Assembly: GCF_018336975.1 (NCBI RefSeq)
Contig: NZ_CP025572.1
Span: 3,020,959-3,084,958 of the forward strand
DNA from: Marinomonas sp. CT5
GTDB lineage: Bacteria > Pseudomonadota > Gammaproteobacteria > Pseudomonadales > Marinomonadaceae
Direction of reading: 5' to 3'
Length of the DNA: 64,000 nucleotides
Shown one piece after another: positions 1-64,000 of the stretch (position 1 is the stretch's first letter; each line of letters starts with the position of its first letter). The notes under the pieces are model-generated. The model was not told the origin of the DNA, ran no database searches, and saw nothing but the letters and a program-made list of their open reading frames with translations. The position numbers and the translations under genes are program-made.

Positions 1-931
1 GATCACTAGGATCACCCACTCTGATTTTGCTAGCGCGCTCAGCGAATTCGGTAGCGAATTTATCGTAAATGCCTTTTTGTACGAAGATACGAGAACCCGC
101 AGTACAGCGCTCGCCATTGATTGAAAAGATACCGAATACAGCCGCATCCATGGCACGCTCGTAGTCACAATCTTCGAAAATCATCACTGGCGATTTACCG
201 CCCAGCTCCATAGAGAATTTTTTAAGACCTGCGTTGGCAATAATGTGTTTACCTGTGGATGTACCACCGGTAAACGAAATGGCATCGACATCATCATTGG
301 TAATGATGGCATTACCGGTTGTCGCACCAAACCCATGTACGATGTTAAACACACCCGGTGGTACACCAGCTTCAATAGACAAGCGACCTAAAAAATCAGT
401 CGTTAGCGGTGACAACTCAGACTGTTTCATCACCACAGTGTTACCCAAGGCTAACGCTGGAGCCGTTTTCCATGTACCCGTCATGAAAGGTACGTTCCAT
501 GGAGAAATTAGCGCACACACCCCCGTTGGTTGATACAAGGTGTAGTTCAACATTTGGTCATCCACTGGGTAGGTATGACCATTCATTTGTCTTGATTTCT
601 CAGCAAAGAAATAAAAGTTATTGGATGAACGAGGAATCAAGGCATTCAATGTTTGATACAGCGGCAAACCTGTATCGGCCGTTTCAAGACGGGCGATTTC
701 GTCCACATTCTCAGCGATTAGGTCACCCAATTTTTCGATAATTTTAGAGCGCTTTGCTATCGGCATCGCCGCCCATGCTGGAAAAGCGTCTTTTGCGGCT
801 TGGACCGCTTCAGCCACCTGTTCATCGGATGCGTGAGCCACTTCAGCTAATACTTCGCCTGTGGCTGGATTAACAGTCTGAAAAGTCTCTTTGCTCTCAA
901 CCCATTTGCCGTTTATCAAGTTCTTAATCAT
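1..931 (-). CDS. hpaE: 5-carboxymethyl-2-hydroxymuconate semialdehyde dehydrogenase (partial)
   Basis: NAD-dependent aldehyde dehydrogenase of the homoprotocatechuate meta pathway; it oxidises the semialdehyde made by ring cleavage. The reverse strand opens with ATG at 931 and stays open to the window edge (310 codons of about 485). It begins MIKNLINGKWVESKETFQTV and then shows the family blocks ETADTGLP, FFAEKSRQMNGHTYPVDD, SPWNVPFM, SFTGGTSTGK, MELGGKSP and the catalytic-Cys segment INGERCTAGSRIFVQ. These match what I recall of E. coli HpaE closely. The C-terminus is outside the window. The gene is divergent from the LuxR gene, and an HpaR-like palindrome at 983-1002 lies in its promoter region. 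hpaD and hpaF probably follow it beyond position 1. Confidence 0.93.
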   Translation of the reverse strand, partial: MIKNLINGKWVESKETFQTVNPATGEVLAEVAHASDEQVAEAVQAAKDAFPAWAAMPIAKRSKIIEKLGDLIAENVDEIARLETADTGLPLYQTLNALIPRSSNNFYFFAEKSRQMNGHTYPVDDQMLNYTLYQPTGVCALISPWNVPFMTGTWKTAPALALGNTVVMKQSELSPLTTDFLGRLSIEAGVPPGVFNIVHGFGATTGNAIITNDDVDAISFTGGTSTGKHIIANAGLKKFSMELGGKSPVMIFEDCDYERAMDAAVFGIFSINGERCTAGSRIFVQKGIYDKFATEFAERASKIRVGDPSD

Positions 932-982
932 TTTTCTTCTCTCTTCTGATAAGGAACCGAACGAGAATGTCTCGACATCGAT

Positions 983-1002
983 TTAGTTAACATGTTAAAT
1001 AA
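983..1002. promoter_or_regulatory. HpaR-type operator, copy 1
   Basis: TTAGTTAACATGTTAAATAA is a 20-bp dyad centred on CATG with one mismatched pair. It sits about 50 bp upstream of hpaE (leftward) and in the divergent region with the LuxR gene. A half-like copy (TTAACATG) follows at 1011-1018. The same core recurs at 1977, 6262, 14255, 16679 and 19483. Assignment to HpaR is inferred from the shared locus and the MarR-type symmetry. Confidence 0.7.
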
Positions 1003-1183
1003 ATTAAACTTAACATGTGTAGTATGTCAAGCACACATATCAATATTGAAATGCATTTAATCGAAAAAAATAGCGATAGAAATATGTGGAATATTTTTTG
1101 CAGCAATTGACTTTTAGTGCAGATGTGGAATTATCCCCACCAGTGCCCTATCAAATAATTGACAATAAACGGGAGCGCATAAC

Positions 1184-1936
1184 ATGCTAAACACAAGTCT
1201 TTATGACACCTTGCCTTCTCTTATCAATGGTATTGGTCAGCGCCATTTCTATGACCAAGTTGCCTATTCAATCAACGCGTTAGATCCTATCTCTAACATC
1301 AGAATTGTTAGCTACTCGAAAGCCAATCACCCTGTTTTCTTAAGTGGAAACGAACTGTCTGAAATTGATGAGGTGTATTGCGAATCGGCGTACTTGCTCG
1401 ATCCTGTCTATGACATGATTTGCGGTAACCAAGATCAAAAAGAGCTTTTTACGTTAGATAGCCTAGTCAATGATGATTTTCGCAATTCCGCTTATTACGA
1501 TACATTTTATCAACGATTAGATTGGTGCAATGAAACCAACATAGTTGTCGGCACAAGCGATGACACTAAAATTTGCATCGTCTACTCAACGAAAGACAAT
1601 GGCGCTTCCATTCAAGCGGTCAACCGTGAACTGATTCCGTGCATCAATGCTATCAAAGCCGCTATATTGACCCATGAGCGTGTTGGAAATGCGTTACAAG
1701 CCAACCAAGCCATTAATCTAGAAAACATAAATAACCGTAGCCATCTGTTTAAATACCATCAGCTCACCAAGCGAGAAAAAGAAATCGTAGAACTGATTCT
1801 GACCGGTTTATCCTCTGCCGCTATTGCTGAAAAATGTTTTGTTTCGGAAGGAACCATCAAGAATCATCGCAAAAATATTTACCGCAAACTCAGCATCAAA
1901 TCCCAAGCGGAACTATTCAGAAAATTCATCCAATAA
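1184..1936 (+). CDS. LuxR-family transcriptional regulator
   Basis: 250-residue regulator with a C-terminal GerE/LuxR helix-turn-helix at about residues 190-250 (LTKREKEIVELILTGLSSAA, then the recognition-helix stretch SEGTIKNHRKNIYRKL). The N-terminal 180 residues resemble an autoinducer-domain-sized ligand module, but the ligand-pocket signature of quorum-sensing LuxR proteins is not obvious, so the effector is unknown. The ATG at 1184 follows GGGAG at good spacing. It is divergent from hpaE and directly upstream of hpaG1, suggesting a pathway-linked regulator, perhaps of the ring-cleavage genes. No luxI-type synthase is visible in the window. Confidence 0.8.
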   Translation: MLNTSLYDTLPSLINGIGQRHFYDQVAYSINALDPISNIRIVSYSKANHPVFLSGNELSEIDEVYCESAYLLDPVYDMICGNQDQKELFTLDSLVNDDFRNSAYYDTFYQRLDWCNETNIVVGTSDDTKICIVYSTKDNGASIQAVNRELIPCINAIKAAILTHERVGNALQANQAINLENINNRSHLFKYHQLTKREKEIVELILTGLSSAAIAEKCFVSEGTIKNHRKNIYRKLSIKSQAELFRKFIQ

Positions 1937-1976
1937 AACAGACGTGTATTGACAAGGAATGTTTTTTACGAAACTA

Positions 1977-1994
1977 TAGTTAACATGTTAACTA
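1977..1994. promoter_or_regulatory. HpaR-type operator, copy 2 (hpaG1 promoter)
   Basis: TAGTTAACATGTTAACTA is a perfect 18-bp palindrome lying 17 bp upstream of the hpaG1 ATG at 2012. A -35-like TTGACA stands at 1949-1954 and TATAGT at 1975-1980 overlaps the operator, so a bound repressor would cover the promoter. Confidence 0.75.
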
Positions 1995-2011
1995 CATTTG
2001 GTAAGAAGAAA

Positions 2012-2749
2012 ATGTTTCATTACAGACAAAAAGAATCAAATGAAGTGGTATCGAAAACTGCGAATGCCAGCTTTGAAATCAAGTTAGACGACACCATACT
2101 CCCGCCCACCTCTGGCAATGTGATTGGCGTCGCTTTGAACAACAAAGCCTTGGCAAAATCATTAGAAAAAGCCTTTAACGAAAAGCCACACGTCCAACCG
2201 CCTAAAACCCCTGTATTACACATCAAAACCGATAATACACACATCGGCTATGGCAAGAGTATCAAGCTACCAAGCAATAAAGGGGCGGTTTTTGCCGGTC
2301 CATCCTTGGGTATCGTGATTGGTAAAAAAGCCACACGTGTTGATGCTAGCAACGCCTTAGATTGCGTAGCGGGTTTTACCGTTGTAAACGAAGTGAGCTT
2401 AGCGGAAACCTCCTTTTATCGCCCCGCTGTAAAAGCAAAATGCCGTGATACTTTTTGTCCGATTGGCCCATGGACAGTCGACAAAAACGCAGTCAGTACG
2501 CCAAATAAGTTAAGCATCAAAACATTCATTAATGATGCATTAGTGCACGAAACCAATACCGATCAACTGATTTACTCAGTAGAAGAAGTAATAAGCTACA
2601 TCAGCAGTTTCATGACGCTAGAAGCTGGAGACATCATCATCGCAGGTACGCCGGAACGCACGGCCGATTTAGCCATTAAACCCGGTGACAATGTCATGAT
2701 CGACATCGAAGGCATCGGCCGCCTAGTCAACCCAGTGGAACAAGAATAG
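2012..2749 (+). CDS. hpaG1: HpaG N-terminal-type subunit (OPET decarboxylase/isomerase, split gene)
   Basis: 245-residue protein of the fumarylacetoacetate-hydrolase fold, equivalent to the N-terminal half of E. coli HpaG, which catalyses decarboxylation and isomerisation after ring opening. Diagnostic blocks are ALNNKALAKSLEKAFNEKPH, PPKTPVLHIK, SFYRPAVKAKCRDTFCPIGP and GDIIIAGTPE. The acidic metal ligands (ExE) present in the partner subunit are absent here (SLGIVIG), as I recall for the E. coli N-half. The ATG at 2012 is preferred because AAGAAG precedes it; the upstream in-frame TTG at 1949 lies in the promoter, ahead of the operator. It is followed 9 bp later by hpaG2, so the two probably form one hetero-oligomer. 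Confidence 0.88.
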   Translation: MFHYRQKESNEVVSKTANASFEIKLDDTILPPTSGNVIGVALNNKALAKSLEKAFNEKPHVQPPKTPVLHIKTDNTHIGYGKSIKLPSNKGAVFAGPSLGIVIGKKATRVDASNALDCVAGFTVVNEVSLAETSFYRPAVKAKCRDTFCPIGPWTVDKNAVSTPNKLSIKTFINDALVHETNTDQLIYSVEEVISYISSFMTLEAGDIIIAGTPERTADLAIKPGDNVMIDIEGIGRLVNPVEQE

Positions 2750-2758
2750 GAAACAGTC

Positions 2759-3520
2759 ATGAAAAGCGCCCGTATACTTTTTAACAATGAAACACTCGCT
2801 GTCACAGTGAACGATCAAGACCAAGTTGTGACTCAACAAGGCAAAATTCTTGAAGAAGGCTCCTTCACTTGGTTACCACCCTGCGAAGGCAAAATGTTTG
2901 TTTTAGCGATTAACTACGCTGACCACGCTGCCGAATTGTCTTTTAAAGCACCAGACGAGCCTTTGGTTTTTTTGAAGAACAAAAACTCTCTTATTGGTCA
3001 CGATCAACAAACCTACCGTCCAGATAACGTGGATTACATGCACTATGAATGTGAATTGGTAGTGGTTATCGGCAAAGAAGCGAAAAACGTCTCAATAGAG
3101 GACGCGATGGACTATGTCGGTGGTTACACAGTAGGAAATGACTACGCCATTCGAGATTATCTAGAAAATTACTACCGCCCTAATCTAAGAGTAAAAAGCC
3201 GCGATACTTGTACACCAATTGGCCCCTATATTGTGGATGCCAAAGACATTAAAGATCCACACAATCTGGTGCTTCGCACTTATATAAATGGCGAATTGAA
3301 GCAAGAAGGCAACACCAAGGATTTAGTGTTTAACATCCCACATTTGATCGCTTACTTGAGCGAGATTATGACATTAACCCCAGGGGATATGATTTTTACC
3401 GGAACGCCAGAAGGTTTAGCCGATGTAAAACCTGGTGATGTGGTTACCACAGAAGTCAAAGGTGTAGGCGTTCTGAAAAACACCATTATTTCTGAATCTG
3501 AATACCTAAAAACAATTTAA
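2759..3520 (+). CDS. hpaG2: HpaG C-terminal-type subunit (OPET decarboxylase / HHDD isomerase)
   Basis: 253-residue fumarylacetoacetate-hydrolase-family subunit corresponding to the catalytic C-terminal half of E. coli HpaG. It keeps the metal-binding pattern in MHYECELVVVIGKEA and the blocks LAINYADHAAEL, EEPLVFLK-like DEPLVFLK, NDYAIRDYLENYYRPNLRVK and TLTPGDMIFTGTPEGL. It acts in the cytosol on the 2-oxo-hept-3-ene-dioate series produced by HpaE. The start follows GGAAACAGTC. In enterobacteria both halves are fused in one polypeptide; here they are separate, adjacent genes. Confidence 0.92.
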   Translation: MKSARILFNNETLAVTVNDQDQVVTQQGKILEEGSFTWLPPCEGKMFVLAINYADHAAELSFKAPDEPLVFLKNKNSLIGHDQQTYRPDNVDYMHYECELVVVIGKEAKNVSIEDAMDYVGGYTVGNDYAIRDYLENYYRPNLRVKSRDTCTPIGPYIVDAKDIKDPHNLVLRTYINGELKQEGNTKDLVFNIPHLIAYLSEIMTLTPGDMIFTGTPEGLADVKPGDVVTTEVKGVGVLKNTIISESEYLKTI

Positions 3521-3538
3521 ATAATTAAGGGTGACGAC

Positions 3539-4342
3539 ATGCTTTCAAAAGACATTATCACAGCTTGCGCCAACAAGCTGAATCAGGCGGAAAAAGAGCG
3601 CGTTCAAATTCGTCAAATTTCATTAGATTACCCAGATATCACTTTTGATGATGCCTATGCTATTCAACGAGAATGGGTACAAATGAAGCTCAATGAAGGC
3701 CGCAAAGTTATTGGTCACAAAATTGGTCTAACTTCGCGCGCGATGCAAATGAGTTCACAAATTGATGAACCAGATTACGGCACACTGCTTGATGACATGC
3801 TGTATTACGATGGCTGCGAGATTGAAACCGACAAATTCATTGTGCCACGCATTGAAGTGGAATTGGCTTTCATTCTAAAGAAACCTCTGAAAGGCCCTAA
3901 CTGCACCATCTTTGATGTTTATAACGCCACAGATTACGTCATTCCTGCGCTTGAACTGATTGATGCACGCAGTCAATCTATCGACCCAGAAAGCAAACGT
4001 CCTCGCAAAGTCTTCGACACCATTGCTGATAACGCCGCCAACGCTGCGATTATTTTAGGTGGCCGCCCGATCAAAATAGATGAAATGGATTTACGTTGGG
4101 CATCCGCCATTATGCAACGAAACGGCATTATTGAAGAAACAGGCGTCGCCGCTGGTGTACTGAACCATCCAGCCAATGGGGTCGCATGGTTAGCCAATAA
4201 ATTAGCCCCATTTAATGTTGCCCTTGAACCTGGTCAGATCATTCTTGGTGGCTCTTTTACTCGCCCAATAGCAGCACGTAAAGGGGATACTTTCACCGTA
4301 GATTACGGCCCTCTTGGTTCTGTGTCTTGCCACTTTGCTTAG
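3539..4342 (+). CDS. hpaH: 2-oxo-hept-4-ene-1,7-dioate hydratase
   Basis: 267-residue hydratase of the HpaH/MhpD family. It adds water to 2-oxo-hept-4-ene-1,7-dioate to give the aldolase substrate. Recognisable blocks are DDAYAIQREWVQMKLNEGRK, VIGHKIGLTSRAMQ, DEPDYGTLLDDM, PRIEVELAFIL (acidic metal ligands) and the C-terminal ILGGSFTRPI. Length is normal for the family. The ATG follows AAGGGTGACGAC. It lies 18 bp after hpaG2 and 9 bp before hpaI, so it is in the same operon. Confidence 0.95.
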   Translation: MLSKDIITACANKLNQAEKERVQIRQISLDYPDITFDDAYAIQREWVQMKLNEGRKVIGHKIGLTSRAMQMSSQIDEPDYGTLLDDMLYYDGCEIETDKFIVPRIEVELAFILKKPLKGPNCTIFDVYNATDYVIPALELIDARSQSIDPESKRPRKVFDTIADNAANAAIILGGRPIKIDEMDLRWASAIMQRNGIIEETGVAAGVLNHPANGVAWLANKLAPFNVALEPGQIILGGSFTRPIAARKGDTFTVDYGPLGSVSCHFA

Positions 4343-4351
4343 GAAATTGAC

Positions 4352-5158
4352 ATGGCTGCTCCTAAAAATACATTTAAAGCTGCGCTACAAAACCGCCAAC
4401 CTCAGATTGGTCTGTGGCTTGGTTTAGCAAATAACTACACCGCTGAACTGATTGCGAGTGCAGGATTTGATTGGCTATTGATCGATGGAGAACATGCGCC
4501 AAATACCCTGCAAACTATGGTGGGACAACTGCAAGCAATCGCGCCTTTTGCTAGCCATCCAATCGTTCGCCCTGCATGGGCTGACCATGTGGCACTTAAA
4601 CAAATATTAGACCTTGGAGTACAAACCATATTGGCTCCTATGGTCGACAACGCGGCGCAAGCATTGGAAATAGTCAAAGCAACACGCTATCCACCCGCTG
4701 GCATCCGTGGTGTTGGCAGTGCATTGGCACGAGCGTCTCAGTTCAACCGAACGCCTGATTATTTGACCACCGCCAATGACGAGATTTGTGTATTGGTTCA
4801 AATCGAGTCCCTACAAGCCGTCAAAGAGTTAGATAACATTCTTGCTGTTGATGGGGTGGATGGCGTCTTTATTGGACCGGCGGACCTAAGCGCTTCCCTT
4901 GGATACATTGGGCAGCCTAACCACCCAGAAGTCGTTAAAGTCATTGAACAAAGTATTGCAAAAATCGTTGCAGCGGGTAAAGCACCAGGCATTCTTATGG
5001 CGGACAAAAAACAAGCGAAGCACTATTTATCGCTTGGCGCATTATTTGTCGCGGTAGGCAGTGATACGGGTCTGCTAATGAACAGTACGAAGGCTTTGGT
5101 GAATGAGTTCAAACCTGAACCGCATTGCCATGAAGAAACATCAGTATCCGTCTATTGA
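4352..5158 (+). CDS. hpaI: 4-hydroxy-2-oxo-heptane-1,7-dioate aldolase
   Basis: 268-residue class II (metal-dependent) pyruvate aldolase of the HpcH/HpaI family. It splits 4-hydroxy-2-oxoheptane-1,7-dioate into pyruvate and succinic semialdehyde. The blocks [58 protein letters not shown] and [13 protein letters not shown] include the His, Arg and metal-binding Glu/Asp of the family. It ends the hpaG1-G2-H-I operon, just before the terminator at 5234. Its product feeds gabD at 19.7 kb. Confidence 0.96.
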
Positions 5159-5233
5159 ATACTGGATGTGATCTAAACTAAGTAATATCTTCCCAGCTAG
5201 TTTAGATATGTGATCTTTGATCGCCCTTACTTT

Positions 5234-5273
5234 ACCCAGTGTCATGATTATTCATGCCACTGGGATTTTTTTT
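5234..5273 (+). terminator. Rho-independent terminator after hpaI
   Basis: A stem of CCCAGTG.CATGA against TCATG.CACTGGG (one mismatch, TTAT loop) is followed by eight T. It is 76 bp past the hpaI stop. Confidence 0.85.
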
Positions 5274-5329
5274 CGATTTCTATGTCATACTTTTAAAAAA
5301 ATAATATTAACCACAAAGAAACCAATGCC

Positions 5330-6232
5330 ATGAAAAAAGAGTGGATCCCCAACATCACGATCGGCCAAGATTATGACGTCGCTTATAAAGACGCCACAAT
5401 CCATTTTGATGTACTTGGAAAAATGGCGGACTTTTTTGGGCGCGATATGCCCATGCACCTCCACGCAGAGTATTGCCAAATACACCTGATTCGATCTGGC
5501 AAAACGCTATTCAATATTGATCAAAATGTTTATGAAACCCAAGATTGCGCAGCCTTTTATACCCCTCCAGCCACGCCACATGCGTTTCTAACCGAGCCGA
5601 CTGCACCTGGCTATGTCATTACCATTCACAATACCCACTTACAAAAAATCATGGCAGAGCTTAATGCCTACAGTCACCACAATTCGCTATTAATGCCATT
5701 TCACATCGATCAACAAAAAGACCTACAACCTGAGCAACAACACTGGGAACAGCTACTAAACCTTTTTGAAATGCTCAAGCTAGAATGGAGCCGCTCTTCC
5801 TTGTATCAACACGACAGCATTGAAGCCATTGTGAAGTTAATTTTGATCAGCATGCTCAGACTTTCCGGGACGGAGCAGCCACAAAAACAACATAACCAAT
5901 CCGAAATTCTCTGTTTTAGAGAATTTAGCACCCTACTGGAACGTCACTTTTTAACCGAAAAAACCATTCAGTTTTATTGCGAAGCGCTTCAAATCAATGA
6001 AAGTAGACTGAATTATTTGTGCAACAAAATCACCAAGCTAAGCCCCAAAAAAATGATAAATGGCCGGATTCTTCTCGAAGCCAAACGCTTATTGTCCCAT
6101 ACCAATAAAAACCTAACTGAAATCGCTTATACCTTGGGCTATATCGACCCTTCGTATTTCTCACGATTCTTCTTAAAAAAGACGGGGATGAGTCCTTCGG
6201 ATTTTCGCAAACACTACCGTAACGAGGAATAA
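5330..6232 (+). CDS. hpaA: 4-hydroxyphenylacetate catabolism activator (AraC family)
   Basis: 300-residue AraC/XylS regulator resembling HpaA, the HPA-responsive activator of the hydroxylase genes. The N-terminal cupin-like effector domain contains HFDVLGKMADFFGRDMPMHL and the YTPPATPHAFLTE segment, similar to enterobacterial HpaA. The C-terminal double HTH occupies about residues 195-295, including LTEIAYTLGYIDPSYFSRFF and KKTGMSPSDFRK. It is monocistronic, with a terminator upstream. Target sites are not evident from sequence alone. Confidence 0.85.
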   Translation: MKKEWIPNITIGQDYDVAYKDATIHFDVLGKMADFFGRDMPMHLHAEYCQIHLIRSGKTLFNIDQNVYETQDCAAFYTPPATPHAFLTEPTAPGYVITIHNTHLQKIMAELNAYSHHNSLLMPFHIDQQKDLQPEQQHWEQLLNLFEMLKLEWSRSSLYQHDSIEAIVKLILISMLRLSGTEQPQKQHNQSEILCFREFSTLLERHFLTEKTIQFYCEALQINESRLNYLCNKITKLSPKKMINGRILLEAKRLLSHTNKNLTEIAYTLGYIDPSYFSRFFLKKTGMSPSDFRKHYRNEE

Positions 6233-6261
6233 CGTGATCTAGCTGTTTTTTCATCAAAACA

Positions 6262-6279
6262 TAGTTAACAAGTTAAATA
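6262..6279. promoter_or_regulatory. HpaR-type operator, copy 3
   Basis: TAGTTAACAAGTTAAATA, an imperfect dyad with the GTTAAC half-site intact, ends 16 bp before the ATG of the GlcG-like gene at 6296. It is positioned to block transcription or translation initiation of the 6296-7924 pair. Confidence 0.6.
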
Positions 6280-6295
6280 GATACGGGGGAGCAAT

Positions 6296-6715
6296 ATGTC
6301 TCACACTACCAACAAAAAAGAGTTAACCACACGGGCCGCGCTGGCCTTATGCAGCACGGCAATCGACCATGCAGAACAACGTGGTATCAACATCTGCATC
6401 ACGGTCGTTACGACTTCAGGTCAGCAGCTTGCCAGTGCCTCTATGAATAATGCCCCCCTTATTTCCCAAGGTGTCTCCCATAAAAAAGCCCTTACCGCGG
6501 CTTCTTTTGGCATCCCCACAAAAGAATGGCAAAGCAAGCTGGCTGACAGAAACAACACCTTATTTGCTTTACAAAGTGAGCCAAACTTTACCTTTTTGGG
6601 TGGTGGTTTACCGATTGAAGTGGAAGGGGTTGTGGTGGGTGCTATTGGCATTTCAGGCGGTAGCGAACAACAAGATATTGATTGCGCAACCAAGGCCATC
6701 AACAGCCTGTCATAA
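6296..6715 (+). CDS. GlcG/HbpS-family (DUF336) protein
   Basis: 139-residue small alpha/beta protein of the GlcG/HbpS family. The family blocks SHKKALTAASFGIPT, FLGGGLPIEVEGVVVGAIGI and SGGSEQQDIDCA are present. Members occur in many aromatic and glycolate catabolic operons, and some bind haem or cobalamin-like ligands; the exact role is usually unknown. The ATG follows GGGGGAGCAAT. It is directly preceded by an HpaR-type operator and followed 27 bp later by an MFS carrier, so it is probably part of the HPA regulon. Confidence 0.8.
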   Translation: MSHTTNKKELTTRAALALCSTAIDHAEQRGINICITVVTTSGQQLASASMNNAPLISQGVSHKKALTAASFGIPTKEWQSKLADRNNTLFALQSEPNFTFLGGGLPIEVEGVVVGAIGISGGSEQQDIDCATKAINSLS

Positions 6716-6742
6716 AAGCCGCATATTGAAAAAGGAGCGTTC

Positions 6743-7924
6743 ATGTCTTCCGCTTTAAGCAAACTCACCATTCCATTACTGGGCTTTCTGGTCGCATTTG
6801 GGCCGCTTTCTATCGATATGTATTTGCCAAGCCTGCCCACCATAGCGAAGAGCTTAAATAGCAGCGATCAGCTTATACAAACAACGATTACGGTCTTTTT
6901 ACTCGGCATGGCAATCGGCATGCTCATCTTTGGGCCTTTATCCGATATGATGGGCAGAAAGCGCTTGCTGCTGATCGGCATCGGTTTTTATTTTATAAGC
7001 AGTATTGGCTGTGCTCTCGCGCCAACGGGCGAGAGTCTGATTCTGTTTCGATTCTTACAATCTCTAGGGGGAGCGGCCGCGGCGGTGCTTGCTAGAGCCT
7101 TAGTGCGTGATTTATACGAACTCAAAAGAGCCGCCAATATTTTGTCACACATGCATGTCATCTCCATGATGGTCATGCTGATATCGCCAATCTTGGGTGC
7201 CTATATTGTCAGCTATTTTGAGTGGCGCTGGATCTTCTACTTTCTTGCTTTATTCTCTACGCTTGCCTTTATTGGCAGTACCTTATTATTACCTAACGCA
7301 GAAAAATCCAGCCCGACCGTTAAGCCCAGTTTCAGCCATTACGCTAACAACTATATCGACTGCCTAAGCGCCCCGTTATTAGTTCAATACGTACTGGCCA
7401 ATGCGTTTTCCTTTGCTGGTATGTTTGCCTTTATTGCAACATCAGCCTTTGTCTATATCAAATACTTTCAGCTTTCAGAAACCTATTATGCGCTTCTATT
7501 CTCCGCCAATATTTTCGCCATTATTATCGCTACCTTGCTCAACTCTTATTTGAGTAAACGCTATAACGTTGGTCTCGCATTAAATGTTGCGATTGGCGTC
7601 TCTTTTACCGCGACCTTATTGATTTGGGGAATGATTGGTTTGGGCAACACATCCATGGTTCTATTTGTGATCACCACCATGATGTATATCAGCGTGACAG
7701 GAGCCATTGGCGCCAACAGCTTAGCGACATTATTTGAGCAATTACCAGAAAAAGCGGGGACGGTTTCGGGGTTATTGGTGGCCACTCAATTTGCAGTGGG
7801 AAGTTTCATCAGTTATCTAGCCAGCTTAGTATTCGATGGCTCGCCAAACAGTCTACTCATTATGATGGCCTGCTGCGGCACACTTTGCACAACCTTCTAC
7901 CTGAGTACTCGGATAAATAGATAA
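6743..7924 (+). CDS. Bcr/CflA-like MFS transporter
   Basis: 393-residue inner-membrane major facilitator protein with about 12 hydrophobic segments. It opens with the Bcr/CflA signature GPLSIDMYLPSLPTIAKSL, and the loop 2-3 motif GPLSDMMGRKRLL is present. LARALVRDLYE in TM4/loop is also typical of this drug-H+ antiporter subfamily. AGGAG precedes the ATG. Sharing an operator with the GlcG-like gene suggests export or uptake of an aromatic pathway compound rather than general drug resistance, but the substrate cannot be read from sequence. Confidence 0.85.
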   Translation: MSSALSKLTIPLLGFLVAFGPLSIDMYLPSLPTIAKSLNSSDQLIQTTITVFLLGMAIGMLIFGPLSDMMGRKRLLLIGIGFYFISSIGCALAPTGESLILFRFLQSLGGAAAAVLARALVRDLYELKRAANILSHMHVISMMVMLISPILGAYIVSYFEWRWIFYFLALFSTLAFIGSTLLLPNAEKSSPTVKPSFSHYANNYIDCLSAPLLVQYVLANAFSFAGMFAFIATSAFVYIKYFQLSETYYALLFSANIFAIIIATLLNSYLSKRYNVGLALNVAIGVSFTATLLIWGMIGLGNTSMVLFVITTMMYISVTGAIGANSLATLFEQLPEKAGTVSGLLVATQFAVGSFISYLASLVFDGSPNSLLIMMACCGTLCTTFYLSTRINR

Positions 7925-7963
7925 TCCTTTTAAGAGTTTATCCAAGTACTCTATACAAACAGC

Positions 7964-9082
7964 TTAGTCATCAATATGAGCAATACTATTTAGAAGATAA
8001 CTCTGAACGTTCGCCAATCTAACCTCTATGTCTTTGATATTTCGATTCATTGTATTGATCAAAGATTCTGCATTTGCCTGATCATGTCGGGGGATTTCAT
8101 GGAGCAGCTTTTGTCCCGACTCAAACAAAGAAAACAGTGGTGTGCGTATCGTTTTAAAGCTTTCTTCACTACGATAACCAAAATCATCGTCTTCCCCATG
8201 CAAATACCAATCAGCAAAAGCCGTTTTAGAAAGGTCTAACTCATCTTGACTAACCTTCTCTTCGTTTAGCCAGCATGATACCCAAGCATTTTTGCTATTC
8301 ACTAATTCAAGCAAAGACGATGAAGTATGACCATAAAGCATCGCTTTATAAGCGGAAGAAATAATGTGCTCCGATGATTGACTGGTTTCACTTAAGCTTA
8401 ATTGGATATTTAAAGAGTGATCATGATGTGAAGTAATTTCTTCGTTTAAAGCCTTAATACGTCGATCCACTTCGGCAGTGGTGGTTTGAATGCGCTGCAC
8501 CAATGTCGAAATCTCATCACTGGATTCTCGCGCTCGACTGGCGAGTCCTCTGACTTCATCCGCCACCACAGCAAAGCCTCGTCCATGCTCACCAGCACGA
8601 GCCGCTTCAATAGCCGCATTCAGCGCTAACAAATTCGTTTGCTCAGAGATTTTATTAATGACTTCTGCAAAACCATCTATCTCAGCGGCCAAACTCCTAA
8701 GAGTAAGTACTTCAGACAAACTTTTTTTTGCGTCTTCCGACATAAGCTTGGTGGCATCACAAAGCTTTTTCAGTTCTAGATTGCTTTTTAGGTTTTCGCT
8801 TTTTACCTCTTCAACCTTACTCATTGGCTCAAATAGCTCTTCAGACACTAAATTCACTATCCGAGAAATGGGCACTAAATCCCCACTTATTCCACTGACT
8901 AAATTATTTGTAAAACTAGAATCAGATGAGTTTTTTTTCAGTAACGATAATTCTTCTTCCAATAAAGCTATCTGTTGGTCTTGTCCGTCTACCTGAGACT
9001 GAAGTTGCTGATTTTGGCTTTCTAATAAGGCAATAACGTTTTTTTGTTCTTCGAATTTCTGCGTTCGTTTCGTACCAAACAT
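7964..9082 (-). CDS. Soluble methyl-accepting chemotaxis protein with degenerate CZB-like C-terminus
   Basis: 372-residue chemoreceptor without membrane segments. An N-terminal coiled coil (about residues 8-50, [20 protein letters not shown]) is followed by the signalling hairpin (about 110-215) with the highly conserved tip [20 protein letters not shown] and [15 protein letters not shown]. The C-terminal 110 residues have the size and aromatic pattern of the CZB zinc-binding domain. However, the usual Cys in the CxxGxW block reads T-A-F-A-D-W and the paired His residues are missing. Convergent with the upstream MFS gene; it may link chemotaxis to the catabolic locus. Confidence 0.85.
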
Positions 9083-9134
9083 AATTACTCCAAAATGTTA
9101 GAGCCTAAACTAAGGCCCTAACATTACACCTGAA

Positions 9135-10619
9135 TCAAACAGCTCGACGTTTTTCTCCAATTTTGCTGTAAGTAAATACGAGGATAGATAGGATAGTCAC
9201 GGCGAAAAGGGTCAACGCGATAGGTCTATCAAGGAAGATGGCAAAATCGCCGTTAGAAACCCCAAGGGCTTGGCGCATACGATTCAAAAATACGGGACCC
9301 AACACCAAACCTAAAATAATAGGCACAGCAGGAATATTGTTTCGCTTCATGATATAGCCAATCACAGAAAAGCCGAGGGCGATAAACGCATCGGTGAACT
9401 GATAATTCTGGCTATAAGCGCCTAAGAAACCGAGCACAAAGATCAATGCACCAATAAAGCGACCACGAATTCGCGTGATATTGACAATGAACCTAGAGGC
9501 AAAGGTTAAATAGATGAAGATAAAAATATTCATCACAAACAGAGCCACATACAGACCCGAAATAAATTCTGGATGTTCCGTAAAGAGCCTTGGACCTGGC
9601 GTGTAGTTATGCACCATAAACACAGATAAAAGCATCGCCATCAAGGCATCAGCTGGAATACCAAAGGCTAGCAAAGGCACCAATACTGACGCGGTGACGG
9701 CATTGTTTGAGGTTTCTGAGGCCACAATACCGGCTTCTGCCCCTTTACCAAATTCATCTGGGTTCTTAGAAAACTTCTGCGCCAAAGTATAAGAGAAAAA
9801 CTGTGAGCCAAACTCGCCAACACCTGGTAGCAACCCCATAACCACCCCCAACAAGGCAGAACGGACAGCGGTTACCTTATTACGCAGTAGCACAGTAAAA
9901 CCTTCAAAACGGCCAGATCCTTCTAACTTAGTTTTAAATGAATCACCGCCTTTTGCAGAAATCAGCACATAGGCTTGAGACATGGCAAAAAGACCAATAA
10001 CGGCTGGTACTAATGGCACACCAGCTAACAGCCAAGATTGATCAAACGTATAAACTTGCGTATTAAAAGAGCGATCAATGCCGACCGAGCCTAAAAACAT
10101 CCCTAAACCAATCATGGCAGCGGCTTCTATGGCGTATTTGTTGTGAGCCAACACCACAAACACCATCCCAAGCAAAGCCAGCATGGCAAATTCTGCACTG
10201 CCAAATAAGGTGGCGACTTGGGACAAAGTCGGTGCAAAAAACACCAGTGACAAGACACTCACTATGCCTCCAAAGAATGAAGACGTGTAGGCAATCGATA
10301 GGGCTTTTTTACCTTCTCCCCTTTTCGCCATGGGGTAGCCATCATAGGTGGTGAGTACCGCCACTGGTGTACCGGGCGTATTCATTAAGATGGCGGGAAT
10401 AGCCCCACCGTACCAAGCGCCACCATAAACGCCTAACAATAAAGTCACACCAAACAATGGCTCCATGGTAAAGGTTAACGGCAGCAAAATAGCCATTACG
10501 CCAGCGGGTTCTAACCCAGGAATCGAGCCAATCGTTACCCCAATAAGGGCACCGAGAATAACGGCCCAAATAACACCGTTACCAAATACTTCATGGATAC
10601 CTAATGCGATTAAATCCAT
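9135..10619 (-). CDS. tctA: Tripartite tricarboxylate transporter large membrane subunit (TctA family)
   Basis: 494-residue, roughly 12-TM permease of the TctABC family, which imports organic acids using the ion gradient and a periplasmic binding protein. It carries the family repeats GSIPGLEPAGVMAILLPLTF near the N-terminus, AWYGGAIPAILMNTPGTP and the second-half GLLPGVGEFGSQFFSY with ETSNNAVTASVLVPLLAFGI. It lies 9 bp downstream of tctB and is last in the leftward operon tctC-ALDH-usp-tctB-tctA. The presence of an HpaR-like palindrome upstream of the operon suggests an HPA-related carboxylate as substrate. Confidence 0.93.
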   Translation of the reverse strand: MDLIALGIHEVFGNGVIWAVILGALIGVTIGSIPGLEPAGVMAILLPLTFTMEPLFGVTLLLGVYGGAWYGGAIPAILMNTPGTPVAVLTTYDGYPMAKRGEGKKALSIAYTSSFFGGIVSVLSLVFFAPTLSQVATLFGSAEFAMLALLGMVFVVLAHNKYAIEAAAMIGLGMFLGSVGIDRSFNTQVYTFDQSWLLAGVPLVPAVIGLFAMSQAYVLISAKGGDSFKTKLEGSGRFEGFTVLLRNKVTAVRSALLGVVMGLLPGVGEFGSQFFSYTLAQKFSKNPDEFGKGAEAGIVASETSNNAVTASVLVPLLAFGIPADALMAMLLSVFMVHNYTPGPRLFTEHPEFISGLYVALFVMNIFIFIYLTFASRFIVNITRIRGRFIGALIFVLGFLGAYSQNYQFTDAFIALGFSVIGYIMKRNNIPAVPIILGLVLGPVFLNRMRQALGVSNGDFAIFLDRPIALTLFAVTILSILVFTYSKIGEKRRAV

Positions 10620-10628
10620 AGCAAATCT

Positions 10629-11156
10629 CTATAAATATTTGTTCATAAACCAGAGGGTTTGACCACTGAATAAGGTCTCATACAAAGCAACATCTGGAAT
10701 CCAGATGTTCACCCCAACTCTAAAAATCAGGATAATCAGCGCCACAGCAATGAATGTGTTCAGTACCCAAATTGGCGACATTAATCGACTGAGCCAGACG
10801 ATAGACAAGACAAAAAGCATCGTTGATAGGGCAAAACCAACGACCGTAATCGCATTGACATAAATGAAGAAAAGAACGCCAGTTATAACCACCATGTAGT
10901 AGGAACTTAAGCTGTCAACAAAACTCTCCAGCAAGCCCTTCTCTCCCTCTATCGGCCTAATCAGCAACATGAGTTTGATAAAAGAAAAGAAAGCCAAAAT
11001 CCCCAAACCAAATAAAGGCGCGACATAAGGTTCGGTATACCAACCATGATCACGTTTAATCTCTATGGTATGACTTTGATAAGTAAAAATTAGATAGACA
11101 CTAATGATGGTGACGACCAAGAAAAACAACTTGGATTTACGATGTTCATATTCCAT
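10629..11156 (-). CDS. tctB: Tripartite tricarboxylate transporter small membrane subunit (TctB family)
   Basis: 175-residue four-TM protein in the position and size of TctB. Hydrophobic segments lie at about residues 10-25, 45-65, 90-115 and 120-150. Sequence conservation in this family is low, so the call rests mainly on topology and gene order between usp and tctA. It overlaps the usp gene by 11 bp, implying translational coupling. Confidence 0.82.
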   Translation of the reverse strand: MEYEHRKSKLFFLVVTIISVYLIFTYQSHTIEIKRDHGWYTEPYVAPLFGLGILAFFSFIKLMLLIRPIEGEKGLLESFVDSLSSYYMVVITGVLFFIYVNAITVVGFALSTMLFVLSIVWLSRLMSPIWVLNTFIAVALIILIFRVGVNIWIPDVALYETLFSGQTLWFMNKYL

Positions 11157-11658
11157 TTTTAGCCTCCCCTTTTTTACCTATAACCGTATTAGAAATAGGC
11201 ACAATCAAAACCGGTACACTCGAATTGTGAATGACTTTTTGTGCGGTTGAGCCAAGAAACATTCGAGACAAGGCGTTCACACGACGGTCCCCCATCACCA
11301 CCATGTTTGCCTCAACATCTTTGATGGTGTCGACTATCTTTTTAGCGGGATCACCAAATCGAACCACGATTTCGATATCGTCTTCATTGAATTCGATATC
11401 ACTTAACTCTTCGCCAACGAAGTTATGAATTCGCTGCTTCATGTAAGTTCGTAACTCTTCTTTCAAAGACTCCAAATGCGCATCGTGCGCTTTCTTCAAT
11501 TTGAACCCTACGAAAGAGTCATCGTTACCACGGTGAAACTGATCCGAAACATGCAAGAAAAAGATCTTGCCATCAAAGCAAGCCGCTTGCTCTAACGCCT
11601 CACGCAAAACGACGCGACTGCCTTGCTCTAAATCAGATGCATATAAAATATTTCGCAT
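11146..11658 (-). CDS. Universal stress protein (UspA family)
   Basis: 170-residue Usp-fold protein. It starts MRNILYASDLEQGSRVVLRE and ends with the ATP-binding signature GDRRVNALSRMFLGSTAQKV followed by SSVPVLIVP; G-2X-G-9X-G(S/T) is intact apart from spacing. Such proteins accompany several TRAP and TTT transporters and can bind ATP to modulate them. It is embedded between the aldehyde dehydrogenase and tctB, sharing an 11-bp overlap with tctB, which argues for a transporter-linked role. Confidence 0.9.
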   Translation of the reverse strand: MRNILYASDLEQGSRVVLREALEQAACFDGKIFFLHVSDQFHRGNDDSFVGFKLKKAHDAHLESLKEELRTYMKQRIHNFVGEELSDIEFNEDDIEIVVRFGDPAKKIVDTIKDVEANMVVMGDRRVNALSRMFLGSTAQKVIHNSSVPVLIVPISNTVIGKKGEAKNGI

Positions 11659-11720
11659 TTTTGGACTCCAAAAATATAGCCATCTACTTCGAATAGATGG
11701 CTATATTTGAGTATCAGAAC

Positions 11721-13079
11721 TTACTTCGCGCGGTTCACAACCTTACGAACTGTGTTCTCTAGTAACCCTTCCATACCAAACTCGACGCCCAATCCAGAAG
11801 ACTTATTACCACCAAATGGGACATGAGGTAGCACTTCTGCATGGTTATTCACCCACACGGTTCCTGAATCCAGTTGCTCAACAACCCAATCCAGTTCAGC
11901 GCAAGGCTCACCCCACACAGAGCCACCTAAAGCAAAGTCTTTATGAATGGCTTTTGACATAACCTCGTTGAGATTATCGTAAGGAATCACCGGCAACACC
12001 GGACCAAATTGTTCATGACAAACAACGTCGATACTGTGCTGTGGATCTTTGATGATAGTCGGAGCAATAAAGTAACCGTCCAAACCCGCTGGCAGCTCGG
12101 CCGCAATCACTTCGGCGCCAGACTCTCGAGCATCCGCAATCATAGCTTTGACTTTTTCATACTGATTAACGTTTTGCACTGGACCAAAGGTCACGCCATC
12201 ATTCATACCATTACCCACCACTTGCGCGGCGGCTATTTTTACTAGCGCATCACATAACGCTTCGTATTTAGAGCGATGGACATAGAGACGTTTCAAACAA
12301 GCGCAGGTTTGACCCATATTGATAAAAGATGTCATGAAAATCTTTTCTGCAATCTTCTCAATATTGGCATTTTCTAAAACGATACCGGCGTCATTGCCCC
12401 CTAGCTCCAAGGTCACCTTTTTAAGGTCACCAGCCACCAAAGAAGCAATCCGTTTACCGACGGCTGTTGAACCAGTAAAGACAATTTTTTTCACATCTGG
12501 GTGTGATACCAGAGGTTCACCGACTTCTTTTTCACCGATCACAGCCTGCACCAAGTTTGGCACGGTATGTTCATTAATAATCTCGACTAAGCGAAGTGTA
12601 TTAACGGGCGTGAAAGAAGAGGGTTTAATCACCACACTATTACCCGCACGAAGGGCTGGCATGATATGCCAAATAGCGATCATTAAAGGCCAGTTCCAAG
12701 GGGTGATTGAGGCAACAACGCCAACAGGCATACGATGCACTTCAACACGACGCTCATCACTGTCTTCCAGCACTTCAGGCTCCAGTTTTAGATCCGCATT
12801 GTAGTGCGTCCAAGCGACAGCTCCGCCCACTTCAAACTGAGCAAGAAACAGCGGTTTACCCTGTTCCGATGTGATAATTTCAGCTAACTCAGGGGCTGAA
12901 GCCTCTATAGCATTGGCGACCTTATGTAATGCGGCCGTACGCTCTTCGTGTGATTTCGCACTCCATTGTTCAAAAGCAGCCTTCGCTTTTTCAACTGTAT
13001 GGTTTACATCATCCAGCGTTGAAGTCTGAATAGATTTATAAGTTTGCTTGGTTGCTGGATTAATAATATCTAAAGCCAT
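11721..13079 (-). CDS. NAD(P)-dependent aldehyde dehydrogenase
   Basis: 452-residue ALDH superfamily enzyme, slightly short for the family but complete. The SITPWNWPLM cofactor segment, VIKPSSFTP, FTGSTAVGKRIAS, the general base in TLELGGNDAGIV and the nucleophilic Cys in GQTCACLKR are all present. It is second in the tctC operon, 50 bp after tctC. The substrate is unknown; an aldehyde derived from the imported compound (for example an arylacetaldehyde leading to HPA) is a guess from context. It is clearly distinct from the gabD and hpaE proteins in this window. Confidence 0.9.
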   Translation of the reverse strand: MALDIINPATKQTYKSIQTSTLDDVNHTVEKAKAAFEQWSAKSHEERTAALHKVANAIEASAPELAEIITSEQGKPLFLAQFEVGGAVAWTHYNADLKLEPEVLEDSDERRVEVHRMPVGVVASITPWNWPLMIAIWHIMPALRAGNSVVIKPSSFTPVNTLRLVEIINEHTVPNLVQAVIGEKEVGEPLVSHPDVKKIVFTGSTAVGKRIASLVAGDLKKVTLELGGNDAGIVLENANIEKIAEKIFMTSFINMGQTCACLKRLYVHRSKYEALCDALVKIAAAQVVGNGMNDGVTFGPVQNVNQYEKVKAMIADARESGAEVIAAELPAGLDGYFIAPTIIKDPQHSIDVVCHEQFGPVLPVIPYDNLNEVMSKAIHKDFALGGSVWGEPCAELDWVVEQLDSGTVWVNNHAEVLPHVPFGGNKSSGLGVEFGMEGLLENTVRKVVNRAK

Positions 13080-13129
13080 GTTTCCACCATTATTTTTATT
13101 TTGCGCAATACAATACGTTTAATTAATCG

Positions 13130-14086
13130 TTACTTAGTTTCAGCGGCTAATCTTTTTGCATTTTCAAAATCATGCTCGATTAACTTTTGTGCGTTTTTCT
13201 CGTTTGTCCAATACACACTGGCACCCGTATTTTCTTGCAACTTCAACACATCTGATGACTGAAGAGCGGTCTCTGCAATTGATGCAATTTTGTCGATAAT
13301 TGGCTGAGGCGTGCCTTTTTTCACAAACAGACCATTCCAAAGTGTTTGAGAAATGCCCGTTTCTTCGTTTAGCGTTGGAACGTCAGGAAGAATAGACAAG
13401 CGTTGGAAGGTAAAAGAGGTTAAAACTTTCACGTCTTTTGAATCCAAACAAGGAAGGATCTGCTGAGTCGTTGTATTGATAACCTGTGCATCACCATTCG
13501 CCAATACAGAGCAATCCAGTGCATCAAACGCAGAATCAGAGGCAAACTTAAAGCCTAATTTTTTCGCAGCTTGGAAAGTAATCGCCGTTGGCGTCGCTTC
13601 ATAGCCAAAGTGACCTAAAGACACATCATGTGTTTTAGCGTACTCAGCCAATTCCGGTAATGTGTTGTATGGCGCATCAGATTTAACAGCCAACACAAAT
13701 GGATAATCTAGAAAAATACCAACCGGTACAAAAGCATCTTCAGCATAAGGCGCATTGCCTCCAACTACTTGGCTGGTTACTAGATCCACAACGAACGAAC
13801 CAATGACACTGCCATCTGGACGCGATTGTGCAACTGTTGTTGCTCCCAGCACACCGCCACCACCCGGTTTATTCACTACCGAAGCGGGTACACCCGTTTC
13901 TTTTGACATCTCTTCCGCGATGACACGTGTCAACACATCTTCCAAATCACCAGGAGGCCATGGAACGATAAATTTAACGGGACGATTTGGGTAATCGGCT
14001 GCAAAGCTCGCAGTGCTTGCCATTGAGGAGATAACGATAGTTGAAGCGGCTAGCGCTTTTAAAGCAAAAGAAAATGGTTTTTTCAT
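13130..14086 (-). CDS. tctC: Tripartite tricarboxylate transporter substrate-binding protein (TctC/Bug family)
   Basis: 318-residue periplasmic receptor. A signal peptide (MKKPFSFALKALAASTIVIS, cleavage near SFA-ADY) precedes YPNRPVKFIVPWPPGD, the typical Bug start, although the usual PG-GG-D ligand loop is PPGDLEDVLTR here. VVNKPGGGGVLG and LPDVPTLNEE are also typical. It captures a carboxylate for TctAB. First gene of the leftward operon; the divergent neighbour is the HPA hydroxylase, with a long operator-bearing intergenic region between them. Confidence 0.92.
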   Translation of the reverse strand: MKKPFSFALKALAASTIVISSMASTASFAADYPNRPVKFIVPWPPGDLEDVLTRVIAEEMSKETGVPASVVNKPGGGGVLGATTVAQSRPDGSVIGSFVVDLVTSQVVGGNAPYAEDAFVPVGIFLDYPFVLAVKSDAPYNTLPELAEYAKTHDVSLGHFGYEATPTAITFQAAKKLGFKFASDSAFDALDCSVLANGDAQVINTTTQQILPCLDSKDVKVLTSFTFQRLSILPDVPTLNEETGISQTLWNGLFVKKGTPQPIIDKIASIAETALQSSDVLKLQENTGASVYWTNEKNAQKLIEHDFENAKRLAAETK

Positions 14087-14445
14087 TTTTATTGTTCCTT
14101 TTTAGTTATTAGGACCAAAACTACACCCTCCAACACACTCCTTCTATGTCCCTAAAGGGACATTTTTACTCCTGTCACTTAGCTATTAAGCAGGTGTTTT
14201 TTTGAGAGGTATAACTTTGTCTAATCGTTATATTTTGACTCTACCCGTGCAAAATTAGTGAACATGTTAACTAATTTCAAGTGTTTTTTCCCACTTTTTT
14301 AAACATTTCGTAAATAACATCACCACCTCTCTTTTTTTATTTTCTAGAAAAGTCCTAAGTTTTGCCTGAAAAACACATTCATTAAGAATCCGTAAATACC
14401 AATACTGAAAGAACTTGATACAAAAAAAATAAGAGGTCACATCAC
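14087..14445. promoter_or_regulatory. Divergent control region between tctC and HPA hydroxylase
   Basis: 359 bp without a convincing gene. It holds a 16-bp dyad TGTCCCTAAAGGGACA at 14147-14162, 61 bp upstream of tctC, and the HpaR-type operator at 14252-14277. An AT-rich stretch precedes the hydroxylase start. Promoters for both directions must lie here. Confidence 0.6.
14252..14277. promoter_or_regulatory. HpaR-type operator, copy 4
   Basis: A 26-bp dyad centred on CATG at 14264/14265 with a single mismatched pair; the inner part reads TTAGTGAACATGTTAACTAA. It is the longest copy in the window and sits between tctC and the HPA hydroxylase genes. Confidence 0.75.
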
Positions 14446-15615
14446 ATGAAACGTCAGAATCCATTATTAGAAGAGCTAAAAAAAGTTCTTCCTGAGATCG
14501 CTAGTAATGCAGACAAAGCGGAAGATCTTAGAAAAGTCCCTACTGAAAATATCGAGCTACTTCAAAAGGTAGGATTGCATAAAGCCTTTCTACCTAAAGC
14601 TTACGGTGGTTACGAAATATCCCTACCAGAGTTTGGTGACTGCATTGCAGCATTAGCCGGTGCATGCTGTAGTACAGCATGGGCATTTAGCTTACTTTGT
14701 ACTCATAACCATCAAATTGCGATGTTCCCGAAACAACTTCAAGACGAAGTATGGAAAGACAATCCAGACGCAATGGCTAGCAGTAGTATTGCTCCTTTCG
14801 GCAAATATGAAGAAACCGAGGGAGGCATCATTTTTAATGGTGATATGAAATGGAGTAGTGGTTGTGACCACGCACAATGGGCCATTGTGGGCTTTTTAAG
14901 AAATAATGCTGAAGGCACAAAAGACTATTGTTTTGCGGTTATTCCTGAGTCCGATTACACCATTGACGACGATTGGTACGCCATGGCAATGAAAGGATCT
15001 GGCACGAAAACACTTCAGATCAAAGACGCCTTTGTACCAGAACATAGAATCCAAAAAGCCAAAGACATGATGGAAGGTAAATCCGCTGGCTATGGCTTAT
15101 ATCCAGACAGCAAGATTTTCTACGCGCCGTACCGCCCTTACTTCGCATCAGGTTTTGCGGCTATGGCGCTTGGCACGGCAGAAAGAATGTTAGAAGTTTA
15201 CAAAGAGGTAACAGCAAATCGAGTACGCGCTTATACCGGTGCTAAAGTGAATGCGGCGATCCCTGCTATCCTTCGCACAGGGGAATCGACGCATCAAATT
15301 CTTGCAGCTCGCGCCTTTTTAGAAAAAACATGGGAAGAGCACGCCGAGCATGCCGAAGCCCATCGCTATCCAGATCGCCACACACTAGCCCACTGGAGAA
15401 CAAACCAAGCCTACGCGGTTAAAATGTGTATTGAAGCCGTTGATCGCATGTTTAATGCAATCGGAGCCAATAACTGGTTACTCGACAAAGAAGCACAACG
15501 AATCTTCCGTGATTGTCATATGTGCGGCGCTCATGCTTATACCGATTACGATGTTTGTGCGCAAATTATCGGCCGTGAGGTGATGGGCTTAGAGCCAGAT
15601 CCAACTCTACTTTAA
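14446..15615 (+). CDS. p-Hydroxyphenylacetate 3-hydroxylase, oxygenase component (C2 type)
   Basis: 389-residue FMNH2-using group D flavin monooxygenase with the acyl-CoA dehydrogenase fold. It is the Acinetobacter baumannii C2 type rather than the enterobacterial HpaB type, and hydroxylates HPA to homoprotocatechuate. Long stretches agree with C2 as I remember it: AWAFSLLCTHNHQIAMF (His about 87-89), ASSSIAPFGK (Ser about 112-114), WSSGCDHAQWAIVGF, KAKDMMEGKSAGYGLYPDSK and GAHAYTDYDVCAQI near the C-terminus. The counterparts of the catalytic Ser and His residues are therefore kept. The N-terminus is about 35 residues shorter than C2. Followed 66 bp later by the reductase gene. Confidence 0.93.
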   Translation: MKRQNPLLEELKKVLPEIASNADKAEDLRKVPTENIELLQKVGLHKAFLPKAYGGYEISLPEFGDCIAALAGACCSTAWAFSLLCTHNHQIAMFPKQLQDEVWKDNPDAMASSSIAPFGKYEETEGGIIFNGDMKWSSGCDHAQWAIVGFLRNNAEGTKDYCFAVIPESDYTIDDDWYAMAMKGSGTKTLQIKDAFVPEHRIQKAKDMMEGKSAGYGLYPDSKIFYAPYRPYFASGFAAMALGTAERMLEVYKEVTANRVRAYTGAKVNAAIPAILRTGESTHQILAARAFLEKTWEEHAEHAEAHRYPDRHTLAHWRTNQAYAVKMCIEAVDRMFNAIGANNWLLDKEAQRIFRDCHMCGAHAYTDYDVCAQIIGREVMGLEPDPTLL

Positions 15616-15681
15616 TCTCACCTTAAAGGGGTCAGATCCCTTTAAAAACAAAATAAATACATAAGAATAAGAGAGAATACT

Positions 15682-16596
15682 ATGAGCTTCGACCCTAAAG
15701 AATTCCGTCGCTGCCTTGGCAATTTTGCCACAGGCGTGACCGTTATTACGGCAGAGTCCGCTGATGGGACACAAGTTGGCGTAACAGCTAACAGCTTTAA
15801 CTCTGTGTCTCTTGATCCACCACTGATACTGTGGAGCATTGTTAAAACATCCAGCAGTTATGCTGTATTTGAAAACTCGGACCATTTCGCTGTCAATATT
15901 TTAGCGGCGGATCAAATTGACCTATCCAATAACTTTGCCAAACCAAGTGACAATAAATTTGCCAATGTTGAAACACAATCTGGTGTTGGCGGTGCCCCAC
16001 TGCTTCAAAATACAGCCGCCAATTTCCAGTGTGAAAAATACCAAGTTGTCGACGGTGGCGATCATTGGATCATGATTGGGAAAGTGGTTGCCTTTGAAAA
16101 CTTAGGCCGCGCGCCCTTACTTTATGTTCAAGGTAGCTATGCTGGCGCGATTCCTTTCACTGGCGCCAAAACTCCCGCTACAAATGTGGCATCGGATAAA
16201 ACATTAGCCCGTCTACACGACAGCGCTATCTATCTTATGCACAAAGTACTGCAAAAGGTTCAAGAGAACTATCTACCAAAACAGTCAGCAACAGGCCTCA
16301 GTACGAGCGAAGCTCGTATGTTACTTGTCTTAAGTGATACCACAGGAATCACCATCGATGACTTAAGTAATCTGGTGACTATTCCAGCCGTTGATGTGGT
16401 TGATGGCGTTGAAAGCTTGAAAGGTTTTGGCTTGATTAACAGTGATCTTGCACTGACTGAAAAAGGTCATGATATGGCCGAAAGATTATGGGCTATCTCA
16501 GATCAGCAACAAGCCGATATTTTTGCAAACCTTCAAGAAAATGAATTAGCCAATTTTAAACAGCAATTGCAACAATTGCTAAAACAACTCAGCTAA
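15682..16596 (+). CDS. p-Hydroxyphenylacetate 3-hydroxylase, flavin reductase component (C1 type) with MarR-like domain
   Basis: 304-residue NADH:FMN reductase supplying reduced flavin to the oxygenase. Residues 1-165 are the flavin reductase domain (FRRCLGNFATGVTVITAESA, GVTANSFNSVSLDPPLI, SDHFAVNIL). Residues about 175-304 form a MarR-like winged-helix module (LSTSEARMLLVLSDTTGITI, VVDGVESLKGFGLI). In A. baumannii C1 the equivalent domain binds HPA and relieves auto-inhibition. The start follows AAGAGAGAATACT. Together with the preceding gene it forms a complete two-component hydroxylase. Confidence 0.92.
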   Translation: MSFDPKEFRRCLGNFATGVTVITAESADGTQVGVTANSFNSVSLDPPLILWSIVKTSSSYAVFENSDHFAVNILAADQIDLSNNFAKPSDNKFANVETQSGVGGAPLLQNTAANFQCEKYQVVDGGDHWIMIGKVVAFENLGRAPLLYVQGSYAGAIPFTGAKTPATNVASDKTLARLHDSAIYLMHKVLQKVQENYLPKQSATGLSTSEARMLLVLSDTTGITIDDLSNLVTIPAVDVVDGVESLKGFGLINSDLALTEKGHDMAERLWAISDQQQADIFANLQENELANFKQQLQQLLKQLS

Positions 16597-16632
16597 TTCT
16601 CTGCGATTCATAAACCTGCAAAACCAAAGCAT

Positions 16633-16659
16633 AAAAAAATCCCCTCGTGGGATTTTTTT
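16633..16659 (+). terminator. Rho-independent terminator after HPA reductase
   Basis: AAAAAAATCCC, a CTCGT loop and GGGATTTTTTT form an 11-bp stem with a T tract, 37 bp past the reductase stop; it could also work on the other strand. Confidence 0.8.
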
Positions 16660-16678
16660 ATGTATGTATAATAACTTC

Positions 16679-16698
16679 TTAATTAACAAGTTAAGTTA
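16679..16698. promoter_or_regulatory. HpaR-type operator, copy 5 (weak)
   Basis: TTAATTAACAAGTTAAGTTA is a degenerate copy, 13 bp before the MFS gene at 16711. The TTAAC and GTTAA core half-sites are intact, and the centre is CAAG as in copy 3. Confidence 0.5.
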
Positions 16699-16710
16699 TT
16701 AGTTGTACCA

Positions 16711-17865
16711 ATGATCCCCTTCCCTTATTTCATTTTGATGGCGATGTGTAGTCCTATCGCCCTAAATGCCATTTTGCCGGCTTTGCCTGATATAGCGCAG
16801 CAACTCGGCATTGACTCATCAACAGTACAATTAAACTATTCTCTTTATTTGGCCGCGCTTGCCTTAGGCCAGTTTTCTGTAGGAGCCGTCATTGCCAGAC
16901 TTGGAAACCGCTCTACCATTCTATTAGGTATCTCTTTCTTTGTGATTGGTGGGTTAATCGCGCTGGCAACAGAGCAGTTATTTTTTATGCTGCTGGGTCG
17001 AGTACTGCAAGGTATTGGTGGCGCCTTTACCCTTTCAATGTCCAGAGCATTGCTGGTTGCCAGTTATGGGGGAAAACGCGCGTCACAGAAAATGGGCTAT
17101 CTGGTCATGGCCATCGCCTTATCACAAGGCATTGCTCCCTTAATGGGTGGTTCATTGAATACCCATATAGGTTGGCAAGCTATCTTTGCTCTTTCCGCCT
17201 TTCAAGGGGCTATTTTACTGTATTTTAGCCTTAAACTGATTCAACCAGCGGCGCAAAAACCAGCTAAGCTGCCATTAAAAATGCTGCTTAGTCATTATAT
17301 GAGCCTCATTCGTCTGCCTTCTTTTAGGCATTACGCCATGGCAAATACACTGATTGCCCTGTGTTTTTATCTGTTTATTAGTGCCTCTCCCTATCTTACC
17401 AAAGATCTAAGCGACAACCGGCTCGCCTATGGTTATTGGTTCATCTTGGTATCTGGCGCCTTTATGCTGGGAGGATATCTAAGCACATTATTCAATAAGC
17501 GATTGGCGTTAGATAAATCCATCCAACTTGGAAACCGTTTATGCGTTCTTGGCGCCACGGTTTTATTGATACTGCAACTTAGCATGCCGATGAGTTTTGC
17601 CTCTCTCTTTTTACCCATGTCTGTCATTACGCTGGGACGCGGTATCAGCCAAGCAAGCTATCAAAGCGCCGCCATAGCAACGGCCGATAAATTATCAGGC
17701 ATGGCCTCAGGATTACTCGGTTTTCTCCAATTAAGTTTTGGGGCCATTTTTTCTCAGATTGTGCCCTTATTGATCGACCTGCATCCTCATACCATTGGCT
17801 TTGCCATCTTGGGCTGTACTCTTTTAGCGGCCTTGGCCCATAGAAACATACGAACAATGCAATAA
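16711..17865 (+). CDS. Bcr/CflA-like MFS transporter
   Basis: 384-residue 12-TM carrier. It shows ALNAILPALPDIAQQLGI near the N-terminus (the Bcr/CflA motif with L/P spacing), GRVLQGIGGAFTLSMSRALL in TM4 and QGIAPLMGGSL in TM5. No strong ribosome-binding site precedes the ATG. The gene lies between the hydroxylase and hpaR and has its own operator-like palindrome, so it is a candidate HPA or pathway-metabolite carrier. It is only distantly similar to the MFS protein at 6.7 kb. Confidence 0.82.
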   Translation: MIPFPYFILMAMCSPIALNAILPALPDIAQQLGIDSSTVQLNYSLYLAALALGQFSVGAVIARLGNRSTILLGISFFVIGGLIALATEQLFFMLLGRVLQGIGGAFTLSMSRALLVASYGGKRASQKMGYLVMAIALSQGIAPLMGGSLNTHIGWQAIFALSAFQGAILLYFSLKLIQPAAQKPAKLPLKMLLSHYMSLIRLPSFRHYAMANTLIALCFYLFISASPYLTKDLSDNRLAYGYWFILVSGAFMLGGYLSTLFNKRLALDKSIQLGNRLCVLGATVLLILQLSMPMSFASLFLPMSVITLGRGISQASYQSAAIATADKLSGMASGLLGFLQLSFGAIFSQIVPLLIDLHPHTIGFAILGCTLLAALAHRNIRTMQ

Positions 17866-17943
17866 CACACCGGTGCGCTGGCATTTATTTATGAAACGTA
17901 TTTGATATTATCAAAATCATATTTTAGGAATTATCGAGATTAC

Positions 17944-18366
17944 ATGAAAAGATTAGAAGACTCCCTCACACTGCAACTGTTAAGAGCACGTGAATCATCT
18001 ATGACGTTTTTTAGACCTGTGCTACAAAAGGCAGGTTTTACCGAACAACAATGGCGAGTCTTACGGGTTTTAAATGATCATGAAGAACTAGAAGCCAAAC
18101 AACTGGCTCATCTATGCTGCATTCTTAGCCCAAGTTTGACGCGGATTATTACGCGCTTTGAAGAAGATGGTTTTATCATTCGCAAAAAATCACCAACGGA
18201 TCAGCGTATCTCTTTGCTTTCTTTAACCCCTATGGCGATGAAAGTCGTTAAAGAATTCCGTCCAGAAGTAGATGCCGCTTACCAACGCATCATCGAAAAG
18301 CTAGGGGAAGACAAACTAAAAGAACTTAGTCGACTGTTGAGCGATATTATTGCTTTGGAAAGCTAA
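17944..18366 (+). CDS. hpaR: Homoprotocatechuate degradation operon regulator (MarR family)
   Basis: 140-residue winged-helix repressor. MKRLEDSLTLQLLRARESSM and FRPVLQKAGFTEQQWRVLRV match the start of E. coli HpaR/HpcR closely, followed by LEAKQLAHLCCILSPSLTRI (recognition helix) and the wing RKKSPTDQRISLL. ATG at 17944 is chosen over the in-frame TTG at 17902 because family members begin at this point. A perfect 7-bp-arm dyad TTTGATATTATCAAA lies at 17901-17915, a possible autoregulatory site unlike the GTTAAC operators. It likely represses the pathway operons until an arylacetate ligand binds. Confidence 0.92.
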   Translation: MKRLEDSLTLQLLRARESSMTFFRPVLQKAGFTEQQWRVLRVLNDHEELEAKQLAHLCCILSPSLTRIITRFEEDGFIIRKKSPTDQRISLLSLTPMAMKVVKEFRPEVDAAYQRIIEKLGEDKLKELSRLLSDIIALES

Positions 18367-18388
18367 AAAGCCGTTATTAAAACGTCAT

Positions 18389-18418
18389 AAAAACAGGCTG
18401 TTTTCTCAGCCTGTTTTT
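18389..18418 (+). terminator. Bidirectional terminator after hpaR
   Basis: AAAAACAGGCTG and CAGCCTGTTTTT form a perfect 12-bp stem with a six-base loop between the convergent hpaR and the luciferase-like monooxygenase gene. Confidence 0.85.
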
Positions 18419-18446
18419 ATTTATAGGCCATGGTGAGAACTAGAGA

Positions 18447-19454
18447 TTATAAGTTGTTTGCCAACAAACGGTAACTGTCTAGACGATCGGCTTGGCTATG
18501 GGTCACCGTTACTAAAGAGATTTCATCAACCTTGAACACCCTCGCCAGGTCATTCATTTCTGCCCAACATTGTTCTGGTGTGCCAATGGTATAGCTGGCT
18601 TCAATTCGATCAAACAAAGCTTGATGAGAGACAGGCATTTCGTGATATCTATCCCGAACTTGAGCTGGCGTTAAAAAATCTTCCCGCTGACCTATTTGAG
18701 TGGCAAATTTACGATACACTGCCGTTCCTGCTCGGAGTTTGGCTTCCTCTTCTGTTTCTGCACAAATACAAGCAATCGCCAACATCCTTTGTAATGGACG
18801 TTCATGCCCAGCCTGTTGCCACGCTTTTTGATGTGCTTCAAAAATTCGCGGATGGCAATTTTCAGCATCAATAAATCGAGCCAACGCCAAATGATAGCCC
18901 AGCTGTCCCGCTAACTCTGCACTGCCACCACTGGACCCAAGCATCCATAAATCCGGCACATCACCGACTTCAGGCATCACATGTATCGCGCCAAAAGGAT
19001 GGTCTTCGTCAAAAGAACCATGAATAAAACTTTCTAGCAATGCCGCTTGCTCTGCATAAAACTGTCCATTCGACGCTTTATTGGGAAAGGCCAAAGCGGC
19101 GGATGTCATCGCCGAACCACCAGGTGCACGCCCAACCCCAAGATCAATTCGTCCGGGGAAAAGTGAGGCCAACATGGCAAAACACTCTGCCACTTTCAAT
19201 GGACTATAGTTAGATAACATCACGCCGCCACTGCCGACTTTGATGCGCTTGGTAATACTGGCCAAATGAGCCACTAAGATCTCAGGACAAGGATTAGCAA
19301 AATGCACGCTATCGTGATGTTCCGCAACCCAATAACGATGGTAATTCCATTCATCACAATACTTTGCTAACTCCACCGTTAATGAAGGAGCCGCTTTTTT
19401 ATTATGGGAGCCATGTACTGGCGTTTGATCAACAACCGATAATTTTAAGTTCAT
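18447..19454 (-). CDS. Luciferase-like (LLM-class) flavin-dependent oxidoreductase
   Basis: 335-residue TIM-barrel flavin enzyme of the luciferase-like family, YhbW-like subgroup. Typical blocks are LAKYCDEWNYHRYWVAEHHD, ILVAHLASITKRIKVGSGGV, LSNYSPLKVAECFAMLASLF, GRIDLGVGRAPGG and, near residue 165, the SSGGSAELA phosphate loop. It probably uses FMNH2, which the nearby reductase component could supply, but the substrate is unknown. It is divergent from gabD, and an HpaR-type operator lies in the shared promoter region, so it may belong to the regulon. Confidence 0.85.
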   Translation of the reverse strand: MNLKLSVVDQTPVHGSHNKKAAPSLTVELAKYCDEWNYHRYWVAEHHDSVHFANPCPEILVAHLASITKRIKVGSGGVMLSNYSPLKVAECFAMLASLFPGRIDLGVGRAPGGSAMTSAALAFPNKASNGQFYAEQAALLESFIHGSFDEDHPFGAIHVMPEVGDVPDLWMLGSSGGSAELAGQLGYHLALARFIDAENCHPRIFEAHQKAWQQAGHERPLQRMLAIACICAETEEEAKLRAGTAVYRKFATQIGQREDFLTPAQVRDRYHEMPVSHQALFDRIEASYTIGTPEQCWAEMNDLARVFKVDEISLVTVTHSQADRLDSYRLLANNL

Positions 19455-19482
19455 TTGGCATTCTCTTTATCAAATAAAATTA

Positions 19483-19496
19483 GTTAACATGTTAAC
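19483..19496. promoter_or_regulatory. HpaR-type operator, copy 6
   Basis: GTTAACATGTTAAC is a perfect 14-bp palindrome (extended TTAGTTAACATGTTAACCTA). It is 28 bp upstream of the leftward LLM gene and about 180 bp upstream of gabD. Confidence 0.7.
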
Positions 19497-19673
19497 CTAT
19501 TTACTTTGATCGATGAAGGTTTGATAATAGTATTGATTAGTACAAGAATAACTTACTTTGAGATCGTTTGACGGTATAGCAAGCTAGGCCAAGACGGAAC
19601 AATTGTATTGGTGTGCACAATAGTCGTACAAAGGTCTCACTTTATTTAATTACCCAATATATAGGTGATACTC

Positions 19674-21116
19674 ATGTTAAAGGATATGTCTCTTCTTAAG
19701 TCTTGTTGTTTAATCAATGGTGAGTGGGTTGAAGCAAAAGCCAAAACCACCCACCCTGTTACCAATCCAGCGACGGGGGAGACCATTGTCGAGATTCCTC
19801 ACCTTTCTCCTGAAGAAATCCCTGCGGTAATCGAAGCCTCTAAAATCGCCCAAAAGAAATGGGCCGCTTTACCTGCCAAAGAACGTTCGGCTATTTTGCG
19901 CCGCTGGTTTACCTTAATCATTGAAAACACCGATGACTTAGCGTTGCTGATGACCACTGAACAAGGCAAACCGTTGGCGGAAGCCAAAGGTGAAATTGCT
20001 TATGCCGCCTCTTTTATTGAATGGTTCGCAGAAGAAGCCAAACGCATTTACGGCGACACAATTCCCGCACCACGAGCAGATCAACGACTAACGGTTATTC
20101 GTCAACCTATTGGCGTGACCGCCGCCATTACACCGTGGAACTTCCCGGCGGCCATGATCACACGCAAAGCGGCTCCTGCGTTGGCTGCTGGTTGTTCGAT
20201 GATTGTTCGTCCTGCCGATTTAACCCCTCTGACCGCATTAGCCTTGGCAGAATTGGCACAACGTGCTGGTATCCCAGCGGGCGTATTCCAAGTCGTTACT
20301 GGCTCTGCAAGCAAAATTGGTAAGGTACTCACTGATAGCCATGTGGTTAGCAAACTGTCTTTTACCGGTTCTACCGAAGTTGGCCGTTTGCTGATGGCGC
20401 AATGTGCCGACACCATCAAAAAAGTGTCCCTTGAATTAGGCGGCAACGCGCCCTTCATCGTTTTTGACGATGCTGACTTGGATAAAGCGGTTGAAGGCGC
20501 CATGGCCTCTAAATACCGTAATGCCGGTCAAACCTGTGTGTGCGCAAACCGAATTTTGGTTCAACGAGGTATTTACGATGCCTTTGCCGCCAAACTAACG
20601 GAAAAAGTCAAAGCCCTAAAAGTGGGTAACGGCACAGAAGAAGGCACAGAAATTGGCCCAATGATTGAAGAAAAAGCCATTCTGAAAGTGGAAGAACACA
20701 TCAAGGACGCTGTCAGCAAAGGCGCGACTTTGGTTCATGGTGGCAAGCGTTTAGGTGGTTTATTTATTGAGCCCGCTGTATTAACAGGTGTAACAGCGGA
20801 TATGAATGTTGCTCAAGAAGAGACCTTTGGCCCCCTTGCTCCGCTTTTCCCATTTGATACAGAAGAAGAAGCCATTGCGATGGCCAACGACACCATCTTT
20901 GGCTTAGCCGCTTACTTCTTTACCCGTGACCATGCTCGCATGATTCGTGTATCTGAAGGACTTGAGTACGGCATGGTTGGTCATAACACAGGCTTAATCT
21001 CCAATGAAGTCGCGCCTTTCGGTGGTGTTAAGCAATCAGGTCTTGGTCGTGAAGGTTCTAAGTACGGCATCGAAGATTATCTAGAAATGAAATACATCTG
21101 TAGCTCTATTGCTTAG
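19674..21116 (+). CDS. gabD: Succinate-semialdehyde dehydrogenase
   Basis: 480-residue ALDH closely resembling E. coli GabD. It converts the succinic semialdehyde from HpaI to succinate, completing HPA breakdown to central metabolites. MTTEQGKPLAEAKGEIAYAA, GDTIPAPRADQRL, SLELGGNAPFIVFDDADLDK, the nucleophile in RNAGQTCVCANRI and VAPFGGVKQSGLGREGSKYG are all present. In the adenosine-phosphate contact region, where E. coli has K-P-A-S, this protein has R-P-A-D, an acidic change that would disfavour NADP+. The ATG at 19674 sits behind AGGTGA; the GTG at 19665 is part of that ribosome-binding site. Confidence 0.93.
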   Translation: MLKDMSLLKSCCLINGEWVEAKAKTTHPVTNPATGETIVEIPHLSPEEIPAVIEASKIAQKKWAALPAKERSAILRRWFTLIIENTDDLALLMTTEQGKPLAEAKGEIAYAASFIEWFAEEAKRIYGDTIPAPRADQRLTVIRQPIGVTAAITPWNFPAAMITRKAAPALAAGCSMIVRPADLTPLTALALAELAQRAGIPAGVFQVVTGSASKIGKVLTDSHVVSKLSFTGSTEVGRLLMAQCADTIKKVSLELGGNAPFIVFDDADLDKAVEGAMASKYRNAGQTCVCANRILVQRGIYDAFAAKLTEKVKALKVGNGTEEGTEIGPMIEEKAILKVEEHIKDAVSKGATLVHGGKRLGGLFIEPAVLTGVTADMNVAQEETFGPLAPLFPFDTEEEAIAMANDTIFGLAAYFFTRDHARMIRVSEGLEYGMVGHNTGLISNEVAPFGGVKQSGLGREGSKYGIEDYLEMKYICSSIA

Positions 21117-21159
21117 CGTTTAAAAGGCCTAGACTTCAGGAATTTCTAGTCAAAATACT

Positions 21160-21192
21160 GGCGAGTGGCGAGATATCATCTAGCCACTCGCC
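21160..21192 (+). terminator. Stem-loop after gabD
   Basis: GGCGAGTGGC and GCCACTCGCC form a perfect 10-bp stem with a 13-base loop, 43 bp after the gabD stop. There is no T tract, so it may be a processing or weak termination structure. Confidence 0.5.
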
Positions 21193-21363
21193 ATATCATA
21201 AACACAGTAAAAGACTAATTAAAAAAAGGCATACAGCCGTTCCAACACATTTTAGAAATTGAGTATCCGTTTTTAGCAAAAATACTTTAACCCGCTTTTT
21301 AAAGGTACGTGCCTTGCATTAACCAATTAAGAAGTTCAAATAAAAATTATTCAGGGTGATAAT

Positions 21364-22332
21364 ATGCTCCAAAATAGTGCTTTTGAAATTCAGCCTCAAT
21401 CCCCTCTTTCCTTTAAAGAAAGTATGGATATTGAAGAACATGCCGGAAACATGTCGGGATGGAAGGTTCGATATGACCAAATATCCGCAGGGCAATTTGC
21501 AGGAAGCATTACAGAACTCAACTTAACTGGCATGCAGTTAATTAGAGATAAATCTAACCAGGCTATTATCAAAAATGGTGAATCAATACCGGATTCCATC
21601 CTATTTACTTTGCCTTTGGTTCCGGCTGCTGAAAACCTCTATTGCGAAGGTCATATCTTCACTCCGTCAAACTTATTGGTGTCTAACTGGCGAAACTTAC
21701 CTGAAATTAAAACCCCAGCAAACCTAGACGTCATCTGCATTAACGCCTCACAAGACCTTTTACAAAACGCCCTTGATCGACAAAATACCATTCTCGATAT
21801 TTCAGATACCGCCCATTGTTATCAACTCGATAAAATAGGTAATCAGGATGAGCTACTCACCTTATTAAAAACGGTGATGACTCCAAATAATCTTCAGCCC
21901 TTGTTAGAGCATGAGGCGATTCGAAAAGGCATTCGAGATACCTTATTGCAAAACTTGCTTGAGCTCATCAATGAAGAAGAAGTCCAATATTTAACCTCAT
22001 TAGCGCGCAAGCGTATCGTTGATAAAGCAAGGGACTATGTCTTAGCCAACATTAACGACGCGCCTTCTATCGTTGACTTGTGTAATGCAGTGGGGGCAAG
22101 TCGTAGAAAGCTTCAATATTGTTTTCAAGAAACATTAGGCATCAACCCTGTCACCTACCTAAGAACCATTCGTTTAAATTCCGCTCATCGTGAGTTATTA
22201 ATGCAAGATGGCACTAAACAAGTGCAGAACATAGCGGCAAAATGGGGATTCTTACACCTCAGTCGCTTTGCAAACGACTATAAACAACTCTTCGGTGAGC
22301 TCCCTTCGGACACAATTAAACGAAAGCAATAG
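21364..22332 (+). CDS. AraC-family transcriptional regulator
   Basis: 322-residue regulator with a roughly 210-residue N-terminal sensing region and a C-terminal AraC HTH pair at about 225-318 (PSIVDLCNAVGASRRKLQYC, then KWGFLHLSRFANDYKQLFGE). The arrangement resembles the EutR/FeaR-like group. AGGGTGATAAT precedes the ATG. It lies upstream of, and in the same direction as, a porin, an MFS carrier and an amidase, so it is likely their activator. The inducer is unknown. Confidence 0.85.
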   Translation: MLQNSAFEIQPQSPLSFKESMDIEEHAGNMSGWKVRYDQISAGQFAGSITELNLTGMQLIRDKSNQAIIKNGESIPDSILFTLPLVPAAENLYCEGHIFTPSNLLVSNWRNLPEIKTPANLDVICINASQDLLQNALDRQNTILDISDTAHCYQLDKIGNQDELLTLLKTVMTPNNLQPLLEHEAIRKGIRDTLLQNLLELINEEEVQYLTSLARKRIVDKARDYVLANINDAPSIVDLCNAVGASRRKLQYCFQETLGINPVTYLRTIRLNSAHRELLMQDGTKQVQNIAAKWGFLHLSRFANDYKQLFGELPSDTIKRKQ

Positions 22333-22367
22333 CATGTTTGCCAATTTCGGATAACACCTTTTTTGCC

Positions 22368-22407
22368 CCCTATGTAATGTGAAAAGACACAATAATTACA
22401 TATAGGG
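22368..22407 (+). promoter_or_regulatory. Inverted repeat covering the porin ribosome-binding site
   Basis: CCCTATGTAAT (22368-22378) faces ATTACATATAGGG (22395-22407). The right arm contains the AGGGAA Shine-Dalgarno region of the gene starting at 22416. It may be a DNA-binding dyad or an RNA hairpin that hides the start. Confidence 0.4.
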
Positions 22408-22415
22408 AACAAAAA

Positions 22416-23357
22416 ATGAAAACGCTTAAAAGCAAACTACTATTAACAGCCATGGGAAGTGCCACCTTATTGGCTTTCCCTCACTGGGCACTAGCAACCG
22501 AAAACGGCGCACCAACAACCGCAATGGGCGTATATGACTTTGGCGCAGGCTTCATGCCACCAGCAACAGATATTGGTGCCTTTGGTTTACGTACGGCCTA
22601 CTACAGCTCTGACTCGAACCGAAATGCATCCGGTAATGATAACGGTACCGACTTTTCACTCGACGTGTTAAGCCTTGGTTTAGCTTATGTGAAAATGACT
22701 AACCACGAAGTGCTCGGGGCTAAATATGGCTTCAGTACGGTTCTGCCATTCTTTAATATGGACGCTTCACTAAAAATACCTGTCGCCTCTATCGATCGAA
22801 AAGCATCCGTTACAAAACAAGCCGATTTGCAGATCACGCCCTTGATACTACAGTGGACCTTGTCTCCAAACTTGGCCATGAATGCCCAATTTCAAATTCA
22901 AGCACCTACTGGAGACTACGACAAAAACCGCCTAGTGTCCCCAGGCCTGAACCATTGGGCTTTCTCTCCAATTTATAATGTTAGCTATATTTCCAATACA
23001 GGTTTTGAAGTTTCTTCCAGCTTTGAATTAGACATTAATACCAAAAACTCAGACACAGATTATAAAAACGGTATCGAATACCGTCATGAATTCGCCATTG
23101 GGCAACACGTCAATGAGTGGACCCTAGGCTTAGGGGGTTATTACTACCGTCAGCTAACCGATGACAAAACTTACTCCGGCTATTCAGGCCAACCTATCTC
23201 CGATGGCAATCGTGCGGAAACCTTAGCCGCAGGACCAGCATTAACCTACTTTAAACCGGGATTACCTATCGTTTCATTCCATGCCTATAAAGAGTTTAGA
23301 ACGTCCAACCGAGCGCAAGGTTACAACCTAGCTTTACGTATTTCTCAATCATTCTAA
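22416..23357 (+). CDS. Outer-membrane protein of the phenol/MetA-pathway porin family
   Basis: 313-residue predicted beta-barrel. A signal peptide (cleavage near ALA-TEN) is followed by GVYDFGAGFMPPATDIGAFG, the usual start of the MetA_phenol-degradation family, and by alternating beta strands ending in NLALRISQSF with a terminal Phe. Members are thought to pass aromatic compounds through the outer membrane. It is followed 13 bp later by an MFS carrier, pairing outer- and inner-membrane transport for the same compound. Confidence 0.85.
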   Translation: MKTLKSKLLLTAMGSATLLAFPHWALATENGAPTTAMGVYDFGAGFMPPATDIGAFGLRTAYYSSDSNRNASGNDNGTDFSLDVLSLGLAYVKMTNHEVLGAKYGFSTVLPFFNMDASLKIPVASIDRKASVTKQADLQITPLILQWTLSPNLAMNAQFQIQAPTGDYDKNRLVSPGLNHWAFSPIYNVSYISNTGFEVSSSFELDINTKNSDTDYKNGIEYRHEFAIGQHVNEWTLGLGGYYYRQLTDDKTYSGYSGQPISDGNRAETLAAGPALTYFKPGLPIVSFHAYKEFRTSNRAQGYNLALRISQSF

Positions 23358-23370
23358 AAGGTCATTTCCT

Positions 23371-24615
23371 ATGTCGAATAATAATGCACTCTCTAGACAA
23401 GCATCAGGTAATAAGGAAGGTATTGTATTAGTACTTGGAAGTAGCCTAACTATCATGGGGTCCGTCATGGTGGCTCCGATGATTCCTAAAATTGGCGCAG
23501 AATTTGGGCCAACCACACCCGATGCCGCCACACTCGTGCCGCTAGCAATAGCAGGCCCCGCTTTGGCCATCGCGCTTTTTGCCCCATTAGCAGGCTTGCT
23601 GGCCGATAAAGCAGGACGTAAGAAATTACTGATTATTGCGACTTTTTTATATGCCCTGTTTGGCTTTGTTCCTGCTCTATTGGGCGATTTGCATAGTATC
23701 GTTATCTCGCGTCTTCTTTTCGGTTGTGCTGAAGCCGCCATAATGACGTGCTGTACGACATTAATCGCAGACTATTGGCATGGCGATCAAAGGATGAAGT
23801 TTATCAACTTTCAGGTCGTCGCCATTGGACTGATTGGCTCTATCTTCTTTGTCATTGGTGGAATGCTCGGTGAGTCTTCTTGGCGGATTCCGTTCTACTT
23901 GTATTTACTGCCTTTATTGCTGATTCCTTTCATGATCAAAGTACTATGGGAACCAAGTAAAGAGTCAAAATCATCTGAAGCGGAAGTCGTTGAGCAAGCG
24001 CCAGCCTCAGCAGAAAAAACGGCTATGTTTCCGCTTATCATCAGTTACCTAATGATCTTGTTTGGCATGGTGCTAAACTTTGTGGTTCCTATCCAAACAC
24101 CAACCTTACTGGTTCAAATGGGAGTGACCTCCACCACAGAAATTGGCATGTCGGCAGGGCTAAGCTTATTAGCCACTTTAATAGGTTCCATTCTTTGGCC
24201 GGTATTACGTCGTTTATTCGGTCTTAACCTCTGTAACGCAGTACTGTTTGCTTTGGTTGGTACTGGGTTATGGTTACTGTCTAATGCAGCGACTTACCAA
24301 CAAGTACTGATTGCTGTAACGATTCAAGGCATTGGCGCTGGTCTGATGGTGCCAAATATCATGGCGGCAACAATGAATATCCTTCCAGCAAAAGTACGTG
24401 GACGTGGTTTGGGGATTTTTACATCCAGCTTATATCTTGGTCAGTTTGTCAGCCCCATTATCGTGAGCATCATTTTAGCAACTGGCTCAGACCTTCATAA
24501 CACTATTTATAAACTCGCACTGGCAGGCTTGGTGGTTGCTGCTCTATGGGTGATATCCAGTCTTTTTCTTAATAATAAAGACACCAGCCCAGAATCAAAA
24601 CATTCTTTATCCTAG
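23371..24615 (+). CDS. MFS transporter
   Basis: 414-residue 12-TM major facilitator. Motifs include APLAGLLADKAGRKKLL in loop 2-3, the TM4 RLLFGCAEAAIMTC and the central cytoplasmic loop rich in Glu and Ser (SKESKSSEAEVVEQ). AAGGTC precedes the ATG. The stop codon lies within an 18-bp tandem duplication (24598-24633). Located between a porin and an amidase, it is the likely importer of the amide or aromatic substrate. Confidence 0.87.
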   Translation: MSNNNALSRQASGNKEGIVLVLGSSLTIMGSVMVAPMIPKIGAEFGPTTPDAATLVPLAIAGPALAIALFAPLAGLLADKAGRKKLLIIATFLYALFGFVPALLGDLHSIVISRLLFGCAEAAIMTCCTTLIADYWHGDQRMKFINFQVVAIGLIGSIFFVIGGMLGESSWRIPFYLYLLPLLLIPFMIKVLWEPSKESKSSEAEVVEQAPASAEKTAMFPLIISYLMILFGMVLNFVVPIQTPTLLVQMGVTSTTEIGMSAGLSLLATLIGSILWPVLRRLFGLNLCNAVLFALVGTGLWLLSNAATYQQVLIAVTIQGIGAGLMVPNIMAATMNILPAKVRGRGLGIFTSSLYLGQFVSPIIVSIILATGSDLHNTIYKLALAGLVVAALWVISSLFLNNKDTSPESKHSLS

Positions 24616-24633
24616 AAACATTCTTTATCCTAG
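24598..24633 (+). repeat. 18-bp perfect tandem duplication at the MFS stop codon
   Basis: AAACATTCTTTATCCTAG occurs twice without a gap, so the TAG stop and the preceding five codons are duplicated just downstream. It looks like a recent slippage event. Confidence 0.9.
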
Positions 24634-24687
24634 ATAAAACCTTAACCGGGCAACGCAATGTTGCCCATTTTAAAGTGGATATTTTTT

Positions 24688-26124
24688 ATGAAAGACATAC
24701 ACAACTTAGTCGACTCACACGATGGAATAAGCCTTGGTGAATTCGTTAAAAAAGGCGAGATCAAAAGCGAGGAATTACTAGAGTGCTGCATAGAACGCGC
24801 TGAAAAAGTGAATCCGGAAATCAATGCGATTGCGGAAAAACTCTACGACTCTGCACGCAAGGCAACACCACATGAAGGTTTATTTTCTGGGGTCCCAACC
24901 TTTGTAAAAGACTTATTTGCTCCTGTAGCAGAAGCCCGCATGACCAATGGTTCAAACGCACTGGGCGAAGCCCGCCCAGGAATGGACGATAATCTTGTCA
25001 GCCGTTTACGTAAAACAGGCTGCACCTTTATCGGCACCAGTACATCACCTGAATTTGGCGCATCCTACACCACAGAATCCACTCGCTTTGGACCAACCCG
25101 TAATCCATGGAACACCAAACATAGTAGTGGTGGTTCTAGCGGTGGCTCTGCTGCATTGGTCGCTGCTCGCGTTGTGCCCTTTGCTCATGCCAATGATGGA
25201 GGCGGTTCCATTCGAGTTCCGGCGTCATGTTGCGGTCTATTTGGTATGAAGCCAACTCGTGGCCGTATGCCAAGTGGCCCATTAACGGGTGAAGGTTGGG
25301 GCGGCTTCGGCACCGCTCATGCCATTTCTCTTTCTGTACGTGACAGCGCCGCTCTAATGGATCTCACTGCGGGAATGGATCTTGGGGCACCCTACGCCTC
25401 ACCGAGTCAATCCATGTCATTTCTTGATGCAACCAAAACACCAGTACGCCCACTGCGTATCGCACTGGTAGAAAGTATGGATCCTTGGCCTAGTTCACCA
25501 GAATCTTTAGCCGCAGTAAGACATGCCGCAAAATTGTGTGAAAGCTTAGGACACGAGGTAACTCAAGCCGAATTACCTGTCGATTTATACCAGTTCTTTG
25601 ACCAGTGCTTCGACATCATTGGCACCAACACCAGAAACTATGTTGAACTCTTAGGACAAATGCGCGGTAAAGACGTTTCTCTAGATGAATTGCAGGTTCA
25701 TACCCGCATTATGCTCCGAGAAAAAGGCAACATTGGTGCGGTTCAATATGTAAGAGCCATTGAATCCATGCATGCACTAGGTCGCCGCTTTGCTAATCTG
25801 ATGACGGAATATGATGTGATTCTGACGCCAACACTGGCCAAACCACCCGTCTTGATTGGTACCTTGGATGTGATCGATGAAAACAAATCTGCCGATGACC
25901 TTATTCAGCATTACCACAGTTACTCACCCTACACCTGCCTATTCAATGCGACAGGGCAACCGGCCATGTCAGTGCCGCTGTACTGGACAGAACAAGGTTT
26001 ACCCATTGGCGCACATTTTTCTGGCCGCTTTGGTGACGAAGAAACCCTTTTCTCACTTGCCGCCCAACTCGAACTAGCACAACCTTGGTTCAACAACAGA
26101 CCAAAAGTAAACGCTTGCTCATAA
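24688..26124 (+). CDS. Amidase (amidase signature family)
   Basis: 478-residue serine amidase with the Ser-cisSer-Lys triad: K74 in FVKDLF, S150 in [12 protein letters not shown] and S174 in [12 protein letters not shown]. It hydrolyses an amide to acid and ammonia. The ATG at 24688 is preferred over one 30 bp upstream, because family members start near [14 protein letters not shown]. It is last in the AraC/porin/MFS group. Proximity to the HPA genes suggests an arylacetamide-type substrate, but this is only context. It is different in sequence from the amidase at 35 kb. Confidence 0.88.
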
Positions 26125-26152
26125 CCCCCCCCCCAAAGATCCCCCTTTTCGT

Positions 26153-26182
26153 CCCCTGAACAACTTGCTCAGGGGATTTTTT
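26153..26182 (+). terminator. Rho-independent terminator after amidase
   Basis: CCCCTGA and TCAGGGG with a nine-base loop, followed by ATTTTTT. A run of ten C (26125-26134) lies between the stop codon and this structure. Confidence 0.8.
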
Positions 26183-26240
26183 AAGGGCGATTGAAAATAC
26201 ATAGAAAGGTTTCTAACGTGCAGACGAAAAAAGAAACTCT

Positions 26241-26270
26241 TTAGTTGCCTTAAATAAAAATAGCAACTAA
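26241..26270. promoter_or_regulatory. Putative HipB operator
   Basis: TTAGTTGC (26241-26248) is mirrored by GCAACTAA (26263-26270). A near-identical direct copy of TTAGTTGCCTTA occurs as TTAGTTTCCTTA at 26300-26311, just before the preferred hipB start. This fits autoregulation by the HipB-HipA complex. Confidence 0.5.
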
Positions 26271-26310
26271 TATGTTTCTATCTATTCGAAAGCAACGTAT
26301 TAGTTTCCTT

Positions 26311-26658
26311 ATGATAAACCTACTACAGCAAATCAAACATCGCCGTTTAGCACTGAACCTCAAGCAGAATGACATGCTAATGCGTATTGGCATTTCTAGG
26401 CAGCAATACCAGCGGCTTGAAGCAAAGGGCAACCCAAGACTTGATACTCTTGAACTGATTGCTAAGGGCCTAAATAGCGACGTCATGCTGATTCCAAAAG
26501 AAAAGCTGAATGCTGTTTTAGCGGTTCTTGAAAGTGATGGTAACAACACATCTTTACCGCACAAACAGCCTGATCATTCTGAAGAACAAAAAAAACTATC
26601 GGATGATCCATGGAAAGGATTACTAGAAGATGGAGACGAAAATGACAACGGAAATTAG
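26311..26658 (+). CDS. hipB: HipB-like antitoxin (XRE family)
   Basis: 115-residue DNA-binding antitoxin. The XRE helix-turn-helix occupies about residues 5-60 (NLLQQIKHRRLALNLKQNDM, then GISRQQYQRLEAKGNPRLDT). A flexible acidic tail (SEEQKKLSDDPWKGLLEDGD) follows. The ATG at 26311 is chosen because operator-like repeats extend to that point; an in-frame ATG at 26272 would add 13 residues, and neither has a strong ribosome-binding site. It overlaps hipA by 17 bp, the usual arrangement of a type II toxin-antitoxin module. Confidence 0.82.
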   Translation: MINLLQQIKHRRLALNLKQNDMLMRIGISRQQYQRLEAKGNPRLDTLELIAKGLNSDVMLIPKEKLNAVLAVLESDGNNTSLPHKQPDHSEEQKKLSDDPWKGLLEDGDENDNGN

Positions 26659-27895
26659 TGTTCTTAAGTTGACGTTACATGGCCATCTAGTGGGGTATTT
26701 GGCAGGGGCAAAGAATGGACGTAATGTTTTACATTTTGCTGAAAGCTTCCAATCTAGTACAGCTCGCCCTACTTTTAGCTTAACCACCCATCCAAATTTT
26801 CCACGTGCCAATAAAATTCTATCTGAGCCATGGGCTACAAACCAACGCCTGCACCCTATTTTGTCTAATCTATTGCCTGAAGGTTCTTTGCGAGAACTGA
26901 TCGCTCAAGGACTCAAAACCCATGTTGATAATGAGTTCCATATTTTGTCTTATCTGGGTATGGATTTACCGGGTGCATTAGTCGCTGAACCGATGGAGCC
27001 AGAAGATGTTCCTCTACATTTATTCTCATCTCATGGCCAAGTAAAAGCGGTTAAATTCGACATACTCAGCCAAAAAAATAAGTTCTCCTTGGCAGGCGTT
27101 CAGATGAAGTTTTCCATGAAGGAAAAAGACGGTCGATACAATCTATCGAAAGACAATGTGCTTGGCGATTGGATTGTGAAAACACCGTCCACCAAACACA
27201 AAGAAGTGCCCGCCAACGAGTTCACAGCCATGACTCTCGCTTCCCTCATTGGTGTAGATATTCCTGAAATAAAATTGGTCGAGATAGACCAATTAGACAA
27301 CCTTCCACAAATCAATCTTCCTGATGAAAAATTTGCCTTCGCCATAAAGCGATTTGACCGACATGACGACCAACGTATTCACATGGAAGACTTTGCTCAA
27401 GTTCTTGTGAAGTACCCACATGAAAAATACAGTTCAGGCAACTACGAACAAATAGCAAAAATCCTATATCAGTTTTCTGGTGATGGTCTAAATGACGCCC
27501 AACAACTTGCCCGTCGTTTACTCGCCAACATCCTATTAGCAAACGGTGACGCCCATTTGAAAAACTGGAGTTTACTGTATGCAGATCAAGTCACCCCCAG
27601 ACTCTCACCTGCTTACGACATAGTCACCACCAGTGTTTATATTGAAGACGAACAGCAATTTGCTCTTAACCTTGCAAAGACGAAGGCTTGGTACGATGTC
27701 TCATATAAACACTTTGAACATTGGGCAACTAAATCAGATATTCCATGGCGAGCGATTAAACCGCATCTGGACGATGTGATGGAAAAAGCCAGAAGCCTTT
27801 GGCCGAACGCGCTAAAAGACCTACCAATGAATGAAGATCACAAACAACAGCTAAGAGAACATTGGCAAAGACTTCATGAGGATTTTCGAGTTTAA
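26642..27895 (+). CDS. hipA: HipA-family serine/threonine kinase toxin
   Basis: 417-residue HipA kinase. An N-terminal subdomain (residues 1-110) precedes FSLAGVQMKFSM, GDWIVKTPSTKHKEVPANEF (ATP loop and Lys), FAIKRFDRH and the catalytic block at about 302-308 GDAHLKN, followed by LSPAYDIVTT (metal-binding Asp). All key residues are kept, so the kinase looks active; E. coli HipA phosphorylates glutamyl-tRNA synthetase. ATG at 26642 sits behind GGAG inside hipB. The pair is flanked by a terminator upstream. Confidence 0.93.
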   Translation: MTTEISVLKLTLHGHLVGYLAGAKNGRNVLHFAESFQSSTARPTFSLTTHPNFPRANKILSEPWATNQRLHPILSNLLPEGSLRELIAQGLKTHVDNEFHILSYLGMDLPGALVAEPMEPEDVPLHLFSSHGQVKAVKFDILSQKNKFSLAGVQMKFSMKEKDGRYNLSKDNVLGDWIVKTPSTKHKEVPANEFTAMTLASLIGVDIPEIKLVEIDQLDNLPQINLPDEKFAFAIKRFDRHDDQRIHMEDFAQVLVKYPHEKYSSGNYEQIAKILYQFSGDGLNDAQQLARRLLANILLANGDAHLKNWSLLYADQVTPRLSPAYDIVTTSVYIEDEQQFALNLAKTKAWYDVSYKHFEHWATKSDIPWRAIKPHLDDVMEKARSLWPNALKDLPMNEDHKQQLREHWQRLHEDFRV

Positions 27896-28091
27896 TAATG
27901 TATAGCGAAGTCTGGTCGATTTACCCAAAATATAGGACGAAACGAATATCTAATGTTCCTTTATAGAAGTCCGGTAAGGCCCTTTCAATCGTAAAATACT
28001 CTCTTCAAGCCACTCTATGTGAGAACTCAGGAAAAAAAACGGCGTATCCGGCCGTTTTTGAACCTCAGTGACAACGTACTGAACCACCTCC

Positions 28092-28226
28092 TTATGGTTT
28101 GTAGTCTGTTTTATGGCATTTCGGGCACGGTGGTAACCTATCGCTAGTGTCGTCCAAAGTGACCGTTTCTGAACAGTTGGTGCAAGTGTATGTACCCTTA
28201 CCTGGTTTTTCACTTGTAGTAGACAT
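28092..28226 (-). CDS. 44-residue zinc-ribbon microprotein
   Basis: Small ORF with an excellent ribosome-binding site (AAGGAGAGAGTT before the ATG). The product has CTNC and CPKC knuckles separated by TVTLDDTSDRLPP, the pattern of small bacterial zinc-ribbon proteins (C-x2-C...P-P-C-P-x-C). It probably binds one zinc ion; function unknown. Another reverse-strand frame across 27950-28213 lacks such features and is treated as a shadow. Confidence 0.75.
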   Translation of the reverse strand: MSTTSEKPGKGTYTCTNCSETVTLDDTSDRLPPCPKCHKTDYKP

Positions 28227-28291
28227 AACTCTCTCCTTGAAGATCTATCCCCTTGAGCGATACAGTACTCGATGTTGGGTGCATCGAGATA

Positions 28292-28618
28292 TCAAACTTT
28301 TATAGTACTTAAAAACTTCTGGTTCTGCGCTGCGATACAGCTCGATATCGCTGGCTCGCACTCGTAGTCTCTTACAAATGAGCGATGAAAGTCGCTGTCT
28401 CGCTCTATAAACACTGCACTTGGACCATCGCTAAACTGATCGGCGGTGATGTCGATAATCCAACCGTCCCATTCAAGCCAAGCATGTGTTTGATACTGAT
28501 TACTTACTGTTCTTTCGTCTGCTACATAGCGGATGTTTGTATATCCTTGGCTGACAAGAAAACAACCAAGGATATGACTGACATTGCCGCAATAACTGGA
28601 TTTTGGGTAATAATGTTT
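28292..28618 (-). pseudogene. 5'-truncated gene fragment with HAWLEWDGWIIDITADQF motif
   Basis: An open frame of 108 codons with no usable start codon begins after a TGA and ends in TGA at 28292. It contains YCGNVSHILGCFLVSQGY and THAWLEWDGWIIDITADQF, a Cys-His-Asp layout reminiscent of papain/transglutaminase-like small proteins of unknown role. Its first third overlaps, in another frame, the tail of the RtcR-like fragment at 28522-29145. I interpret it as the remnant of a second gene joined by deletion. Confidence 0.55.
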
Positions 28619-29145
28619 TCAAACACCGCACTGGAACTGACACCATCATTAGTAAGTTCTGTGAGTTGTGTAGAGGTTAATTTAGTGGCCGGCGGTGTGT
28701 ATTCAGCAGAAATATCAAAAGGTATTTTTACCTCTTGTGCACCTTGCTCTTTGCTGGATTGATAAAAGCGAGCAGAGTACTTCGTCTTCCCAAGCAAAAT
28801 CCAAATAGCTTGCATGGCTGGCGTACCAGGACTCAATAAAATAGAGATATCAGCATTTGCTTTTTTAAAAGTACTAAGGTGCTTATCAGCAGCATGAAAT
28901 ATGGATTCGAAATCCACAGGAGGAACTAATGTTTCTTGATAACTCTCTATTGCATCAACCGTTTGGCGTTTCAGCCACTCGATATAGGGAGTGCTCCTAG
29001 CTTTTGGGTATGAGCAAAGAAGAATAACTCGATCAAAGGAAAAGCTTGCCAGCGTAGACGATATAGGTGCATCTAATGGCATATCAGAGATAGCAGCCCT
29101 TAAATCTGTATCACCAATCCATGAAAAAAGTACTTTTTCCGCCAC
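28522..29145 (-). pseudogene. Truncated RtcR-like sigma-54 regulator (sensor domain only)
   Basis: 207 residues matching the N-terminal sensor part of RtcR-like sigma-54 activators, a CARF-related domain. LFSWIGDTDLRA, DRVILLCSYP, the strongly conserved ISILLSPGTPAMQAIWILLG and KIPFDISAEYTPP are present. After FENIITQNPVIAAM, where the AAA+ domain with the Walker A motif should start, the frame ends. The ATPase and DNA-binding parts are therefore missing. The fragment cannot activate sigma-54 promoters by itself, though the sensor could still fold. No rtc RNA-repair genes are nearby. Confidence 0.65.
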
Positions 29146-29288
29146 AAATACATCCCTAATAAAAACAACTGTTTACAGACTGTAAAGACTACTACAGTTT
29201 TTTACTAGGCACATCTCCAGAAAAATAAAGTTAAGAGAACTAATTTCACCAATGTTAAGTTGGATGGGGCACAAATGGGCCAAAGTCA

Positions 29289-29460
29289 TGTCCCGCCCTA
29301 AAATACGTTGACGATTTTTGTTAAGCCAGTATGGATTCCATACTGGCTTTTTCATGTGCTTCTTCTTTTTTATATGCTCCTTCTGATGTCTTCATATTAA
29401 GACTTAAGTGAGGTCGATATTTATTATAAATACCCATAGACTCAGTTCAGCTGACAGTAT
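29289..29460 (-). mobile_element. IS3-family remnant (3' end of transposase plus terminal repeat)
   Basis: The reverse strand encodes TESMGIYNKYRPHLSLNMKT and on to a stop at 29321, the typical C-terminal end of an IS3-type OrfB integrase. TGTCCCGCCCTAAAATACG at 29289 resembles the terminal repeat at 63703 (TGTCCCGTCCTGAAATAGG; about 20 of 24 bases identical). The upstream part of the element is absent. Confidence 0.7.
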
Positions 29461-29508
29461 CGACCTTAGCGATTGTTAGGCACAAGCAAACAAATTAACC
29501 GTGTAAAT

Positions 29509-30846
29509 TTACATAATTCGTTTTAGAAATTTATCAGCTCGTATTCGAGTGATTTTTTTTATGAGTCCTTGTATTCTCATCGGATAATGAGGCAGAGTGT
29601 CAAATTGGCGATAGGTTACTACTCGCTTAGTATGTTGAAAAATACGCTCAAACTCATCGGCAAATTTGGCCTCTAAAAATTTTTCAGGGTCTTCAATCAA
29701 TAAAGCATTTTCTAAATCAAGCGACCAAGCTCTTGGGTTAACATTGTTTCCTGTCAACAACATAAACTGTCGATCCACCCAAAGGCCTTTTAAGTGATAG
29801 TTATTATTGTCATGCTTCCATAGATGAATAGACAAGAAACCTGAAGCAATGCTTTCTTCATGGTTTTTAGCAAATTGCTGTAAATTCATTTCATACAAAT
29901 AGGGCAACCCACCAGTGATTCTTAGAGGAGTTTCAGGGTCTATATAAAAATCATTGGCTTGCTTATCGCCAACAATAATATGTACTTTTACCCCACGTTT
30001 TATGGCTTTTTTAATCGCCTTCACTACCACTATTGGAAGGTTAAAATAAGGTGTGCAAAGAATAATCTCCTCTGTGGCCTTAGCCAACAAAAGCATAATT
30101 TGTTCATTTAACACATTACCGCGCTTGCCTACTCCGATTAAAGGTATTACAGCCACCTGATTTGCATTTAAGGGTTGCGGTTCAACCGGATATGTAGACT
30201 GACTTAGGGATTTCCGGAAACGACGAATGTCCGATTTTAAGCGTCTGCTCTTTGGAAAACCCGGTTTGGAAAGATCATGAACGGCAGGCTGACAAATAAT
30301 TTTCTCATAAACAAATCCCGCCATGCTATCGGCCAGTGGCTTGCTTTCAATGGTATGGTAACGGTCTAATCGATAACGTCCTTGATAATCAAGGTGTACA
30401 TTATTTAAGCTCGCCCCCGTGTAAATCACCGTATCGTCTATAATAAATCCCTTAAGATGTAGAACACCAAACATCTCTCGCTGACGAACAGGTACTCCAA
30501 AAACGGAGATTGAATGTAGGTATTTTTTGGTATAAGCCTGATACATCACCACATTACCTTTGCTCTTGGGAGCGCCAATGCGACCACGCTGAGCACGATG
30601 CCAATCCACACAAATCGCAACGTCTAGCGAAGGATTGCGTTGTTTAGCCTCATATATAGCCGTTAATACTTTTCTCCCACCTTCATCGTCTTCCAAATAA
30701 AGCGCGGTTAAATAGATTCGAGTCTTTGCCTGGTGAATGGCGTCTAATAAATAGTCACGAAAATGTCCTGCTGATGACAAAACATTAAATTGCTCTGGCT
30801 CAATGGTGAAAGAAGGTAATGTATGCGAAAACGGCCGAATTAACAT
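29509..30846 (-). CDS. pssA: CDP-diacylglycerol-serine O-phosphatidyltransferase
   Basis: 445-residue phospholipase D-superfamily phosphatidylserine synthase, the committed step to phosphatidylethanolamine. Two HKD motifs are intact: HLKGFIIDD (H130, K132, D137) followed by TGASLNN, and YHLKGLWVD with TGNNVNPRAW near residue 350. CVDWHRAQRGRIGAP and CTPYFNLPIVVVKAI are also as in the E. coli enzyme. Monocistronic; 26 bp downstream of ribA. Confidence 0.94.
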   Translation of the reverse strand: MLIRPFSHTLPSFTIEPEQFNVLSSAGHFRDYLLDAIHQAKTRIYLTALYLEDDEGGRKVLTAIYEAKQRNPSLDVAICVDWHRAQRGRIGAPKSKGNVVMYQAYTKKYLHSISVFGVPVRQREMFGVLHLKGFIIDDTVIYTGASLNNVHLDYQGRYRLDRYHTIESKPLADSMAGFVYEKIICQPAVHDLSKPGFPKSRRLKSDIRRFRKSLSQSTYPVEPQPLNANQVAVIPLIGVGKRGNVLNEQIMLLLAKATEEIILCTPYFNLPIVVVKAIKKAIKRGVKVHIIVGDKQANDFYIDPETPLRITGGLPYLYEMNLQQFAKNHEESIASGFLSIHLWKHDNNNYHLKGLWVDRQFMLLTGNNVNPRAWSLDLENALLIEDPEKFLEAKFADEFERIFQHTKRVVTYRQFDTLPHYPMRIQGLIKKITRIRADKFLKRIM

Positions 30847-30872
30847 AATGAACCTCGTTTATAGCCTTCTTA

Positions 30873-31484
30873 TTAGTCATCAAATGTCATCGTATGGCAT
30901 TTACGATCTGCTTTGGTTTTTAAATAATGATGGTTATATTGATTAACATGCACCTTGGTGGGAACTTGCTCAGTGATGTCTATTCCATACATGATTAGTT
31001 GCCGTGCTTTATCGGGATTGTTCGTTAGCAGCCTTATTTTTGACACACCTAAAGCCTTTAGCATCTGCGCGGCAATACGAAAATCGCGACCATCTTCCGG
31101 TAAGTTGAGCATGTCATTGGCTTGATAAGTATCGAAGCCTTTATCTTGTAATGCATAAGCTTCCAATTTGGCATACAAGCCAATCCCTCGACCTTCTTGT
31201 CGTAAATAGAGAATGTATCCACCTTCTTGATTAATCAGATCAATGGCCTCATCAAGTTGCTCGCCACAGTCACAGCGCCCAGAGCCAAATACATCTCCGG
31301 TTAAACATTCCGAATGCAAACGAACCAACGGAACATGACTTGCGAATGAAGGCGTCTTACCTTCAAAACTAATGCCTATGTGTTCTTTACCAGAGCGATC
31401 GCCCTGAAAGGAAATAAACTCAGCCATAACGTCGCCTGCTCTTATTGGCATCATGACACGGCGTTTCACTGTTATAGTATCCAT
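30873..31484 (-). CDS. ribA: GTP cyclohydrolase II
   Basis: 203-residue enzyme that opens GTP to the first riboflavin precursor. Zinc ligands C60, C71 and C73 ([20 protein letters not shown]), the catalytic block [20 protein letters not shown] and [13 protein letters not shown] are all present. Length is that of a stand-alone RibA. No riboswitch-like leader is evident in the 186 bp upstream. Flavin supply is relevant to the flavoenzymes elsewhere in the window, but no regulatory link is visible. Confidence 0.95.
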
Positions 31485-31670
31485 TGAGACCTACTCACTA
31501 GAGATGCAGATTGATTTAGTCATTCTCTTAATGCCAAATATCGCGAATGCTATGGAACCCTCTTCAAATAAGGCGGCATTCAAGATGTTAGCTTGAACCA
31601 ATGTCGATTCTGAAGCAGACTATACCCATGTATATATAAATAGGGCACCCCCTATAAATGTCTATAAGGT

Positions 31671-32585
31671 ATGCAAAATTGTATGGCATGGAAAAAGAAT
31701 TTCTTTGATTGGAACAATGCTCGGGCTTTTTTAGTAACGGCCGAAGAAGGCTCATTCTCAGCCGCAGCAAGATCTTTGGGAATGACTCAACCGACTCTAG
31801 GGAGACAGGTTGCAGCATTAGAAGCCGAATTAGGTGTGACACTATTCGAACGTGTCCCACATGGTCTTGAACTGACAAAAACAGGATTAGAACTGGTTGA
31901 CCATGTCCGTTCAATGGGAAAAGCAGCAAGTGACTTATCCATCAGTGCATCAGGGCAATCTCAGCAAATAGACGGTTCCGTTAGCATTAGTGTGGGTGAA
32001 CTTGATGCTATGGTGTATTTACCCAAAATACTGAGTCAATTAAGAAAACAAGAACCTGGCATCGAAATAGACCTTATTGTCACCAATAACGTAAGTGACT
32101 TAAAAAGTCGTGAGGCAGATATTGCCATCCGTAACTTCCGTCCAACACAAGCGGATTTTATTGCACGAAAGTTAAAAGACGAAAATGTCTACCTTTATGC
32201 CACACAAACCTATCTAGACCGGTTTAAAGAACCACAAAAACCTTCGGACCTTGAAGGGATAGAGTTTATTAGCTTTAGCCGTACAGACCATGCCGAGCCA
32301 TTTCAGAAATTTTTAATTGAAAAAGGTTATCCGGTTAACAAAAAAAGCTTTTCTATTTTCACTGACAATCAACTCATTCAAATTGAATTGGTCAAACAGC
32401 ATCTAGGGGTTGGGGTATTTTCAGAAGACTATGGCGACTCTATTCCTGAACTCAAACGAGCATTTCCATCATTCGGTCCAGTAATTCAAATACCGCTTTG
32501 GCTGGTTTGCCACAGAGAACTGCACACCAGTTTAAGGGTTAGAAGAGTATTTGATTTGATTGTTGATCACATCGCACAAAAATAA
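31671..32585 (+). CDS. LysR-family transcriptional regulator
   Basis: 304-residue LTTR. The winged HTH lies at residues 12-70 (FDWNNARAFLVTAEEGSFSA, SLGMTQPTLGRQVAALEAEL, LFERVPHGLELTKTG) and is followed by a periplasmic-binding-protein-like effector domain. A possible alternative ATG is four codons later. It is divergent from ribA but has no obvious target operon beside it; the next gene downstream is more than 700 bp away. Confidence 0.88.
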   Translation: MQNCMAWKKNFFDWNNARAFLVTAEEGSFSAAARSLGMTQPTLGRQVAALEAELGVTLFERVPHGLELTKTGLELVDHVRSMGKAASDLSISASGQSQQIDGSVSISVGELDAMVYLPKILSQLRKQEPGIEIDLIVTNNVSDLKSREADIAIRNFRPTQADFIARKLKDENVYLYATQTYLDRFKEPQKPSDLEGIEFISFSRTDHAEPFQKFLIEKGYPVNKKSFSIFTDNQLIQIELVKQHLGVGVFSEDYGDSIPELKRAFPSFGPVIQIPLWLVCHRELHTSLRVRRVFDLIVDHIAQK

Positions 32586-32738
32586 AAACTAAACCATCAT
32601 TAAAGATTTTCCGACCCGTTAAGTGATTAGCGGCTAAAGTAAAAACAAAAGGATTCTGAACATTTCCTAAGAGACAGGACATAATTTTTAGGCATCTTGA
32701 GAAGACAGAGGAAACTTTATAGTTTGCAGAAACAAAAA

Positions 32739-32759
32739 AGCCGAACACTGGGTTCGGCT
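32739..32759. terminator. Bidirectional hairpin terminator
   Basis: AGCCGAAC and GTTCGGCT form an 8-bp stem with A-rich and T-rich flanks (AAAAAA before, TTTCTT after). It lies between the LysR gene and the tRNA fragment. Confidence 0.7.
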
Positions 32760-32820
32760 TTCTTAACTTACACTCACTAATTAAGAAAAGTAGTAAGTAT
32801 AATTTTACTGTAAAAAAGAG

Positions 32821-32870
32821 TGGTAGGACTAAGCAGATTCGAACTGCTGACCTCTACCATGTCAAGGTTA
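32821..32870 (-). tRNA. 3' fragment of tRNA-Val(GAC), probable att site
   Basis: Read on the reverse strand, the 50 bases run from the anticodon loop (TTGACAT, anticodon GAC) through the T arm (GCAGTTCGAATCTGC) to the CCA end. The D arm and 5' acceptor strand are missing. A 3'-terminal tRNA piece is the usual scar of a tyrosine-recombinase element integrated in a tRNA gene. By geometry the element would lie to the right and the intact tRNA at its far end, outside the window. Confidence 0.75.
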
Positions 32871-32941
32871 CTCTGAATATTCCCTTACATGGCAATGAAT
32901 TACTTTATATAACGTATTCAATACCTTAGTAAACACACTTC

Positions 32942-33151
32942 CTTTGAATCAAAGCAATATAGGACAATAAAACTCTATATCAGGGGATTTTGGCCCATTT
33001 TGATCCCATCTTGGCCCATGACCTCTACCTTTGAATCAAAGCATCTCAAATTAGCCCATACCTTAAAAGCAAAAATCCCTATAATTGCATGGTTTCAATT
33101 GCTTTGAATCAAAGCATACTTTTGGACATTTTTGTTACTTTGATTCGAAGT
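32942..33151. repeat. Four short palindromes upstream of abiEi
   Basis: CTTTGAATCAAAG-type palindromes of 13-15 bp occur at 32942, 33029, 33101 (GCTTTGAATCAAAGC, the fullest) and 33137 (ACTTTGATTCGAAGT). Spacing falls from 87 to 72 to 36 bp toward the gene. They suggest a DNA-binding protein different from AbiEi, whose candidate sites lie nearer the start codon. Confidence 0.6.
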
Positions 33152-33193
33152 AAAATAGAGCTTTATACCATTCAAAGCTTATTTCATCATAAG

Positions 33194-33302
33194 AGGTCTA
33201 CAAAAAAACACCTTTAACGTAATGTTTTGTAGACCTAAATCTTGTCTACTTAGCTCATCAGGTCTACAATTTAACACCAATAAAGTAATAATTCGTAGAC
33301 CA
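33194..33302. promoter_or_regulatory. Two long inverted repeats, putative AbiEi operators
   Basis: AGGTCTACAAAA...TTTTGTAGACCT spans 33194-33236 and AGGTCTACAATT...AATTCGTAGACC spans 33260-33302; both are 43 bp with equal arm spacing. The second ends two bases before the abiEi ATG. Known AbiEi antitoxins repress their own operon by binding two inverted repeats, which fits this layout. Confidence 0.75.
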
Positions 33303-33304
33303 TT

Positions 33305-33829
33305 ATGAGAAAAAAAGAAAAATTACTGTCCGCACTATCTCATGCTACTAAAGCTGGTGGAGGTGTTCATACGGCTACAGAGATAGCATTTATGCTAGGC
33401 GAAAAACATACACCTGCTTTTACAAAGTTTCTTACAGATTGCGTACGAAAAGGTGTGTTACGAAGAGTTGCAGCGGGTATTTTTGAAAGTACCATTACTC
33501 CTCCAGATGGATCCACGGCAATTTACAAGGTTGTAAATAAGCTCAGAGGAGACGTACTTAACTATATCAGCCTAGAGAGCCAACTTAGCTATACAGGCGA
33601 TATTTCGCAAATTGTTATGGACAGACTCACTGTGATGACAAAAGGCAGAAGTGGCATTTTTTCTACACCTTATGGCGTCATTGAGTTTACACATACAAAA
33701 AAAACGATCGAGGCAATCGCTCCTAATATTTATTTCGATTCAGATATAAAAATGTATCGGGCCAAAACAATCCAAGCTCTTATTGATTTAAAAAACTGTA
33801 ATCGAAATCTGCACATGCTGGAGGCATAA
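33305..33829 (+). CDS. abiEi: AbiEi-like antitoxin / autorepressor
   Basis: 174-residue type IV antitoxin. The N-terminal winged helix (about 1-60: THTATEIAF-like HTATEIAFMLGEKHTPAFTK, VRKGVLRRVAAGIFE) is followed by a C-terminal domain with NYISLESQLSYTGDISQI and a GVIEFTHTKKT strand, the general AbiEi plan. No clear ribosome-binding site precedes the ATG; the operator arm occupies that place. Its stop is one base before abiEii, so the two are translationally linked. Confidence 0.85.
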   Translation: MRKKEKLLSALSHATKAGGGVHTATEIAFMLGEKHTPAFTKFLTDCVRKGVLRRVAAGIFESTITPPDGSTAIYKVVNKLRGDVLNYISLESQLSYTGDISQIVMDRLTVMTKGRSGIFSTPYGVIEFTHTKKTIEAIAPNIYFDSDIKMYRAKTIQALIDLKNCNRNLHMLEA

Positions 33830-33830
33830 C

Positions 33831-34721
33831 ATGCTCAAAGAAGTCATAAAGCAAATTGTTAACACCAATGCTGAGTATGCAGGGATAACACCTGTTATAG
33901 AAAAAGAAATATTGCACCATGATATTATGGCGGTCATGGTAAAACAGGGGGTTATGCAATCACTAACTTTTATTGGCGGCACATCACTTCGCTTATGCCA
34001 CAACAGCTCTCGATTATCTGAGGATTTAGATTTTAATGGAGGGCATGACTTTAAACCTGATGATTTTGATGGTTTGGAAGTCGAGATTCAAAAGTACATA
34101 CAAAAAAAATATGAAACAGAAGTCTGGGTAAATAAGCCAAACAAAGATAAACAAGGAGACACATCTTCTTGGAAAATTAGTATCGAAAAAGAAGCTAACC
34201 GCCCTGACCTACCACGTCAAAAAATGCATATAGACATTTGTGCGATCCCTTCTTTCGACATTGAGAGAAGACCATTGATCAATCATTACAATGTCGTCGT
34301 TCCAACAGAAGGGCTTTTGATCCCAGTACAGTCGTTAGAAGAAACCTTGGCAGATAAATTCATTGCTCTAGCATACCGTTCCAGACGTATTAAACCTCGT
34401 GATGTTTGGGATATTCTTTGGATCAAGCAAAGAGGTATTGACGTATCCATAGAGCTGATCTACAAAAAACTTGCGGCAAGAGAAAAAACAAAAGCTCACT
34501 TCATAGAGTCGCTTACCCTTCAGGTCGAAAAATTACTGAACAAAGAAGAGGTAAAAGCTGACTTTAACAATGAAATGAGCCGTTTCATTCCAAGCCAAAT
34601 TAAACAGCGAACAATTGATAATCCAGAATATTGGCAATACGTGCAACTTGAAATTAAAAGCATGACAGACCCGATACTCAAACCTGATTTACAGACAAAG
34701 AAATTTGATATGGGCTTTTAA
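33831..34721 (+). CDS. abiEii: AbiEii-like nucleotidyltransferase toxin
   Basis: 296-residue DUF1814-type nucleotidyltransferase. The polymerase-beta-like motif GGTSLRL (49-55) and SEDLDF (63-68) give the metal-binding Asp pair. LHIDICAIPS-like HIDICAIPSFD (third acidic residue) and LEETLADKFIALAYRSRRIK (Lys/Arg of motif IV) follow. Related toxins block growth and abort phage infection. GGAGG precedes the ATG inside abiEi. The codon use is AT-rich compared with the upstream housekeeping genes, which fits an island gene. Confidence 0.9.
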   Translation: MLKEVIKQIVNTNAEYAGITPVIEKEILHHDIMAVMVKQGVMQSLTFIGGTSLRLCHNSSRLSEDLDFNGGHDFKPDDFDGLEVEIQKYIQKKYETEVWVNKPNKDKQGDTSSWKISIEKEANRPDLPRQKMHIDICAIPSFDIERRPLINHYNVVVPTEGLLIPVQSLEETLADKFIALAYRSRRIKPRDVWDILWIKQRGIDVSIELIYKKLAAREKTKAHFIESLTLQVEKLLNKEEVKADFNNEMSRFIPSQIKQRTIDNPEYWQYVQLEIKSMTDPILKPDLQTKKFDMGF

Positions 34722-34949
34722 ACGATAATTAAATAAGACATATTAATGCTGACAAGTGATGTTAAGCCGTTCATCCAGTGTACTAGCTCAGACCTGACCT
34801 GACAGTTACCTCATTTTGAAATTACCTCTCGTTTAGTTTTGATTAAAGATTCGACACCTTTATCAAAACGGGTAAATATCTACCTTTCAAGTAGAATTGT
34901 CAGATCAAGTCGAGACTAATACAATTAATCGCATGTACCCTAGTTTTCT

Positions 34950-36356
34950 CTACGATTTAGGAAAATCTAAAAACTGGGCAGGTAAAAGAGTTTCAATATG
35001 TTTAGCAATATTCATTGCCAATAAATCATTGCCTCTATCCGCTATAACTTGAAGGCCGACAGGAAGTCCATCTACGTGTCCGCATGGTACAGATAAAGCT
35101 GGCTGTTGAGTGAGATTAAAAGGATAAGAAAATGGGGTCCATTCCATCCAATCCTTTTGCTGTTCCGTCTCTGTATTTTTTCCGGCCTCAAAAGCGGTGC
35201 GAGGAAGTGTAGGAGTAATTAATACATCGTACCTCGCATGGAACTCTTGCATTATTCGGCCTAAATCAGCTCTCCTATCTGTTGCAACCATATAATCAAC
35301 GATATCAATGGCTTTTCCTTTTTCTCCAATGGCTAGAAAACCAGAATCAAGAAGATCACATTGTTGTTGACTAAAGCCTGAAACAACCTTTGCGGCTCCT
35401 GAGAACCAAAGTGTCGAAAAAATATCGACGGGGTCTTCAAAACCGGGATCTACTAAATCAATTTGCGCCCCCATTTCTTCTAGCTTTTTAACTGCAATAT
35501 CTACAAGTTTAAGGACATTAGGATCAACATCCACATAACCTAATGTTGGGCTATAAGCTATTTTCACTCCTGCCAAAGGAGAACAAGTATGGTTACTCCA
35601 AATCCCATTAAAAGTACGGGTTGCATACCAATCTCTTGTATCTGGTGTAGCGACAATATCCATCATTAGGAGACTATCTTGAACCGTTCTAGTAATAGGG
35701 CCAAGATGGGACAGTGTCGTCATGGAACTAGCTGGCCACTGTGGTATATAACCAAATGTAGGCTTTAATCCAAATACACCACAGAACGAAGCTGGAATTC
35801 TAATAGAACCACCAGCATCACTTGCTTGATGAAGAACCCCCATATTTAATGCAGAAGCAGCTGCAGCACCACCGGATGATCCACCAGAGGTTTGTGATGT
35901 TTTCCAAGGGTTTCTAGTTATTCCAGTTAAGCGACTGTCTGTCACCCCTTTCCAACCGAATTCTGGTGTCGTCGTTTTCCCCAATATAACAGCGCCAGCT
36001 TGTTTCATTTTCAAAGAAAATGGTGCATCAAAACTCATCACACTTGTAGATGAAGTAAGTGAACCATTTCTATTCGGCCACCCAGCAACAGAGGTGAGAT
36101 CTTTAATAGAACTTGGAACACCATCAATTCGACTAAGAGGCATTCCTTTAAACCATCTGGCCTCTGAATCCTTTGCTGATTGTATTGCCTCTTCCTCTGC
36201 TAAATAACAATATGCATTAACTAAAGGATTACATTTGTTAATGCGTTCAAATGAGGCTTTAACAGCTTCAACAGGAGACAGCTCTTTTGTTTCAAATAAT
36301 TGTGTAAGCTCTACGGCACTCATATCCGCAATATTAGTATTTTTTGACTTAATCAT
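34950..36356 (-). CDS. Amidase (amidase signature family), GatA-like hydrolase
   Basis: 468-residue amidase with the complete triad K85 (SIKDLT), S160 (GGSSGGAAAA) and S184 (DAGGSIRIPAS). It starts 8 bp inside the end of the M20 hydrolase gene, so the two are co-translated and probably act in sequence, for example carbamoyl removal and amide hydrolysis. It is last in the leftward operon with the ABC importer. Clearly AT-richer than the amidase at 24.7 kb. Confidence 0.88.
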   Translation of the reverse strand: MIKSKNTNIADMSAVELTQLFETKELSPVEAVKASFERINKCNPLVNAYCYLAEEEAIQSAKDSEARWFKGMPLSRIDGVPSSIKDLTSVAGWPNRNGSLTSSTSVMSFDAPFSLKMKQAGAVILGKTTTPEFGWKGVTDSRLTGITRNPWKTSQTSGGSSGGAAAASALNMGVLHQASDAGGSIRIPASFCGVFGLKPTFGYIPQWPASSMTTLSHLGPITRTVQDSLLMMDIVATPDTRDWYATRTFNGIWSNHTCSPLAGVKIAYSPTLGYVDVDPNVLKLVDIAVKKLEEMGAQIDLVDPGFEDPVDIFSTLWFSGAAKVVSGFSQQQCDLLDSGFLAIGEKGKAIDIVDYMVATDRRADLGRIMQEFHARYDVLITPTLPRTAFEAGKNTETEQQKDWMEWTPFSYPFNLTQQPALSVPCGHVDGLPVGLQVIADRGNDLLAMNIAKHIETLLPAQFLDFPKS

Positions 36357-37620
36357 GTTTTATTACTCCAGCAGATGATAATAAAACATTCAGTAATACA
36401 GATGCACCTGCACCAAGATCCTCAACATTTGCTCTTTCTAATTCATTGTGACTTATTCCACCTTCACAGGGTATAAAAATCATTCCTGCAGCTGCAACAT
36501 CAGCCATGAAAATCGCATCATGACCAGCTCCACTAACAATATCCATAGTTGGATAACCTAGCTTGTATGCTGCATCTCTGACATTTTTTATACAATTAGA
36601 ATCAAACCCTATTGGAGGAAAATCAGCAGTAGGATTAATTGTTATTTGTACAGTGTATTTATGACTTAAATAATCGACTTTTTCATGCAGCTCTTTAACC
36701 ATTTTATCTAGTACTTCAGCTTGAAGATGTCTAATATCGGCCGTCATCTTAACTCGACCGGGTATAACATTCCGAGAACTAGGAAACACGTCAAAGCAAC
36801 CAACTGTTCCACGTCCATGAGGGGCATTTTGTAATGCTAGATTATTTAAGAAAAGAATTAACTCTGCTCCAGCAAGTGATGCATCTTTTCTAAGGTGCAT
36901 CGGAGTTGGCCCTGCATGAGCTTCTACACCAACAATATCAATATCAAACCATTTTTGACCAAGCGCACCAATTACAACACCTATTTGCTTATCTTCATCT
37001 TCTAGAATTGGGCCTTGTTCAATATGAGCTTCATAATAGGCCGATACGGCATGACCAATGTGACTTTTACTACCGTCATATTTGATAGACTTTAAAGCCT
37101 CCTGTACCGTTATTCCTTTCTCATCTTTTGTTTTAAGTGCAGTATCTAAAGAAAATTTGCCAGTAAACACTCCGGAGCCCATCATACATGGGGGAAAACG
37201 ACAGCCCTCTTCATTTGTCCAAGCGACAACCTCAATAGGCGCTAATGTTTTTATATTGAAATCATTCAGTGTCCTAATGGCCTCTAGCCCAGCCATTACT
37301 CCAAAGCATCCATCAAATTTGCCACCAGTAGGCTGAGTGTCTATATGAGATCCTGTCATTACTGGTGGCAAATCATTATCTAAACCTTCTCTACGTGCAA
37401 AAATGTTTCCTATTTCATCAATCGATACTTTGCAACCTGCCTCTTCACACCATCTTTTAAAAAGGTCACGACCTTGCTTATCTAATTCGGTGAGAGCTAA
37501 CCGGTTTAATCCACCTTTGTTTGTATGACCGATTTGCCCATGAATCATTAAAGATTCCCAAAGTCGATCAGCATTGACTTTGACCGGATCCATGCTGGAA
37601 AATAATTTTGCTTCATTCAT
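36349..37620 (-). CDS. Zn-dependent M20 amidohydrolase, N-carbamoyl-amino-acid hydrolase family
   Basis: 423-residue member of the hydantoinase/carbamoylase branch of M20 peptidases, which includes N-carbamoyl-L-amino acid hydrolase and allantoate amidohydrolase. Metal ligands are visible in GSHIDTQPTGGKFDG (H92, D103), WTNEEGCRF (E137/E138), YYEAHIEQGPIL (His) and GGISHNELE (His near the end). It releases CO2 and ammonia from a ureido compound in the family. Located 15 bp after livF and overlapping the amidase. Confidence 0.88.
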   Translation of the reverse strand: MNEAKLFSSMDPVKVNADRLWESLMIHGQIGHTNKGGLNRLALTELDKQGRDLFKRWCEEAGCKVSIDEIGNIFARREGLDNDLPPVMTGSHIDTQPTGGKFDGCFGVMAGLEAIRTLNDFNIKTLAPIEVVAWTNEEGCRFPPCMMGSGVFTGKFSLDTALKTKDEKGITVQEALKSIKYDGSKSHIGHAVSAYYEAHIEQGPILEDEDKQIGVVIGALGQKWFDIDIVGVEAHAGPTPMHLRKDASLAGAELILFLNNLALQNAPHGRGTVGCFDVFPSSRNVIPGRVKMTADIRHLQAEVLDKMVKELHEKVDYLSHKYTVQITINPTADFPPIGFDSNCIKNVRDAAYKLGYPTMDIVSGAGHDAIFMADVAAAGMIFIPCEGGISHNELERANVEDLGAGASVLLNVLLSSAGVIKHD

Positions 37621-37635
37621 TACAATTCACCTCAA

Positions 37636-38331
37636 CTAAACAGCAAGATATCGACTTTTAATGTCATCTTGTTTACTAAATTCTGCTTTAGAACCTTGAT
37701 ATACAATTTCACCAAGCTCAACGACATAATGCTTATCTGCAAGCTTTTCACACACAGATAAATTCTGCTCTACAAGTAAAACTCCAACCCCTGCAGCACG
37801 TATTTGATCCAAAATTCGAACTATCTCGTCAACAATTACTGGAGCTAAACCTTCCGTTGGTTCATCAAGTAAAAGAAAATTAGGGTTATTCACTAATGCT
37901 CGAGCTATAGCAAGCATCTGTTGCTCTCCGCCAGATAAAGCATTCCCTCCATTCTTACGTCGCTCTTTTAATCGAGGGAACATTTTATAAATATCTTCAA
38001 GACTCCAAGGACTATTCGTATCAATTGCGATCCTCAGATTTTCTTCTACAGAAAGAATGCCAAAAATTCCACGATGCTCAGGTACGAGTGAAATACCTTT
38101 GCGAGCAATTTCAAAAATTTCTTTACCAACAAGATTTTCCCCATTTAGCTGTACAGAACCTTCCTGTGCTTTAACAACACCTACTATTGTTTTTAGTGTT
38201 GTTGTTTTTCCAGCACCATTTCTGCCTAATAACGTAACAATTTCGCCAGATTCAATGGCCAATTCAATGCCATTTAAAATATGACTTTTACCGTAATAAG
38301 AGTGAAGGTTATTAATGACTAATTTACTCAT
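37636..38331 (-). CDS. livF: Branched-chain-type ABC transporter ATPase (LivF)
   Basis: 231-residue ABC ATPase. Walker A GRNGAGKTTT, Q-loop region LVPEHRGIFGILSVEENLRI, signature NALSGGEQQML and Walker B NFLLLDEPTEGLAPVIVDEI are all complete. The ATG at 38331 overlaps the livG stop; an in-frame GTG two codons upstream is less likely. It energises the LivHM channel together with LivG. Confidence 0.92.
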   Translation of the reverse strand: MSKLVINNLHSYYGKSHILNGIELAIESGEIVTLLGRNGAGKTTTLKTIVGVVKAQEGSVQLNGENLVGKEIFEIARKGISLVPEHRGIFGILSVEENLRIAIDTNSPWSLEDIYKMFPRLKERRKNGGNALSGGEQQMLAIARALVNNPNFLLLDEPTEGLAPVIVDEIVRILDQIRAAGVGVLLVEQNLSVCEKLADKHYVVELGEIVYQGSKAEFSKQDDIKSRYLAV

Positions 38332-39085
38332 TTCCACTTTCTCCTAAATACGCCTTCTTAACTTGCTCGTCTCCTTTAATAGCTTCAGGAGAACCTTCAA
38401 TTAAGATATTTCCTTGATGCATGACAGTAATACGATCAGAAATAGACATAACTAATTTCATATTATGCTCAATCAGCATAACCGTATGCTGTTTACCTAA
38501 TTCAGAAATCAATCCAGTCATTATCGGTATATCATCCACTCCCATTCCAGAGGTAGGCTCATCTAATAGCAATAATGCAGGAGAACCACATAAAGCCATT
38601 CCCACTTCAAGAATTCTCTGCTGACCATGAGATAATTCACCAGCCAACTTATCAGAAAAGTTTTCTAATTGAATTTTAGCTAATACCTCATTGGCTTTTT
38701 CAAGGTGTTCATGATTATTAGCTTCAGGAACCCAGAAATTTAATGCACTCAATCCATCCCTACCTTGCGCTGCGATTCTTAAGTTTTCTCGTACAGTCAA
38801 GTTTTGAAATAGACTAGTCACCTGAAATGAACGCGACATACCTTTTGAAACCCGTTTATGTGCGGCAACATAGGTTATATTTTCATCATTGAAAAAAATA
38901 CTTCCACGCGTGGGTTTTCGCTCACCAGTTAAACAATGAAATAATGAAGTTTTCCCAGCGCCATTAGGACCGATAACCGTATGAATAGAGCCTTTTTCAA
39001 TTTTTAGATCGACATTTCCAACAGCTGAAAAAGCACCGTAATCAAGACCTAAGCCAGAGGTTTCTAATAAATAATTTGAACTCAT
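38324..39085 (-). CDS. livG: Branched-chain-type ABC transporter ATPase (LivG)
   Basis: 253-residue ABC ATPase with Walker A GPNGAGKTSLFHCLTGE, signature ELSHGQQRILEVGMAL, Walker B LLLDEPTSGMG and the H-loop LIEHNMKLVM. The start overlaps the livM stop by four bases (ATGA), and the end overlaps livF. Some residues in the interior (KPTRGSIFFND) follow LivG rather than LivF. Confidence 0.92.
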   Translation of the reverse strand: MSSNYLLETSGLGLDYGAFSAVGNVDLKIEKGSIHTVIGPNGAGKTSLFHCLTGERKPTRGSIFFNDENITYVAAHKRVSKGMSRSFQVTSLFQNLTVRENLRIAAQGRDGLSALNFWVPEANNHEHLEKANEVLAKIQLENFSDKLAGELSHGQQRILEVGMALCGSPALLLLDEPTSGMGVDDIPIMTGLISELGKQHTVMLIEHNMKLVMSISDRITVMHQGNILIEGSPEAIKGDEQVKKAYLGESGNE

Positions 39086-40077
39086 TTAATCACCTCAGTA
39101 ACAGAGATTTTCTTTGATTTTTTAGATGGAGATAGCTTAGAAAATAAAGAGACAATCCCCCCCCATAACCCTCCTGGCAAGAACAAAACAACGGCAATAA
39201 GAGCTATCCCTAAAATCATCATCCACCTAGGCCAAATAGATGAAAGAAGATCACCGATTAATACAATTGCACCAGCACCTAAAATGGAACCAATAAGAGA
39301 GCTTGTTCCTCCTATAATTGTCATAATTAAAATATTTTCAGACATCACTAGATCTATATTTGATAGCGGTGAAAAATTCAGTAGCATTGCATATAAGGCA
39401 CCGGCAAGGCCTGTGATTGCACCAGAAATGACAAATGCAATAAGCTTAAAATGATTAGTTGAAAAACCTACAGCTGATGATCGATTTTCATTCTCTCTTA
39501 TTGCTACTAGTGTTGTACCAAAAGGGGAGTGGATAACTCGTCTGGCAAAAATAAACACTATTGAAAAAAGAGCTGCAACGAATATATAAAAATCCTCGCT
39601 ACTTTTTAATTCACTAATTGTTAGACCAAAAAAATTTAATTCAGGTCTAGGAACATCCAGAAGACCATTATCCCCCCCTGTCAAGTCACTAAACGTATAC
39701 GCTAAGAAATATGCCATCTGAGTAAAAGCAAGAGTCAGCATTACAAAGTAAATTCCAGATCTTCTTATTGATAAAGCACCTACAATTAAAGCAAGTAAAG
39801 CCCCAGCTATAATCGCAGTGATTAAAGCGCCAAATAATCCAAAATCTAAGTGAAGCATAACTAAGGAAGCACTATATGCACCGCCTCCAAAAAAAATACC
39901 TTGACCAAAAGATAGTAATCCGGTGTAACCCAAAAGCAAATTACAAGCTAAAGCTGCTAATGCGAATATCAGTATTTCAGTCGCCAATGTAACTGAAGGT
40001 AGTATTATTGGCATCACAACAATAAGAGCGAGTGCAATAAGAGTAATTCCGCCGAAAATAGAAGTTTTATTATTCAT
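39082..40077 (-). CDS. livM: Branched-chain-type ABC transporter permease (LivM)
   Basis: 331-residue inner-membrane permease with about ten hydrophobic segments. LLLGYTGLLSFGQGIFFGGG and VAIRENENRSSAVGFSTNHF are the family's landmark segments. The ATG at 40077 follows GGGAGAGC, directly after the livH stop; longer frames upstream would run into livH. An eight-G run (39157-39164, C on the top strand) lies in the C-terminal coding part without breaking the frame. Confidence 0.9.
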   Translation of the reverse strand: MNNKTSIFGGITLIALALIVVMPIILPSVTLATEILIFALAALACNLLLGYTGLLSFGQGIFFGGGAYSASLVMLHLDFGLFGALITAIIAGALLALIVGALSIRRSGIYFVMLTLAFTQMAYFLAYTFSDLTGGDNGLLDVPRPELNFFGLTISELKSSEDFYIFVAALFSIVFIFARRVIHSPFGTTLVAIRENENRSSAVGFSTNHFKLIAFVISGAITGLAGALYAMLLNFSPLSNIDLVMSENILIMTIIGGTSSLIGSILGAGAIVLIGDLLSSIWPRWMMILGIALIAVVLFLPGGLWGGIVSLFSKLSPSKKSKKISVTEVIK

Positions 40078-40078
40078 C

Positions 40079-40936
40079 TTATGCTCTCCCAAAAAGTCCA
40101 TATGGTCGTAAGAGAATGACAAATGCCATCGCCCCATAAATCATTAAACTAGAACCTTGCGGCCATATTGTTGTCATCATACTTTGAACAAGACCAACTA
40201 AAAGTCCACCTACTAGTGCCCCAGTAAAAGACCCCATTCCACCTATCACAACCACCACAAAAGCTATTCCAAGGATTTCAGGGCCTACAAAAGGAGTTAC
40301 CCCTCTTATTGGTGCCGCTAAGACGCCTGCAAGACCTGCAAGGCCTACTCCCAATGCAAAAGTAATAGAAAATAGACGGTGTGTATGGGTGCCCAGCAAC
40401 GAAACCATTTCAGCATCTTCACTACCTGCTCTGACAAGCGCACCAAATTTTGTTTTGTCCAATAAGAACCAAACTAGTAGAGCTACTAAAGCTGAGAAAG
40501 CAATGACAAAAAGTCGGTATTCTGGATAAAAAAAGTTACCAAATTGAAACACCCCCTTTAGAGAGTCTGGTGGAGAAATGTTTTTTCCAATTGGTCCCCA
40601 GATTGATATACAAACTTCTTGAATGATTAAAGCAACGCCTAAAGTCACTAAAATTTGATAAGTATGCGGTAAATGATAAACCCTTTTAATTAAGGTTCTT
40701 TCACATATCCACGCAATGATTGCAATTGAAATAGGCGCTATAAAAAGTGCAAGCCAATAATTTCCAGTAACTGAAACTGCTGTATAACTTAGATATGCAC
40801 CTAATAAGTAAAAAGCTCCATGGGCAAAATTAACAAAATTAAGAAGACCAAAAATAATTGTAAGTCCCACTGATATGAGAAAATAAATCATTCCAAGTCC
40901 TATCCCATTCAGTGCCTGAAAAAGATAAAGATTCAT
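40079..40936 (-). CDS. livH: Branched-chain-type ABC transporter permease (LivH)
   Basis: 285-residue permease. It starts MNLYLFQALNGIGLGMIYFL and shows GLTIIFGLLNFVNFAHGAFY and ALVRAGSEDAEMVSLLGTHT, the usual LivH signatures. It partners LivM in the membrane. A perfect 14-bp-arm hairpin lies between it and the upstream binding-protein gene, which probably reduces its transcript level. Confidence 0.92.
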   Translation of the reverse strand: MNLYLFQALNGIGLGMIYFLISVGLTIIFGLLNFVNFAHGAFYLLGAYLSYTAVSVTGNYWLALFIAPISIAIIAWICERTLIKRVYHLPHTYQILVTLGVALIIQEVCISIWGPIGKNISPPDSLKGVFQFGNFFYPEYRLFVIAFSALVALLVWFLLDKTKFGALVRAGSEDAEMVSLLGTHTHRLFSITFALGVGLAGLAGVLAAPIRGVTPFVGPEILGIAFVVVVIGGMGSFTGALVGGLLVGLVQSMMTTIWPQGSSLMIYGAMAFVILLRPYGLFGRA

Positions 40937-40957
40937 AATTAACCTCTAGCAAAACGA

Positions 40958-40986
40958 AGTACCACTTACTTTAAGTAAGTGGTACT
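40958..40986 (-). terminator. Hairpin between binding-protein and permease genes
   Basis: A perfect dyad with 14-base arms (AGTACCACTTACTT / AAGTAAGTGGTACT) lies just after the binding-protein stop. On the transcribed reverse strand it is followed by only TCGTTTT, so it probably acts as a partial terminator or mRNA stabiliser that leaves more receptor than permease. Confidence 0.6.
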
Positions 40987-40995
40987 AAATATTTT

Positions 40996-42186
40996 TTAAA
41001 TTCCTTTACATACAAGAGATGATTCGTCAGGGAACGATTTTCCATAACTAATAATTTCTGCAAAGTCATCTTCATTTTGCATTTCTGAAGCGGCCTTACC
41101 CTTAAGCAAATAGTAATTTTTTAATACTTGATGATCCGCAGCTCGAACAGTCTCATCACCGGTTGGCCCCGCATAAGTCTTGCCTTCAAGCGCATGGATT
41201 ACATCACTAGGATTAGTTGAACCAGAATCGACTATCGCATCTAGCAAGAATGTCGTACTAATATAATCTGCAGCTAATGGGTAGTTTGGAGTAATGCCAT
41301 AGGCATCCTTAACCTCTTTGACAAGCTTATTATTTAGAGGGGTATCAACCGTATGCCAATATTGAGCACCGAAATAAACATTCTCCGTCACACTTGAGCC
41401 TAGCTCTTGAAATTGGTCCAAACCTGAAGACCAGGTTACCAATATCGTCATTTGGTTCTTCAAACCAAAATTTATTGCTTGTCGTAACGCATTAGATGAT
41501 TGGGAACCAAAATTTAGCAGTAAAAGAACATCTGGTTGGGCAGCCATTGCATTAGTTAAATAACCAGAAAACTCTTGTTCTTGTAATGAATGATAGCTAT
41601 TACCAACATGCTCAATTCCTAATTCCTCAAATACTTTTTCTGCATTAGATAGCAATGCTTCACCAAACACGTATTGTGGCGTAATTGTATACCAACGTTT
41701 TTTTTCTGGGTGTTCCTTAAACAATGGAATAACAGTCTCTCTGATAGCTCCATAGGTAGGAACAGACCATCGAAATGTTGATGTATTACAATCAGTGCCT
41801 GTCAGTTCATCGGCACCTGCCGGAGTAATAAATACTCCTCCTGACTTATTAACCTCCTTACCTATTGCTAAGGAAGTTGAAGAAAGAGTTCCACCATTAA
41901 AAAACTTCGCATTGTCTTGACTAATAGCTTCTTGAACCTTGCGAAGGGCTTTACCAGCGTTACCTTCGGTATCAATTACTTTATATTTTGGACTCCGCCC
42001 AAGAACATCTCCATAGTTATCAACAGCAAGTTTTGACCCCATATCAGCATACTTACCATAGCTAGCAAAACTACCAGAAAGAGATTTAACACCGTAAATC
42101 GATACCGAATCATCAGCAACGGTAATACAAGATACTGATGCCATCGAGAAAGCCAGCACTGATAATTTTAAATATTTTTTAATCAT
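40996..42186 (-). CDS. ABC transporter substrate-binding protein (Leu/Ile/Val- or urea/amide-binding type)
   Basis: 396-residue periplasmic receptor. A signal sequence (MIKKYLKLSVLAFSMASVSC, cleavage near VADD-SVS) is followed by IYGVKSLSGSFASYGKYADM and the type I fold motif AIGKEVNKSGGVFITPAGAD. The family includes receptors for branched-chain amino acids, urea and short amides. Given the linked carbamoylase and amidase, a nitrogenous amide or ureido compound is the more likely ligand. Confidence 0.9.
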   Translation of the reverse strand: MIKKYLKLSVLAFSMASVSCITVADDSVSIYGVKSLSGSFASYGKYADMGSKLAVDNYGDVLGRSPKYKVIDTEGNAGKALRKVQEAISQDNAKFFNGGTLSSTSLAIGKEVNKSGGVFITPAGADELTGTDCNTSTFRWSVPTYGAIRETVIPLFKEHPEKKRWYTITPQYVFGEALLSNAEKVFEELGIEHVGNSYHSLQEQEFSGYLTNAMAAQPDVLLLLNFGSQSSNALRQAINFGLKNQMTILVTWSSGLDQFQELGSSVTENVYFGAQYWHTVDTPLNNKLVKEVKDAYGITPNYPLAADYISTTFLLDAIVDSGSTNPSDVIHALEGKTYAGPTGDETVRAADHQVLKNYYLLKGKAASEMQNEDDFAEIISYGKSFPDESSLVCKGI

Positions 42187-42264
42187 TTTTGAGTTCCTAT
42201 TGTGTTAGTTATAATTGGCTTCAAACCTTTTTATATAGAATAATTTTTCGTCGTTTAAGTCCTA

Positions 42265-43011
42265 CTACATTTTCTTAGAAATCTCTCCATCTAATACGAT
42301 AAAGTGTGTTTCAGCATCACACATATGTTCTGACATAAGTGTGCGTACCTGTTTTATATCTTGTTTTTCATAGGCATTTATTAGTGCGTAGTGGTAGTCA
42401 ACATTTGACTTAGTGAACTCGTAGTAATCGATTAAATAAGATTTTTTTAGAACCACAAGATCCCTGAGAGACTCGTTTAGAAAGCGTGCAAAGAAACCTA
42501 AAATTGGATTAGGGGAGGCATCAGCAAGAACATTATGGAATTCTAGTTCAGCTATTCTTTGTAACCGCTGTTCATCTTCCGAGGTCGGTTTTAGATTACA
42601 TTGATCGGTATATTTTCTTAGTAACAAAAGGTCTTCATCAGAGAGATAACCAACTACCGACACTGCCAATTCTACTTCTATGAGTTTTCTCATTTGATAA
42701 AGTTGTTTTGGGCTTATGTGACGAAAATAGAGGTAATTTCTTAACGCTCTACTAGCCGGTTCAGTTCCCACTTCGGTCAACCAAGCGCCGCCACCAGGAC
42801 CTGGTTTTGTTTTTATTAACCCCTCAACCTCTAAGGCTTTCATCGCCTCTCTCACCGTTCCTTTTGATACTTCGTATTGCTCTATTAAGTCCTTTTCACT
42901 CGGGAGACGATCGCCAGGGTTTAGTTTTTCGAAAACAATTAGGCGTTTAACCTCATCGACAATTAGATCAGATATTTTTCGTTTTGCTTTGCTCTTAAAC
43001 TCAGTTGCCAT
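42265..43011 (-). CDS. GntR-family (FadR subfamily) transcriptional regulator
   Basis: 248-residue repressor. N-terminal GntR wHTH (residues 10-75: LNPGDRLPSEKDLIEQYEVS, KGTVREAMKALEVEGLIKTK, PGPGGGAWLTE) and an all-helical FCD ligand domain with a probable metal site (ELEFHNVLADAS, YHYALINAYEKQD, SEHMCDAETHF). ATG at 43011 sits behind GGAGATGAA; longer frames upstream lack this. It heads the leftward ABC/hydrolase cluster and probably senses its substrate. Confidence 0.9.
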   Translation of the reverse strand: MATEFKSKAKRKISDLIVDEVKRLIVFEKLNPGDRLPSEKDLIEQYEVSKGTVREAMKALEVEGLIKTKPGPGGGAWLTEVGTEPASRALRNYLYFRHISPKQLYQMRKLIEVELAVSVVGYLSDEDLLLLRKYTDQCNLKPTSEDEQRLQRIAELEFHNVLADASPNPILGFFARFLNESLRDLVVLKKSYLIDYYEFTKSNVDYHYALINAYEKQDIKQVRTLMSEHMCDAETHFIVLDGEISKKM

Positions 43012-43521
43012 TTCATCTCCAGCATAAGGAAGGATAGAAAGAAAGAAAGATAAATAATTTAAATCATTATAATTAATTGATCTAATTGTAACCAAGCAAA
43101 TATATTGCCAAATATTGATTTCAGTATTGATACCTAAAGAAAATAGTTACATTCAAAAAAACGAAACTAAAGATAAATAAACACTTAAATTAACATAAGA
43201 TATTGATTTAAATTGTTTTTTTAAAAAATCGATTATATTTTTTTATAAAAAATAAAAAAATGAGTATGATTTATCTTTTTTAAAACTCAAAAAAATAAAT
43301 TATGATTGTAGATACACACCAAAAAAAACGCACCAAAATAAATCACAAGGCTTTCTTCCTTGTCACATAAATGCATTTTATTTAATACAAATAGGTTGAC
43401 GCTCCAGACTCTATTAGATTCCCCCATTAACTTGCTCCTCATAACAAGTATGATGTGATTCCCAGCCTCATTCAGATCAATATTTGATTAATAGTGTTAT
43501 TCAAATCATAGGGGTTATTTT
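43012..43521. other. AT-rich intergenic region
   Basis: 510 bp between the divergent GntR and Fic genes. It has long A and T runs (for example around 43200-43270) and no convincing ORF, RNA gene or strong terminator. Promoters for both sides are expected here. The very low GC fits the horizontally acquired look of the flanking genes. Confidence 0.6.
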
Positions 43522-44622
43522 GTGGATATGGCAGCAAGAAAATTGCGGCCTAACTTTATATGGGATAAAAACGTTGTAGGACCAATATTAAGAGAAGCGC
43601 GCCTTAACCAAGGGGTTCTATTGGGTAAAATGGCCAGTCAATCCCATGATAAAAAGCAAAGTATGCTGGATACACTTTTGGCCAATATCGTGAACTCAAG
43701 CGCCATTGAAGGTGAAAAACTGAATGCCTTTTCAGTACGCTCCTCACTAGCGAACAAACTCGGTTTAACAGAAGAAAACACGTATCCTACTACTGAGCAA
43801 ACCGATGGGATCGCTGAGATAATGGTCGATGCCATTGAGAACCTTGATTCAACATTGAGTCTAAAGAGAATTCTAAATTGGCATGAAAAACTATTTCCTA
43901 AAGGCTATGCCATGCTCAGCCCTATCATGGGTGGCCAATTACGAGGAGGTGAACCCATGCAGGTGGTTTCTGGACGTATTGATCGACCTACCGTTCACTT
44001 TGAAGCCCCTCCACGAGAAGTGCTTAATACAGAATTAGAGCATTTTATCCGATGGTTTAATGACTCAAAAAAAGACGCTTCACTAGATCCATTACTAAGA
44101 GCCGCCATCACTCATATTTGGTTTGTCACTATACACCCACTAGATGATGGAAACGGTTGTATAACTCGATTGCTTACAGACCTAGCATTAGCTCAAGCTG
44201 AGAGCCAATCGGTTCGATTTTACGCAATGTCAGTGAGCATATTGGCAAAGCGTAAAAGCTACTATGAAATACTTGAACAGACGCAAAAGGGAAGCGTAAA
44301 CATCACAGCATGGTTAGAGTGGTTTCTGAGTACGCTAAACGAAACCTTTAATGACGTGCTAAGAGAAATAGATCAGACCATTTTGAAATCAAACTACTGG
44401 CGAAAAATCGACCAAACAAAGCTAACGTCGGAGCAGGTCAAAGTCTTGAATCGTATGCTCGATGGAGATTTTGAACAAGGTATTAACACGACTCAGTATC
44501 ATAGAGTTGCCAAAGTCAGTAAGCCGACAGCGACGCGCCATTTAGCGACTTTAGTTGAACAAGGTTGTTTGGTTCGATCTGAATCTGGCGGACGCAGTAC
44601 TCGGTATTTGCTCGCTCAGTAA
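43522..44622 (+). CDS. Fic-domain protein with altered HPx(D)GNGR motif
   Basis: 366-residue Fic protein. The N-terminal region contains a class II-type inhibitory motif (SSAIEGE at 59-65). The Fic core motif reads HPLDDGNGCITR (205-216), where the usual F and first Arg (HPFDDGNGR) are Leu and Cys. The C-terminus carries a winged-helix HTH (about 310-365, HRVAKVSKPTATRHLATLVE). Fic enzymes transfer AMP or related groups to proteins; loss of the Arg may weaken or change activity. The GTG at 43522 follows AGGGG; ATG 43528 is the alternative. A Xre/MbcA-type antitoxin gene follows. Confidence 0.85.
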   Translation: MDMAARKLRPNFIWDKNVVGPILREARLNQGVLLGKMASQSHDKKQSMLDTLLANIVNSSAIEGEKLNAFSVRSSLANKLGLTEENTYPTTEQTDGIAEIMVDAIENLDSTLSLKRILNWHEKLFPKGYAMLSPIMGGQLRGGEPMQVVSGRIDRPTVHFEAPPREVLNTELEHFIRWFNDSKKDASLDPLLRAAITHIWFVTIHPLDDGNGCITRLLTDLALAQAESQSVRFYAMSVSILAKRKSYYEILEQTQKGSVNITAWLEWFLSTLNETFNDVLREIDQTILKSNYWRKIDQTKLTSEQVKVLNRMLDGDFEQGINTTQYHRVAKVSKPTATRHLATLVEQGCLVRSESGGRSTRYLLAQ

Positions 44623-44696
44623 AAACTGAGTCTATGACTGTCTGTTCTACGACTTCCTAAACTTAGCAAAAAAGAAATATGATTTTGGAGTTCAAA

Positions 44697-45131
44697 ATGA
44701 AAACGCTAGAATCTCAATCACAACTTAACCTCATCAACAGTCTATTTCCGGGCTTAGATATCATGTCTTCAACAGATTATCTATCTATTGTTCGATCCGG
44801 TGTTAGTGGAGAAAAGTTGCAAGCTATCGTTAAGTTGACAGGTGAAAAAGAGCTGATTGCTCACGCAATCAGAAAAAACACCTTGAGTATAAGCAAAAGC
44901 TATCGTATCAAGCGGCTTTCTCCTGCTATTACTGATAGCCTAATTGATACATTGCGCGTATATATTCAAGTGGTAAATATCTATGGATCAGTAGATTTGG
45001 CAAGAGAATGGATACATTCCCCTATTCCTGCATTAGGTGGAGAAAAACCAGCGGACATACTTAATACTCACGCTGGACGCGAGATGGTACGTCATACCTT
45101 ACGAAAAATAGATCTAGGGGAGTACGTGTAA
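44697..45131 (+). CDS. MbcA/ParS/Xre-type antitoxin (DUF2384) without adjacent RES toxin
   Basis: 144-residue antitoxin-like protein. A Xre-like N-terminal half with LSISKSYRIKRLSPAITDSL is followed by the toxin-binding DUF2384 block with REWIHSPIPALGGEKPADIL and NTHAGREMVRHTLRKIDLGE. These normally precede a RES-domain NAD+-degrading toxin; none follows here, only 30 bp and then an opposite gene. GGAG precedes the ATG at 44697. It may be an orphan, or could pair with the Fic protein just upstream. Confidence 0.8.
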   Translation: MKTLESQSQLNLINSLFPGLDIMSSTDYLSIVRSGVSGEKLQAIVKLTGEKELIAHAIRKNTLSISKSYRIKRLSPAITDSLIDTLRVYIQVVNIYGSVDLAREWIHSPIPALGGEKPADILNTHAGREMVRHTLRKIDLGEYV

Positions 45132-45162
45132 CTGTAGTGGTCAAGTAAATCGGGCCACCTCT

Positions 45163-45420
45163 TTATAATTCATCATTTACCTGCTGCATATGTTCACACA
45201 CTGAGCTTTTACTGTAACGACCACCTTCAATATCAGCCTTAGCATCTATTAAGGCAATCTCAAGCTCATACTCTTTGAACTTAGCGTATTTATGCAAATC
45301 CATCACGACATATGTATCTCTACCTCGGACAGATATAATAACTTTTTCATCTTTTAACAAACCGGCTTCAACAGCAGACACACCCTTGGTTTTTAAATCA
45401 TTAGCAGTAACAACACTCAT
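45163..45420 (-). CDS. Phd/YefM-type antitoxin
   Basis: 85-residue prevent-host-death family protein. MSVVTANDLKTKGVSAVEAG, then KVIISVRGRDTYVVMDLHKY is the usual fold-defining start; a short acidic helix follows. AGAGGTGAGC precedes the ATG. A perfect 14-bp palindrome TAATAGTACTATTA (45443-45456) lies just upstream and may be its operator. No ParE/Doc/YoeB-like toxin gene is adjacent on either side, so it looks orphaned. Confidence 0.8.
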   Translation of the reverse strand: MSVVTANDLKTKGVSAVEAGLLKDEKVIISVRGRDTYVVMDLHKYAKFKEYELEIALIDAKADIEGGRYSKSSVCEHMQQVNDEL

Positions 45421-45453
45421 AAGCTCACCTCTTTTCTTCTTATAATAGTACTA

Positions 45454-45966
45454 TTAAAAGTACATCTGATAACTCTTGCGACGAGCAAAGAAATAAATGG
45501 TTTCAAATACTTTTGAAGCTATCGTATTGTTCTTATGCTTTAAATTAAGCCACGGAAAAATCGAACGGACGGGCTTAACATCTCGAATCATCGAGTCTAT
45601 ATGTTTCTTACTAAATGAATCTCTTGCGCCGTCATCAGGTTGCCAAAGAACACCATTCCTATTCTTGTGCTCGATGAAATATCCGATCACCGCGACAATC
45701 AACTTGGTATAACCGACTCGCGCTGACTTTTCCCAGTTCACTTCTTCAATGTCTGGGTGGCCCATCGCGTTTAAAATCGCAACTTGATAGGGACGGGTTG
45801 TCCACTTGCCTTTGATATAGCTTGATTCGGCGGAGAGATAGAAATACTTATCTGCCCATTCAACCGCTGTAAGCGGCTCTTTCATTTTGAGAAAGCTTAA
45901 AGCGCGGCTGATTGCCTCACTTAACTTTCCCTTCTGCGACTGAGACAAGACTAGCAATTGTGTCAT
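45454..45966 (-). pseudogene. Phage terminase large subunit (GpA type), C-terminally truncated
   Basis: Only the first 170 residues of a roughly 600-residue packaging ATPase remain. PLTAVEWADKYFYLSAESSY, GKWTTRPYQVAILNAMGHPD and EVNWEKSARVGYTKLIVAVI (the Walker-A-like region of GpA terminases) are present. After SIFPWLNLKHKNNTIASKV the family sequence is lost and the frame stops next to the Phd antitoxin promoter. It overlaps the small-subunit gene by 50 bp. The loss of the nuclease domain and all head genes shows a deletion. Confidence 0.8.
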
Positions 45967-46468
45967 CTAGCTTGTCTCCTAAAGTTGCCGCGATGTTACT
46001 TACTTTCGAAATGTCGCGCTGTATCTGCTCAATAGCGTGACTCGGCATCTCTGGGTTGTGCCGTTTTACAAGTAATGGGATGGTTTCTAATATGGCGACC
46101 TGTTCCGAGATAATGCCCACCAAAACCTCGGTGGCAATTTCGACCGGAATAGATCGGGCTTCTAAAATATCGTTCTTTAACTTGAGCGCTCGGACTTCTT
46201 CGGAGAGTTTTTCGACTCTCAAATGGTCTTCATCAAGTTGGTCTATTGATGTGTTTTTTGATGGCTTTTTAACGCCAGGTTTAGACAGGTTTAAAAGGGT
46301 GTTATCGACACGGTTTTGCACCACATCGTGGATAGAGTAAAAGTTCTCTCGGCCCCGTTTCTCTCTGGGCTCGACGCCCCATTTATCAAAGGCTTGTGAG
46401 CTGATGCCGAGGCTGGCAACAACAGTGAATTTATTGACGAGCCCGAGCTCTTTTTTCTTGCTCGACAT
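45917..46468 (-). CDS. Phage terminase small subunit (Nu1 / DUF1441 type)
   Basis: 183-residue DNA-packaging recognition protein. The N-terminal winged helix (KFTVVASLGISSQAFDKWGV, REKRGRENFYSIHDVV) is followed by a coiled-coil region (VEKLSEEVRALKLKNDILEA) and a helical tail. It directs terminase to the phage DNA. It overlaps the truncated large subunit by 50 bp, in the normal phage order. Confidence 0.82.
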   Translation of the reverse strand: MSSKKKELGLVNKFTVVASLGISSQAFDKWGVEPREKRGRENFYSIHDVVQNRVDNTLLNLSKPGVKKPSKNTSIDQLDEDHLRVEKLSEEVRALKLKNDILEARSIPVEIATEVLVGIISEQVAILETIPLLVKRHNPEMPSHAIEQIQRDISKVSNIAATLGDKLDDTIASLVSVAEGKVK

Positions 46469-46618
46469 ACCAAATACACCAACTTCACCAACCTAGACAA
46501 AAAACTGACTAAACAACAACTTCAGTTTCCAGAATTTTCGTAAATACAGAGAATCCGCGCTCAGCTTACCCGTACACTGCGGAAATGCTCAGAAGGACCC
46601 ATTTTTTAGACAAGACCG

Positions 46619-46858
46619 CTAAAAGCCCACACACTGCCTCAGCTGCTCGATGTAGGCGGTTATTTGCCCCATCTCATCTATTGGCACGATAAACGCCACG
46701 TCATTGACCGTCGTGTTTATCAGTACCGGTTCCACTGTCTGGCATGACCGCCTTTGATTCATCGGGCTTACGCCGCACCCGACCAAACTGACGCAGATAC
46801 TTAGCAGGATCAGTACGCGCTTCACGCAATCGCTCTTGCTTCTTCTCATACTCATCAC
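46619..46858 (-). CDS. Rz1-like outer-membrane spanin lipoprotein
   Basis: 79-residue lipoprotein with the signal MRRSKSDCVKRVLILLSICV and lipobox LVGC. A short periplasmic tail follows, with Cys at RRSCQT and RQCVGF. The start lies inside the coding sequence of the 46701-46919 gene in another frame. Nested Rz/Rz1 genes are the hallmark of two-component spanins, which fuse inner and outer membranes at lysis. Confidence 0.7.
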   Translation of the reverse strand: MMSMRRSKSDCVKRVLILLSICVSLVGCGVSPMNQRRSCQTVEPVLINTTVNDVAFIVPIDEMGQITAYIEQLRQCVGF

Positions 46859-46919
46859 GCCTTTTCATCTGCACTGCCCATTCCATAAGAATGAGCAGGA
46901 ATTTCAATAAACTAGCCAT
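46701..46919 (-). CDS. Rz-like inner-membrane spanin
   Basis: 72-residue protein with one N-terminal hydrophobic segment (MASLLKFLLILMEWAVQM) and a charged helical periplasmic region (RRDEYEKKQERLREARTD). It is short for an i-spanin but fits the position after the endolysin cassette and the overlap with the Rz1-like gene. The start overlaps the end of the preceding gene by 8 bp. Confidence 0.55.
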   Translation of the reverse strand: MASLLKFLLILMEWAVQMKRRDEYEKKQERLREARTDPAKYLRQFGRVRRKPDESKAVMPDSGTGTDKHDGQ

Positions 46920-47208
46920 CTTTATTCTTAGCCTTGCCGTAGTTTGCAGCTAACAAATTAATCAATGATTTCAACCAACTAGGCCATGCCACCGTCATAC
47001 GTGTCGGTAGCATCGCAACGGCATGAGCCACCGCATACAGCACACCAACCCAAGCGGGTAGCAACTCAACCAACGCAGGCAGCGCATTAACAATCATGGC
47101 GATAAAACCGCCATCATCAACCGCCACCACATCAGTCGCATAAGCCGCAAAAGGCATCAACAACCAAACAAGACAAAGCCCAACAATGAAACGAACATAT
47201 GCACGCAT
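46912..47208 (-). CDS. Small phage membrane/secreted protein in the lysis cassette
   Basis: 98 residues. A signal-like N-terminus (MRAYVRFIVGLCLVWLLMPF, cleavage near AYA-TDV) and a second hydrophobic stretch (ALPALVELLPAWVGVLYAVA). AGAGGG precedes the ATG. Located between endolysin and spanins, so a second holin or pinholin-like role is possible; no family is recognised. Confidence 0.6.
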   Translation of the reverse strand: MRAYVRFIVGLCLVWLLMPFAAYATDVVAVDDGGFIAMIVNALPALVELLPAWVGVLYAVAHAVAMLPTRMTVAWPSWLKSLINLLAANYGKAKNKDG

Positions 47209-47210
47209 AA

Positions 47211-47729
47211 CTAACCCTCTCTCTCTAGCCCATACAGTTCATACGGGAAGTTTTTAATGAACTCTTCAACGGTGCCAGCACCATGAACAGTGTTGTAATA
47301 CTTCTTCCAATACCTTGCCAAAGCCTTGATATCATTAGCTTTAGGCAACGCTTCTGGCGCTCTAAAATAGTGAACTCGACACATTGCCGCAGCGTATCGA
47401 TTGTTCCAAACAAGCGCGTTATGGTCTGGCCAGCCATTGGAATAGTAATTGGCGTCCACGCTATCCGATGTCATCAACAGCAACGAACACTGAATGGGGC
47501 GTCTGTATCGAATAAAGTTAAGCCACAGATCTTTGTGCGTTGCTGGCTCCATCTGAAACAGCCCCATTGCTGGGCCTTTACCAAGCTGTTTTATGTATGT
47601 TCCGTGGGACTCTTGAGTAAGCGTCCCCATTACCAACTGATCAGAAGCCAATGAATAAGCAATGCCATCCAATTGATTGAGTGCAGGAATCACAACGTAT
47701 TCGCGGAATTGAGAAAGGTTTAAGCTCAT
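47211..47729 (-). CDS. Phage endolysin (lytic transglycosylase-like)
   Basis: 172-residue muralytic enzyme. MGTLTQESHGTYIKQLGKGP with the catalytic-type Glu and PAMGLFQMEPATHKDLW follow the transglycosylase/goose-lysozyme pattern E-S...G-L-F-Q. The C-terminal half contains YYNTVHGAGTVEEFIKNFPY. No export signal is present, so it would need the holin. Its ATG overlaps the holin stop. Confidence 0.78.
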   Translation of the reverse strand: MSLNLSQFREYVVIPALNQLDGIAYSLASDQLVMGTLTQESHGTYIKQLGKGPAMGLFQMEPATHKDLWLNFIRYRRPIQCSLLLMTSDSVDANYYSNGWPDHNALVWNNRYAAAMCRVHYFRAPEALPKANDIKALARYWKKYYNTVHGAGTVEEFIKNFPYELYGLEREG

Positions 47730-48019
47730 TGCAAGCCTCGCTTGAATCGATTGATAAATAATTTGATCGCTTCATCACCCATCAACCCCGCTACACCCGA
47801 CATAAACCCCGTCATTGCAGGAGGCATATTCATAGAAGCACACAAGAAGAACGTCAGCATGCCCAAGAAACCGCCAGTAAAAACTGCAATAAGCATATGA
47901 ATTAATGAGAATTTTTTAGAATTCTGCTGAAAGTCTCGAAGGTATTTCACAGCCCCACCCAGCACACCGACCATGACGAATGCCGCTGTTTGTAGAAGCT
48001 CATCCGGTAGGAATTTCAT
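47726..48019 (-). CDS. Phage holin
   Basis: 97-residue membrane protein beginning MKFLPDELLQTAAFVMVGVL, with three hydrophobic segments (about 9-25, 43-60, 65-85) and a basic C-terminus (INRFKRGLQ). It lies directly before the endolysin with an overlapping stop/start. The start at 48019 is chosen because translation further upstream would read through the hairpin region and gives no holin-like sequence. Confidence 0.75.
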   Translation of the reverse strand: MKFLPDELLQTAAFVMVGVLGGAVKYLRDFQQNSKKFSLIHMLIAVFTGGFLGMLTFFLCASMNMPPAMTGFMSGVAGLMGDEAIKLFINRFKRGLQ

Positions 48020-48073
48020 AGTGTGCGTCCAGTCCAGAAACAAGAAAGCCCCGCGAATGCGAGGCCAGAAACG

Positions 48074-48107
48074 AAAAAACCCGCTCAATACGAAATATTG
48101 GCGGGTT
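48074..48107 (-). terminator. Leftward Rho-independent terminator
   Basis: On the reverse strand ACCCGCCAATA...TATTGAGCGGGT (one mismatch) is followed by TTTTT. It lies between the gene at 48485-48832 and the lysis cassette. Confidence 0.65.
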
Positions 48108-48291
48108 ATGTAGCTGCGCCTGTCTATCAAGCACAACTCTCAGAGCATGAACAAAATGTACCTCGTAACTTAGCGGTCAGCAATCCCTACGCGCGCGAAA
48201 ATGCAACTTCCTCTTCTTATCTGAAAAGAGACAATACAACCGCTAAAGGCGCATAAACACTAATAAAATACCAATTATGGAAATAGCATTA

Positions 48292-48335
48292 GTGACGGCA
48301 TGGTGACGGCATGGTGACGGCATGGTGACGGCATT
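48292..48335 (+). repeat. Four tandem copies of an 11-bp unit
   Basis: GTGACGGCATG repeats at 48292, 48303, 48314 and 48325, the last copy ending in T instead of G. It is not coding in any convincing frame; copy number may vary between strains. Confidence 0.9.
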
Positions 48336-48484
48336 TTAAATAGGATTAATCCATTAAAAGCAATCACAGCCTATTAATAAGACTTAACTCTCGGATTTCA
48401 GACAAAAAAAACCCTCGCTAGCAAGCAAGGGCTTTCAGATAGAATATAGAAAAGCTTTATTTAAGGCATATGTAGATTCAAAGA

Positions 48485-48832
48485 TTAGTTAGACACTTCA
48501 AACTCAAAAGCTTCACCCGCACCTGTAACCATCATGGCACAATGAATAATAACATCCGCCTCTTCTGCCTGATTAACCACTAATATTGTCATAAACTCAT
48601 TTTTTACAGCAGTTATTGCCATATTTTTAATACGCTCAGGTAAAATTCCACGCAATAGCCCACTGGAAGTTTCAGCTACTGTCACTGATCCTTTAAAAGT
48701 TGTTTCTACATTCGTTAGTTTATTCCACTTTTCTATTTTTGCTATTTCTCCCCTTACTTTATCCGCTTTATCACGACCTATTTTCGTTTTAGCGTCAACC
48801 GAATAAGTTAACAAAAAGTTATGCTGAGCCAT
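48485..48832 (-). CDS. Hypothetical phage protein
   Basis: 115 residues, MAQHNFLLTYSVDAKTKIGR followed by an alpha/beta-like pattern (NVETTFKGSVTVAETSSGLL, EFMTILVVNQAEEADVIIHC). AGAGGGATTTTT precedes the ATG. No family recognised; the predicted size and strand pattern are ferredoxin-like. It stands alone between a terminator and the hicAB promoter. Confidence 0.65.
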   Translation of the reverse strand: MAQHNFLLTYSVDAKTKIGRDKADKVRGEIAKIEKWNKLTNVETTFKGSVTVAETSSGLLRGILPERIKNMAITAVKNEFMTILVVNQAEEADVIIHCAMMVTGAGEAFEFEVSN

Positions 48833-48910
48833 AAAAATCCCTCTATCACTTTCATTAGGATGAATTTCCTAATCACACATTTATTGGGGTTATTATTGAA
48901 TTTACCAACA

Positions 48911-49018
48911 TTAATTATTAAGTAATTCAATCAGTACCCTGTAATAAAGCGCTGCACCAACCTCCCCCGCATCCTCAGCCCTACTCAACAAAACCAGCAA
49001 AACATTCAAATCAGCCAT
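48911..49018 (-). CDS. Possible 35-residue microprotein
   Basis: MADLNVLLVLLSRAEDAGEV and 15 more residues, behind a GGGGGCGTG ribosome-binding site. Amphipathic helical composition. Too short for a firm call. Confidence 0.35.
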   Translation of the reverse strand: MADLNVLLVLLSRAEDAGEVGAALYYRVLIELLNN

Positions 49019-49162
49019 CACGCCCCCAAATCTCAATAGAGATATTTGAGCACATTAGCCAATTCTTGTTTCCACGTTTGACAGTAAAAAAACACCACCA
49101 AACGCTATTGACAAAACAAACGGCCCAAAAAAGAATAAAAAAACATTACAAAACACCTCCAT

Positions 49163-49184
49163 TTGTAATATTTTTTTATTACAA
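49163..49184. promoter_or_regulatory. hicAB operator-like inverted repeat
   Basis: TTGTAATA (49163-49170) and TATTACAA (49177-49184) form an 8-bp dyad, 32 bp upstream of the hicA start. This position fits autorepression by the HTH of HicB. Confidence 0.55.
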
Positions 49185-49215
49185 TGAACTTATCGAAACA
49201 ACAACAGGAGGTGAG

Positions 49216-49392
49216 GTGAAACAAAGCGAGTTTCGAAGGCAGTTGGAGAAAATGGGGGTTGAAGTCACACAAGGCACTAACCACCTAAAACTCCAATACA
49301 AAGGTAAACGGTCTGTCATGCCAAGACATCCATCCAAGGAATTGAAGGAAGGACTTAGAAAGGGAATACTAAAACAACTTGGCATTAAATGA
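49216..49392 (+). CDS. hicA: HicA mRNA interferase toxin
   Basis: 58-residue double-stranded-RNA-binding-fold toxin. KQSEFRRQLEKMGVEVTQGT, NHLKLQYKGKRSVMPRHPSK contains the catalytic His (GTNHLK) and the conserved PRHPSKEL. It cleaves mRNA when HicB is absent. GTG at 49216 directly follows GGAGGTGAG; the longer upstream frame is not supported. hicB follows after 42 bp. Confidence 0.9.
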   Translation: MKQSEFRRQLEKMGVEVTQGTNHLKLQYKGKRSVMPRHPSKELKEGLRKGILKQLGIK

Positions 49393-49434
49393 TCAAAGCA
49401 GCCCGAAAGGGCTGCAACATTTAACGAGGCAAAA

Positions 49435-49845
49435 ATGAAATACCCAATTATATTAAAAGAGGAAGAAGGTGGCGGATATTACGCATCGTCCCCAGACATT
49501 CCAGAACTGCATACATGTGGTGACACAAAAGAAGAAGCATTAAGTGAGGCCTTAGACGGACTCATTACATCGTTTGAATTCTACTTTGATGAAAATGAAG
49601 CCATCCCGCTTCCTTCTGAAATTGTAGATGAAAGCGTAGAGTTACCAGCGATTATCTGGACAAAAGTACTCTTACTAAATGCGGTTGTGGAAAAGAAAAT
49701 TAAGCCGTCCGAATTGGCTCGATTAATTGATGTTAAACGTCAGAACATTCGGGACATATTCAACCTTCGGCATGAAACAAAATTAAGCACCTTAGAGCGC
49801 GCCGCCTTCGCGCTGGGTAAAAAAATAGAAATCGCCTTCTATTAA
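49435..49845 (+). CDS. hicB: HicB antitoxin
   Basis: 136-residue antitoxin. The partial RNase-H fold (YPIILKEEEGGGYYASSPDI, then HTCGDTKEEALSEALDGLIT) is joined to a C-terminal XRE-type HTH (KIKPSELARLIDVKRQNIRD). It neutralises HicA and represses the operon. Start ATG behind ACGAGGCAAAA. Confidence 0.92.
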   Translation: MKYPIILKEEEGGGYYASSPDIPELHTCGDTKEEALSEALDGLITSFEFYFDENEAIPLPSEIVDESVELPAIIWTKVLLLNAVVEKKIKPSELARLIDVKRQNIRDIFNLRHETKLSTLERAAFALGKKIEIAFY

Positions 49846-49863
49846 TCGCTCACCTCACCAACC

Positions 49864-49891
49864 AAAAGCCCTCCCCGCGAGGGCTTTTTTT
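49864..49891 (+). terminator. Terminator after hicB
   Basis: AAAGCCCTC, CCCGC loop, GAGGGCTTT and a T run; 9-bp stem just after hicB, facing the integrase fragment. Confidence 0.85.
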
Positions 49892-49896
49892 CATAC

Positions 49897-50084
49897 CTAC
49901 AAAACCACTTCACCCGCCAATCTCTCCACAGCCTCGACCATCAGCGGCCAAGCGTACTCGCTTTCATAGCGGCCTTCTAAATTGCCACGCGAGTGATTAA
50001 GCAGCATTTTACGGACAGTACTATCCACCCCGCTTTGCATCCAATAATCGTTCGCCAACTTACGCATACTATGAGACGAAAAAT
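49897..50084 (-). pseudogene. C-terminal fragment of a tyrosine integrase
   Basis: About 62 codons encode SMRKLANDYWMQSGVDSTVR, KMLLNHSRGNLEGRYESEYA and a VVL ending. They include the HxxR, H and nucleophile Tyr blocks and are nearly identical to the end of the integrase at 51730-52882. Homology stops abruptly at about 50084. This is a second integrase copy cut to its last third, indicating recombination between two related elements. Confidence 0.85.
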
Positions 50085-50396
50085 GGCGCAGAAAAAGCCC
50101 TCTACATTCTTAATTAGGTATTTTTATTAGGCTGCAATATAGGCGATTGCACCAGTTAACAAAGCAATTCATAGAGAAGTTAATACTAGTTTTTTAAAAA
50201 AAGTCTTAACGGGCCAAAACTCAACTCTTACTCAGAATAAATAATGTATTTTTTGCAAAACCTAATCAGTCAGGTTCCAATTTTTGTCTTAAATAAAAAA
50301 AGACAAAAAAAGGGTTTACTTGTCCCCTTTTTGTCCCTAATATCGGTCTTGCATTATATGCAAAACTTTACTTTTTTAATTTATTAGGAGACACAC
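50085..50396. other. Intergenic stretch with two consecutive hairpins
   Basis: 312 bp. TTTTTGTCTT/AAGACAAAAA (50281-50290, 50300-50309) and AAAAAGGG/CCCTTTTT (about 50305-50333) are two adjacent stem-loops, perhaps terminators or an attachment region. No gene seen. Confidence 0.5.
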
Positions 50397-50477
50397 ATGA
50401 AAATGTATCTTACCGATTTGTCCATAGATGTCGTCGCATTAGTTTCTAATTTCTCACTCCCCCCCCCTGCAACGTAG
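50397..50477 (+). CDS. Possible 26-residue leader peptide with C9 tract
   Basis: AGGAGACACAC precedes an ATG; the peptide is MKMYLTDLSIDVVALVSNFS followed by LPPPAT. The proline codons are a run of nine C (50459-50467). One C fewer would shift the frame and extend it to the ribosome-binding site of the next gene at 50542. Confidence 0.4.
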   Translation: MKMYLTDLSIDVVALVSNFSLPPPAT

Positions 50478-50541
50478 CTCAAGAAACTTCGACATTCTAA
50501 TAGTGAGAAAAATGAGCTACAAACCGCAAGGAATGTAGACC

Positions 50542-50790
50542 ATGAAAGAAAAAACCTATGAACCTAGTACGCGTAAAGTCACCTCCAAATCGATAGAAAT
50601 GAAGGTGGAAATACGAGAAATATACGAAGTAGAACTAGATTTTGCACTGGGTGCTGACAAGATAAAGAAGTACTCAGAAAAGCCAAAAAGGCGAAAGAGA
50701 AAATGGCTGAAAAGGTCATGTATACTGGAAGCTTTATTAGGTGGCGCAATATCAACAGTTATAGCTATCGTATTGCAGTACTTTTATTAA
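50542..50790 (+). CDS. Small membrane protein, hypothetical
   Basis: 82 residues: a charged cytoplasmic part with KPKRRKRKWLKR just before a C-terminal transmembrane helix (LEALLGGAISTVIAIVLQYF). AAGGAATGTAGACC precedes the ATG. A tail-anchored topology is likely. It is followed by a strong hairpin (50806-50841) and another small gene. Function unknown. Confidence 0.6.
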   Translation: MKEKTYEPSTRKVTSKSIEMKVEIREIYEVELDFALGADKIKKYSEKPKRRKRKWLKRSCILEALLGGAISTVIAIVLQYFY

Positions 50791-50805
50791 TTAGGAATCA
50801 TAAAG

Positions 50806-50841
50806 AAGGAATGTCGGTCGTAAAAAGCCGACGACTTCCTT
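50806..50841 (+). promoter_or_regulatory. Hairpin between two small genes
   Basis: AAGGAA.GTCGG pairs with CCGAC...TTCCTT around an AAAAA loop. It precedes the ribosome-binding site of the gene at 50855 and lacks a T tract, so a translational control element is more likely than a terminator. Confidence 0.45.
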
Positions 50842-50854
50842 GAAGAGAAAAATT

Positions 50855-51079
50855 ATGTCTACCTCAAAAAAAACAACTGCGGATCGAAGAGTACGTATTA
50901 CACCCGAATTAGAGAGCAGTATCTTAAAATTATCAAACACAGATAAATTTAGCGAAGCACTACCTACGCTTGAGCAAGCAGTGAACATGTATAAAATGTT
51001 AAAGGATGCTCAAGAGTCAGGATCAAAATTCTACGAAGTTGATGCTAACGGAGAAAGATATATTGTTCGATTTATCTAA
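50855..51079 (+). CDS. Hypothetical small protein
   Basis: 74 residues, MSTSKKTTADRRVRITPELE and then a helical middle (DKFSEALPTLEQAVNMYKML) with a beta end (YEVDANGERYIVRFI). ATG at 50855 follows GAAGAGAAAAATT. The N-terminus hints at a ribbon-helix-helix-like DNA-binding protein, but I do not recognise a family. Confidence 0.6.
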   Translation: MSTSKKTTADRRVRITPELESSILKLSNTDKFSEALPTLEQAVNMYKMLKDAQESGSKFYEVDANGERYIVRFI

Positions 51080-51142
51080 AAACATTAGCATCAATAATGT
51101 TTCTGTTTAATTCTTTAATCATCAAATAGTCAACAGGACAAA

Positions 51143-51171
51143 CAAAAAAAACGCTCCACTTGGGAAGCGCT
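51143..51171. terminator. Hairpin terminator between convergent small genes
   Basis: AAAAAAAACGCTCC and GG..AGCGCT form a bulged stem; read leftward it is followed by eight T. Confidence 0.45.
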
Positions 51172-51313
51172 TTATCACTTAATGTAACTGGGGTGCTCTT
51201 CATCCCACTATTGCTTAAGCTTCGTCAGCCCTTTCCCTATCACCACCGTGGTGACAGATTGTTAAAGTGGTCACCGGACAACCGTTTTGTTTGATCACAA
51301 ATGATTGCATGGG

Positions 51314-51721
51314 TTAATCCTCCAATTTGGCTAGTTCGTTGGCATATTGTGCTCTATGGTCGTATTCGGCCTGCACAAAGGCCAAATCCACAAACACATC
51401 GCACTGCTTGACGGATGGGTATAGGTGTCGCTCTAAATGGCTAAAAAAGCCCACCCAATATCCCTTGGTAACGGTTTTGTCCTGAAAGTCTATGTCACCC
51501 GCAATATGCCCCAACACACCCGAGCCCACATTGTCTGGATCGTCCTTTAGCCGTTGCAAGAAGTGTGCAGCCATTTCACGACCAAAACGGTTGGCTTTTC
51601 GATAGCTGGAGGTAGGCATTACTGCCCAGTTACTGTTAGAAAGATTAGCGCCTGCATGGTCTATGGGTAAACCAAAGCGCGTTGGATAAGGAGCCGTAAT
51701 GGCTTGATTATAGTCAGACAT
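51314..51721 (-). CDS. Hypothetical phage protein downstream of integrase
   Basis: 135 residues, MSDYNQAITAPYPTRFGLPI and a middle with NWAVMPTSSYRKANRFGREM. ATG at 51721 is used; a TTG at 51733 would overlap the integrase stop. Same direction and only 8 bp after the integrase gene. No family recognised. Confidence 0.6.
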   Translation of the reverse strand: MSDYNQAITAPYPTRFGLPIDHAGANLSNSNWAVMPTSSYRKANRFGREMAAHFLQRLKDDPDNVGSGVLGHIAGDIDFQDKTVTKGYWVGFFSHLERHLYPSVKQCDVFVDLAFVQAEYDHRAQYANELAKLED

Positions 51722-51729
51722 AGAATTAC

Positions 51730-52882
51730 TCAACCAAAAACCTCACCCGCCAATCTCTCCACAGCCTCGACCATCAGCGGCCAAGCGTATTCGCTTTCAT
51801 AGCGGCCTTCTAAATTGCCGCGCGAGTGATTGAGCAACATTTTCCTGACCGTACTATCAACACCGCTTTGCATCCAATAGTCGTTAGCCAGCTTACGCAT
51901 ATCATGGGACGTAAAATACACATCCATGCCGCTACGCAACGCCTTATACCAATCTCGCCCCGTCTTGGACGTGATCGGCCTTTTACCGCACCGACTAAAA
52001 ACGAAATCCCCTTGTCGCCTTGCTTTTGCTTGCCGCAACATATCAACCACTTTAGGCGCTAAGGGTGTACGCAGCTCCACGCCTGTCTTTGTGTCCTCAG
52101 CGGGGATAACCCACTCACCACGATCTAAATATAAATTCGCCCACTTCGCCAAACACGTCTCTTCAATCCGTGTGCCTTGGCACAGCTGCAGCGTAAAAAA
52201 CAAACGTCGATTAAATTGCGCATTGCTAATCTCCTTAACAACCGCCGCCAAATCATCCACCTTCAGACGTCCAGATTTTGGCCGCTCTTTTGATGTCGAG
52301 AAACTTTTCCAACCCACCCCCGCCAACGGATCAGCCGCGATCACCTCCAGCTTAGCCGCCAACGAACAGGCGCGCTTCAAGACCCCCCCAAGTCGTACGC
52401 ATAGACGAAAGCGCCAGCACATTCATCTTCTCTTTGTAGAATCGCGTATAAACAACATGGCGAGTCAACCCACGAACAGGCACCCCCTCAAAACACCCCA
52501 TCAAATGGGTATGAATTAAATGATAGGCGTTTTCTACATAACGAGGGCTAAACGTCTTATCACTCTCAATATGGCCCACAAACCACAATAAAAGCGCCCC
52601 GCAATCTGTCACCGTGTCAAACTTCTTCCCCGATCGCTCCCCCGCCATCACCTGGGCGCGAATCTCTGACAAACGCTTAAACAAATCGGATGCTTTCAGC
52701 GCTGGCCACTTACCCAAAGGCGTGCGAATCTTACGCTTACCCTTATACACCACATCGTAAAACGTGCCACTGGTGCGGGATGGATTGGCACGAAACTCCA
52801 CTCGACGCGAGTCATAACACCACTCTTTGTCACTCGTTGCCAAAAACTGCTTAATAGACGTATCAGTAATGCGTTTAGTCAT
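51730..52882 (-). pseudogene. Phage tyrosine integrase, frameshifted in a G7 tract
   Basis: The first frame (from ATG 52882) gives the N-terminal SAM-like half, MTKRITDTSIKQFLATSDKE to SSMRTTWGG. The second frame gives the catalytic domain with LCQGTRIEE (Arg), FTSHDMRKLAND (HxxR), LLNHSRGNLE (His) and RYESEY (Tyr). The frames join if one base is removed from seven C at 52383-52389. Without that the protein stops early. It may be a real mutation, a slippery tract or a sequencing error. Confidence 0.88.
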
Positions 52883-53381
52883 CCGCGCGCATCTCCATCT
52901 CAGCAACCAAACGCTCAATAAATGCCGCCTTGCCGCGCGACAAATGAACCGAATAATTAACAGGAGACAGACGCTTTAAAGGAGGCTGCATCCGTAACTC
53001 TGCAGCATAACGACGAATAGAAGCCGCGATAGACGTATTCAGCGGAGACATTCCCCGCTCATCTTTACGACCTTCCGCAAGAACCGAAGCAAACAAACAC
53101 AAGCGCTGCATAGGGGACAGAGAATCAAACAAATAGCCAAAGCCACTTTCTTTCGTCGTCAGCTGCTCAATAGCCTTAATCATCTTAGCGTTAGATTCAC
53201 CGCCGCCGCCAAACTCTGGCACAATGCCACTCTGCAGCATGTCGCAAACCTTGCCAGTATTACTAACACCCGCCCAACCCGCATCGGCTGAGGTACTAAT
53301 CAGCGTATCAATGTGTTTATTAACGATCATCCAAGACAACCAACCCAAAGAGCCGACCTTATCTGAATCTTTCCAGCGCAT
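52875..53381 (-). CDS. Hypothetical phage protein upstream of integrase
   Basis: 168 residues, MRWKDSDKVGSLGWLSWMIV, a Gly-rich loop (PEFGGGGESN) and a helical second half (SPMQRLCLFASVLAEGRKDE). It overlaps the integrase start by 8 bp. A regulatory role such as late antiterminator is possible from size and position but no motif proves it. Confidence 0.6.
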   Translation of the reverse strand: MRWKDSDKVGSLGWLSWMIVNKHIDTLISTSADAGWAGVSNTGKVCDMLQSGIVPEFGGGGESNAKMIKAIEQLTTKESGFGYLFDSLSPMQRLCLFASVLAEGRKDERGMSPLNTSIAASIRRYAAELRMQPPLKRLSPVNYSVHLSRGKAAFIERLVAEMEMRADD

Positions 53382-53428
53382 AGCATTTCCCCCACGTCAT
53401 CACGACGTTGATTGTTTGTTTTTAGAAA

Positions 53429-53501
53429 TAATCTGGCGGGACTCGAACCACGCACGCCCCCGATTATTAGTCGGCTGCTCTACCAATTAAGCTACAGATT
53501 A
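53429..53501 (-). tRNA. tRNA-like gene in prophage (anticodon position AAT)
   Basis: 73 bases fold as a cloverleaf: 7-bp acceptor TAATCTG/CAGATTA, D arm GCTT...GAGC, anticodon arm CCGA/TCGG with loop CTAATAA, and a T arm GCG-T-GG/CCCGC with TTCGAGT. The T stem has an extra base and no CCA is encoded. AAT at the anticodon position would read an Ile codon. It may be a decayed phage tRNA. Confidence 0.5.
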
Positions 53502-53544
53502 CTTTTAAAAACAGGCTGGCTAACCAGCCTAGAAAAAGACTCAT

Positions 53545-53823
53545 TTACCAAGACTGATGACTACCGCTTGCAGAATCACCCTGTCTTGCATAATTTGGCC
53601 GCTCAGCTAATGAGCTGGTATATTCTCTTTTCTTCGCTTCAGGTATAAAGGCAGCGGCCTTCTCTTCTAACTCAGCCATCAACCGCGCATTTTCAGATTG
53701 CAGCAGCCCAATAGCACGAACAACAGAGCACGCAAAACCACCTTGCCAACTAGGCATTTCTTTTGCCAACTCTTTAGCGTGGGTAAGCGCCCCCTCAACT
53801 ACGATCTCAATATTTTCTGACAT
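53545..53823 (-). CDS. Hypothetical phage protein
   Basis: 92 residues, mostly helical: MSENIEIVVEGALTHAKELA, SVVRAIGLLQSENARLMAEL. The ATG at 53823 follows GAGGGTGTT. A leucine-zipper-like coiled coil is likely at residues 40-65. No family recognised. Confidence 0.55.
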   Translation of the reverse strand: MSENIEIVVEGALTHAKELAKEMPSWQGGFACSVVRAIGLLQSENARLMAELEEKAAAFIPEAKKREYTSSLAERPNYARQGDSASGSHQSW

Positions 53824-53891
53824 AACACCCTCTCTATTTACCAACAGTGATTAAAATTAAACCTTCGGAGCCGACCCTTTCACCCACCAAG

Positions 53892-54167
53892 TCACCGCCT
53901 TGCACTTGCCGATCGCACAAATACGAACGGGCCTTTTTCCACCTCTTGCGCGGTTTCTGCTTCACTCATGCGACGCCCAACCATGTAGCGATCTTCCCCA
54001 TGCTTGCTGGCCAGCTCACGAGACGTTAAACCGTTAGTCTCCTGAACCATAGCGACAACCCGCTCTATCTGCTTCTGACGCACGCCGCTTTTAGTAACAG
54101 CCTCCGCCGCTAAATGGCTGGTTTCTGGATCACCGGCTTTGGCCGCTGGTGTTTGAATATTCATCAT
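53892..54167 (-). CDS. Small HTH-like phage protein
   Basis: 91 residues starting MMNIQTPAAKAGDPETSHLA. AGGAGG lies six bases before the ATG at 54167. RQKQIERVVAMVQETNGLTS and RELASKHGEDRYMVGRRMSE resemble a winged-helix arrangement common in phage early regions (helix, turn, R-E-L-A, recognition helix). The role is unknown. Confidence 0.6.
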   Translation of the reverse strand: MMNIQTPAAKAGDPETSHLAAEAVTKSGVRQKQIERVVAMVQETNGLTSRELASKHGEDRYMVGRRMSEAETAQEVEKGPFVFVRSASARR

Positions 54168-54199
54168 AAAAAGCCTCCTCGTCTCACGACGATGATTGA

Positions 54200-54511
54200 T
54201 TAACACAACTTTAAAATTGACCGCCTATACTGCCCAAGGCTTTGATGTGATACCGCAATAGAATCACTTGAAACAAACGCTCTTATCACATCCAGTTTGG
54301 CAGGCTGATAAACAATATTGCCCACCAAATCATCGATAGATATCTCAAAAAAATCACTTAACCCCACCAAAAGACTTAACGATGGATTATTGGCACTTCC
54401 CTTTTCGAGCTCATAAACATGCGTCTTTGACACACCAACCGCATCAGCAACAACCTGTAAAGACACTTTTTTAGCTTCTCGCAACTCAGTTAAACGATCG
54501 GATAAAGACAT
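54200..54511 (-). CDS. XRE-family transcriptional regulator
   Basis: 103 residues with an N-terminal Cro/C1-type HTH: LSDRLTELREAKKVSLQVVA, DAVGVSKTHVYELEKG, then PSLSLLVGLSDFFEISIDDL. The C-terminal 35 residues have no known domain. The start at 54511 fits the family; the longer upstream frame runs into the small membrane gene. Located within the early operon, it may act as a secondary repressor. Confidence 0.78.
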   Translation of the reverse strand: MSLSDRLTELREAKKVSLQVVADAVGVSKTHVYELEKGSANNPSLSLLVGLSDFFEISIDDLVGNIVYQPAKLDVIRAFVSSDSIAVSHQSLGQYRRSILKLC

Positions 54512-54513
54512 GC

Positions 54514-54675
54514 TCAACCACCATTTCTTATTTGCAAGTTGATAAAATACATACTGAACTGACCCGCACCAAAACACGCCGCTGACGCAAAGGCTCGTAT
54601 AATTAAATCATCATTGAATAGACCAACAACCAGCGCGATCATGAACACATAAATCATAAAAATAGCTTTAATCAT
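54514..54675 (-). CDS. 53-residue membrane protein
   Basis: MIKAIFMIYVFMIALVVGLF begins a two-helix hydrophobic protein. GGAGGGTG precedes the ATG, which shares one base with the stop of the upstream gene (TGATG). It ends three bases before the XRE gene. The tight packing supports a real gene of unknown function. Confidence 0.6.
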   Translation of the reverse strand: MIKAIFMIYVFMIALVVGLFNDDLIIRAFASAACFGAGQFSMYFINLQIRNGG

Positions 54676-55313
54676 CACACCCTCCCCATAGCCAATGACG
54701 AACCAATCTTGCCAAGATCACTAAACACCCGCGCTTTATTTTCCTCTTTAAGGCGCTGATTCTCTGAATTTGCCGCATTCAGCTCACGATACAACTCGCG
54801 GATCTTCTCTTTTGTACCCTCCGCATCACCTACGCGGTTCAGCAAGTGCCCCATCATTTTGCGCTCTGCCGTGTAATTGACTTCATGTTCCCAACCTTCA
54901 TACGAAGAAGCGCCATAGCAATAATGAGACTGACCAACCAAATGACCAGCTTTAATTTTTATATGGCCGCGAGAATTCACCCAAAGCAAACCCCACTTCT
55001 CTGGCAGCTCATCAGGGTTAATCATGCCTTCAGGACAAATGAAGTAGCGGAACGTCCCCATTCCCAAAACCTCGCCATTACGATGTGGCTTCTTCTTATC
55101 TGCCAAGAAATCGGAACGGCTGACCTTGCTTTCAACCACTACTGAAAAATCATAATCGTAATTAAAGCCCCATGCGTCTGCGATCTCACCGTAAAACAAT
55201 GGACCAACCTCAGTAAAAGCGATCTTGCAATGCGCGCCATTGGCAGAAGGTGAACGCAACAGCCACTTTTGCGCCAACTCGTTTAAATTGTTATGCGTCA
55301 TATCAAAAGCCAT
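54675..55313 (-). CDS. Phage protein with MmcB-like / PD-(D/E)xK-type nuclease pattern
   Basis: 212 residues. YDFSVVVESKVSRSDFLADK fits the E-x-K core of PD-(D/E)xK folds, as in MmcB-like proteins. GMGTFRYFICPEGMINPDEL, PEKWGLLWV follows. A C-terminal coiled coil (KIRELYRELNAANSENQRLK) is added. ATG at 55313 is placed just after the previous stop. The activity is inferred, not shown. Confidence 0.6.
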   Translation of the reverse strand: MAFDMTHNNLNELAQKWLLRSPSANGAHCKIAFTEVGPLFYGEIADAWGFNYDYDFSVVVESKVSRSDFLADKKKPHRNGEVLGMGTFRYFICPEGMINPDELPEKWGLLWVNSRGHIKIKAGHLVGQSHYCYGASSYEGWEHEVNYTAERKMMGHLLNRVGDAEGTKEKIRELYRELNAANSENQRLKEENKARVFSDLGKIGSSLAMGRV

Positions 55314-55315
55314 CC

Positions 55316-55678
55316 TCACGCCCTCCCTTCTAAAATATCTTTCAATCGGCCAATATTTTTAGGGCCGGCAGCACGACGATTTAACAGCTCTCGCTCACTC
55401 AATCGCTCGATTTTCGTTTCTGTGAACTCAGGCACCACAAACCGCTCACCGCGTGCAAACGCTTTGCAAACCTCGTTGTAATGCTTGCCAAACGCACGTT
55501 TACCCGCGCCAGTATCACGGCGGCGTAATGCCTGAAACCCAACACGTCGAGCCGCTTCCATCACCACCGAATGGCTAGGTTTCCAGCTCGCCACGTCATG
55601 GGCGTTATTCGCGGCTTCGAAATAGGCGTTTGCCACTTTTGGAAATTCGTTAAACAAATCGTTATTAGAATCAAACAT
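55316..55678 (-). CDS. Hypothetical phage early protein
   Basis: 120 residues, MFDSNNDLFNEFPKVANAYF, RRVGFQALRRRDTGAGKRAF with a basic centre. AGGAGGCTGCC precedes the ATG. Position after the replication and PAPS-reductase-like genes suggests a replication accessory protein, but no family is recognised. Confidence 0.6.
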   Translation of the reverse strand: MFDSNNDLFNEFPKVANAYFEAANNAHDVASWKPSHSVVMEAARRVGFQALRRRDTGAGKRAFGKHYNEVCKAFARGERFVVPEFTETKIERLSERELLNRRAAGPKNIGRLKDILEGRA

Positions 55679-55687
55679 GGCAGCCTC

Positions 55688-56683
55688 CTACCTTTCTTGT
55701 GGTTCAAACAATTCAAGCTGATTGACGTCTCTTTTTTCTGGTCTGGATGGCATGTAATCCACACCAATAAAATCCAGCGCCTCAGCCATACCTAATTTGT
55801 TGATGCAATAATTCCAAAGCTTCGGGTGAGTAATGGCCATACGCTGAAAGCGGTTTTCACCTTTCTCAAGATGCGCACCGTAAGCGCAGAACATACAACC
55901 CGTGCGCTTTTCGCCTTCAACAAATACGCCATTAACCGTTCTGTCGTCGTAGACGCTGCAATACTCAACATTGTTTTCTCGAATGTACTGCCACACATCA
56001 TCTTCACTCCACGGCAACATCGGACGCGATTGAGGCGCCTTACCATCGAACGAATTACAGGTTTTTATCATTCCTCTACCGCCACCTTCTGATTGCATAA
56101 CACCAACATAAGGAAAGCGCCCCATCTCTTTTTTATATCGACGAAATGGCTCTTTTTTGAGTGAGTCACAGCAGCTGGCCGTCACTTTAAAAGGCGCCTC
56201 AATTAACTTTTTCCAGCGCTCAGGAAGCTTGCTCCCTTTACTAAAAACACCATCTTTTCGTATGCCTGTTAAATACAGCTTTCTAGTCGCTTCATTGCTC
56301 GGCTTAGGGTTATAAAAACGAGATACCATTTCCGCAACTTTCTTACTGATCAGCGGAAAACCATCCTCCAAAACCACTTTGTTAAATGTCTTCTTGGGCC
56401 GTATTATTACAATTGGATATCCTTGTTTCTGTTTACGCTTAACAAACTGGACAATCTCAGGGTATTCAAGACCCGTATTAGAAAAAACAGCTGGCACCTC
56501 TGGATAAATCGACCAAACCAACTCTGCCAAAACAGTGCTGTCTTTTCCGCCCGAAAATGAGATATAGACCTGTCCATCAAAGTGCTCGTACCATTCGATT
56601 ATTCTTTGCTCAGCCAAGAAAACCTTAATATCTAAATCTGATACGTTTTTATCTGATGCAATAACTGACTGCCCCATACTCAC
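55688..56683 (-). CDS. PAPS-reductase-family (PP-loop) phage protein
   Basis: 331 residues. The PP-loop QVYISFSGGKDSTVLAELVW, EVPAVFSNTGLEYPEIVQFV and the Cys-rich sites TASCCDSLKK and RTGCMFCAYGAHLEK match the phosphoadenosine phosphosulfate reductase superfamily, including phage members and DndC-like enzymes. Such proteins activate a substrate by adenylation, often for sulfur transfer. No other dnd or thio-modification genes are seen. GAGGTGAGT precedes the ATG. Confidence 0.82.
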   Translation of the reverse strand: MSMGQSVIASDKNVSDLDIKVFLAEQRIIEWYEHFDGQVYISFSGGKDSTVLAELVWSIYPEVPAVFSNTGLEYPEIVQFVKRKQKQGYPIVIIRPKKTFNKVVLEDGFPLISKKVAEMVSRFYNPKPSNEATRKLYLTGIRKDGVFSKGSKLPERWKKLIEAPFKVTASCCDSLKKEPFRRYKKEMGRFPYVGVMQSEGGGRGMIKTCNSFDGKAPQSRPMLPWSEDDVWQYIRENNVEYCSVYDDRTVNGVFVEGEKRTGCMFCAYGAHLEKGENRFQRMAITHPKLWNYCINKLGMAEALDFIGVDYMPSRPEKRDVNQLELFEPQER

Positions 56684-56684
56684 C

Positions 56685-57761
56685 TCACATCCAATCCGTA
56701 TCGTGAATGTCGCTCAACGCATCGTTAACACCTTGGCGGTTATCGTGAACGATCGCTGGCGGTTGTGAGCCGCCAAAGCCTTGTGTTCGTCGAATCGTCG
56801 GCAATTCCTCGTCGTTCCAGCGTTCGTTGTTGATCCACGTTGCCGGGTGCGGTTGATATTGCTTCTGGTCGGCGGGTGCCGAGGCGTACAGATCCCCCCA
56901 AAGCCCAGCTTGATCAATGATGTTTTGTAAAAACTCACGCGCCGTAAATCGAGCCTGTTTAAGGTGATCGAGCATATCCCTCTTGCTCAAGTACCTTTTC
57001 TTCAAATCGCAAGACTTTGGGAAATTAATTTTCAAAAATGCCTTTTCAGCCGTCTTTCGCCCCGTCTTTTTTTGATATGCAAACCAAAAGTACTCAAACG
57101 CCTCGGTTAGCATTTTGTTTTTTTCAGTCACATCAAATGAAACAGAATCATCGATCACGGCTAACTCGTTCGATTCGCCAGAATCGGACAAGAGATCTAA
57201 GTTCTTAGTCTCTGTAGAAGTCTTTGTAGTAATCTCTGTATACGTCCCCCGTTCCAACGTAGGTGCCCCTACATCTTCACGTGGGGTATCCTCCGAATTT
57301 TCGGAGGAGGTGTTACAGTTGGGCGAAACACCATCATCAACAATCGGAAACGTAATACGGTCAATTTCGACAGCGACTGGCTCGATGAAAAGAATGTTTG
57401 ATAGGTGATTGCCGCCAACAGTCTTGGAGCGCAGCTCAAGAGTGATTAAACCCGCATCACGTAAGCGCTTGAGGGAATCTTGAACTTCACGCTTAGTCAT
57501 ACCAAAATCATCAGCAAACGATTGATAAGAGCGCTGTAATTTATCGTCTGAAAACTTCTTTCGATGCCCAATAACTTGCCCCGTGTGTTCATCACGAATT
57601 TCAGTCGGGCGATACCAATAGAGGATCTCAGACAGCAACGTAATGGCCTTATGATCAGGACGACCAGAAGGCAAAGAAATCTGCTTGTACCAGATTTTAG
57701 GTGTCACATTACCAGTGAAACCAAGGCGACCAATGGCCGCCACAGTTTGGGTGATACTCAT
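56685..57761 (-). CDS. Phage replication protein with N-terminal winged helix
   Basis: 358 residues. The N-terminal region (SGRPDHKAITLLSEILYWYR, SYQSFADDFGMTKREVQDSL, KRLRDAGLITLEL) is a replication-initiator-type winged helix. A variable linker rich in Glu, Thr and Ser (about 150-210) leads to a C-terminal helical domain (EAFEYFWFAYQKKTGRKTAE). This is the plan of lambda O/DnaD-like phage replication proteins. The start overlaps the stop of the Zn-finger gene (ATGA). Confidence 0.75.
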   Translation of the reverse strand: MSITQTVAAIGRLGFTGNVTPKIWYKQISLPSGRPDHKAITLLSEILYWYRPTEIRDEHTGQVIGHRKKFSDDKLQRSYQSFADDFGMTKREVQDSLKRLRDAGLITLELRSKTVGGNHLSNILFIEPVAVEIDRITFPIVDDGVSPNCNTSSENSEDTPREDVGAPTLERGTYTEITTKTSTETKNLDLLSDSGESNELAVIDDSVSFDVTEKNKMLTEAFEYFWFAYQKKTGRKTAEKAFLKINFPKSCDLKKRYLSKRDMLDHLKQARFTAREFLQNIIDQAGLWGDLYASAPADQKQYQPHPATWINNERWNDEELPTIRRTQGFGGSQPPAIVHDNRQGVNDALSDIHDTDWM

Positions 57762-58093
57762 GAAGACACCCCCAAATCCATAAGGCGCACTACAGCATCA
57801 GCATCAACACCCATTCTCTTAGAAAACGCCAATAGCTGTTCAGGATGATCCATATCACTATCAAACAAGTAATCGCGCAACTGTGTAAAACCGACCTCAT
57901 CACCATCGCGGGTAACGGCGTCGAAAATTTCCCCACAACCCAAACACTGTTTGTAATCGTCTGGTTCGCCATCCCAAACACCGGATGAATATTGATAACG
58001 GTCACCAATATTGATAACCGCATGACACTCGCAGCACTTGTGAGCTTTTCTAGCTTTACGGATAACAGAACGAAATGCAGAAGGGGCGCTCAC
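57758..58093 (-). CDS. Phage zinc-finger-like protein
   Basis: 111 residues with four cysteines arranged as HKCCECHAVINIGDRYQYSS and YKQCLGCGEIFDAV, a treble-clef-like knuckle pair. The C-terminal half is helical and acidic. GTG start at 58093 overlaps the upstream small membrane gene by four bases; its stop overlaps the replication gene. Probably DNA- or protein-binding. Confidence 0.68.
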   Translation of the reverse strand: MSAPSAFRSVIRKARKAHKCCECHAVINIGDRYQYSSGVWDGEPDDYKQCLGCGEIFDAVTRDGDEVGFTQLRDYLFDSDMDHPEQLLAFSKRMGVDADAVVRLMDLGVSS

Positions 58094-58266
58094 AAACCAC
58101 CTCCCAAACCTGCAGGCTTAAGAAGCTCATTCCAGCCGATCACCGCCGCCACAAAGCAGACAACAATCACAAACAAGAAAATCTGATCAGCTTTATTCTT
58201 TAGAGTGAAGCCGATAACAACGAGAATAAGCGCAGACACCAAAGCCGCGATAGAAGGTGTGCTCAT
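58090..58266 (-). CDS. 58-residue two-helix membrane protein
   Basis: MSTPSIAALVSALILVVIGF and ADQIFLFVIVVCFVAAVIGW are two transmembrane helices. Four-base overlaps join it to both the DUF2786 gene (ATGA) and the zinc-finger gene (GTGA), so it is an integral part of the early operon. Confidence 0.65.
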   Translation of the reverse strand: MSTPSIAALVSALILVVIGFTLKNKADQIFLFVIVVCFVAAVIGWNELLKPAGLGGGL

Positions 58267-58958
58267 GCCTCACCCCCAATTCTCAGCTGCTTTTCTTGCT
58301 GATCAGTGGTGGCGACATTAAGTGATGCATTCTTCCCGTGAGCGCCGCCAAGAGTTAAACAATCAAAATCAAGGCCACGATTACCAGAAGACTTCGTGTC
58401 CTTAATTTTTGAAGGCTCTACACCTTCTAGTTTCTTGGCTTTGTGCTTAACAACCTCTTCAGGCTTATCGCGCTCACCAAAGACATTAACCAATTTTCGG
58501 CAAGCTGAAACAATCCAGCCCTTGCAATACAAGTCTGCTTGCTGCGCATTACCGCCATATGTTTTTTGAAACTCTTTACGGGCTTTTTCTAATTGAGGAT
58601 AAATCACATCAAAGGAATAAGCGGCCAATTCTGCATCACGCTCCAAGCCGATAAATTCAACATAAGAGTCCCAAACGATACGACCACCATATATGCGCGG
58701 TCGTGTCCCATGCAAAGCATAAACGCCCGAAATTTCCATAATGGCCGAAACCAAAATATGTTCGTATTCCTTGATAGTTTTACGCTTAATTGGTCGCGAA
58801 TACGTTGAAATGATATCCAGCTCATCAACATCGATACGGTACTTTTTCATCAGCGACATAGCTTGACGTTTTGCGGTTTCCGCTTCGTGTGGATTATCGG
58901 ATTGAGACAAAGCTAAAAGCTTGCGGATTTTTGCTTGATAACGGCTATCCATACTCAT
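58263..58958 (-). CDS. DUF2786 protein
   Basis: 231 residues. The N-terminal DUF2786 block (KIRKLLALSQSDNPHEAETA, KRQAMSLMKKYRID) is followed by a second conserved region with HILVSAIMEISGVYALHGTR and LERDAELAAYSFDVIYPQLE. Phages and their hosts carry it; function unknown, possibly DNA-linked. The ATG at 58958 overlaps the upstream stop by four bases. Confidence 0.78.
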   Translation of the reverse strand: MSMDSRYQAKIRKLLALSQSDNPHEAETAKRQAMSLMKKYRIDVDELDIISTYSRPIKRKTIKEYEHILVSAIMEISGVYALHGTRPRIYGGRIVWDSYVEFIGLERDAELAAYSFDVIYPQLEKARKEFQKTYGGNAQQADLYCKGWIVSACRKLVNVFGERDKPEEVVKHKAKKLEGVEPSKIKDTKSSGNRGLDFDCLTLGGAHGKNASLNVATTDQQEKQLRIGGEA

Positions 58959-59242
58959 GCCCACACCCCCGCTTTCCCTTTCAATTCAGGATTAAGCAGC
59001 GCGAACACATGCGCCTTGCTGCGACGACCCTTAAACATGCGAGCGATGTACCCCTCGCGTTCAAGCTCTTTAACGCCCTGCTGAACTTTATCAACAGAAA
59101 TCTTGGATAAACTCGAAATTTCGTTAGGATCTAACAAGATGCGTGGCGATTCGCCAAATTTAGGTAGGTGGTATTGAATAGCGCACTGTACGCGTTTGGC
59201 GTAAACAGACAATTGATCAGATTTTTGACGTAACTGTGCCAT
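58955..59242 (-). CDS. Small winged-helix phage protein downstream of ash leader
   Basis: 95 residues, MAQLRQKSDQLSVYAKRVQC then ISSLSKISVDKVQQGVKELE, REGYIARMFKGRRSKAHVFA, a winged-helix motif. ATG at 59242 has AAAGGAG at good spacing. The frame is also open upstream to 59512 and would there encode an ash-like sequence; I take that part as a leader. Confidence 0.65.
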   Translation of the reverse strand: MAQLRQKSDQLSVYAKRVQCAIQYHLPKFGESPRILLDPNEISSLSKISVDKVQQGVKELEREGYIARMFKGRRSKAHVFALLNPELKGKAGVWA

Positions 59243-59512
59243 GGTAAGTCTCCTTTCGTGAAATAGGGACCACCAAATCGAAGTGCGAATTTCAATAGGG
59301 TGGCCAGTCAAGCGGAGTTTCGCACTATCGGCACACGAAAGGAAAACCGACCTACCCGAAGGTAGCTCCGCCCAACTGACCATAACAGGCAGGCACAGGC
59401 GTGCAGACATAAAAAAACCGCTTAAATGGGCGGTTAGTCTGCCCTTTCGTGAATGTTCCAGAGTGCGAGTCCGGGTTACTGATTTTGCAGTAACGGTTAA
59501 ATTATTAATCAT
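59243..59512 (-). CDS. Ash-family open frame overlapping a P4-like RNA immunity leader
   Basis: The reverse frame encodes GFFMSARLCLPVMVSWAELP and flanking residues that resemble the Ash family of P4-like phages and prophages. It is in frame with the downstream winged-helix gene without a stop. Conservation of this family may reflect the RNA structure beneath it rather than the peptide, so I give the coding call limited weight. Confidence 0.45.
59252..59468 (-). ncRNA. Candidate P4-type CI immunity RNA region (seqA-seqB-seqC)
   Basis: A composite motif CCTTTCGTG + AGTGCGA occurs three times: top strand at 59252-59293, inverted at 59320-59342 and top strand at 59443-59468. In the leftward transcript the middle copy is therefore complementary to the outer two, as seqB is to seqA and seqC in phage P4. 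A hairpin CTACC-CGAA-GGTAG (59352-59365) and a terminator (59411-59434) lie between copies. By analogy a small RNA from the middle would force early termination. Confidence 0.55.
59411..59434 (-). terminator. Leftward leader terminator beside seqA-like copy
   Basis: On the reverse strand ACCGC, an eight-base loop, GCGGT and seven T. It lies nine bases past the outer repeat copy, in the place of the P4 leader terminator. Confidence 0.75.
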
Positions 59513-59585
59513 TGCTCTGTACCTGTCAAATCAGATAAACAGAACATCGTGGACATCTTGTCCTAAAAACCTCTTGTTTCGATAT

Positions 59586-59915
59586 TCAGTGTAAAGTTTT
59601 AGTGTTGGCGCGCTTTTCAACGTCCGCCACCAGTTTAGAAAACTCCGCATCATCAAACGCCAAAAAAGCCCGCTCTGCTACAAACGCAACAGGCGGGAAA
59701 TAAGGGCAATCAATCACAGCGGAATAAAGGGGCAACGCACCACGATCAGCACGACGCACCACAAAACCCAAATCCATCAATTTAAAAATCGATTTTCGGA
59801 CATTGCGCTTGGGTGACTCAGACAACGCGCTTATGGTCGGGATAGATAACGCCCTATTGGATTTGAATAAAATCCCCATAATCGTATGGTCTAATGTGTT
59901 AAGCTGACTAGACAT
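59586..59915 (-). CDS. Winged-helix phage early protein
   Basis: 109 residues. LDHTIMGILFKSNRALSIPT, ISALSESPKRNVRKSIFKLM, DLGFVVRRADRGALPLYSAV form a MarR/ROK-like winged helix with a short acidic helical tail. AGGAGGGGTT precedes the ATG. It is the first gene of the leftward side, divergent from the double-HTH regulator, so a Cro-like role is plausible. Confidence 0.68.
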   Translation of the reverse strand: MSSQLNTLDHTIMGILFKSNRALSIPTISALSESPKRNVRKSIFKLMDLGFVVRRADRGALPLYSAVIDCPYFPPVAFVAERAFLAFDDAEFSKLVADVEKRANTKTLH

Positions 59916-60136
59916 AACCCCTCCTAGATGCCTCGCGGTGGCGCTTCACAGCGGGAGCAAGGCAAAAATATTGACGGTTGATAATTATTAATCATTTCCA
60001 AACCGTCACATCTTGAATAGATTATTAACAGAGATATGTTTTTAGTCAATATTGATTTTATTTTATATTCGATTTGATTACTTGGCGTTTCCTATAATCG
60101 ACTTATATCAATGTTTTCAGGAAAGATTTACTAATC
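59916..60136. promoter_or_regulatory. Divergent phage control region
   Basis: 221 bp between the leftward early gene and the rightward regulator. AT-rich, with a good -10 (TATAAT, 60093-60098) toward the regulator and repeated TTGATTT/TCGATTTGATT segments that may be operators. The half-sites are too weak to define a consensus by eye. Confidence 0.5.
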
Positions 60137-60919
60137 ATGGCAAGAAAAAAGCTCGATGAAAGTGCGCCAGCGCCAACCATTGCCGCCGCACCGGAAGAAA
60201 AAAGCAGCACAGCAAAGGCTTGCGCTTTAGCGATGCAGCGCGTCATTGGCGCGTCTCGTTACGATATGAGCGACATAGCCTCTTACCTTGGCCTTTCCAC
60301 TCAAACACTAAGCAACCGAATGCGTGGCATTACGTCATTTTCTCTCGAAGAAGCTTTGATGATCTGCAAGCTAGTCGACATCTCTCTAGAAGATGCCATG
60401 AAAATAGCAGGCATGACGCAAGAAGAATTCGAAAACGCATGGATATATCAATGGCGCAGACAAAACTTTGCAAAACACGTCGCGCATTTAGAAGCCGATA
60501 AGAAAATGCCGCGTTACAAAATAGCCGAAATGTGCGATTACAGCGAAAGCTGGATAAGTCGAGTGCTAAGCGGAGACGCTAAACTCACCCCTCGCGCCGC
60601 TCGCATAATTGAAAAAAGAATGGATCTGCCAGAAGAATGGCTAGACAGAAAACCACTCTCAGCGCCCAAAGGCACACAAATTAATTTCGACACCATTGTG
60701 AAGACCAGTCACCAGATTATTGCCGCAATAAAACAAGCGGGGTTTGACGTAGATTCGGATTTAATCGCTCCTTTCATCACAGCCGTGACACAGCTATATA
60801 ACGCAAAAATGGCCATACGCGAAGGCTACGACCCCGAGACCGATGCCGCACAATTTCAAGCGATTATTGAGCAGCTGATCATGCAGTTAAAAATGAAAGA
60901 TGGTGCGTGGAAACATTAA
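60137..60919 (+). CDS. Phage regulator with two helix-turn-helix domains
   Basis: 260 residues. HTH 1 at about 35-85 (RYDMSDIASYLGLSTQTLSN, RMRGITSFSLEEALMICKLV) and HTH 2 at about 118-165 (MPRYKIAEMCDYSESWISRV, LSGDAKLTPRAARIIEKRMD). The C-terminal 80 residues are helical and lack the Ser-Lys autocleavage protease of LexA/CI repressors. It occupies the repressor position, divergent from the early operon. Without self-cleavage, induction would need another signal or the RNA system. Confidence 0.72.
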   Translation: MARKKLDESAPAPTIAAAPEEKSSTAKACALAMQRVIGASRYDMSDIASYLGLSTQTLSNRMRGITSFSLEEALMICKLVDISLEDAMKIAGMTQEEFENAWIYQWRRQNFAKHVAHLEADKKMPRYKIAEMCDYSESWISRVLSGDAKLTPRAARIIEKRMDLPEEWLDRKPLSAPKGTQINFDTIVKTSHQIIAAIKQAGFDVDSDLIAPFITAVTQLYNAKMAIREGYDPETDAAQFQAIIEQLIMQLKMKDGAWKH

Positions 60920-60984
60920 TATTCTTATTGCTGACGCCTTGCCCACACGTCAGTAATTAAATGGATGGGCATGGAGCAATAACA

Positions 60985-61602
60985 ATGAACAAAACCCTTT
61001 TGGTCTCAGCACTACTACTAACCACTGTTTCAGCGCACGCTGTTGACGCACCGCAATGGAATCAAGCGTCTATCGGATGGGTCGGGGCGTCTTTTGATAA
61101 CAACATTGACCTAGGCGGTCTGGCCATCGCTGGCAACTATTTGGTAAACGATAACGTATTTCTGACGGGGCGGTCTGAATCGACTAAAGATGACATTATC
61201 AGCGGCAGCACAACCGTAAATTTAAAACTAACACGATTGTCACTCGGAGCCGGTTACCGTTACGAACTAAACACAACAACCGACTTATTCGGCAAAGCAA
61301 CATTTGAAAGTTACAAGGCGTCAGCGTCAGCACCTTACCGCGGCTTTACGATTAGCGCCGAAGAAACAACAAATGGCTTGGCATTTGAAGGTGGTGTACG
61401 TTCAATGGTTCACCCAAATATTGAACTGGCCGCCTCGCTCTCGCTTATACGCATGAATGTAGATGCCGGTGAAGACGGTAACGAAACCAGCCTAAATGCA
61501 TCAGCGGCCTATCATTTTAACGATAGATTCTCTGCAGGCTTAGGGGTTTCAAAAATGGAAGACGCAAGATTCACAGAGCTAAAAGCCATTATGTCTTTCT
61601 GA
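60985..61602 (+). CDS. Outer-membrane beta-barrel protein
   Basis: 205 residues. A signal peptide (MNKTLLVSALLLTTVSAHAV) is followed by alternating beta strands (ASIGWVGASFDNNIDLGGLA, LKLTRLSLGAGYRYELNTTT) and a C-terminal Phe (AIMSF). It resembles small 8-strand porin/OmpX-type barrels. ATG at 60985 follows GGAGCAATAAC. Immediately downstream of the prophage regulator, it could be expressed in the lysogen and alter the cell surface. Confidence 0.72.
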   Translation: MNKTLLVSALLLTTVSAHAVDAPQWNQASIGWVGASFDNNIDLGGLAIAGNYLVNDNVFLTGRSESTKDDIISGSTTVNLKLTRLSLGAGYRYELNTTTDLFGKATFESYKASASAPYRGFTISAEETTNGLAFEGGVRSMVHPNIELAASLSLIRMNVDAGEDGNETSLNASAAYHFNDRFSAGLGVSKMEDARFTELKAIMSF

Positions 61603-61713
61603 TTACATTAAACACGCGGCGACAGCGGGAAACGCGATCGCTGCGCAAATCACATAGGCTTAACCTGCTCAAAATAAAAGAAGGGCCGTGGTAGTCTAAA
61701 AAAAGGAACTCAC

Positions 61714-62157
61714 ATGAAGAAAGTCAGCATCACGTTACTATTAAGCTCTATCGTAGCCACTCACGCATTCTCTCAAGCGGAATGGGATACACAAGACTAC
61801 AAGTTAAAAAAACTAACAGGAAAACTCACACTTAGTGAAATGCGCAGAGGCGATAAAGGAATGCTACTTTCTCTTGGGCAAGACCTCTGTACCGATTCTG
61901 CAGGTAAGATTCATGTTAACCCAGAAGTCAAAGTGACAAATGTGGACCCTGCACGGGAATACGCCACAAAAATCGATAATAAGAGCTTCAATCTAGATAT
62001 AGACAACAAACAAGTGAAACCAGAATACTTGGTAAGATGGCTCTCACTAAGCAATGCCGATCAACCATGCACCGAATTAATGCTGTCTAATTTCACCTAC
62101 ACAGTTAATTTGGTTGGCGGTGAAGTGGACATAAATAAGCTGATAATCTCCAAGTAA
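61714..62157 (+). CDS. Secreted hypothetical protein
   Basis: 147 residues with a signal peptide (MKKVSITLLLSSIVATHAFS). Two cysteines (DLCTDSAG, QPCTELML) may form a disulfide in the periplasm. AAGGAACTCAC precedes the ATG. The mature part is beta-rich; no family is recognised. It follows the barrel gene by 111 bp. Confidence 0.62.
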   Translation: MKKVSITLLLSSIVATHAFSQAEWDTQDYKLKKLTGKLTLSEMRRGDKGMLLSLGQDLCTDSAGKIHVNPEVKVTNVDPAREYATKIDNKSFNLDIDNKQVKPEYLVRWLSLSNADQPCTELMLSNFTYTVNLVGGEVDINKLIISK

Positions 62158-62405
62158 GTTTAAGAATTAGCTAAAGAAAAGGGAGTTTGTTTAGCATGGC
62201 TACGAGAAGCAACCAAGGGTGCGCAACAGCAGGCTTAAAACACTGCAGTCTAAATGACGGTTGATTTGATCTTGATTAATGAAAGCAGTAACATACACGC
62301 TCAAATTTTGACTATTGCGTGCAACAGGGATATAACTAATGAACCCACCTAAGGGTAAACCGCCAACTAGAGCGACTAGCACGCAAAAAAACAAACTTCA
62401 ACGAC

Positions 62406-62771
62406 GTGCTAATGCTGTTAATTAATAAAGTTTACAATTTGATTAATAGTGGTCAGATTGTCGGGGTTATTATCTTGGCTTTCCTATATATTTCTTATCA
62501 TATAGTGGATAGGTTGCCGCAAAATGATCTCGCCGATTTCATTAGACAACTACTTAGCTTGAACTATTTTTATGCGATTCCACCAACGATCGTAATGTTA
62601 ATTACCATCTATTGGGCGAATCGACAAAAAAAACTATATGAAGAAAAAATCGCCCACCTTTTAGAGGTTAGAAAACGATTAATGCATTCCAATGACGGAG
62701 ATGGCAAGCAAGCTCTTAGGAAACATCGCACAAGCGGAATCAATAGAACGGAGATTGAAAATGACTGTTAA
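62406..62771 (+). CDS. Small membrane protein, hypothetical
   Basis: 121 residues: two hydrophobic helices (QIVGVIILAFLYISYHIVDR and YFYAIPPTIVMLITIYWANR) then a charged tail. GTG at 62406 or ATG at 62412 may start it; no strong ribosome-binding site is seen. Its end overlaps the next gene by 11 bp, so they are probably made together. A 28-codon frame (62339-62425) runs into its start. Confidence 0.55.
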   Translation: MLMLLINKVYNLINSGQIVGVIILAFLYISYHIVDRLPQNDLADFIRQLLSLNYFYAIPPTIVMLITIYWANRQKKLYEEKIAHLLEVRKRLMHSNDGDGKQALRKHRTSGINRTEIENDC

Positions 62772-63342
62772 CCCAGAAATCTTTTTAAATTCCATCATAC
62801 TACTAGTTAGCATATGGGCATTAATGTTTCTAAATTATTCAATCATAAAGCCTACAAGAATCAACGAAAAAAGATTTAAGCTATACAAAATTAGGGACGA
62901 TCTTGCGGTTATGGCGATCGAAGGCAGAATAAAAGAAAATTCTGATGAGTACATGATTTTAATAAACCTAATAAACAACTCAATAGCTTCGACTAAAGAC
63001 TTTGAAATAACTAAATTCATCAATAGATTCAATAGATTACTAAAAGATAAAGCACTAAGAAGAAACATCGAACAGATTATTAAAAAAATTGAAAGAGATG
63101 AACTTCCTGATGAATACAGAAAGCTGGTAAAGCAATATTTTATCGTATCAAAACAGATATTTGCTCACAAATCATGGTTGCTCGTTAACCTGTTAACACC
63201 CTTCATACTTTTCTTCAAAGTATTAGGGACAATAATTATCATCTTTAAAAGTCTCAGCGCTCAACTTACTATTAAGCAAGAGCAGATCAAAGACGCTGAA
63301 TCGTATTATAAGTCTACCATTCAACGCATAAGTATCGCTTAA
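62761..63342 (+). CDS. Membrane protein with central helical domain, hypothetical
   Basis: 193 residues: an N-terminal membrane helix (EIFLNSIILLVSIWALMFLN), a long charged helical region (FNRLLKDKALRRNIEQIIKK) and a second membrane segment near residue 145-165 (LLVNLLTPFILFFKVLGTII). GGAG precedes the ATG at 62761. Not recognised. The pair could be a phage-encoded exclusion or defence module, but that is a guess. Confidence 0.6.
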   Translation: MTVNPEIFLNSIILLVSIWALMFLNYSIIKPTRINEKRFKLYKIRDDLAVMAIEGRIKENSDEYMILINLINNSIASTKDFEITKFINRFNRLLKDKALRRNIEQIIKKIERDELPDEYRKLVKQYFIVSKQIFAHKSWLLVNLLTPFILFFKVLGTIIIIFKSLSAQLTIKQEQIKDAESYYKSTIQRISIA

Positions 63343-63368
63343 TATAAAGTAGCGTTATTGCTTATAAA

Positions 63369-63392
63369 AAGGAGGTCTAGCCTCTTTTTTTT
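63369..63392 (+). terminator. Terminator after the membrane-protein pair
   Basis: AAAAGGAGG, TCTAG loop, CCTCTTTTTT with a T run, 27 bp past the stop at 63342. Confidence 0.7.
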
Positions 63393-63519
63393 ATTTGCCA
63401 CGCAACTCATCAATCAGCGCCTGATAATAAGCTACAACAAAAATTTTCTCATCTTCTTTTGCGCGCATCAATAGGCATTCTAATCGCCTGATGCGCTCCT
63501 CTAAATCCATATATTCCAT
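63391..63519 (-). CDS. 42-residue coiled-coil microprotein
   Basis: MEYMDLEERIRRLECLLMRA and then KEDEKIFVVAYYQALIDELR form two helices. GGAGGAAACCCTT precedes the ATG at 63519. Composition and ribosome-binding site support it; the family is unknown. Confidence 0.5.
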   Translation of the reverse strand: MEYMDLEERIRRLECLLMRAKEDEKIFVVAYYQALIDELRGK

Positions 63520-63702
63520 AAGGGTTTCCTCCATCCCTTATTTTTTTATTCTCTTTACGTTTTTCTTACAAGAGAATAACGAAAGGTCTACACGATAAGC
63601 CCAAAAGTCTATCCGATTTACACAAAAACCGGACAGAGTGTCTGTCCGGTTACTTTTCATCACCGCAATTACACAGTCTAATGCAGGCCTTTTTCGTAGA
63701 AT
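63520..63702. other. Intergenic region before IS element
   Basis: 183 bp. CCGGACAGAGTGTCTGTCCGG (63629-63649) is a strong dyad with 10-base arms. No gene is supported here. Confidence 0.5.
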
Positions 63703-64000
63703 TGTCCCGTCCTGAAATAGGTTTACACCTAGGAGACCTATTATGGGGACATCAAGTAATACCAAGCGCAAGCGTACTCAACGTGACTACACAATGGGCT
63801 TTAAATTACAGATAGTGATGGCCGTCGAAAAAGGCGACATGACTTATAAGCAAGCTCAAAAAATCTATGGAATCCAAGGGCGATCAACGGTGCTGACTTG
63901 GCTTCGAAAACACGGCAAAATGGATTGGTCTACCAAAGTGAGGCTACCCATGTCTAAATCCCCGAAAGCCAAAGAGACACCTGCTCAAACAATCAAAAGA
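63703..64000 (+). mobile_element. IS3-family insertion sequence, left end
   Basis: The terminal repeat TGTCCCGTCCTGAAATAGG begins at 63703 and OrfA starts at 63743. The rest of the element lies beyond the window. The terminal repeat resembles the one at 29289. Confidence 0.8.
63743..64000 (+). CDS. IS3-family transposase OrfA (partial)
   Basis: 86 codons to the window edge. MGTSSNTKRKRTQRDYTMGF, then KLQIVMAVEKGDMTYKQAQK, IYGIQGRSTVLTWLRKHGKM is the helix-turn-helix typical of IS3 OrfA, normally joined to OrfB by programmed -1 frameshifting. GGAGACCTATT precedes the ATG. The leucine-zipper part and OrfB are outside the window. Confidence 0.88.
   Translation, partial: MGTSSNTKRKRTQRDYTMGFKLQIVMAVEKGDMTYKQAQKIYGIQGRSTVLTWLRKHGKMDWSTKVRLPMSKSPKAKETPAQTIKR

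Follow-up and report, generated by a model that had tools for sequence, protein, structure and literature searches.

The window, by which we mean the whole stretch of DNA analysed, comprises 64,000 nt of the Marinomonas sp. CT5 genome (NZ_CP025572.1, positions 3,020,959 to 3,084,958), and all coordinates given below are positions within it. On its minus strand, an RNA module with its leader heads the replication operon of a prophage, in keeping with the first-pass annotation, which had placed it at the head of the prophage early operon. Downstream of the module are genes for a DUF2786 protein, an O-like replication initiation protein (56685..57761, minus strand; phrog_270, E 8.6e-37), a PAPS-reductase-like protein and a protein with a weak P-like match. 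No antirepressor family, the mark of a P1 immI locus, was found among the operon proteins scanned. Then come small ORFs of the lysis-region kind (judged by eye; unknown in PHROGs), a small terminase gene and only the N-terminal part of a large terminase gene (45454..45966, minus strand; phrog_15/phrog_4145), which encodes 170 aa in the window versus 686 aa in a relative. The main integrase gene at 51730-52918 appears, by eye, as two overlapping frames. The window copy is, by its sequence, a truncated prophage, and since the terminase is truncated and the integrase frame looks split, the module may be inactive in this prophage. A tRNA-Ile gene (anticodon AAT; 53427-53502, minus strand) lies inside the prophage operon, and a 178-bp direct repeat (90%) of the 3' part of the integrase gene is found at 49907-50084 and 51740-51917.

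Upstream of the leader lies a 109-aa ORF (59586..59915, minus strand) with sub-threshold winged-helix matches, in the position that ORF88 occupies in P4. To the right of the module, the separate double-HTH regulator that had been named at first pass was confirmed as a divergent gene (60137..60919, plus strand); its only Pfam matches are of the HTH type, with no peptidase domain, and it has no match in 50,697 phage records (E limit 0.001). Also on this side are an SSB gene and a second integrase gene beside host uvrB (uvrB assigned by eye).

Six relatives of the prophage were compared with the window. The divergent regulator, the P-like gene and a 95-aa gene that directly follows the RNA are kept in 6/6 relatives and repO in 5/6, and the 109-aa ORF (by tblastn) and the DUF2786 gene were found in three of the six each. 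The relative G035:C21 carries on the same contig terminase, portal, protease, major head, tail and tape-measure genes, with head and tail of the siphovirus type; ORFs like these late genes are visible by eye in a second relative, G043:C20. The status of a P4-like satellite or a PICI was considered and rejected, because G035:C21 carries capsid and tail genes. In none of the seven genomes (the window's and those of the six relatives) did a search for S24 peptidases (E 0.01) turn up a match near the module, so that the claim that no cleavable repressor is involved stands in the form that no S24-type, self-cleaving repressor lies near the module. Where the contig of the module does carry an S24 match, the nearest one lies far off: at ~77 kb and well beyond the prophage in the window's genome, and at more than 200 kb in G008 and G024. 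The remaining four genomes have none on the contig of the module; the contigs differ in length, and one of these genomes, G041, is 77% complete, so that a stretch may be missing there.

The module had been recognized from a two-part motif said to occur three times in 217 bp with its middle copy inverted, and we found all copies to be exact and the span to be 217 bp. In plus-strand coordinates, copy 1 lies at 59252-59260 and 59282-59288 and copy 3, inside an isrK-like element, at 59443-59451 and 59462-59468; the inverted middle copy is read on the minus strand at 59342-59334 and 59326-59320. This two-part pattern occurs three times in the 4.76 Mb genome, always at this locus, and not once in the reversed control. 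The terminator reported next to the outermost copy was found as a terminator-like hairpin with a T run at 59435-59416 (minus strand), adjoining copy 3, and the small hairpin reported beside the middle copy was found at 59365-59352. Since the terminator scan gave three terminator-like sites in 1 kb versus 1.2 in shuffles, it is weak when taken alone.

Judged by its match to Rfam, the middle copy is the loop of the 87-position C4 RNA, which refines the earlier description of it. The C4/CI antisense RNA at 59296..59387 (minus strand) matches RF01695 with 61.4 bits (E 4.2e-10), against a curated cut-off of 45, over model positions 1-87 of 87. Its loop (59320..59342, minus strand) carries the recognition segments CCUUUCGUG (59342-59334) and AGUGCGA (59326-59320), both complementary to flanking targets. 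A GGU at 59381-59379 fits the GGW motif described for RNase P processing of C4 RNAs in an excerpt of PMC5320573. On known phages, among them P4 and P1, which remain dormant by means of RNAs of this type, the same model scored 74.9 bits for P4 CI, 69.0 for Gifsy-1 and 68.8 for P1 C4, and the isrK model matched the P4 seqA region with 60.8 bits. The covariance search against the P4 CI region that had been proposed as a check thus ended with one Rfam C4 model matching both the window and P4 CI, and since this model is common to the window, P4 CI, P1 C4 and the Gifsy-1 RNA, the P4 reading holds. The elements follow the claimed plan of the P4 CI RNA: seqA, terminator, CI RNA and seqC lie in this order behind one consensus-match promoter.

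This promoter is a P_LE-like candidate, TTGACA-17-AATAAT (59501..59529, minus strand), with 11 of 12 consensus matches. A second, upstream candidate of the P_LL-like kind, TTGACT-17-AATAAT (60021..60049, minus strand; 10 of 12 consensus matches), precedes the 109-aa ORF. Both are candidate promoters called purely by consensus match, and the promoter scan gave four promoter-like sites in 1 kb versus 2.1 in shuffles. Because promoter and terminator scans both yielded only about twice the shuffle numbers, they count only alongside other evidence. After the promoter comes an isrK-like leader RNA (59412..59495, minus strand; RF01394), which holds the upstream target (59443..59468, minus strand; seqA or a1b1 type), complementary to both loop segments, and ends in the intrinsic terminator hairpin followed by its T run (59416..59435, minus strand). 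With RF01394, the window scored 46.4 bits and so stayed short of the gathering score of 50, and 5/7 class-A genomes exceeded the cut-off; with the c4-a1b1 model (RF03163), it scored 20.2 bits against a cut-off of 46.7, where P4 itself reached 44.1. On the other side of the C4 RNA lies the downstream target (59251..59288, minus strand; seqC or a2b2 type), whose CACGAAAGGA overlaps the Shine-Dalgarno sequence of the 95-aa gene, with its ATG at 59242.

The leader and the RNA are overlain by a long frame of 185 aa (58955..59512, minus strand), which is eta-like. Its start codon (59512-59510) lies inside the promoter spacer, and it runs in phase into the nested 95-aa gene (58955..59242, minus strand), the first gene after C4, in the kil position. 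As in the nested-frame plan of P4, the long frame would begin upstream of the expected transcript start, which is itself inferred, and it shares its end with the first gene. We followed this arrangement in nine related loci (that of the window, L089-L095 and L098), leaving out L096, L097, L099 and L100 because they are presumably duplicates of elements already in the set. All nine loci retain the spacer ATG, and the long frame is open and in phase in 8/9, the exception being L093, where it is out of phase. The lengths of the leader parts vary between loci, yet their sum is a multiple of three in 8/9. For comparison, dinucleotide-shuffled leaders were open in 1.1-4.8% of cases (mean 2.1%), before any phase requirement. 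Since the nine loci are related, common ancestry also contributes to their open frames and their pairing, and they do not amount to nine independent trials.

We further scanned a set of 50 loci, made up of 47 Marinomonas C4 loci together with those of P4, P1 and Gifsy-1, in which the start of the downstream gene was set by a simple Shine-Dalgarno rule, as it was in the order-wide scan below. At 8/50 loci, namely all seven of class A and that of P4, the downstream gene's frame stays open to more than 90 nt ahead of C4, which it does neither in P1 and Gifsy-1 nor in any of the remaining 40 Marinomonas loci. In the two other frames, an opening of this length occurs at 4 and 2 of the 50 loci. Among those 40 loci, the downstream protein was classified in three, as Rha, KilA-N and KilA-N. 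Across the order, at 30 C4 loci (one per genome), the downstream frame is open past 90 nt in 18/30, some barely, compared with 1 and 7 for the other two frames. Part of this count can be due to chance in GC-rich genomes, and the nested plan is probably not confined to Marinomonas. The idea that the position of the ATG in the spacer leaves the long frame untranslated was dropped, given the P4 eta/kil geometry and the conserved phase. The long frame looks like a part of the switch, as with eta/kil in P4, and not an incidental feature.

The frame had been called 'Ash-like' at first pass, a remark that is fair but, for the window copy, weakly supported. Phage_ASH (PF10554, cut-off 26 bits) gave no match in the frame of the window, even at E 0.1, or in that of the relative L063, but the frame of another relative, L065, reached 23.1 bits. 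The Eta frame of P4 is a strong member of this family, with 82.4 bits. Since a clear Phage_ASH member thus lies over the CI RNA in P4, 'Ash' annotations may mark C4/CI loci. In the P4 record X51522, 'cI' is annotated at 8168-8584 as a 137-aa protein over the CI RNA, and the longer frame is Eta.

The 95-aa protein was modelled with middling confidence (mean pLDDT 71.4), and Foldseek returned nothing for it at E below 0.001; the top two rows were eukaryotic ribosomal chains, and winged-helix regulators followed among other rows. On the basis of these rows and of sub-threshold Pfam matches, we refer to it as a predicted winged-helix protein. Because of this fold, predicted at middling confidence, our guess is that the protein is more likely a regulator than a killer. 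The 95-aa gene has no match in the 50,697 phage records (E limit 0.01), and PHROGs at E 0.01 contained no family for the 185-aa frame, the 95-aa gene or the 109-aa ORF.

At E 0.001, RF01695 gave 47 matches in 22/48 Marinomonas genomes. Across the GTDB order, to which Acinetobacter baumannii also belongs, C4 RNAs were found in 61/381 genomes and 31/138 genera. The Group 1 C4-type sRNAs of A. baumannii are expressed, apparently processed and described as chromosomal, according to an excerpt of PMC5320573 that mentions no nested frame. The segment 59200-59620 had no match in phage records by nucleotide similarity, and across the order it matched 15/390 genomes including its own, the best other match being 73% identical and from the same genus.

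For covariation, we used the 47 Marinomonas C4 loci, which gave 45 distinct loops after two repeats were dropped. Each C4 loop was scored against its own flanks and against all others' flanks by the summed length of collinear complementary stretches. Paired with their own flanks, the loops scored 584 (upstream) and 638 (downstream), whereas no more than 487 and 485 were reached in 10,000 permutations of the 45 loops. Loops and both targets therefore change together across Marinomonas C4 loci. The C4 RNA of the window fits its own flanks best, ranking 1 of 47, with own pairings of 16 and 18 nt, where the 47 loci average 13.0 and 14.2. Poor own pairing was seen in 4/47 loci (L022, L040, L045 and L051), all of them among the 40 less related Marinomonas loci. 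L045 (G000:C1:2119153-2119238) is the second C4 locus of the window's genome; it fits its own flanking targets poorly, shares the AGTGCGAA seed with the C4 RNA of the window, and has flanking targets that resemble, by eye, those of another loop class. At G020:C1:2012989-2014039, two C4 loci (L040 and L020) lie less than 1 kb apart, and the first of them, L040, pairs poorly with its own flanks.

The pairing-energy calculation that had also been proposed gave a concordant result for the window, whose duplexes with the upstream and the downstream target each ranked 1 of 50 flanks in fixed windows. Among the seven class-A loci, the window included, the own duplex ranked first in 2/7 downstream and 4/7 upstream; the remaining downstream duplexes ranked 2, 6, 7, 10 and 27 of 50, and the remaining upstream ones ranked 2 (3/7). 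The upstream target of P4, which lies outside the fixed window, ranked 41 of 50. Because the fixed-window energies performed badly at several downstream targets as well as at the upstream target of P4, we preferred the collinear-match test. None of the nine closest loci keeps the peptide while losing the complementarity, the combination that the first-pass annotation had named as evidence against its reading. The second loop segment is matched over at least 7 nt in both targets in 9/9 of these loci, and the first over at least 6 nt in 9/9 downstream and 8/9 upstream targets, L091 having 5 nt.

The two targets seem to differ in function. In the 50-locus set, the match takes in the anti-Shine-Dalgarno TCC in 27/50 downstream targets (matches of at least 6 nt) versus 4/50 upstream targets, and for this reason the upstream site looks like a termination-side target and the downstream site like a translation block. 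Since the downstream target masks the Shine-Dalgarno sequence, a translation block followed by termination appears more likely than direct termination alone.

A covarying three-way hairpin element lies between the 109-aa ORF and the promoter (59542..59587, minus strand), about 30 nt before the ATG of the long frame. Its stems change together in eight distinct sequences, and its loops are mostly of the AAGAN or ACGAN type. When the arms of the stems were chosen by eye, full pairing of the outer stem was seen in 6/6 distinct versions versus 9/30 mixed pairs, and the second hairpin pairs in 4/4 versus 1/12 mixed. The folding energy of the element is unremarkable in most sequences (z -0.4 to -3.0), so that its support comes from the pairing, and Rfam had no match at 59587-59542. 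A tandem-hairpin descriptor recovered 4/7 known copies; in 45 kb of host sequence it gave a single hit, which looks like a chance match. Three of the sites that it found were new, and all of them mark the beginning of an ORF in the divergent operon of a relative (L064 at 6863, minus strand; L066 at 13739, plus strand; L067 at 7322, minus strand). A similar hairpin site lies in L058 near 930-950 (plus strand). The divergent-operon ORF with hairpins carries NITFYPS or QISFYPS near its N-terminus. At the matching place in the divergent operon of the window prophage and of L065, a single GACAAGATGTC hairpin was noticed by eye. Since the orientation of the hairpins follows transcription in both operons, the AAGAN hairpins are suggested to be RNA control sites, possibly for antitermination or translational control. 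Of all parts of the locus, the hairpin element is understood least and may be the most novel.

Another hairpin, CGCTGTGAAGCG, with a GNRA loop, lies in the leader of the upstream ORF (59953-59942, minus strand). It is identical in 9/9 related loci, and a boxA-like GCTCTTA precedes it in three of them. We considered it as a lambda-type boxB, an assignment that stays tentative because extra copies adjoin ribosome-binding sites in L063, L065 and L098 and because the window holds one copy versus 0.28 expected by chance with one mismatch allowed. At about 60007-59973 (minus strand), an inverted repeat TGACGGTT...AACCGTCA surrounds ATGATTAATAAT, the same 12 bases as in the leader promoter, and the relatives seem, by eye, to have a similar stem of other sequence at this place.

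The closest parallels are with phage P4. The Rfam C4 and isrK models detect P4 CI and seqA, the element order is the same, the downstream target precedes the kil position, and a long frame starts upstream and continues into the next gene. In P4 this frame has 198 aa, with ATGs upstream of seqA, and shares its end with a 65-aa gene in the kil position; P4 eta/kil are said to have been treated by Forti et al. in 1999. ORF88, annotated as a putative DNA-binding protein, likewise lies upstream in P4, and the alpha gene, which has a role in replication, lies downstream. The long frame of the window starts inside the promoter spacer, whereas that of P4 starts well upstream of the early promoter. Unlike in P4, the nested gene encodes a predicted winged-helix protein and a divergent double-HTH regulator is present. 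Moreover, P4 is a satellite with a genome of 11.6 kb, whereas a relative of the window prophage carries siphovirus-type head and tail genes. The names eta, kil and early promoter follow an excerpt of PMC10111431. There it is also reported that relatives of CI and seqA within the eta-like genes of satellites (the PICI 'Bro zone') can be found with C4 and isrK profiles; those RNAs sit in satellites, whereas the window module sits in a phage replication operon.

The C4-icd-ant (immI) locus of P1/P7 likewise has a member of the C4 family, which, in the part of PMC12197685 that treats it, blocks a ribosome-binding site and sets P1/P7 heteroimmunity. There, unlike in the window, C4 controls an antirepressor, and P1 lacks the nested frame. 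The isrK-orf45-anrP locus of Gifsy-1 resembles the window in that isrK and a C4-position RNA are found in a lambdoid prophage, but it lies downstream of gene Q, and its leader is not open in the frame of the gene that follows. It controls anrP/antQ, and IsrK is called a structural homologue of P4 SeqA, both according to an excerpt of PMC4825925. Given the model matches to P4, Gifsy-1 and P1 and the published likeness of IsrK to SeqA and detection of CI/seqA relatives by the C4 and isrK profiles, the P4 analogy is right and the C4/CI RNA family itself is already known. What we describe is known parts in a new setting, a P4/C4 module with the eta/kil nested plan in an unusual carrier.

Taken together, we consider the locus likely to be an RNA immunity module of the P4 type, placed at the head of the replication operon in a family of lambda-like Marinomonas prophages. 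The DNA itself shows to which RNA family the module belongs, where its targets lie and that these covary with the loops, and also that a ribosome-binding site is masked, that the nested frame is conserved and in what operon the module stands. By analogy with P4 and P1, the leader promoter would be on in a lysogen and most transcripts would end early; C4 would be cut out of the read-through transcript and pair with the leader and the ribosome-binding site, the 95-aa gene would stay untranslated, and transcription would then end before the replication genes. From an upstream start, for which 60049-60021 is the candidate, ribosomes would translate the long frame through the leader and hide the targets, and with the targets hidden transcription would continue into the replication genes. 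The loops would act as the key of the immunity group. A more far-reaching version is speculative and, in our view, rather doubtful: a lambda/HK022-P4 hybrid in which the P4-type antisense RNA would keep lysogeny instead of a self-cleaving repressor, a promoter switch would induce, the AAGAN hairpins would be nut/put-like or translational, and translation of the nested frame from the hidden start would render the replication operon immune to C4.

Several other readings of the locus have to be weighed. In one, control would be positive and of the IsrK type, with the leader RNA opening the downstream ribosome-binding site in trans and the C4 complementarity serving mainly mRNA structure. The likeness of the leader to the isrK model in the window and in five of the seven class-A genomes fits this, the long leader RNA also folds with the target and the C4 loop paired internally, and IsrK raised anrP translation in Gifsy-1, according to an excerpt of PMC4825925. 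Yet the C4 fold lies well over its own cut-off, and the covariation of both flanks with the loop is directly predicted by the C4 repressor model and so counts against positive control, which we regard as improbable. The same excerpt reports a processed RNA from the C4 position of Gifsy-1 as well, STnc1160, so that the IsrK and C4 models are not exclusive.

We give equally little credence to a decayed remnant, that is, a former immunity module in a dead prophage that would be neither transcribed nor functional; the shortened terminase and the apparently split integrase with its repeated 3' part at 49907-50084 speak for decay, but the promoter-like site, the C4 fold and both pairings are intact. 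The long frame, finally, could be a functionless artefact of translating an RNA gene, like the 137-aa cI product annotated over the RNA in the P4 record. Its leader peptide is indeed poorly conserved, and conserved residues fall, by eye, on RNA elements such as the T run of the terminator. Against this, the leaders of all but one of the nine related loci are open and in phase despite the differing lengths of their parts, the spacer ATG is kept throughout, and translation of P4 eta is reported to override termination in an excerpt of PMC10111431, so we hold an artefact to be unlikely. The P4-type immunity module remains our preferred reading.

In the open-licence literature, searched mostly by listings, we found no report of a C4 module at the head of the replication operon of a lambda-like phage. 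C4/CI RNAs have been known in satellites, guarding the satellite itself, and in P1-like phages, guarding an antirepressor. In the present case the module stands before the replication genes of lambda-like prophages, and no S24 repressor was found in its vicinity; the relatives suggest a family of lambda-like phages wired with a P4-type module. If the module works as we propose, two short loop sequences would suffice to tell the immunity group of such a phage, and for the 45 distinct loops of one genus the outcomes of superinfection would be predictable and testable.
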